Positions 1-35,868 of a stretch of 35,868 bases of DNA are shown here, piece after piece. A program made the translations under genes and the position numbers. Location: the NCBI GenBank assembly GCA_028713285.1, contig JAQTOP010000029.1:1-35868 (forward strand), in the 5' to 3' direction. The DNA is from Terrimicrobiaceae bacterium (GTDB taxonomy: Bacteria > Verrucomicrobiota > Verrucomicrobiia > Chthoniobacterales > JAATET01). The first letter of the stretch is position 1. Every line of letters begins with the position of its first letter. The notes beneath the pieces are model-generated. The model was given only the letters and a program-made list of their open reading frames with translations. It did no database searches and was not told where the DNA came from.

Positions 1-1
1 A

Positions 2-2660
<2,659 letters not shown>

Positions 2661-4247
2661 ATGCCAAAACCATCCAACCACAAGATGTGCCGGCTGAAGT
2701 CGCTCGGCCGATGGCTCGCTCTCGCCGGCTGGATGGCGCTGTTCGCAGCCGCGAGCACGGCGCAGCGCGACGAGGTTTTCGTGGACGGACAGATTTATTT
2801 CGTCGATGCCGATTGCTACGCGCGCATGTCGCGAGTGGAGCAGGCGATGGCCCATCCCTTCCGCGCGATCCGGCATCACGATTTCGAGAATTTTCCGCCG
2901 GGCACGGAAACCCACGCCACGGCGCCGCTGGACTGCCTCATCGCGCTGCTCGCGGTGGCCTTCGCGCCGTTCAGTCCCCAGGCGCTCGACCTCGCCGGCG
3001 CGTGGATTTCCCCGCTGCTCGGTCTCGCGACCCTGCTCGTGCTGTGGACGTGGAGCACGCGCCAGCGCCTGCCTTTTCGTCATGCCATGCTCGCGCTCGT
3101 CGCCGTCTCGCCGATCGTCGTGCAGGCATTCCGCCTCGGCCGGCCAGACCATCAATCCCTGCTGCTCCTGCTGCTGGCTGCGGGACTGGCGGCGGAATGG
3201 AATCTGTGGCATCGCGCGGACCGGCGCAACGCCATCGCGTGGGGAGCGGCGTGGGGTCTCGCGCTGTGGACCAGCCTCTACGAACCGCTCGTCCTTTTCG
3301 CGCTGCTGCTGGTCCTGCGGTTCGCGCTGCTGCGCCGACAGGCCATCGCGCGCGAGTGGGGCATCGGCTGGGCCGTCGCGGGATTTGCATTCGGACTCGG
3401 CGTGCTCTTCGACGGCTGGCGCGTCGCCGCTCCATCGCCTGAAGTCGCGGCATATTTTTCAAACTGGTCGCGCAGCATCGGAGAGCTCGCCCATCTTGCG
3501 CCGCTCTCTCCGCAATTCGTCGGCTGGCTCGGATGGCTCGCTCCCGCATTGCCGGCCCTGCTCGCGTGGCGCTTCGCAAAAATCCGCGACCCGCGCGCGC
3601 TGGCAATGTGCGCGCTGCTGCTCGCAACCTACGCGCTCACCTGCTGGCAAATCCGCTGGGGCTGCTACCTCGTCCTCATTGCCGCGATGGCGCTCCCGTG
3701 GGCGCTCGCAGCCATCCCGTCGCGCGTTTTGGCGGCCACGCTGTTCGTCCTCAGCCTGCTTCCCATCGCCGGCCAGTGGGACGCGCTGCTCTTTCCCGAC
3801 GATTCGATTCGCGCCGCCCGCGCGGAGCAGCGCGCGGACTATCAGCAACTGCGTGCCGCCGCCCTGGCGCTCGTCTCCGGCGAACGCACCGGCATCCTTG
3901 CGCCATGGTGGTTGTCGCCGGCGCTCGCGTATTGGTCGGGCCAGCCGTGCGTCGCCGGCAGCTCGCACGAAAGCCTGCCCGGCATCGTGGACACCGCGCG
4001 CTTTTATCTCACCGCCGATGACACCCCGGCGCGCGAAATTCTCGACAGGCGGAACGTCGCGTATGTCGTGGCCTACGAACCGGAGCGCGTGCTCGGGACA
4101 TCGGCCACGCTGCTCGGCGAGCCGGCCGGCCGCGCCGCGCTGGGAGAGACGCTCTATGATTCGCCCGCCCTCGCCCCGGCATGGCTCACGCCCGTCTTCG
4201 CGAACACGTATTTCAAAATCTACGAGGTCCGCCCGCTCAATCGGTGA
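2661..4247 (+). CDS. STT3/AglB-like GT-C family membrane glycosyltransferase
   Basis: 528-aa polytopic membrane protein. After a first membrane segment (about 13-32) comes a DxD-type motif, FVDADCYARM (DAD at 49-51). This matches the first extracytoplasmic loop of STT3/AglB/PglB, where DxD helps bind the metal and lipid-linked oligosaccharide. GRPDHQ at 160-165 corresponds to the second catalytic loop motif (often with DH or DHH in this family). About ten further hydrophobic segments follow. The short C-terminal soluble part has APWWLSPALAYWSG (WW at 416-417) followed by a glycine/serine-rich stretch, which recalls the WWDYG acceptor-recognition motif. Only the WW is kept, so the acceptor may not be an N-glycosylation sequon. 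It is divergent from gyrB and its 3' end overlaps mutS by 11 nt. Likely role is glycan transfer at the membrane; substrate unknown. A GT39/GT83-type mannosyl- or arabinosyltransferase is the alternative. Confidence 0.65.
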   Translation: MPKPSNHKMCRLKSLGRWLALAGWMALFAAASTAQRDEVFVDGQIYFVDADCYARMSRVEQAMAHPFRAIRHHDFENFPPGTETHATAPLDCLIALLAVAFAPFSPQALDLAGAWISPLLGLATLLVLWTWSTRQRLPFRHAMLALVAVSPIVVQAFRLGRPDHQSLLLLLLAAGLAAEWNLWHRADRRNAIAWGAAWGLALWTSLYEPLVLFALLLVLRFALLRRQAIAREWGIGWAVAGFAFGLGVLFDGWRVAAPSPEVAAYFSNWSRSIGELAHLAPLSPQFVGWLGWLAPALPALLAWRFAKIRDPRALAMCALLLATYALTCWQIRWGCYLVLIAAMALPWALAAIPSRVLAATLFVLSLLPIAGQWDALLFPDDSIRAARAEQRADYQQLRAAALALVSGERTGILAPWWLSPALAYWSGQPCVAGSSHESLPGIVDTARFYLTADDTPAREILDRRNVAYVVAYEPERVLGTSATLLGEPAGRAALGETLYDSPALAPAWLTPVFANTYFKIYEVRPLNR

Positions 4248-6726
4248 AGAGCGACATCTGGTCCGCGATGGCCGCCATGTCGCGCCGGCGGGTGCGGCCG
4301 CCGCTCACGGCGAGCGTCGGCTTGCCCTCGGCGTTGAGTTCGGATTTCTCGAGGTTGGCGAGGATTTGCTTTGCCCGGGCGATCAATGAATCCGGCAGGC
4401 CCGCGAGCCGCGCGACCTGGATGCCGTAGCTCTGGTCGGCCCGTCCCGGCAGAATCTTGCGCAGGAAGATGACTTCGTCGTTCCACTCGCGCACGGCGAC
4501 ATTGAGATTCACCACGCCGTCGCGGGTGCGTTCGAGGTCGGTGAGTTCATGGTAGTGCGTCGCGAAGAGCGTGCGGCAGCCGATGGCGTCGTGCAAATGC
4601 TCGGCCACGCTCCACGCGATGCTCAGGCCGTCGAACGTCGAGGTCCCGCGCCCGATTTCATCGAGGATTACGAGGCTGTCGCGGGTGGCGTTGTGAATGA
4701 TGTTCGCCGTTTCGTTCATCTCGACCATGAAGGTCGATTGCCCGCGCGCGAGGTCGTCGCTCGCGCCGACGCGCGTGAAAATGCGGTCGGTCACGCCGAT
4801 GCGGGCGCGCTTCGCCGGCACGAAGCTGCCCGTCTGCGCGAGCAGCACGAGCAGGGCGACCTGCCGGATGTAGGTGGACTTGCCGGCCATGTTCGGGCCC
4901 GTGAGGATCGCGAACCGCCTGGCATCGCGGTCGAGCGCGGTGTCGTTCGGAACAAAGCGCCCGGCCCCCGCCCGCTGGTCGAGCACGGGATGCCGGCCCT
5001 CCTCGATCTCGACGATGCCGGATTCATCCACAACCGGGCGGCAATAGCCGTGAAGCCGCGCCGCCTCGGCCAGACCGCCCAGCGCATCGAGCGCGCCGAG
5101 CGCCGCCGCCGTTTGCTGGATGCGCGGCAGGGCTTCGAGCACGAGAGCGCGAAGGCGCTGGAAAATCTCCAGCTCGACGGCCCGCGCGCGCTCGTCCGCG
5201 CCGAGGATTTTGCCCTCGATTTCCTTGAGTTCCGGCGTGATGTAGCGCTCGCCGTTTGCCGTCGTTTGCTTGCGGTGGTAGTCGGCGGGGACATTCGCGA
5301 GATTCGATTTCGTGATCTCGATGAAGTAGCCGAACACCGAGTTGTAGCGGACCTTGAGCGACTTGATGCCGGACCGCTCGATCTCGCGCTCCTGCAGGGC
5401 GGCGATCCAATCCTTCCCCTCGCGCGAGGCGGCGCGCAACTCGTCGAGCGCGGCGTCGCAGCCGGGACGGATCATTCCGCCGTCGCGCAGCAAGGCGGGA
5501 GGCTCGTCCACGATGGCGGCGCGCAGCGTGGCGCACAGATCCTCGAGCGGATCGAGCTGGGCGGAGAGATCCCCGAGCAATTCGCCGCCGCCGAGCGGGC
5601 TCGCCAGCGCCGCAAGCCGGGAGCGGACGGCGGGCACGCGCTCGAAGGAATCGGCCAGCGCGGCGAGGTCGCGGGCATTGCCGGATTGACCGTGCAACCG
5701 CGCGGCGGCGCGCTCCATGTCGCGAATCCCGCCGAGCGTCTCGCGCGCGGCGGCAAGGTCGGGCGTCCGCTCGAGAAAGCGTCCGATGCACGATTGACGC
5801 GCGGCGATGCCGGCGACGTCGCGCAAAGGATGGAGAATCCAATGCCGCAGCGTGCGCGCGCCCATCGGCGTGACGGTGCGGTCGAGCGCGCCGAGCAGCG
5901 TCATTTCCCGGCCCGCGCGCGATTGCACCAGCTCGAGGTGCGATTGCGTGACGGCGTCGAGCACGACGAACTCGCTGAGCCGGTAGGGCTGGAGTCCACG
6001 CAGATGCGAGGCGTTGCGCCGCATCTGGCGGGTGAGGTAATGCAGCAACGCGCCGGCCGCGCCGACGGCGAGCGGCCAGTCGCCGCAGCCGAAGCCGTCG
6101 AGCGATTGCACGCGAAAATGCTCGCGCAACAAGTGCGCGGCGGGCTCGCTCTCGAAGATGTAGCCCTCGACGGCGGTGGCCGACGGGATCGCGGTCCGCA
6201 GGGCGGCATGCTCCTCGGGCACGAGCACCTCGGCGGGCGCGACGCGCGCGAGTTCGTCGAGCAGGGGCGGCAGGCCGTCGATCTCGGTGAGCCGAAACAC
6301 GCCGGTGCTGAGATCGGCGAAGGCCAGGCCGACGCGGCCGCGCCTTTCGCAGACGGCGGCGAGGAAATTCGGCGTGCGCGCGTCGAGGCCGAAGTCGTCG
6401 AGCGTGCCGGCGCTGAGGATTTGCGAGAGTTCGCGGCGGACGAGCTTGCCCGCCTGCACTTCGCCCACTTGATCGCAGACCGCCACGCGGCGGCCCGCGG
6501 CGATGAGCTTTTCGATGTAGCCCTTCGCGGCGTGATACGGCACACCGCACATCGGCAGCGCGCCGCGCTTCGTGAGCGCAAGATTGAGGATGGCGCTGGC
6601 GTCCTTGGCATCATCGCCGAAAAGCTCGTAAAAATCGCCGAGCCGGAAGAAGAGCAGCGTATTCGGTGGCAGCTCGCGGCGCACGGCGAGGTATTGCCGC
6701 ATCATCGGAGTCTGCTCGCTACTCAT
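4237..6726 (-). CDS. mutS: DNA mismatch repair protein MutS
   Basis: 829-aa mismatch-recognition ATPase. The mismatch-stacking F-x-E motif lies in GDFYELF (F32, E34). The core and clamp domains follow, then the ABC-type ATPase: Walker [10 protein letters not shown] at 610-618, the signature stretch near [10 protein letters not shown] (657-666), Walker B with [10 protein letters not shown] at 688-697, and THYHEL at 723-728. The C-terminus ends QMSLFTD, where QMSLF (823-827) fits the beta-clamp-binding consensus. The reading frame is open upstream to 6867, but ATG 6726 starts the conserved sequence and overlaps the thiG stop by 8 nt. There is no Shine-Dalgarno sequence before it (the upstream RNA reads CUUCCUCC), so translation is probably coupled to thiG. 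No mutL is in the window. Confidence 0.95.
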
Positions 6727-7507
6727 AGTGGAGGAAGGCCGCGATCGGGCTGGTCGCCGATGCGAACTCGCCGCACATGGGCAGTCCCGCCGCCACCGCT
6801 TCGCTCGCGCTCCCGACCGCCAGCCGGAACGCGCGGGCCATGCGCACGGGATCGGACGCCGCGGCAATCGCGGTATTCACGAGCACGGCGTCGGCCCCCA
6901 TTTCGATGGCTTCCGCCGCATGGCTCGGCGCGCCGATGCCGGCATCGACCACGACGGGCACGGTCGCCTGCTTGATGATGATCTCGATCTGCGCGCGGGT
7001 CTCGATGCCGCGATTGCTGCCAATGGGCGAGCCGAGCGGCATGACGGTCGCGACGCCGACATCCTGCAGGCGCTTCGCGAGCACGGGATCGGCGTTGATG
7101 TAGGGCAGCACGGTGAAGCCCTCCTTCACGAGGATCTCGGCGGCATGGAACGTCTCGACCGGATCGGGCAGGAGGTAGTGCGGATCGGGATGAATCTCCA
7201 GCTTCACCCACATGGGCAGGCCGGCGGCGGCGGCCAGGCGGGCGAGACGCACCGCCTCCGCGGCATTCATCGCGCCACTCGTATTCGGCAGGAGCAGGTA
7301 TTTTTCCGGATCGATGAAATCGAGAATGTTCGCGAACGGGTCGCCCTTGCCGGAAAGATCGGCACGGCGCAGGGCGACGGTCACGAGTTCCGTCCCGCTC
7401 GCGACCAGCGCGTCGCGCATCACGGCATTCGACGGAAATTTCCCCGTGCCGACGAGCAGGCGCGAGCCAAAGGCGCGACCGGCGATGACGAGGCGGGAGT
7501 CGGACAT
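6719..7507 (-). CDS. thiG: thiazole synthase ThiG
   Basis: 262-aa TIM-barrel enzyme that builds the thiazole phosphate moiety of thiamine from 1-deoxy-D-xylulose 5-phosphate, dehydroglycine and ThiS thiocarboxylate. The Schiff-base lysine is K102 in WVKLEIHPD. Other family landmarks are LPNTSGAM at 73-80, [12 protein letters not shown] at 157-168 and [15 protein letters not shown] at 187-200. Length is typical of the family. No thiS, thiF, thiH or thiO neighbour is present; instead it is the first gene of a two-gene unit whose 3' end overlaps mutS by 8 nt. The AAGGTGAT ribosome binding site (7513-7520) lies 5 nt before the start and can pair into a small hairpin (see separate entry). I found no THI-box (TPP) riboswitch in the short leader. 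Confidence 0.95.
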
Positions 7508-7512
7508 GGGGG

Positions 7513-7532
7513 ATCACCTTATCCGCCAAGGT
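7513..7532 (-). promoter_or_regulatory. thiG ribosome binding site inside a small hairpin
   Basis: Read on the minus strand, ACCUU (7528-7532), a 7-nt loop and AAGGU (7516-7520) can form a 5-bp stem. It covers most of the only good Shine-Dalgarno sequence (AAGGUGAU, 7513-7520) ahead of the thiG ATG. Such pairing could reduce initiation of thiG and, by coupling, mutS. The stem is short and may be chance. Confidence 0.3.
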
Positions 7533-7595
7533 CCCGCCGGCGCAAGAATGCGAGCCGGGAAGATTCGCCCTCCAAACGCGAAGCATCGCGGAATT

Positions 7596-7601
7596 TTGAC
7601 A
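7596..7601 (+). promoter_or_regulatory. possible -35 element for phosphofructokinase gene
   Basis: A perfect TTGACA lies 37 nt before the phosphofructokinase ATG in the divergent gap with thiG. No good -10 hexamer is visible at 16-18 nt spacing (the sequence there is GC-rich), so this is only a weak promoter call. Confidence 0.25.
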
Positions 7602-7638
7602 ACGGTGGTATGACGCGTGCTCGGAATCCTTCTCGACC

Positions 7639-8964
7639 ATGAACCCGCTCACGCCGGCCTCTCTCGCCATCCGATCCCTGGGCCCCCGCACGATCGATTC
7701 CCCGCTCAACCGCCATTTCCACGAGCTTGGGAACGACCACGCGTTTTACTCCGACGACCACCGCATCGTCGTGGACCACAGCCTCGCCAGCGTGAAGGCG
7801 CTTACCGCGGCGGGCGCGGAGCTTCCCTGCTTCGAGGTGGCGGGCCCGCGAAAGAAGCTGTTTTTCCGCGCCGAGGAGACCATCTGCGCGGTGGTGACGT
7901 GCGGCGGGTTGTGCCCGGGCTTCAACGACGTGATCCGCGCGATCGTGATCCAGGCGCATCATCGCTACGGCGTGGCCCGCATTCTCGGCATCCCCTATGG
8001 CTTCGAGGGGCTCATCCCCGAATACGGCCATCACGTCTTCAACATGACGCCGGGCTTCGTCAGTAACATCCACCGGTTCGGCGGCACCCTGCTCGGCACG
8101 TCGCGCGGCCCGCAGCATGTCGGGCGCATGGTGGACCGGCTGCAGGAACTCGGAGTGCATATTCTTTTCGTGATCGGCGGCGACGGCACGCAGCGCGGCG
8201 GCCACGCCATCGAGGAGGAAGCCCGCAGCCGCGGCCTGAATCTGGCGGTCGTCGGCGTACCGAAGACCATCGACAACGACATGGACTACATGGACAAGAG
8301 CTTCGGCTACGACACGGCCTGCGCCGCCGCCGTCGAGCCGATCCGCGCCGCCCACACCGAGGCCCGGAGCGCGCGGAATGGCATCGGCCTCGTGAAGCTG
8401 ATGGGCCGCCACTCGGGCTTCATTGCCTGCTCGGCGGCCATCGCGAGCGGCGAGGTGAATTGCGTGCTCATTCCCGAGGTCCCCTTTGCGCTCGAAGGTG
8501 ACAAAGGCTTTCTGGAAGTGATCCGCCAGCGCGTGGTGAATCGCGGCCATGCGGTCGTCGTCGTCGCCGAGGGCGCCGGGCAGGAACACCTCGCCGCGAA
8601 CGAACAGACCGACGCCTCGGGAAACAAACGGCTCGGCGACATCGGCCCATTTTTACGCGACCGCATCACCGGGTATTTCCGGCAGTGCAAGACGGAGCTC
8701 ACGCTCAAATACATCGACCCGAGTTACATGATCCGCAGCGTGCCGGCCTCGCCGCAGGATCGGATTTATTGCATGCGCCTGGGCCAGGCGGCGGTGCATG
8801 CGGGCATGGCGGGAAAGAGCGGCCTTATCGTCGCCCGGTGGCACAGCGCCTACGTCCACGTGCCCATCGCCGTCGCGACCTCGGGGCGACGCCAGGTGGA
8901 TCCCACGGGCGATCTGTGGCTCTCCGTGCTGGAATCGACGGGCCAGCCGGCTGCGTTCCGTTGA
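7639..8964 (+). CDS. pfkA: 6-phosphofructokinase (long group, probably ATP-dependent)
   Basis: 441-aa enzyme phosphorylating fructose 6-phosphate in glycolysis. The active-site segments are TCGGLCPGFNDVIR (87-100), IGGDGTQRGG (179-188), PKTIDNDMDY (208-217) and KLMGRHSG (253-260). The Gly after GGD is usually associated with ATP as phosphoryl donor, whereas Lys in PKTIDND (Gly in classic bacterial ATP-PFK) is shared with PPi-dependent enzymes. I recall the same Gly/Lys combination in ATP-dependent trypanosomatid-type enzymes. The N-terminal extension of about 80 residues before the catalytic core also fits this long group. It could be annotated as a diphosphate-dependent phosphotransferase by similarity; donor choice needs assay. 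It is alone on its strand, divergent from thiG and convergent with the DUF1501 gene 20 nt downstream. Confidence 0.9.
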   Translation: MNPLTPASLAIRSLGPRTIDSPLNRHFHELGNDHAFYSDDHRIVVDHSLASVKALTAAGAELPCFEVAGPRKKLFFRAEETICAVVTCGGLCPGFNDVIRAIVIQAHHRYGVARILGIPYGFEGLIPEYGHHVFNMTPGFVSNIHRFGGTLLGTSRGPQHVGRMVDRLQELGVHILFVIGGDGTQRGGHAIEEEARSRGLNLAVVGVPKTIDNDMDYMDKSFGYDTACAAAVEPIRAAHTEARSARNGIGLVKLMGRHSGFIACSAAIASGEVNCVLIPEVPFALEGDKGFLEVIRQRVVNRGHAVVVVAEGAGQEHLAANEQTDASGNKRLGDIGPFLRDRITGYFRQCKTELTLKYIDPSYMIRSVPASPQDRIYCMRLGQAAVHAGMAGKSGLIVARWHSAYVHVPIAVATSGRRQVDPTGDLWLSVLESTGQPAAFR

Positions 8965-8984
8965 TTGGATCGGGCGCGGGATCG

Positions 8985-10274
8985 TTACGCGGTTCGCAGC
9001 ATGCCGACGGTTTTGAAATCGTGCTGCGGCAGGATCGTCTTCAAGTGCGCGTTGCCGAGGTGCATCCCGACGACCTCGCCCAGCACATCGCGAAAGTCCG
9101 TCGTGTGCAAAAGATCGCGACCTTCGTGAAGCTGCTCCTTCAAAAGCCCAGGCCACTTCGTCCGCACGGGCATGGGTTTTCCGCCGCCGGCCTGCGCCAG
9201 ATTGCCTCCCACCGCGAGCATCGCATTCGCCCAGCCATGGTCCGTTCCGCCGTTTCCATTCTCGGCGGCGGTGCGCCCGAAATCGCTGATCGTAAGCAGG
9301 AGCACGTCGTTCATACGGTTGCCGAGGTCGCGGTGGAAGGCGGCGATCGCCTCGGCGAGGTTTTGCACGAGATTTCCATGGTTCCCCCCAGCGCCGCCCT
9401 GATGCTGGTGCGTGTCCCAGCCGCCGTAGTCGATTTCCATCACCTCGACGCCGAGGTTGCCCTTGATGAGGCGCGCCGCATCCTGCAACCGGCGGGCGAT
9501 ATCGGTCTTCGGATATTCCGCGCCCGGCTGGTAGGGCTGCTCGGCGACTTTGCGAATCTGGCCGAGTCCCTCCAGCGTGCTCTGCGCGGTCTGCGCGAGC
9601 AAATCCCCGGCGGCGGACTCGTGCTCGCGCGGCGGCGTGCAATACGCGTGCTCGAGCGCGGCCTTCATCAGCGCGCCGTCCTCCTTTCCCGTGCCCGGCA
9701 TCGTGAGATCGGAGACGCCGCGCACGGCGTAGGCGGCCGCCTTCCCGCGCAGGATGCGGGGCAGGTTGTCGCCGATGGAAACCGCCCGCACGGGGCCATG
9801 GCCGAGCGAGGTGACGAGGTGCCGGTTGAGCCAGCCGTCGGAGTTGATCGTATTGCCGATCACGCCGGTTTCCCACACGTCCTGCTCCTCGAAATGCGAC
9901 CGCGTATTTCGTGAATATCCGACCGCGTGCAGCGCCGTTGCCTGACCGGCGTGAAAAAGTTCCCGCAGCGCCGCGGCACGCGGATTCAGGCCGAAGAAGC
10001 CGTCGAGATCGAGGACGCCGTCGGCCGCTCCGGGCTCGCCGAGGCGGATCGAACTGCGCAGCGTCTTATAGCCGGGATCCTTGAACGGAACGATGAAGTT
10101 GAGGCCGTCCATTCCGCCGCGCAGAAAGATGATCACGAGCGTGCGACCCGGTTTGACCGCCCGCAAATCCGCCTCGCTCAAGCCGACGCCTCCGAGCAGG
10201 TCGAGCGGCGAGAGGCCGCAATAGAGGGCGACGGCGCCGGTGGATTGGAGAAAGAATCGGCGGGTGATGTTCAT
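8985..10274 (-). CDS. Tat-exported DUF1501 family protein
   Basis: 429-aa exported protein of the DUF1501 family, which I understand to resemble the alkaline phosphatase/sulfatase fold; no enzymatic role is established. A twin-arginine signal is visible at the N-terminus: TRRFFLQ followed by a short hydrophobic stretch (residues 4-24). Family features include IIFLRGGMDGLN (48-59), SRNTRSHFEEQDVWETG (about 120-136), the YGGWDTHQHQ segment near 285-295 and DFGRTAAENGNGGTDHGW near 335-352, where His and Asp residues suggest a metal site. It lies 14 nt behind the DUF1800 gene on the same strand, the usual partner arrangement in Planctomycetota and Verrucomicrobiota, so the two are probably co-transcribed and act together outside the cytoplasm. 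Confidence 0.88.
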   Translation of the reverse strand: MNITRRFFLQSTGAVALYCGLSPLDLLGGVGLSEADLRAVKPGRTLVIIFLRGGMDGLNFIVPFKDPGYKTLRSSIRLGEPGAADGVLDLDGFFGLNPRAAALRELFHAGQATALHAVGYSRNTRSHFEEQDVWETGVIGNTINSDGWLNRHLVTSLGHGPVRAVSIGDNLPRILRGKAAAYAVRGVSDLTMPGTGKEDGALMKAALEHAYCTPPREHESAAGDLLAQTAQSTLEGLGQIRKVAEQPYQPGAEYPKTDIARRLQDAARLIKGNLGVEVMEIDYGGWDTHQHQGGAGGNHGNLVQNLAEAIAAFHRDLGNRMNDVLLLTISDFGRTAAENGNGGTDHGWANAMLAVGGNLAQAGGGKPMPVRTKWPGLLKEQLHEGRDLLHTTDFRDVLGEVVGMHLGNAHLKTILPQHDFKTVGMLRTA

Positions 10275-10288
10275 GGCGGTTTGTGCGG

Positions 10289-13951
<3,663 letters not shown>

Positions 13952-14101
13952 TCCGCATCCACTTGAAGCGAGAAACCCCGCGGAGTGGAAAAAGTTCCCG
14001 GTCGATTCACGATGATTGCGAACCGGAGGAGTTCAACGAGCTTTGCCTGGCATCCGGATTCTGGCATGGTTTCGGCGTTCAAGGGCGGCCGGCCCGCCAT
14101 T

Positions 14102-14177
14102 GCGCCCGTAGCTCAGGGGATAGAGCAGTGGATTTCTAATCCATTGGTCGCAGGTTCGAATCCTGCCGGGCGCGCCA
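14102..14177 (+). tRNA. tRNA-Arg (anticodon UCU)
   Basis: A full cloverleaf can be folded. Acceptor GCGCCCG pairs with CGGGCGC; the D arm is GCTC/GAGC. The anticodon stem GTGGA/TCCAT holds loop TTTCTAA with anticodon TCT (reads AGA). The variable region is TGGTC and the T arm is GCAGG/CCTGC with loop TTCGAAT. Discriminator base is G and the 3' CCA is encoded (14175-14177). No partial copy of its 3' end was noticed nearby, so there is no sign of use as an integration site here. Confidence 0.96.
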
Positions 14178-14211
14178 GCGGGCGGCTGGATGAGAACTCG
14201 TTCGACTGCCT

Positions 14212-14230
14212 CGCGCGAAGCGCGTCGTTC
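14212..14230 (+). terminator. possible terminator between tRNA-Arg and fumC
   Basis: CGCGC (14212-14216), loop GAA and GCGCG (14220-14224) form a tight hairpin followed on the plus strand by a modest pyrimidine stretch (TCGTTCCTTCCC). It lies in the 66-nt gap between two convergent genes. The T tract is weak. Confidence 0.3.
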
Positions 14231-14243
14231 CTTCCCAACCCAA

Positions 14244-15656
14244 TCAGGCGTGCGTCATGGTCTCCGGATCAACCCATTCGTCGAACTGCTCCGGCGTGAC
14301 GAAATCAAGCGCGACGGCGGCTTCCTTCAGACTCGAATGATCCTTGTGCGCCTTCTTTGCGATCTGCGCGGCCTTGTCGTAGCCGATGTGCGGATTCAAC
14401 GCGGTCACGAGCATGAGCGAGTCGCTCACGTATTGGGCGATGCGCTCGCGATTCGGTTCGATGCCCTGGGCGCAATGCTCGTGGAACGACCGGCAGCCGT
14501 CGCCGAGCAGGCGCACGGAGTTCAGGAAATTGAATACGATGACCGGCTTGAAGACGTTCAGCTCGAAGTTGCCCTGCGAGCAGGCGATGCCGATGGTGTT
14601 GTCGTTGCCCATCACTTCGACGGCGATCATTGTGACCGCCTCGCACTGCGTGGGATTCACCTTGCCCGGCATGATCGACGAGCCCGGCTCGTTTTCCGGA
14701 ATCGTCAGCTCGCCGAGCCCGCAGCGCGGCCCGCTCGCCAGCCACCGGACGTCGTTTGCGATCTTCATCAGCGTGCAGGCGAGCGATTTGAGCGCGCCGC
14801 TGGCGAAGACAAATTCGTTGTGCGACGAGAGCGCCGCGAACTTGTTCGGCGCGGAGGTGAACGGGCGTCCGGTGATCTCCGCGATATGCGCCGCCGCACG
14901 GGGGCCGAATTCCGGGTGCGAGTTCAGCCCCGTGCCGACCGCGGTGCCTCCGATGGCCAGCGCGTAGAGCCCTGGGAGCGTGCTCTCGATACGGCGCAGG
15001 TCGTCATCGAGAAGCTGCACGTAGCCGGAAAACTCCTGGCCGAGCGTGAGCGGCGTCGCGTCCTGCAAATGGGTGCGGCCGATCTTCACGATGCCGGCAA
15101 ACTCCGCCGCCTTCACGCTGAGCGTGTCGCGCAGGGCGCGCACCGCCGGCAGCAGGGCGCGATGGACCTCGGTGGCGGCGGCGATTCCCATCGCGGTGGG
15201 GAAGGTGTCGTTCGACGACTGCGACATGTTCACGTCGTCGTTCGGATGGATTGGTTTCTTGGAGCCCAGCTCGCCGCCGGCGATCTCGATGGCGCGGTTC
15301 GAGATCACCTCGTTCGCGTTCATGTTGCTCTGCGTGCCGCTGCCGGTCTGCCAGATGCGAAGCGGGAAATGGTCGTCGAGCTTGCCGGCGATCACTTCAT
15401 CCGCGGCCTGGACGATGAGTTCGCACTTCTCCGCGGGCAGCTTGCCGAGGTCGCGATTCGCGAGGGCGCAGGCTTTCTTGAGCACGCCCAGCGCCCGGAT
15501 CAACTCCGGCGGTTTCACGTCGTTGCCGATATTGAAATGAATCAGCGAGCGGGCGGTCTGCGCGCCGTAGTAACGATCCCGCGGCACCGGAATCGGCCCC
15601 ATGCTGTCGGATTCGAGGCGGTGAGTGGCGGGGTCGAAGGGAAGGGGCTCGTTCAT
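14244..15656 (-). CDS. fumC: Class II fumarate hydratase
   Basis: 470-aa iron-independent fumarase, interconverting fumarate and malate in the TCA cycle. Signature regions: [15 protein letters not shown] (103-117), [11 protein letters not shown] (145-155), [11 protein letters not shown] with H196, and the superfamily signature [11 protein letters not shown] at 325-335 carrying the catalytic serine loop. Length matches class II fumarases. The frame stays open 39 codons further upstream to 15773, but those residues do not resemble the family, and ATG 15656 opens directly into the conserved N-terminus (HRLESDSMG). No clear ribosome binding site precedes it. It is divergent from the pilin-like cassette and convergent with tRNA-Arg. 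Aspartase has a similar fold; the active-site context and length favour fumarase. Confidence 0.95.
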
Positions 15657-15735
15657 CAACACGGGTGTATCAGACGCTCGGAAGGAATTCCAGCCCGGGG
15701 GGACCCGGCATTTTCGCCGATCAAGAAATGGCAAA

Positions 15736-15750
15736 TGGCACGGAAGCTGC
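15736..15750 (+). promoter_or_regulatory. sigma-54-like promoter for the cassette operon
   Basis: TGGCACG-GAAG-CTGC fits the RpoN -24/-12 consensus TGGCACG-N4-TTGC at all but one fixed position, with correct GG-to-GC spacing. It points toward the cassette and would give a transcript starting near 15762, leaving a leader of about 280 nt. A sigma-54 promoter would imply an enhancer-binding activator, which is not in the window. Confidence 0.5.
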
Positions 15751-15978
15751 GATTCGCCTGCAATGCGATGCATCCGACCAGGGCGGCGGGGGTCGGAAGC
15801 GCGCGCCCTGGTGTCTTCCGTTTCCTTTCCATGTCGGCCTCCTTTCCCGTTGCAATCGCGCCGATCCTGCCGGCTTGGAAGGACCGGCTGCCGGGAATCC
15901 GCTTGAGCCGGTCCGTTTTCATGGACGTCCGAACCGTATCGATCCGCGACGCCGGCGGCGGATTCCGCCCAACCCGAA

Positions 15979-15992
15979 TGACAATCTTGTCA
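15979..15992. promoter_or_regulatory. 14-bp palindrome, possible operator
   Basis: TGACAA-TC-TTGTCA is a perfect inverted repeat with 6-bp half-sites, downstream of the sigma-54-like site and 49 nt before the first cassette start codon. A dimeric regulator could bind it; no regulator gene is adjacent. Confidence 0.35.
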
Positions 15993-16010
15993 CATTTCCC
16001 CTTTTGCGAA

Positions 16011-16026
16011 CCGCCGCCGGCGGCGG
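16011..16026. repeat. GC-rich 16-bp palindrome before cassette gene D
   Basis: CCGCCGCCGGCGGCGG is its own reverse complement and ends 15 nt before the proposed ATG at 16041. It could fold in the mRNA near the start or be a by-product of GCC/GGC-rich composition. Confidence 0.3.
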
Positions 16027-16040
16027 CATGGGGTGGGGAG

Positions 16041-16772
16041 ATGTTGTTCAATCGCCGGATGGCGCCCGCCCTGAGGCCGCGCGTCTTTCACGCCTTTTCG
16101 CTCGTGGAGATGATCGCCGTCGTCGCGATCATCGTTATCATGGTCTCCCTTCTCGGGCCGGCGATCAGCTCGTTCTCATCCACAGCCGGGCGCAAGGGAG
16201 CGGTGAACATCCTGATGAATACGCTGGAACAGGCTCGCGCCGCGGCGTTGGAGAAGAACTGCGATGTCAGCGTGCTGCTCTGGCAGCGCGAGTATCCCAG
16301 TCGGGACGCGATCATGGTCATCCGCGAACCCTCGCCGTGGATTGTGGATGCCAAGGGCGCGGCGGAGACAAACCTGATTCCGCTCACCAAATGGATTCAA
16401 CTCCCGGAAGGCGTGCTGCTTCACAAGCCGACCAAAGGGGCCACAGTTTTTAGCAGTGGAAATGCCGCATCCATCCTTTCTGACGAGTTCAGCCAGATTC
16501 CGAATGGCGGCGGCGGCGCCGCGCCGCCACACGACGACCATGTCGCAATCGTCAAATTCAATTCCACGGGCGCCATCGTCGCCCCCAGCGATCCCGCCAA
16601 TGCCCGCATCGTCATCACCGAAGGCGTCCGCGGTGTCGGAGGCACAGAGGCCGTTCTGGCTGGAAGGAAGGAGCAACAAAACACGCCCGGCGGCGGCTTT
16701 GACGTCATCACCCTGGCCCGCTTCACCGGCCGGCCCCGCCTGGATGTCACCACCCTCGATGCAACGCCATAA
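16041..16772 (+). CDS. Prepilin-like protein, Verru_Chthon cassette D type (GspH/FimT-like)
   Basis: 243-aa pilin-like protein. The leader ends RVFHA and is followed by FSLVEM, so cleavage would fall between A18 and F19 with the hallmark Glu at mature position 5 (E23), then a hydrophobic helix to about residue 41. Residues 50-70 (ILMNTLEQARAAALEKN) resemble the GspH/FimT helix with its 'AR.EA..RN' pattern. The rest is Gly/Pro-rich and beta-like. Most pseudopilins have Gly at -1; here it is Ala. ATG 16041 is adjacent to GGGGAG with no spacing, so the start could instead be TTG 16044 or ATG 16059. It is the first gene of an overlapping operon. I match it to the Verru_Chthon cassette protein D family from memory. 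Likely a minor pseudopilin. Confidence 0.75.
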   Translation: MLFNRRMAPALRPRVFHAFSLVEMIAVVAIIVIMVSLLGPAISSFSSTAGRKGAVNILMNTLEQARAAALEKNCDVSVLLWQREYPSRDAIMVIREPSPWIVDAKGAAETNLIPLTKWIQLPEGVLLHKPTKGATVFSSGNAASILSDEFSQIPNGGGGAAPPHDDHVAIVKFNSTGAIVAPSDPANARIVITEGVRGVGGTEAVLAGRKEQQNTPGGGFDVITLARFTGRPRLDVTTLDATP

Positions 16773-17307
16773 CTCGCCGCCGCCCCCCCGCATGCCAATG
16801 GCATCCGGGGCCGCATTTTCCCTCATCGAGATTGTCATCGCGGTGGGAATCATTTCCTTCGCGCTGGTCGGCATCCTCGGTCTTTTCCCGGCCGCCATCA
16901 ATTCCGCCACCGACAGTCAGCGCGAGACGCAGGCGGCTTTGATTGCCCACCGCATCTTCAGCGATCTCGGCACGCAGGCCCCATTTCAGCAGACGAAGGA
17001 CGATCTCACGAAGCCCGACAGCGTCGCGACGGTGAATCTCGCGACAACGACCAAAAAAACCTATACAGCCGAATACGACGAGGGCGGCATGCTGCCGGGC
17101 CATGCGTCCGGCACCGGGGCGAAGACCACGGGCGCGCCCGTCTATTACGTCGAAACCATCGTGGAGCCCTCCACCCAGTCGCCGAATCTCGCCCGCGTCG
17201 AGATCGACGTGAGCGCCCCCGCCAGCGCGCCCGCAGCCCGGCGCAAGACCTTCGTCTTCGTGACCCTGTTAAACGCCGAGCCTCTCGCGCTGACCGCCAC
17301 GCCATGA
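16759..17307 (+). CDS. Prepilin-like protein, Verru_Chthon cassette B type (GspI/PilV-like)
   Basis: 182-aa pilin-like protein. The leader ends SGAA and is followed by FSLIEI, giving cleavage between A19 and F20 and Glu at mature position 5 (E24), then a hydrophobic segment ending FPAAINSA. The helix continues SQRETQAALIAHRIFSDL, as in PilV/GspI proteins. The body is short and beta-like, ending in the ARRKTFVFVTLL stretch. The start at 16759 overlaps gene D by 14 nt and supplies a positively charged leader; ATG 16792 is possible but would leave a leader without Arg or Lys. Its stop overlaps gene C by 4 nt (ATGA). Matches the Verru_Chthon cassette B family as I remember it; probably a minor pseudopilin that pairs with D and C. 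Confidence 0.72.
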   Translation: MQRHNSPPPPRMPMASGAAFSLIEIVIAVGIISFALVGILGLFPAAINSATDSQRETQAALIAHRIFSDLGTQAPFQQTKDDLTKPDSVATVNLATTTKKTYTAEYDEGGMLPGHASGTGAKTTGAPVYYVETIVEPSTQSPNLARVEIDVSAPASAPAARRKTFVFVTLLNAEPLALTATP

Positions 17308-18173
17308 TGCAGGCCGCCGTTTTGCCGACCCGCCCGGTGGGCCTTCGACGGTCCGCCTTCCGGATCTGCCGTGGCTTCACTCTGCTCGAGTTGCTGGTCT
17401 CCATGTCGATCCTCGCCCTCCTGCTGGTCATCCTGATGGGGATGGTCGATGGCGCGACGAAGCTCTGGCGCCAGAGCGAGAATCGCGTGGACAGCTTCCG
17501 CGAGGCCCGGGCGGCGCTCAACATCATCGCCTCCGACCTGCAATCCATCTACGTCGCGGCCAATCCGAAGAACTATTCCGCCGCCACTCCGAAATTCTTC
17601 GCCTTGAATTCCCCGGATGGCGCCGAGGCTGCGATCAAGGAGTCCAAGTCGGACAGCCTGTTTTTCGTTGCCGCGCTGCCGTCCGATTCCCAGAAACCCG
17701 GCGCGAACAAGAGCGACCTGTGTTCGGTCGGCTACTTTCTGGCCTTCGCGCCGGCCAGTCTCGGCAACGTGAAGGAGAGCATGAACCTCTACCGCTACCT
17801 GCGCAGCAGCGACGACACCTTTGCCGCGCTCAACGATACGCTGCCCCTTGCCCGGGGCGTCACCATCGGACCGAGCGGCGAAGAGGTGCTGGCGCGCAAC
17901 ATCACGAGCCTGAAAATCCAGGCCTATGTCGTCGATCCCACGACGCACAAACCGGCGGAATTCAAGGCCTCTGCGACGCAACCGGCGCCAGACTTTGTCG
18001 ATATCGAGCTGACCGCGCTCAACAATGACTCGGTGAAGCGCCTCAAATCGAAGGCGGACTGGAAGGATACCACCTCGATCACCTACAACCAGAACGCGCG
18101 CACCTTCTCCACCCGAGTGAACATCTCGTCCACTCTGCCGCAGATCCCTTCAGCCGCTCCGCCCAGCCCGTGA
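17304..18173 (+). CDS. Prepilin-like protein, Verru_Chthon cassette C type (GspJ/PilW-like)
   Basis: 289-aa pilin-like protein with a canonical type IV prepilin site: ICRG then FTLLEL, cleavage between G24 and F25, Glu at mature position 5 (E29), and a hydrophobic helix to about residue 48. The following helix (KLWRQSENRVDSFREARAAL, then ASDLQSIY) resembles GspJ/PilW, which also have an R...L..D pattern here. The soluble body contains LFFVAALPSDSQ and a VGYFLAF strand. The start overlaps the B stop as ATGA (17304-17307) and its own stop overlaps the GTG of A1, so D-B-C-A1 is one translationally coupled unit. Matches Verru_Chthon cassette C. A role as minor pseudopilin is inferred from order and N-terminus. 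Confidence 0.78.
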   Translation: MMQAAVLPTRPVGLRRSAFRICRGFTLLELLVSMSILALLLVILMGMVDGATKLWRQSENRVDSFREARAALNIIASDLQSIYVAANPKNYSAATPKFFALNSPDGAEAAIKESKSDSLFFVAALPSDSQKPGANKSDLCSVGYFLAFAPASLGNVKESMNLYRYLRSSDDTFAALNDTLPLARGVTIGPSGEEVLARNITSLKIQAYVVDPTTHKPAEFKASATQPAPDFVDIELTALNNDSVKRLKSKADWKDTTSITYNQNARTFSTRVNISSTLPQIPSAAPPSP

Positions 18174-21100
18174 AGACGCCGCGCTCACTCCACAGAGCCC
18201 GGGCCGGATCGGCCCTCATCACGACTTTGCTGGTCATTGTCGTGCTCACGATCATCGTCGTGGCCTTCCTGCAAAGCATGGCGAGCGAGAAGCAGGCCGC
18301 GCGAAGCTACCTGAACCGCTACCGCGCCCAGCTCGCATCGACGGCTGCGGCGGACGCCGCCAAGCAGCTCATCTTTGACACGATCTCGGATGCGGCGAAC
18401 CTGGCAACTGCGCGCCAGCCGGCTTCCCCCTATACCTACAAGGTAAATTTCGTCACCTGGGCTTACTCGCCGAACGGCACCACCTTCGCCCCCTTCTATA
18501 CCGGCATTCTTTCGAACGCAATTCCCGCGTCCTCTGGCGGCACCGGGACGCAAGCGATCACCGATGTCAGCCGAACCGTCTGGCTCGCGTCCGATCCGGC
18601 AAATGAAAAAGCGCCCAGTGTCACCGACCCGTCAGCCAACGCCAGTGACCCGAATCTTTTCAGCGGGTTGGGACCCGATGTCCGATGCAACATAAACTTT
18701 CCAATGTCTACCCGCAGCGGCGTAAAGCACTACTGGATCGACCAATCCGGGACCGCCTACCCCGTCGGCTGGGTGAAGGTTACCAGCAGCGATCCGCAAC
18801 TTACGATCCGCTATGCTTTCTGGGTGGATGATGAAATGGGCCGTGCCGATCTGCGCGCTCTGGGTCATGGCGACCAGCAGATTCATAAAGACACCGTATA
18901 CAAAGGTCTGCCCACCGATCTCGTCGTCAATCAAAGCGGGGACCAGTCCTACTTTTCCAATGCAGATGCCGCCAAGATTGCCATCGATACGAATCGGGAA
19001 CTCGTCGGCATGAGTCCGCTCACTGCGAAACAGCTCGTCGCAAAATCGACTGCCGACCAACTCACGCAGGACACCGTTGCCGTGACCACCAGCCCGGTTC
19101 CTCCAACCACGACACCTTCCACTTCTCCGACCATTCCGAGCGTTTACGACCTGATCCCCTATGGCCCGCAAGCGGGAAAACCAAAGCTGAATCTCAACGA
19201 CCAGGTCGCTCTGGAGTCGGATCCCGTTCGCTCCATTGCAACCATCCGCGATTTCATCCGCACCTCCTTGCCGCAGGATCCGAGTGGCGATCCGGCCTAC
19301 CCGAAATCCGTCTTCTTCAACCGCAAAAATTCCCCTCCCGGCAATCTCTGGCGCATCGCAGCTTCCATCCACGATTACATTAGTCCCGCCGACTACCCGA
19401 CCCTCGCCCCCGCCCTTCAGAAGCGATTTAACGACTCCATCGGTGCCGCCTACGACTTCATCATCAAGAGGAAAATGGCGGGCGCTGCCCCAGGCATTTG
19501 GGATCCCCGATGGGATAATATTGCGATGGAAACTCCCGACAAGACTCTGGACTCGCAAGTGGCCAATACGACCGACGGGCGCTGGTATGGAATCAAGCCC
19601 GTCCCATTCATTCATGCCTTCGACATGAACCTCACCCTCTCCGGAAAAACCTGCACCGCCACCTACGATTTCTGGCTCTGGAATCCGAGCGACACCCAGA
19701 GTGTCTCATTGGCGAACTGCTACATCATGGTTTTCAAGACGCCTTTCTGCCCTTTCTCCCCCGCGACCACCACGGGCGGCCTGAGCGTGGAGGGATTGCC
19801 CTACTATCCTTACGATATTTTCGAGATTCCTTCTGCTCAGCAAGGCCGCCTCAACCCCGCCGAACTACGCAAAATCACCATTAGCAATACTGGAAGTAAA
19901 GCCTATCAAACCAATGAGACCCCTCCTGGATCGCCTCCTAAACTTCAGACCGGCAACCAAATGGGGATGGTGCTTTTTCGCGTCGATGGCTCAGGCGTCA
20001 TCCGCGTTCTCGACGGTTACTTCACCAGTGACGCATTCGGCGCTGCGAGCAAGGCTCCCGCCGCCACGCAAAGCTACGCATCCGCCGGCGGAGTGGACAG
20101 CGGGACTACCGATTGGGACACCAAAGATCGCCGCCAGAGTCTTGCGCTTTCCCAGACAACCTGGTTTTTCAGCAGCACACCTTTCAAGGGAAGCCTGGCG
20201 AATTTTCAACAAATCGGTCGCTGGTATGACGGTCCGGCGAACTACACCACAAGCAGCAGCGATCCCATCACCCATATCGCGCTGGCGCCAATGAAGAGTA
20301 TTGGCGAGTTGGGCAATATCTTCGACCCTGTCAACGACGTTAAAGTCGCAACCAAGACAACAGGGGGACGTATTAGTGGCTCGGACACACCAAGCGGCAA
20401 TAGGATCTCCCGCGGCGGCAAAACGCTCACCGTCGGTCAATTCGACGACTTTTTCGACAACCTTCAGACAGGCAACCCGGCCAATCCCGCCGCCGCTGCA
20501 GTCTCACACTGGACATCCGCCTATGAGAAGTATTTGCGCCTCGCCGATTCTGTTCTTCTCGACATCTTCACGACTCGCAGCGCCTCCGACTATCAGGTGC
20601 TCCGGCCCCTCAATCTCAATACCCCACGCCCCGGTGCCAGCTCCGGCCCCTCGCTCAGCCCGCTCTCAACGTATCTCGGCTCTCTCGCCGGACACACCGT
20701 GAAGGACGCAACCGGCACCGCCTACCAGCTTCAAGCTCTGAAAGCTTTTCAGGATGCCATCCGCCAGCGCCTCTCGGGCAGCGATTGGAAAAAGTGTCTT
20801 CCCTTCCGCAACGCTGCCGACCTCACGCTCCTGGGGATTCCGAAAGAAAGTCTCTCCGGCTCCTCTCCACCGGCATCCATTCCTCTCAACATCCGTTCGA
20901 AATCGCTCTTCGCCGGCAATACCGCCGGACATTTCACCAAGAATCCAAAACTCAACTCGATCACCTTCGGCGACAATGTGAGCACCACCACCGTGCTTAA
21001 ATCCAGGAACTCCGAGCGGCAGGCCCCCTTTGCCGCACTCGCCGAGCAGACAACCTTCCGCTCCTATCGCTATCGCATTTATGCAGTCGGGCAGGTGCTG

Positions 21101-21253
21101 CGCAACGCACCCGCCGGAAGCACCGCCGCTCCCGTGCCCATCTCCACCGTTTACCAGTGCTTCACCTACGACTTGAACCCCGTCTATGACCCTGCTGACC
21201 CCAATGATCCCGTCAAACTCCATCCGAAGCTCCAGCGTGTCGTCGATTATTAG
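18170..21253 (+). CDS. Large pilin-like protein A1, Verru_Chthon cassette A type (GspK/PilX-like N-terminus)
   Basis: 1027-aa protein with a basic leader (residues 1-12) and the sequence GSALITTLLVIVVLTI, then an amphipathic helix EKQAARSYLNRY. It lacks the usual Glu at position 5, as GspK does. The remainder is predicted extracytoplasmic: a conserved-looking YAFWVDDEMGRAD at 215-226, a Thr/Pro/Ser-rich linker at about 306-322, KPKLNLN at 337-343, and a long C-terminal region with many aromatic and Asn residues. GspK proteins are around 330 aa, so this is about three times larger. The start is GTG 18170, overlapping the C stop as GTGA; the 3' end overlaps the next secreted gene by 50 nt. A Verru_Chthon cassette A assignment is from memory. 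Its role as a large tip subunit is inferred. Confidence 0.78.
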   Translation: MKTPRSLHRARAGSALITTLLVIVVLTIIVVAFLQSMASEKQAARSYLNRYRAQLASTAAADAAKQLIFDTISDAANLATARQPASPYTYKVNFVTWAYSPNGTTFAPFYTGILSNAIPASSGGTGTQAITDVSRTVWLASDPANEKAPSVTDPSANASDPNLFSGLGPDVRCNINFPMSTRSGVKHYWIDQSGTAYPVGWVKVTSSDPQLTIRYAFWVDDEMGRADLRALGHGDQQIHKDTVYKGLPTDLVVNQSGDQSYFSNADAAKIAIDTNRELVGMSPLTAKQLVAKSTADQLTQDTVAVTTSPVPPTTTPSTSPTIPSVYDLIPYGPQAGKPKLNLNDQVALESDPVRSIATIRDFIRTSLPQDPSGDPAYPKSVFFNRKNSPPGNLWRIAASIHDYISPADYPTLAPALQKRFNDSIGAAYDFIIKRKMAGAAPGIWDPRWDNIAMETPDKTLDSQVANTTDGRWYGIKPVPFIHAFDMNLTLSGKTCTATYDFWLWNPSDTQSVSLANCYIMVFKTPFCPFSPATTTGGLSVEGLPYYPYDIFEIPSAQQGRLNPAELRKITISNTGSKAYQTNETPPGSPPKLQTGNQMGMVLFRVDGSGVIRVLDGYFTSDAFGAASKAPAATQSYASAGGVDSGTTDWDTKDRRQSLALSQTTWFFSSTPFKGSLANFQQIGRWYDGPANYTTSSSDPITHIALAPMKSIGELGNIFDPVNDVKVATKTTGGRISGSDTPSGNRISRGGKTLTVGQFDDFFDNLQTGNPANPAAAAVSHWTSAYEKYLRLADSVLLDIFTTRSASDYQVLRPLNLNTPRPGASSGPSLSPLSTYLGSLAGHTVKDATGTAYQLQALKAFQDAIRQRLSGSDWKKCLPFRNAADLTLLGIPKESLSGSSPPASIPLNIRSKSLFAGNTAGHFTKNPKLNSITFGDNVSTTTVLKSRNSERQAPFAALAEQTTFRSYRYRIYAVGQVLRNAPAGSTAAPVPISTVYQCFTYDLNPVYDPADPNDPVKLHPKLQRVVDY

Positions 21254-22055
21254 CGCATTCCTCACACTCGCACTCGCCGTCCTCCTCAGCCTTGGCGTCC
21301 AGGCCCAGGAGCCGCCGGCCTCGACCGGAGAGCCCGCCGTTCCAGCGGAGACCGCACCTGCCTCCGAACTCACCGAGGCCATTCGCTACGTCAACCTTCT
21401 GGCCTACCGCGGTGAAGCTCGCATCCTCCTCGACGGCAAGATCGCGGTGTCGAACACCATGTCTGGCGATATCGCGGAATTTACGGCCATCACGCCCGGT
21501 GCGCACCGCATCGAGATCGTTCCGCGGCACGGAGCCGGACATTTGCTCACCACCGACTTCCAGGTCGCTCCGCGTTCCCGCACGACACTCATCCTCGTAG
21601 GCGGCAATCCCACTGGCGTGGCCGACAGGCAGGTGCCCATTGCATTACCCTTGGTCGCCGACACCCGACCCGTCTCACCACGCCCACGGCAACCGCAGCC
21701 CGGCGAGCCGCCGTTGCCGTGCAAACTCATCCTCGTAAATACAGACATGCGCGGCCCCCTTCGCATCACGGCGAAATCCGGCGACCAGTCCAAAGATGTG
21801 GACCTCGCTTCCGGCAAAACCGCCGAGCTCGATCCGTGGCCTATCGGACCGCTTGAGACTCGGGTTCTTTCCCTATTTCGGCTGGCGAGTGGTGACCCGG
21901 CCACAGCGGAACTCGATCTCTTCAAGCCGGAAAAGCCGATCACCTACTATTGCATCTACTACGCAACTGGCGCGACATCCCCCATCCACGTCCTCTACCT
22001 CGCCGCGCAGACGAATGGCGGGTTTGGCTACCGCGCCGACGAATCACGCCAATAG
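21204..22055 (+). CDS. Secreted protein of unknown function, coupled to A1
   Basis: 283 aa from ATG 21204 (ATG 21186 is an alternative, adding 6 residues). A signal peptide is clear: a Ser-rich n-region, a Leu/Ala hydrophobic core and probable cleavage after VQA before QEPPAS. A Pro/Glu/Ala-rich spacer follows. Then come what look like two beta-sandwich units: YVNLLAYRGEARILLDGK... with PGAHRIEIVP, and, after a Pro-rich hinge (RPRQPQPGEPPLP), KLILVNTDMRGPLRITAKSG... ending in YYCIYYATG. The first unit faintly recalls DUF4397-type domains ('VN...A...I..DGK'). The reading frame starts 50 nt inside A1, so translation is coupled. A decayed partial copy of its end lies immediately downstream. No function can be named; a periplasmic or surface partner of A1 is inferred. 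Confidence 0.7.
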   Translation: MIPSNSIRSSSVSSIISAFLTLALAVLLSLGVQAQEPPASTGEPAVPAETAPASELTEAIRYVNLLAYRGEARILLDGKIAVSNTMSGDIAEFTAITPGAHRIEIVPRHGAGHLLTTDFQVAPRSRTTLILVGGNPTGVADRQVPIALPLVADTRPVSPRPRQPQPGEPPLPCKLILVNTDMRGPLRITAKSGDQSKDVDLASGKTAELDPWPIGPLETRVLSLFRLASGDPATAELDLFKPEKPITYYCIYYATGATSPIHVLYLAAQTNGGFGYRADESRQ

Positions 22056-22223
22056 ATTGCAGCCATCATCGAGGCAGCCATGCGAAACAATTTCACTCCG
22101 GAAAAACCAACCGCCTACGACTGCATCCTCTACACAACCGGCGCGGAATCTCCGGTCAGCGCCCTCTTCCTCGCCGCCGATGCCGATGGCGATCTCGGCC
22201 GGGTGATCGAGGACACCCGCTAG
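22056..22223 (+). pseudogene. 47-codon remnant duplicating the 3' end of the upstream secreted gene
   Basis: ATG 22080 to TAG 22223 encodes 47 residues. From its codon 5 (22092-22178) it aligns without gaps to 21921-22007 of the upstream gene: 18 of 29 residues and 65 of 87 bases match by my hand count (FxPEKPxxYxCIxY.TGA.SP...L.LAA). It is in the same frame, directly after the upstream stop, with IAAIIEAA (22056-22079) between. It has no signal peptide or ribosome binding site. Most likely it is the tail of a decayed paralogue or tandem duplicate; a small expressed protein cannot be excluded. Confidence 0.6.
22212..22223. repeat. 12-bp direct repeat, left copy (GACACCCGCTAG)
   Basis: This copy contains the last codons and stop of the 47-codon remnant. 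It recurs identically at 22370-22381, bracketing the palindromic element, as expected for a target-site duplication. Confidence 0.6.
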
Positions 22224-22369
22224 GATCCTGTCGCAGAAGTTCCTTGCAGAAATCAAATGGCGATCAGCACGGAAATTTGCGTCCGGGAAGGGAGGGACGG
22301 CTCGCCGAGCCGTCCGTGGACGGCGGTTTTGGCGAAACCGCCCTACCCATTGATGTAAGGAACTTGCGT
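22224..22369. mobile_element. MITE/REP-like palindromic element, 146 bp
   Basis: Non-coding block bounded by the direct repeat GACACCCGCTAG. Near its ends are inverted copies AAGTTCCTT (22237-22245) and AAGGAACTT (22357-22365), with similar flanks (CGCAGAAGTTCCTTGCA versus, on the other strand, ACGCAAGTTCCTTACA). Inside are two strong palindromes: GGACGGCTCG-C-CGAGCCGTCC (22295-22315) and GGCGGTTT-TGGCG-AAACCGCC (22322-22342), plus CCGTCC-GT-GGACGG between them. It encodes no transposase, so mobility would be in trans. The organisation fits a miniature inverted-repeat element or a dispersed palindromic repeat. It separates the first cassette operon from A2 and may influence A2 transcription. 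Confidence 0.6.
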
Positions 22370-22381
22370 GACACCCGCTAG
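22370..22381. repeat. 12-bp direct repeat, right copy (GACACCCGCTAG)
   Basis: Identical to 22212-22223. Removing the element plus one copy would join the remnant directly to the leader of A2, leaving its A2 start about 45 nt downstream. Confidence 0.6.
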
Positions 22382-22425
22382 CGCGGTGCCTCCGACAACC
22401 GGGCATTCCCGAAGCGACGAGCACC

Positions 22426-25218
22426 ATGCGCCCGGAGAAATCGTCCCAGCCGGCAGGATGGCCAGCCCGGGGCTCGGCGCTCATTTCGACGCTGCTCGTC
22501 ATCGTCGTGCTCACGATTGTCGCCGTCGCCTTTCTCCAGAGCATGACCATGGAGCGGCAGGCTGCGCGTGGTTACTTGAATCGCTATCTTGCCGAATCGG
22601 CGGCGCGCGCCGGTCTGGCGGATGCGATGCGCCGGCTGGAAAATGGCGCCGGCGATTCGCAGTTCCATTTCGTTGTCGCGACCGAGAATCCGGACACCAT
22701 CGACGAACGCCTTGCACTTCTTACTCTCAATCCAGGAAAGACCACGGTGCGCAAGGAAATTGCCCTGGCGAGCGTGCCCGGCGAGGCAGGCGCGAGCACG
22801 AACTCGTTCAAGCTGGACCTCACGCCGCAGGCGACAAAGCGCACGCAGCGCACGGTGGCATGGCGGCCGCTCAACGACGCGAAGGGCCGCGAAGTGGCGC
22901 GCTACGGATTTTGGGTGGATGCCGCCGGCAGCAAGCAGGATGCCCGAATGCACTCGGGGATCAAAAACCCGCACACCCATACGGAATCCGGCTCGAAACG
23001 CGATGCGCTGCAGACCCTCGCCGAGGTGCCGCTCGTGGCCTCCGACGGCACCGTTTTTTCCCCGGGGCAATCGACGCCTTTGCGAGCGTATCAATATTTC
23101 ACCGACGCGAAGGACCGCATTCCGCTTTTGACCGCGGCGAGCATCAATCAGGTCGCCGTGCCCTCGCCCGGGGCGTCGGAGCGGGATTTCACCATCGATG
23201 TGCCGGCTGCATTGCTCACCCCCGAGGGCAAGCCGCGTCTGAATTTGCAACGCCTGAAGTGCTACATCGACGGCGACCCATTCGAAGAGCCGGGCGAGGA
23301 GTTCGACGGGGACGGCAAACCGATCCCGATCGAGTCCGTCGCCTACCCCGGTCTCCCGGTGGACCAGGGCCCAACGAAGCCGCGTTTTGAACTTGTCAAG
23401 CAACTGCTCAACGAGGACGGCACGCACCCGCCGGAGACCAAAAACCCATGGGGCTACGGAAACCTCGAAATCGTCACGCGCATCCTTCCCGCGACGGATG
23501 CGAACGGAACGCACACGCAGGCCCGGCAATTCGTCGCCAACCTGCTCGACTACATTGACAGCGACATTATTCCCACGAGCGACGGCGACCCCGGCCCCGC
23601 CCCGAGCAGCGGCAGCGTCTCCGGGCAGCACCCGAGCCTCGAGGACTTCGTGCTGCCCGCACAGCCCGCCCCTCCCACCGTGCTCGGGGTCGAGGCCAGG
23701 CTCGATCCGGGCGGGGGAATCCGCGGGCATCCCTACATCACCTACGTCGGGCAGGGATTCATCTTCAATAGCGCTTCCACCCGCGTGCTCGGCTGGACGG
23801 GGATGGCCTACCCGTGGTCCGCAACAGCGAAGATGGGCAGCGGCTCCTCGACCTATTACCAGGTCGAAATGCAGGTTGGCCTTGCGGGCTCCGCGAGCGG
23901 CGGCCGCGGACCGCGCGTGATGAGCGAGAGGTCCAGCGATCCGCAGGGCTACTTCCTGCACGGCTGGCTCGCGCAGGAATCGAATTTCCGAGGGGAATAC
24001 CGAACCAGGGAATTTGCCCCCCGGAGCTACATCCTTTTCCCCCGCGGCTGGTCGGGCAGCCAGCTGGACATGGCCAACGGCTACTTCTCGTGCGGCAACC
24101 CGATGGCGGTGACCTTCACCAACCTCGCGTCGAAGATCGAGGTGCTGCGCCTCATTTACAAGGATCCCGTCCGACAGAACCAGCGCTGCCTGGTGCAGGA
24201 TCTTGGAGCGCTGAGCGCCCTGCCGCGTCAGCCAAGGAACTTCACTCCATCGACGGCACTCGTCAAACTTGGCCAGCCCGGCTACAGCGCCTTCAGCGAT
24301 TGGCACTACCTTGGAGATCCCCGGCTGAATTTTCAAAAGCCCGATTCCACGCATGCCGAGTGGGTGCTGGCCAGCACCATCCTGCCCGCTACCTCCAGCG
24401 ACACGGGGGCGAAGGGCGTGCTGCCAGCTGGAAATGCGGACATTTACCACACGCCGCTCAACAACCGAAAAGATCCACTCCAGGGAATGGACGTAATGAC
24501 CAACAAATGGCTGTTCAACCAAACTGGCCTCATAAATCACTTCCCCGCCGCCATCGACCCGACAAAATCAAACATCGGCTATCGCCCCAGCCCGTCCGGC
24601 GGGAAGGATGCCCAGTTTTACGGGGAGGCGCCCGCGCCCGCGATGCTGTCCTGCGCCGAACTCGGATTCATTCACGCCGGGGCCCCATGGCAGACGCTCA
24701 CGCTTTTCAACGATCCGGAACGCTTCAAGGACAGCGATCTCGACCACGCCGACTGGCTGCTGCTCGATTACATCGACATCGGCACCCCGCCGCGCCACCT
24801 CAATGCCGCAGGCCAGCGCGAGGTCTATGGCCAGATCAATGGAAACACGGGCAACCGCACGACGCTTCGCGCCCTGCTCCAGGATGTGGGGGACGTCGCT
24901 TCACCTGCCAGGGTGATCGATCAGGTGCTCGCGAGCGCGCGGCGGCCCTTCGTCGAGCCGGCAGCCATTTTCTCCGAACCGGGATTCAAGAACGATCTGG
25001 CCAATGACTCGGATCGGGAGAGATTCGTCGGCCAGATGTATCCGGCGCTCACCGCCCATTCGCAGAAATTCACCGTCTATTCGGCCGGCGAGGCGCGGGA
25101 CAATGGGCGCACGCTCTCCCATGTCACGCTCGCCGCCGACGTCGAGCTTCGCTACGAAAAACAGGCGGACGGCACTCAACAACTCAAACCTCGCGTCTTA
25201 AGAACCTACATTCCATGA
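22426..25218 (+). CDS. Large pilin-like protein A2, second Verru_Chthon cassette A-type paralogue
   Basis: 930-aa paralogue of A1. The N-terminal block from GSALISTLLVIVVLT to QAARGYLNRY differs from A1 at only about 7 of 39 positions. The rest is strongly diverged, keeping short landmarks such as RYGFWVD near 160 and GKPRLNLQRL near 270. As in A1 there is no Glu at pilin position 5, so the N-terminus resembles GspK/PilX. The body is large and extracytoplasmic in character, with Gly/Ser-rich and Pro-rich segments (for example near 395-410) and aromatic-rich regions. It has no D, B or C genes of its own and would have to share those upstream. The ATG at 22426 has no strong ribosome binding site; the stop overlaps the next gene as ATGA. 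Function inferred only by analogy with A1. Confidence 0.72.
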   Translation: MRPEKSSQPAGWPARGSALISTLLVIVVLTIVAVAFLQSMTMERQAARGYLNRYLAESAARAGLADAMRRLENGAGDSQFHFVVATENPDTIDERLALLTLNPGKTTVRKEIALASVPGEAGASTNSFKLDLTPQATKRTQRTVAWRPLNDAKGREVARYGFWVDAAGSKQDARMHSGIKNPHTHTESGSKRDALQTLAEVPLVASDGTVFSPGQSTPLRAYQYFTDAKDRIPLLTAASINQVAVPSPGASERDFTIDVPAALLTPEGKPRLNLQRLKCYIDGDPFEEPGEEFDGDGKPIPIESVAYPGLPVDQGPTKPRFELVKQLLNEDGTHPPETKNPWGYGNLEIVTRILPATDANGTHTQARQFVANLLDYIDSDIIPTSDGDPGPAPSSGSVSGQHPSLEDFVLPAQPAPPTVLGVEARLDPGGGIRGHPYITYVGQGFIFNSASTRVLGWTGMAYPWSATAKMGSGSSTYYQVEMQVGLAGSASGGRGPRVMSERSSDPQGYFLHGWLAQESNFRGEYRTREFAPRSYILFPRGWSGSQLDMANGYFSCGNPMAVTFTNLASKIEVLRLIYKDPVRQNQRCLVQDLGALSALPRQPRNFTPSTALVKLGQPGYSAFSDWHYLGDPRLNFQKPDSTHAEWVLASTILPATSSDTGAKGVLPAGNADIYHTPLNNRKDPLQGMDVMTNKWLFNQTGLINHFPAAIDPTKSNIGYRPSPSGGKDAQFYGEAPAPAMLSCAELGFIHAGAPWQTLTLFNDPERFKDSDLDHADWLLLDYIDIGTPPRHLNAAGQREVYGQINGNTGNRTTLRALLQDVGDVASPARVIDQVLASARRPFVEPAAIFSEPGFKNDLANDSDRERFVGQMYPALTAHSQKFTVYSAGEARDNGRTLSHVTLAADVELRYEKQADGTQQLKPRVLRTYIP

Positions 25219-25748
25219 AAGCTTTCCTATGCAGCCTGCTCGCCACGGCTTGCACCGCACTGTCAATCGCCGCGAGCCTCGCGCAGACGCCACCGATTCA
25301 AATCGAAAGTTTCCAGGTCGAGCGGGCCACCCTGCCCGGAACGCAGCGGCCCTGGACCAAACTCACCTGCACGATCAACAACCGCGGCACCTGGGCCGAC
25401 GGCCTCTCGTTCAACTACACCGTGCTGGCGGAACTCGGCGGCAGCGCGAAATCGCGCAACGTGCTCACCGGAGGCGCCACCTACATCAATGTCCCATCGG
25501 GCAAGTCCCAGGCGGTGATGTATCTCAGCCCGAACGCCGTGGCCCGCTTCGGCGAACCCGTGGCCGCCAGCGTCCAACTGGACCGGGGCGAGCGGACGAT
25601 TCAGACTTTCAATTGGACGGGAAAATCGAGTCCGGAAGCCGACTGGGCGAGCAAGTATCCGACACAAAACGGCGCCCTGCTGAACGTGCGGGCGACTCCC
25701 TGGAGCCTGCTGGATTCGGAGCGGGGCGGAGACCTGATCGTCAATTAG
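25215..25748 (+). CDS. Secreted protein of unknown function, coupled to A2
   Basis: 177-aa exported protein. A signal peptide (MKAFLCSLLATACTALSIAAS) precedes LAQTPPIQIESFQVE, with cleavage likely near SLA-QTP. I recognise no family. The mature part looks like a single beta-sandwich: FQVERATLPGTQRPWTKLTC opens the domain, and alternating strands run through INNRGTWADGLSFNYTVLAEL and a late SVQLDRGERTIQTFNW. It could be a CARDB/Ig-like fold ('comparative' NNRGTW...). The start overlaps the A2 stop as ATGA (25215-25218), mirroring the secreted gene behind A1 although the sequences do not resemble each other. The pairing suggests a dedicated partner of A2. Last gene of the cassette region before a 116-nt gap. 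Confidence 0.68.
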   Translation: MKAFLCSLLATACTALSIAASLAQTPPIQIESFQVERATLPGTQRPWTKLTCTINNRGTWADGLSFNYTVLAELGGSAKSRNVLTGGATYINVPSGKSQAVMYLSPNAVARFGEPVAASVQLDRGERTIQTFNWTGKSSPEADWASKYPTQNGALLNVRATPWSLLDSERGGDLIVN

Positions 25749-25843
25749 CTTGGCGGCGGGTGCGGCTTGTCCGCTGGGGGGAAGGATTCGTTTCAAAAAC
25801 GTCACCACCGCGCGATAGGCTGGAACTGAACCTGCTTCATGCT

Positions 25844-25861
25844 GGCAGAAACCTTTCTGCC
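25844..25861 (+). promoter_or_regulatory. perfect hairpin directly before the PEP-CTERM gene start
   Basis: GGCAGAAA-CC-TTTCTGCC is a perfect 8-bp inverted repeat ending 3 nt before ATG 25865, where the ribosome binding site should be. No Shine-Dalgarno sequence is visible otherwise. It could act as a translational block or as a protein-binding site on DNA or RNA. The rest of the 116-nt gap (25749-25864) shows no clear promoter hexamers. Confidence 0.5.
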
Positions 25862-25864
25862 TTT

Positions 25865-28036
25865 ATGAATAAAATGCTCTTGCGATTCGCGTGCGTTCTG
25901 GGCGCCGCGCCTTTGCTGACTTCCGCGCTCGCCGATACCGTGAGCGCTTCCGCGGCGCTGAGCGCCACCGTGCAGGTTGCCGGGCCGCGCACGGGAACCA
26001 GTGGCACGAATTTCCTCAACGTCGAAGGCTCGAACAACAACACATTCGCCTCCTATGGCGTGCTGGATTTCAACGTCAATTCCTTCAACCTCGCCTTTGC
26101 GGCCACGGCCGTCTCGAATCTCTCTCTGTCGCTCACCGAGGCGAACTCCGCATTTACCGTGGCGAGCGGAGCCCTGGCGTTTTATCTCGTCACGGACACG
26201 ACAACGAGCATCGCCAACGACGGCTCGAGCCCGCTCATTTACAATAGCGCCTTTGCACCCCAAGGCCTTGGCACCCAGTTGGGCGCGACACCGTTCCTGC
26301 TCGGGACCGGCAACTTTTCGACCAACTCGGGAAACACCGGCTCCGGCACGGTGGACACGTATTCGCTCTCTCTCAGCAGCGACGCGCAGATTTACTTCCT
26401 CAGCCAGCTCAACTCGGCCGGCTCGAAGCTCCGCCTCGTCGTCGCTCCGACGGACGCCACGGGCGCCTCGACCTGGGCCGGCTCGACGAACAGCACCACG
26501 GCCAACCGCCCGCAGCTCACATTCAACGTGACGCTCAATCAACCGACCCTCACATGGATCGGCGGCAGCGGCACGTGGAATGCCACAGGCGGCGCCGACT
26601 GGAGCGGCGGAGCGTGGGATTCCACCAAGACGGCTGTCTTCGCGACCGGCTCGGGCACCGTCACACTCGGCACACCCGTCACGACAATCGGCATCAAGTT
26701 CGCGAGCAGCGGATACACCGTCGCCGGAACAGCCGCCAACCCGCTCACACTCTCCAGCGACGCGGGGGGCAATGCCATCGCCGTGGACGGAACCGACGCC
26801 ACGATCAGCGCCGTCCTCGCCGGCTCCTCCGGCCTGGCAAAAAATGGGACCGGCCTGCTCGCCCTCGAAGGAGCGAATATTTTCACCGGAACCGTAACGA
26901 TCAATTCCGGCACCCTCCAGATCGCCGCCGATGCGGCTCTGGGTGCGGCGGCCAACGGCGTCGCGCTCAACGGAGGCACCTTGCGCGCGAAGACCGGCAG
27001 CGCGGTCACACTTGGCGCGGGCCGCACGCTCACGGGCTCCGGCACTCTTGATGGGAACACCGGCCTGCAGCTCGACGGGGCGGTGGATGCCGGGGCGCTC
27101 ACCGTCACCTCCAGCGGTCCCGTGATCTTCGCCGGCCCGTCGGCCGCTTTTTCCAGCATCAATCTCCAGAGCGGCAGCCATCTCACCGTTTCCGCTCCGC
27201 TCACCAGCACCGCGCGCACGACTTTCTCCGGCGACGGCACGGTCACTCTCGGTGGAGACAATTCCGCCTACGGTTTCGGCATCACGATGAGCAAGGGCGC
27301 GGGCTCCGTCGGACCGACGGTGGCTCTTGGCTCGGCCAGTGCGCTCGGCACGAGCACGCTCTTCCTCAATGCCGGCACGCTGAGCGCGTCGGGGAATTTC
27401 ACGGGCGCAAATGCCATCTCCGCGCCGGTGAGTCTGGGCGGAAGCGTGACACTCAGCGGCGGCGATATGGAGTTCGCCAGCTTCGGGTTCTTCGGAAGCA
27501 CCGCCAAACGCCTCACCGTGCTGAACAACGTCACGATCTCCACAGCCATCACCTCCGGCACAGCGGCGAATACGTTGATCAAAGCCGGCGCGGGAAAATT
27601 GACGCTGACGGCGGTCAATTCCTACGGCGACGGCACGCAGATCCTCGCGGGCACGCTCGAAGTGGCCAGCGCCGGCTCGCTTGGGCTGGGAGACGTAACC
27701 GTCGCTGCCGAGAGCGCCATCCCCGCCGTGTTGCGGCTGGATTCGAATGCCGCCATCGACGACCTCTCGAACGTCTTCATCGTGAATTCGGCGGGTCCGA
27801 GTTCGCTCGACCTCAATTTCAGCAGCTCTCTGTTCGAGAGCGTGAACAGCCTCACGATCAACGGCACACCCATCGCCCCCGGCGACTACAGCGCATCCAA
27901 TCTGCACGATTACCTCACGGGAACCGGAAATCTGCGCGTGCTCTCCGCGGTGCCCGAGCCCGGCATCGTGGCGTTGCTGCTCCTCGGCGGGATGGCGATG
28001 GTGGCGTGGGTGCGGCGACGCCAGCCTGCCGCTTAG
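25865..28036 (+). CDS. PEP-CTERM protein with autotransporter-associated beta-strand repeats
   Basis: 723-aa surface or exported protein. A signal peptide ends at about ALA before DTVSAS (residue 23). Residues about 28-220 resemble a DNRLRE/CBM96-type beta domain. From about 228, LTWIGGSGTWNATGGADWS opens the repeat region typical of autotransporter-associated beta-strand proteins, with clear units near 328-375 (GTGLLALEGANIFTGT...INSGTLQ) and 575-620 (GAGKLTLTAVNSYGDGT...LAGTLEV). The C-terminus is a sorting signal: VPEP followed by a hydrophobic stretch and RRRQPAA (696-723), the exosortase (EpsH) target. The frame is open upstream to 25229, but ATG 25865 starts the signal peptide. No exosortase gene is present here. 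It is a likely surface-anchored adhesin or extracellular matrix component. Confidence 0.88.
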   Translation: MNKMLLRFACVLGAAPLLTSALADTVSASAALSATVQVAGPRTGTSGTNFLNVEGSNNNTFASYGVLDFNVNSFNLAFAATAVSNLSLSLTEANSAFTVASGALAFYLVTDTTTSIANDGSSPLIYNSAFAPQGLGTQLGATPFLLGTGNFSTNSGNTGSGTVDTYSLSLSSDAQIYFLSQLNSAGSKLRLVVAPTDATGASTWAGSTNSTTANRPQLTFNVTLNQPTLTWIGGSGTWNATGGADWSGGAWDSTKTAVFATGSGTVTLGTPVTTIGIKFASSGYTVAGTAANPLTLSSDAGGNAIAVDGTDATISAVLAGSSGLAKNGTGLLALEGANIFTGTVTINSGTLQIAADAALGAAANGVALNGGTLRAKTGSAVTLGAGRTLTGSGTLDGNTGLQLDGAVDAGALTVTSSGPVIFAGPSAAFSSINLQSGSHLTVSAPLTSTARTTFSGDGTVTLGGDNSAYGFGITMSKGAGSVGPTVALGSASALGTSTLFLNAGTLSASGNFTGANAISAPVSLGGSVTLSGGDMEFASFGFFGSTAKRLTVLNNVTISTAITSGTAANTLIKAGAGKLTLTAVNSYGDGTQILAGTLEVASAGSLGLGDVTVAAESAIPAVLRLDSNAAIDDLSNVFIVNSAGPSSLDLNFSSSLFESVNSLTINGTPIAPGDYSASNLHDYLTGTGNLRVLSAVPEPGIVALLLLGGMAMVAWVRRRQPAA

Positions 28037-28037
28037 A

Positions 28038-28076
28038 GCCGCTTCGGCACAGGCGCCCTGTCCGGAGAGTGGCGGC
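28038..28076 (+). terminator. possible structured 3' end after the PEP-CTERM gene
   Basis: Outer stem GCCGC (28038-28042)/GCGGC (28072-28076) encloses ACAGG-CGC-CCTGT (28049-28061). It lies just after the stop and could terminate transcription, but no T tract follows. The remainder of the gap to 28159 shows nothing recognisable. Confidence 0.3.
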
Positions 28077-28159
28077 AACCGGCCGCGATCCAAAGCGACA
28101 CGCGTGAAACCCACGCATCTCCCTCGCCGCCGCAAGTCGTTCACGCTATTGTAGCTCCC

Positions 28160-28624
28160 GTGCAAAATCGATGGTTCCCATTCGCTGTTCTGCTAGTGGC
28201 GCTCGCCGGCAATGGCCTGGCTGCGTCCGTAGATCAGCCTCAACAGAAGCTTCCGACCATCCCGTTGACGGTCTCGGGGAAGACGCTCTCGGCCGAGGTG
28301 GCGGATGATGAGACTGAACGCGAGCAGGGAATGATGTTTCGCAAGTCGATGGCCGACGGCGAGGCGATGCTCTTCGTGCTCGATGCGCCGGAGCATGTCG
28401 CCTTCTGGATGCGGAATACCACGATCCCGCTTTCGGTCGCCTATCTCAATCCCACCGGAATGATCCTCGAGATTTACGATCTACAGCCTCGCGACGAACG
28501 GCCTGCGAACAGCCGGTTCGACACGATTGCCTACGCCATCGAGGTGCCGCAGGGCTGGTTTGCGCGCAATGGCATCCTGCCCGGCGTGCCCGTGAAGGGC
28601 CTGCCGGCGCTCCCGCGCCGGTAG
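28160..28624 (+). CDS. Secreted DUF192 family protein
   Basis: 154-aa exported DUF192 protein. It starts at GTG 28160 with the leader MQNRWFPFAVLLVALAGNG and probable cleavage near LAA before SVDQPQ. The DUF192 core has EREQGMMFRKSM (52-63), AMLFVLDAPEHVAFWMRNT (about 68-86), IPLSVAYL and GWFARNGILPG near the end. Length is standard for the family, whose biochemical role is unknown to me. It stands alone, convergent with the RNase G gene 38 nt downstream. Confidence 0.88.
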   Translation: MQNRWFPFAVLLVALAGNGLAASVDQPQQKLPTIPLTVSGKTLSAEVADDETEREQGMMFRKSMADGEAMLFVLDAPEHVAFWMRNTTIPLSVAYLNPTGMILEIYDLQPRDERPANSRFDTIAYAIEVPQGWFARNGILPGVPVKGLPALPRR

Positions 28625-28627
28625 CTG

Positions 28628-28656
28628 CGCGGAAGTTTTCGCGTCGGCGAGCGCCG
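28628..28656. terminator. hairpins between convergent DUF192 and rng genes
   Basis: CGCGGAA-GT-TTTCGCG (28628-28643, one G-T pair) and CGGC/GCCG (28645-28656) occupy the 38-nt gap between two convergent 3' ends. They are plausible bidirectional termination structures, without long T tracts. Confidence 0.35.
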
Positions 28657-28662
28657 GTGGGC

Positions 28663-30246
28663 CTATGGCTTCAGTTCCGCGCCGGTGACGGCATTCGTAA
28701 TCACGAAATGCTCGTGATGGAACGTCGGATCGGCTCGGAACGTCAGCCGGCCGGCGTAGCGGCGCTCGATGTCGATGAGGAGATCTTCGTCTTCCTCGCG
28801 CAGCCGGGCGAGCAGGTCGGGGTGGACGGCGATCTTGATCTCGTGGACGTCGGCCGAGTGCCTCTTCATCACCGAGTGCAGGGTGCGCTGAAGTTCCACG
28901 CTCATCGTCATGGGACTCTTGACGCGGCCGCGGCCATTGCAATGCGGGCAGAGGACGAACTGCGTGCTTGCGAGGCTTTCCTGCGCGCGCTGGCGGGTCA
29001 TTTCCATGAGCCCGAGCGCGGAGATGGGCAGCACGTGAGTGCGGGCCTTGTCGCGCTTGAGGCGGTCCTTCACCCGTTGGAAGACGGCCTGCTGGTCCTT
29101 GCGGCTCTTCATGTCGATGAAGTCTCCGACGATGAGGCCGCCGATGTTGCGCAGGCGGAGCTGGCGGGAGATCTCGTCCGCGGCTTCGAGGTTCGTGGTA
29201 AGGATGGTTTTCTCCATGTCCTTGCCGCCTTTGTTGCGGCCGGTGTTCACGTCGATGGCGATCATGGCCTCAGTCTCGTCGATGACGATGTAGCCGCCGC
29301 AGGGCAGCCAGACCTGGCGGTGGAATGCGGATTCGATCTGCGGCTGGACGCCGAAAAAATCGAAGATCGGCTGCGCGCCGCCGTAGTGATGCACGCGCTT
29401 CTTCGCGCGCTTCGAGATATTCTCGACGAGCACCTGCATGCGCTCGAAGGAATGGAGGTCATCGACGAGCACTTCGTCCACTTCGTCGGTGAGGAAGTCG
29501 CGCACCGAGCGGTCGATGAGGTCGGGTTCGCGGAAGAGCTCCACGGGCGCCTTCTTCTCCTCCATGCCCTTTTCAATTTCCGCCCACTGGTCGAGCAGCA
29601 GCCCCAGATCGCGCACGAAGTAGCGGGCGCGCTGCCCCTGGCCGGCTGTGCGCATGATGACGCCCATGCCGTCGGGGAGCTCCAGCTCGCGAAGGATCTT
29701 GCGCAGGCGGTCGCGCTCCTTGGGTTCGTCGATCTTGCGCGAGATGCCGCACTGGTCGTTGAAGGGCATCAGCACGAGGTAGCGGCCCGGCATGCTGATA
29801 TTCGTCGTGATGCGGGGGCCCTTGTTGCTGATCGGCCCCTTGCTGACCTGCACGATGACGTCCGATCCGACCGGGTAGATCGTCGGGATGTCCTTGGCGG
29901 TGATTTTTTTCTGCGGCTTCCTGCCGCCGCCCTTGCCCTCGCGGGCCACGGCCTCGATGCCGCTGTCGAGCGCGGCGGGAATGGCGTCCCAGAAGTGGAG
30001 GAAGGCGTTTTTCTCGAAGCCGATGTCCACGAACATCGCCTTGAGCCCGTGCTCGATGTTGCGGACTTTGCCCTTGTAGATTCCGCCGACGATATTGCGG
30101 TCGGTCTCGCGCTCGATGGTGTATTCTTCGAGCCGGTTATTCTCGAGCAGCGCGACGCGCTTCTCGAGCTTCTCGCAGCTCACAATCAATTTCGTTCCAG
30201 TGGGCTTGCGGCCCAATCCCAAAATGCGTTTCACAGTTTCGATCAT
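28663..30246 (-). CDS. rng: Ribonuclease G (RNase E/G family)
   Basis: 527-aa endoribonuclease that acts in rRNA 5'-end maturation and mRNA decay. The S1 domain spans about 40-145 (NIVGGIYKGKVRNI ... KAMFVDIGFEKNAFLH) and contains a Gly/Lys-rich insertion at about 100-118. The catalytic DNase I-like domain carries the metal-binding aspartates in AIDVNTG (D332) and GDFIDM (D375 and D378). The Zn-link cysteines are in LCPHCNGRG (C433, C436). The C-terminal 80 residues match RNase G length, with no long RNase E-type scaffold region. It follows mrdA by 60 nt on the same strand, as the distal gene of the mre cluster, an arrangement also seen in E. coli where rng lies downstream of mreBCD. Start ATG 30246. 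Confidence 0.93.
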   Translation of the reverse strand: MIETVKRILGLGRKPTGTKLIVSCEKLEKRVALLENNRLEEYTIERETDRNIVGGIYKGKVRNIEHGLKAMFVDIGFEKNAFLHFWDAIPAALDSGIEAVAREGKGGGRKPQKKITAKDIPTIYPVGSDVIVQVSKGPISNKGPRITTNISMPGRYLVLMPFNDQCGISRKIDEPKERDRLRKILRELELPDGMGVIMRTAGQGQRARYFVRDLGLLLDQWAEIEKGMEEKKAPVELFREPDLIDRSVRDFLTDEVDEVLVDDLHSFERMQVLVENISKRAKKRVHHYGGAQPIFDFFGVQPQIESAFHRQVWLPCGGYIVIDETEAMIAIDVNTGRNKGGKDMEKTILTTNLEAADEISRQLRLRNIGGLIVGDFIDMKSRKDQQAVFQRVKDRLKRDKARTHVLPISALGLMEMTRQRAQESLASTQFVLCPHCNGRGRVKSPMTMSVELQRTLHSVMKRHSADVHEIKIAVHPDLLARLREEDEDLLIDIERRYAGRLTFRADPTFHHEHFVITNAVTGAELKP

Positions 30247-30306
30247 TCAATGGTGTGCCCGTGGCCTGGCGGCCGGGCAAAGTTAAGGTGATGGATGGTT
30301 TCATCC

Positions 30307-32565
30307 TCAGCGATGGAAAAGGTTGAAGCCCGGCGCGTTGTTTGTGCGCTCGGGTTTCGGTTTTTTCTTTCCTCCGCCAAAGTTGAAAAAGTCAAAGAGG
30401 CCGCGTTTTTTCGGCTTGGGTTTCTCGACGCGGCCCTGGCTGTCGGGTTCCTCGCGGATGCTTGGGGCCTCGGCGTGGGATACGTCGCTCACATTGGCTG
30501 AGGCGGAGGCCACCGTATCGACCGTCTCCTGGTCGGCCGTCGCGGCGGCGGGAATCTCGCGGTCGAAATCGATGGACTCGATGAACTTGAAGTTTCCGGC
30601 CGCCGGTTCGAGCGCGGCAACCTGGACGTTCAACGCGCCCTTGTCGAGCGCGAACGCCTCGTCGAGAATCTTCGCGGCGACGGGCGCCGGCACGCCGCCG
30701 CCGGATTTGCCGCCCTGGATGAGCACGCAGATCGCATACTTCGGCTTGTCGTAGGGGGCGAAGGCGATGAAGAGCGTGTTGTTGTCCTGGGTTTTTTGGC
30801 CCTTCGAATCGATGCGCCAATTCTGCGCGGTACCCGTTTTGCCGCAGACTCCGATGTCCTTGAGGCGGGCCTTGCGAGCCGTGCCGCCTTCCTCGTTGAC
30901 GACGCGCCACATGCCGTGACGGACGTGCTGGATCTGCTCGGCTGTCATGCCGCCATCGGTGATGAGGTTCGACCGAACTTTCGCAGGCTCCTGCTCGATG
31001 ATCTTGCCGTCGGGCCCGACCACCTTGTCCACGAGGCGGGGATAGTAGCACGTGCCGCCGTTGGCGATGGTCGCCGCCACCATCGCCATCTGCAAGGGCG
31101 AGGCGAGCACGCTGCCCTGTCCGATGGAGACGTTTGCCGTAAGGCCGGGACGCCATTTGTCCTGCGGATTCACCTCGCGCAAATGCTCGGGGCCGTCGAG
31201 GATGCCGGGATTCTCGCCCGAGAGCGGAACGCCGGTGAGCTGGCCGAGGCCGAGCATGTGGCCGACGGTGTCGATCTGGTCGATGCCGGCCGCGTTGCCG
31301 TATTGGAAGAAGAAGGAGTTGCAGGAATTCTTGATGCCGCCTTCGAGATCGAGGGTGCCGTGCGCGCCCTTGCCGAAGATCCAGCACTTCATGAACGTGT
31401 TGCCGTAGCTCACGCCGCCGGAGCAGTTGTAGTGGTTGCCGCCCACGCCGGCGCGCAAACCCGCCAGCGCGGTGATGGTCTTGTAGGTCGAGCCCGGAAC
31501 GTAGGCATTGATCGCGCGGTTGAGCAGCGGCGAGGTTTCGTCGGACGTGAGTTTCACCCAATCCTTCGCCTCGATGGCGGGCACGAACTTGTTCGGATCG
31601 AACGAAGGGACCGACGCCATCGCGAGGATGTCGCCATTGTTGACATCGACGATCACGCAGGCCGCGCGGCCCGCGACGCGCAGCGTGTCTTCGACGATGT
31701 ATTGCAGGCGGGCGTCTATCGTCAAATAGACGTCGGCCCCCGCCTTCGGCGGCACAAGCTGCGCGTCGTTTTCCAGAATCTGGTTCTTCGCGTCGCGCTG
31801 GAGGGTCCGCACCCCCGCTTCGCCCCGCAGATACTTGTCCATCGCCTTCTCGATCTGCGCCTTGCCCTCCATGTCGGGCTGGAAGAAATTGTAATCCCTG
31901 CCCTCAGCCGCCTCCTCCTGCCGCTGCTTGTCGATGTCGCGCGGCGCCCCGACGTAGCCGAGAATGTGCGCCGCGAGCGAGCCGTAAGGATAATAGCGCA
32001 CCGGCTTCACCTCGGCCTTCAGCCCCGGCAGGCCGAGATTGTTCTCGAGCAGCCGGGCCATCGTGTCGAAATCGAGATCCTGCCGGTAGGTGTAAGGGAT
32101 GAGTTCCTCGTTTCGATAGTGGGTCTGGAGCTGTTCGGCGTTGTAGTCCTGCTCGAGCTGGAGCTTTTGGAGCCGGGAGATGATCGTTTCGTTGACGATC
32201 TCCGGGATGTCCACCTCGGGAACCTCGCTAAGATTCCCGTAACGGTCGCGCTTGCGGTATTTCGCTTCGCGCAGCGGGGTGCGCGCGTGATCCTTCTTGT
32301 AGGCGCGAACGATGTCGGGGAGGTAGAAATCGACCTCGAAGCTGGCGCGATTCTCGACGAGCGGCAGGCCGTTGCGATCCTTGATCTCACCGCGCACCGC
32401 CGGCAGGCGCACCGTCACGCGCGATCCTCCCTTGACCTTCTTGAGGTAGTAATCGGCGCAGACCACCTGCACCCACCAAAGCCTTGCAACCAGGATGCCA
32501 AGACACGCCACGACGAGCGAGGCGATAAAGATGATGCGGAATGTGGGCGTGCCCTTTCTCATCAT
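30307..32565 (-). CDS. mrdA: Penicillin-binding protein 2 (elongation transpeptidase)
   Basis: 752-aa class B PBP of the elongasome, crosslinking peptidoglycan during lateral growth. A single membrane anchor lies at about 10-30. The PBP dimerisation domain follows, with RGEIKDRNGLPLVENR (58-73). The transpeptidase motifs are complete: SxxK in GSTYKT (S359, K362), SxN at S414-N416, and KTGT at 576-579. After the catalytic domain the protein has an unusual tail of about 75 residues (678-752), Ser/Ala/Glu-rich and then strongly basic and Gly/Lys-rich (KPKPKKRG, GGGKKKPKPER). The ATG shares one base with the mreD stop (TGATG). rodA, the usual partner, is not next to it. The C-terminal tail is probably disordered. 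Confidence 0.94.
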   Translation of the reverse strand: MMRKGTPTFRIIFIASLVVACLGILVARLWWVQVVCADYYLKKVKGGSRVTVRLPAVRGEIKDRNGLPLVENRASFEVDFYLPDIVRAYKKDHARTPLREAKYRKRDRYGNLSEVPEVDIPEIVNETIISRLQKLQLEQDYNAEQLQTHYRNEELIPYTYRQDLDFDTMARLLENNLGLPGLKAEVKPVRYYPYGSLAAHILGYVGAPRDIDKQRQEEAAEGRDYNFFQPDMEGKAQIEKAMDKYLRGEAGVRTLQRDAKNQILENDAQLVPPKAGADVYLTIDARLQYIVEDTLRVAGRAACVIVDVNNGDILAMASVPSFDPNKFVPAIEAKDWVKLTSDETSPLLNRAINAYVPGSTYKTITALAGLRAGVGGNHYNCSGGVSYGNTFMKCWIFGKGAHGTLDLEGGIKNSCNSFFFQYGNAAGIDQIDTVGHMLGLGQLTGVPLSGENPGILDGPEHLREVNPQDKWRPGLTANVSIGQGSVLASPLQMAMVAATIANGGTCYYPRLVDKVVGPDGKIIEQEPAKVRSNLITDGGMTAEQIQHVRHGMWRVVNEEGGTARKARLKDIGVCGKTGTAQNWRIDSKGQKTQDNNTLFIAFAPYDKPKYAICVLIQGGKSGGGVPAPVAAKILDEAFALDKGALNVQVAALEPAAGNFKFIESIDFDREIPAAATADQETVDTVASASANVSDVSHAEAPSIREEPDSQGRVEKPKPKKRGLFDFFNFGGGKKKPKPERTNNAPGFNLFHR

Positions 32566-33164
32566 CAGAAGTCCCGCACGGACCGGCGTTCGTCAATCCA
32601 GTGATTCGCGCCGAGCGCAGATGCCAGCACGAGCGCCAGCGTGAGCACCAGCGCGATCGCACCCGGCGCGAGGATGCGCCACATCACGGCATCACTCCAA
32701 AACAGCCCTCCCGTATCAAAGCGGCGCATCGTAAGCATCGCGAACTGCAGCGCGAGATAGGCGATGGTCGTCACGGCACTCATCAGCGGCGGCAGCCACC
32801 AATGTCCACGGAGCACCAGGGGACGCAGTCCCTGGCAAATCAAACCAAACGCCACGAAAAAGAGAATAGACCAGCCCGCCGACAATTCAACCGCGCCCGC
32901 CAGGGATTGCAACGTATCGAGATCGGAAGCCTCGACGGAGCGATGCACGATTTGCAGGGCCGTGAAGTCGCTCAGAAAGCCGGTGAGAAGCGCGAGCGCG
33001 AGCATTGCGGGAAATGGCAGCGTGCAGGCGCCGAAGCAGAAAAACACCGGCGCCAGCAGGACCCGCGCGCCCTTCGCGATCTCGATCGGGGGAATGAATT
33101 CCTGCGCGACGAAGCCCAGGAAGATCGCCACCGCCAGCGCAAGCGTCAGAAGCGCGTCCTTCAT
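32565..33164 (-). CDS. mreD: Rod shape-determining protein MreD-like
   Basis: 199-aa polytopic membrane protein with about five hydrophobic segments. Sequence similarity to MreD is low, as is normal for this family, so the call rests on position between mreC and mrdA, size and topology. Start ATG (33162-33164) overlaps the mreC stop by 4 nt (ATGA), and its stop overlaps mrdA by 1 nt, so the genes are translationally coupled. MreD is thought to link the MreB filament and PBP2 at the membrane. Confidence 0.8.
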   Translation of the reverse strand: MKDALLTLALAVAIFLGFVAQEFIPPIEIAKGARVLLAPVFFCFGACTLPFPAMLALALLTGFLSDFTALQIVHRSVEASDLDTLQSLAGAVELSAGWSILFFVAFGLICQGLRPLVLRGHWWLPPLMSAVTTIAYLALQFAMLTMRRFDTGGLFWSDAVMWRILAPGAIALVLTLALVLASALGANHWIDERRSVRDF

Positions 33165-33982
33165 TTCTTGCTCACGATCACGAAGACATCGGCCAGCGTG
33201 GGAAAATCCACCGCAGGCGTGAGGATGGCCTGGCCATCCAGTTCCCGGGGCTTGAAACTCTTCACCGTTCCGATGAGCAACCCGGAGGGAAATACCGCTC
33301 CCACGCCCTGCGTGTAAACTTTTTGTCCGGGTTGGAGGTTCGCGTTTTTAGTCAAAAAATTCATCTGCAGCTCGGGCTCGCCGGTGTCCTGCACGCGCAC
33401 ACCGCATACGATGCCCTTCTCGTGCGTGCCCTCGACGTAGGCGCCCACCTTGCAATTCTCGTCCGTGATCAACACGACCTTTGCGTCGTTCTTGCCGGCG
33501 GTCATCACCTTTCCGACAAGGCCGCCGTCGGTGATCACCGTCATGGGAGGGCCGCCCTGGAGCCCGTCATCGACGCCGTCCTCGAAGCCGCGATTGATCG
33601 TGACGGTATTCCACCAGGTCGAGGCGTCGCGGGTGATCACCTGCGCCGGAACGAGGCGGAAGATGGATCGCTCGCGGTAGTCCATCGCGGATCGGAGCTT
33701 GTTGTTTTCGGTCTCCATGTCGCGAAGGATGAGGTTCGTCGCGCGCAGATCCCGGTTCTCGCGCACGAGCCGGCGGTTGTCCTCCTCGAGCTGGTCGAGC
33801 GACTTGAGCCCCTTGCCCATCGCGCCGATTCCCTGCCGTACGGCCGTGCCCGTGCGCAGGAAGGGCGCGAACAACGAGATCACGCTGCGCTGGACTTTCT
33901 GCGCGGTGCCGGTGCCCAGCAGGGCGAGGAAGATCGCCAGCAGCGTCACGATCACCGTGAGAAGGATGTTGACTTTCTTCAT
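33161..33982 (-). CDS. mreC: Rod shape-determining protein MreC
   Basis: 273-aa periplasmic scaffold with one N-terminal membrane segment (5-24), a coiled-coil helix at about 60-102 (LDQLEEDNRRLVRENRDLR...) and two beta-barrel lobes beginning at VPAQVITRDASTWWNTV. GLVGKVMTAG and VYTQGVGAVFPSGLLIGTV are conserved in MreC. The frame is open 11 codons further upstream, to 34015, but ATG 33982 directly precedes the basic/hydrophobic anchor MKKVNILLTV, so I use that. It lies 51 nt after mreB and overlaps mreD by 4 nt. Confidence 0.92.
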   Translation of the reverse strand: MKKVNILLTVIVTLLAIFLALLGTGTAQKVQRSVISLFAPFLRTGTAVRQGIGAMGKGLKSLDQLEEDNRRLVRENRDLRATNLILRDMETENNKLRSAMDYRERSIFRLVPAQVITRDASTWWNTVTINRGFEDGVDDGLQGGPPMTVITDGGLVGKVMTAGKNDAKVVLITDENCKVGAYVEGTHEKGIVCGVRVQDTGEPELQMNFLTKNANLQPGQKVYTQGVGAVFPSGLLIGTVKSFKPRELDGQAILTPAVDFPTLADVFVIVSKK

Positions 33983-34033
33983 GGTGCGAAAGCCGGGCGG
34001 CCCCCGGCTGCGCAAAACCCCGCGTGGATGTCG

Positions 34034-35083
34034 CTAGAGCGCCGGGGCCTGATGCTGGCGATCCATCGATGAGACACGACGCAACAAATTGATTTCCTGC
34101 AGCGCCTTGCCCGTGCCCTCGGCGACCGCGCTGAGCGGATCCTCGGCGACGTGGACGGGCAGGCCGGTTTCCTCGGCCAGCAGGCGGTCGAGGCCACGCA
34201 GCAATGCGCCGCCGCCCGCGAGCACGAGGCCGCGATCCACCAGGTCGGCGGAAAGCTCCGGAGGGCAGCGTTCGAGCGTGATGCGCACGGAATCGACGAT
34301 GGTGGAAATGGGCTCCATAAGGGCCTCGCGCACTTCCTGCGAGGTGATGGTGATTGTCTTCGGCAGTCCGGCGACGAGATCGCGGCCCTTCACCTCCATG
34401 CTCACCTCCTTCTCGAGTTTGTAAGCCGAGCCGATCTTGATCTTGATCTCCTCGGCGGTGCGTTCGCCGATCATCAGATTGTAGGCGCGCTTCATGTATT
34501 GCGCGATGGCCTCGTCGAGTTCGTCCCCCGCGACGCGCACGCTGCGGCTGAAAACGATGCCCGAGAGCGAGATCAACGCGACCTCCGTCGTGCCGCCGCC
34601 GATGTCGATGATCATGTTGCCGGCGGCATCCTGCACCGGCAGGCCCACGCCGATCGCCGCCGCCATCGGTTCCTCGATGAGATGGACCTCGCGCGCCCCG
34701 GCGTGAATCGCGCTCTCGCGCACGGCGCGCTTTTCGACCTCGGTGATGCCGCTCGGCACGGCGATGACGACGCGGGGCCGGCGCATGCGGCTGCGGCTAT
34801 GCACCTTGCTGATGAAATGGCGAAGCATCGCTTCGGTGACTTCGAAATCGGCGATCACGCCATCCTTGAGCGGGCGGATGGCGACAATGTTTCCCGGCGT
34901 GCGGCCGAGCATGCGCTTCGCCTCGTCCCCGACCGCGAGGACTTTATTCGTACCGGCGTGAACGGCGACGACCGATGGCTCGCGTAAAACGATTCCGTGG
35001 TCTTTTACAAAAACCAGTGTGTTTGCCGTGCCGAGATCAATGCCAATGTCGTGCGATAAAAATCCAAGAATTTTGTCAAACAT
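34034..35083 (-). CDS. mreB: Rod shape-determining actin homologue MreB
   Basis: 349-aa bacterial actin that organises lateral cell-wall synthesis. Phosphate 1 motif [17 protein letters not shown] is at 12-28; phosphate 2 contains [11 protein letters not shown] near 158-168; the adenosine-binding [10 protein letters not shown] is near 289-298. [14 protein letters not shown] is also present. Length is typical. First gene of the operon mreB-mreC-mreD-mrdA(-rng). It starts at ATG 35083 without an obvious ribosome binding site, 148 nt after the leuB stop and behind a putative leuB terminator. Its presence implies rod-like or elongating growth. Confidence 0.96.
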
Positions 35084-35109
35084 CTGTCTGAAAGTGGGTT
35101 AGGTCGATG

Positions 35110-35115
35110 ATTAAA
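35110..35115 (-). promoter_or_regulatory. candidate -10 element for the mre operon
   Basis: On the minus strand TTTAAT (5 of 6 to TATAAT) lies 27 nt before the mreB start, downstream of the leuB terminator. No good -35 hexamer at the right distance. A TTGACG at 35195-35200 is another, less likely candidate because it is upstream of the terminator. Confidence 0.3.
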
Positions 35116-35156
35116 GGTCTGCGCACAAAATCGCCCGGCGCACGCTCCGCTGCTGG

Positions 35157-35175
35157 AAAAACTGTCCGCGACAGT
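35157..35175 (-). terminator. intrinsic terminator of leuB
   Basis: On the minus strand ACTGTC-GCG-GACAGT (35175-35161) is a perfect 6-bp stem followed immediately by TTTT, 56 nt after the leuB stop. This separates leuB from the mre operon. The same inverted repeat could be a binding site. Confidence 0.5.
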
Positions 35176-35230
35176 AGGAAGCGGAAATTCTCTGCGTCAA
35201 GGGAATAAGGCGGCTCCGCGAACCCAATCG

Positions 35231-35868
35231 TCAATCTCCGCTCTGGATTGCCTCGACGATGGCCCCGCCCATGCCGGCCGTATCGACTTTTGTTCCCCCA
35301 TCGGTCCAGATGTCCGCCGTGCGCAATCCATCGGCGATGACCTTGCGCACGGCGGCGTCGATGGCATCCGCGGCATCGTCGCATCCGAGCGAATAGCGGA
35401 GCAGCATGGCGGCGGAGAGAATTTGCGCAATGGGATTCGCGATGCCCTTGCCCGCGATGTCGGGAGCGGTGCCGCCGCTCGGCTCATACATGCCGAACCG
35501 GCGCGCGCCGCCGCTTCCCCCGATCGCGCCCATGCTCTCGCCGAGACTGGCGCTGGGCAGCATGCCGAGCGATCCGGTGATCATCGCGAGCTCGTCGCTG
35601 AGAATGTCGCCGAACATGTTTTCCGCAACGATCACGTCGAACTGCTTCGGGTTTTTCACGAGCTGCATCGCGGCGTTGTCCACGTAGAGGTGGTTGAGCG
35701 TCAGGTCGGGATAATCGCCCGCGGTCTCGGTGACGATGCGCCGCCAGAGGATGCCGTTTTGCAGCACGTTCGCCTTGTCGATCGACGTCACGCGTCCGTC
35801 GCGCGCGCGCGCCGCCTCGAAGGCCACGCGGGCGATGCGCCGAATCTCGCTCTCCCAATAAATCATCG
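35231..35868 (-). CDS. leuB: 3-isopropylmalate dehydrogenase, 3' part (5' end outside the window)
   Basis: The last 212 or so codons of LeuB, the NAD-dependent oxidative decarboxylase of leucine biosynthesis. Visible motifs are [15 protein letters not shown] (about 6-20 of the visible part), DKANVLQNG, a metal- and substrate-binding stretch [20 protein letters not shown] and the family signature near [10 protein letters not shown], followed by the adenine loop [18 protein letters not shown]. The methionine at 35866 is internal: the preceding helix and N-terminal half are missing and the frame runs off the edge. The family normally has about 350-370 residues. Isocitrate dehydrogenase is excluded by the SLGMLPSAS and [13 protein letters not shown] context. 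Confidence 0.93.

Follow-up and report, generated by a model that had tools for sequence, protein, structure and literature searches.

Minor pilins of the H, I, J and K types sit at the filament tip, where the capping subunit is without Glu5 (PMC10191384). The window analysed here, a 35,868-nucleotide stretch from a Terrimicrobiaceae bacterium, carries four adjacent genes that resemble such a set, the last of them encoding a protein of three times the normal length for a cap. This raises the question of whether the four proteins build the tip of a type IV filament, and what so large a subunit would do there.

Gene layout and family assignment

The cassette occupies positions 16041-21253 of the + strand, with all four reading frames open. 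It comprises three minor prepilins, GspH/FimT-like D (16041-16772, 243 aa), GspI/PilV-like B (16798-17307, 169 aa) and GspJ/PilW-like C (17304-18173, 289 aa), followed by A1 (18170-21253, 1027 aa), an enlarged GspK-like prepilin. The prepilin N-termini read A/FSLVE in D, A/FSLIE in B, G/FTLLE in C and G/SALITT in A1; Glu5 is kept in the first three and absent from A1. Positions, N-termini and the missing Glu5 are as the original prediction gave them. Its wording of four overlapping genes applies to the B/C and C/A1 junctions, with 4 nt shared at each, but not to D and B, which are separated by a 25-nt gap when the B start at 16798 is used.

Gene by gene, the curated families that match best or nearly best are Verru_Chthon D, B, C and A, together with families of the GspH/I/J/K type. 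D scores 32.2 bits against TIGR02596 (cut-off 70), B 33.2 bits against TIGR02598 (cut-off 51.4, scored from a start 15 nt upstream), C 60.6 bits against TIGR02599 (cut-off 256.5) and A1 34.3 bits against TIGR02600 (cut-off 332.3). These matches are mostly N-terminal, and the generic prepilin N-terminal motif is the only one above its cut-off. Because all four proteins score below the curated cut-offs, they are, as judged from sequence, divergent relatives of the Verru_Chthon families and not members. The fit to these families that had been proposed for the cassette thus survives the profile search as kinship, but not as membership. The literature searched assigns no role to the families of the Verru_Chthon cassette.

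Comparison of the cores with minor pseudopilins

Profiles were compared on the cores only, with the shared N-terminal helix removed so that pilin N-helices would give no trivial match. The Gsp comparison sets were taken from T2SS operons of the same class and sorted by length and position, so that a few members are possibly misfiled. In this matrix the D family pairs with GspH (95.8%, P 7e-9), the C family with GspJ (91.0%, P 1.1e-6) and the A family with GspK (96.4%, P 1.4e-9), with each mismatched pairing below 1%. When the columns of the A profile were shuffled, its match to GspK reached at most 0.2% in 30 control trials. D, C and A are homologous to GspH, GspJ and GspK outside the N-helix, which bears out the predicted correspondence for these three and the view of A1 as a giant K subunit. 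For B, GspI is at the top of the row, yet at 0.8% the match is not significant.

Among Pfam families, GspH was found in 12 of 20 D family members (E 0.069 for the window D alone) and T2SSK in 8 of 36 A family members, A1 not among them, while T2SSI matched the core of the window B weakly (residues 112-153, E 0.019). Searching PDB sequences with the C, D and B families returned mainly pilin N-helix matches, and with the A family none. Beta-propeller (WD-40) matches in the PDB were dismissed for the D family, as no single stretch passes the threshold.

Predicted structures of C and A1

The single-chain model of C (pLDDT 83.8) has the GspJ pseudopilin fold. Its nearest PDB structures are XcpW (Z 12.4) and GspJ (Z 12.1), and EpsJ matches at a Foldseek E of about 2e-5. 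After these GspJ proteins comes the Thermus pilin TTHA1219 (Z 11.0), with a drop to Z 4.0 for the unrelated folds that follow.

The model of A1 is of lower quality (pLDDT 62.6, pTM 0.71), with about 40% of the residues at low confidence. A fold search of the PDB gave no confident whole-chain match, and GspK structures were absent among the matches. An Ig-like region is predicted at about residues 474-640, with weak fold matches (Z 6). Lamin-type folds among these were set aside as weak; the Pfam lamin tail domain was found in one of 36 A family members (E 0.042).

A relation to GspK is displayed by six motif-like segments, which follow each other in identical order in the genome's own GspK, in A1 and in A2, a second A-type protein encoded downstream. 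The segments were chosen by eye, guided by profile alignments, and the significant alignment covers only the later four. The largest extra stretch of A1 lies between segments 2 and 3, at the site of the Ig-like region. A1 is a GspK relative in which the order of the motifs is kept while long insertions spread them apart.

The lack of a confident whole-chain match for A1 would also suit four pilin-like membrane proteins that act outside any filament, with A1 as a large periplasmic protein anchored in the inner membrane. This reading is nevertheless very improbable, since the one-to-one core matches to GspH, GspJ and GspK, together with the conserved gene order and the motor-linked loci described below, are hard to explain without assembly.

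Recurrence of the cassette in Verrucomicrobiota

Scanning 84,980 species genomes for relatives of A yielded 40 loci, nearly all labelled Verrucomicrobiota, with a few unplaced or doubtful MAG names. The order D-B-C-A is found at 24 of the 30 A-picked loci with enough upstream sequence. Among 17 such loci picked with C, 13 have D-B-C-A and three B-C-D-A; the two sets share members and are drawn from the same class. Since the same order recurs in both, it is more than chance, and the likeness to H-I-J-K that had been noticed in the window extends to these loci. At the 40 A-picked loci the A proteins are without Glu5, while D, B and C retain it. An automatic tally had given six instances of 'E5' for A, from stop-to-stop frames that included upstream sequence; the N-termini themselves are without Glu5. 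Relatives of A grade into TIGR02600, reaching up to 282.8 bits at locus L187 and exceeding the cut-off at L191 and L193.

At E <= 1e-12, 225 of the 286 genomes sampled from the class had a match to the C-family profile. This figure is an upper estimate of the cassette-bearing genomes among them, because some matches may be ordinary GspJ. Copy numbers from the same scan are lower bounds, as at most eight candidates were scored per genome. Multiple complete cassettes in one genome were seen directly, for example four in G089. Such multiplicity fits a single DNA-uptake system poorly, which speaks against the idea that the cassette caps a competence pilus. That idea draws on weak N-terminal matches to ComG families, which span only the shared N-helix region, and we regard it as the least probable of the readings considered.

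Secretion and pilus machinery

The motor had been predicted to be encoded elsewhere, and the genome does hold the necessary parts: four secretins, several ATPases and four platform proteins were matched genome-wide, along with a prepilin peptidase on C134. The own-genome motor genes are not adjacent to the window cassette. PilY1 (PF05567) had no match in the genome, and equally none in the control genomes. A canonical T2SS operon on C93 encodes GspG, H, I, J, a 309-aa GspK and GspD, E and F, with GspL and GspM assigned by position only. As this operon has its own GspH, I, J and K, the window cassette is additional to the T2SS. On C73 there is a Verru_Chthon set above the cut-offs, in the order C-A-D and with no B gene found adjacent to it. 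Beside this set (L028, 1220-2100), segments of about 90 bases are repeated and give repeated peptides in several frames.

A hint as to which motor is involved comes from three loci where the cassette has PilB, PilC or a GspG-like pilin as a neighbour. At L119, D-B-C-A is immediately preceded, on one strand, by genes for PilT (above cut-off), PilB, PilC and two pilins; at L195, PilB and PilC lie upstream of the cassette; at L113, the genes that come after D-B-C-A encode an E-like protein, PilC and a GspG-like pilin. The PilC link amounts to two independent cases and not three, because the genomes of L119 and L195 are related. The motor-linked PilB proteins are closest to the genome's own PilB on C89 (58-59%, against 39-41% for the C93 GspE), and the motor-linked PilC proteins to its PilC on C111 (54-77%, against 28-29% for the C93 GspF). 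The GspG-like proteins at L113, L072 and L108 resemble the C111 pilin most, and far more than they resemble the Gsp proteins of C93. C89 and C111 therefore carry the candidate motor.

These comparisons bear on the possibility that the C93 T2SS uses the cassette as an alternative tip, whose large A1 head would recognise a secreted substrate; examples would be the PEP-CTERM repeat protein encoded nearby or some other large secreted protein. The genome has a complete-looking Gsp operon, and several cassettes lie near large predicted extracellular proteins. For piliation, moreover, the HIJK set of a T2SS can stand in for that of a T4aP and vice versa, and in T2SS such sets make contact with secreted effectors (PMC10191384). 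Against this, H, I, J and K are already present in the C93 operon, the motor genes that adjoin cassettes are closer to C89 and C111 than to C93, and L119 includes the retraction ATPase PilT. On balance, we consider a T2SS tip unlikely.

Genes E and A2 downstream of the cassette

Two related genes, E and A2, extend the unit past position 21253. Gene E (21237-22055, + strand, alternative start 21186) encodes a predicted secreted protein with a weak match to DUF4397 (E 0.0003, below cut-off); the same domain is matched in seven of 18 E family members. An E-like gene immediately follows A at about a dozen other loci. Beyond E, at 22080-22223 (+ strand), a short open stretch has a translation that by eye resembles the E C-terminus and is perhaps a duplicated remnant.

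A2 (22426-25218, + strand, 930 aa) is a second A-type, GspK-like prepilin without Glu5. It scores 29.6 bits against the GspK family NF037980 and 26.6 bits against TIGR02600, both below cut-off. The N-helices of A1 and A2 are 70% identical over 56 residues, while BLASTP leaves the heads unaligned. No full-length relative of A2 was found in the 286 genomes of the class, where matches are confined to the N-terminal part. Recent gene conversion of the two N-helices is not favoured, because many third codon positions differ between the two DNA sequences.

A proposed tip complex with an enlarged cap

Taken together, the data are best explained by a type IV filament in which D, B, C and A1 serve as the minor pilins H, I, J and K, with A1 as a GspK-like cap enlarged by insertions, and we consider this reading probable. 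It would place A1 at the cap because the cap subunit of known HIJK tips is, like A, without Glu5 (PMC10191384). By analogy with T4P and T2SS biology (PMC10191384), the prepilin peptidase would process D, B, C and A1, which would then form a tip complex with the Glu5-lacking A1 as its cap. The PilB/PilC motor would insert the major pilin beneath this tip, and the filament would display the A1 head past the inner membrane. The likely partners in the own genome are PilB on C89, and PilC and the GspG-like pilin on C111.

The insertions of A1 would probably engage a surface, a polymer or a partner protein, for which E is a candidate. Whether they would serve display or binding, as against secretion, we judge to be evenly balanced. 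The D-B-C set may also accept A2 as an alternative cap, a possibility to which we give slightly less than an even chance. A broader possibility, which we put forward tentatively, is that in Verrucomicrobiota a single PilB/PilC motor with a single major pilin serves several interchangeable HIJK tips, each with a different giant GspK cap. In the present genome, A1, A2 and the C73 copy might be such caps, and one machine could then present distinct heads; this application is equally tentative.

The cassette shares with the GspHIJK and PilHIJK tips of T2SS and T4aP the H-I-J-K order, the distribution of Glu5 (in D, B and C, not in A), the core homology of D, C and A and, in the predicted model, the GspJ fold of C. 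It differs in the size of A1 (1027 aa, compared with 309 aa for the own GspK), in the divergence of D, B and C from known families, in the frequent presence of the extra gene E and in its usual location away from motor genes. The Verru_Chthon families (TIGR02596, TIGR02598, TIGR02599 and TIGR02600) are the nearest or next to nearest curated relatives, but the window genes score far below their cut-offs, with mostly N-terminal matches, and the above-cut-off sets have other orders, C-A-D on C73 and B-C-D-A at L191 and L193.

Precedent for enlarged minor pilins is offered by modular type IV pilins such as PilB and PilC of Streptococcus sanguinis (PMC8179133). As in A1, a minor pilin there bears large extra sequence and may act at the filament tip. 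In those proteins the addition is grafted after a small pilin module, whereas in A1 it lies between GspK-like motifs and contains no confidently identified known domain. The concept of modular pilins would thereby extend to the cap subunit of a tip complex, with the extra sequence scattered through the GspK-like region. Through the kinship with tip proteins, a family that previously had no role gains a possible one. The tie to GspHIJK gives relatives of the Verru_Chthon families a testable function, and these genes recur in many Verrucomicrobiota, sometimes in several copies per genome.

Further genes near the cassettes

Overlapping the end of A2 is a gene for a 177-aa secreted protein (25215-25748, + strand) that matches the Amuc_1102 family weakly, at 19.9 bits against a cut-off of 55. 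It resembles the genome's own Amuc_1102-like protein at C17 (BLASTP E 1e-4), which is adjoined by two tandem secretins. The product of the next gene (25865-28036, + strand) is large, contains beta-strand repeats of the TIGR02601 type and carries a PEP-CTERM signal at its C-terminus; a search of the genome for exosortases gave two matches, one on C79 and one on C20. PEP-CTERM-like proteins of 234 and 260 aa also follow the E gene at L064 (4614-5318) and L065 (4769-5551), the latter having sequence in common with the PEP-CTERM protein of the window. Very large predicted secreted proteins of 1153-1455 aa are encoded downstream of the cassette at L071 (12714-17081, with Ig-like and fn3 domains), L079 (2697-6968, with Ig and TIG domains), L077 (6823-10320) and L108 (13079-16540).
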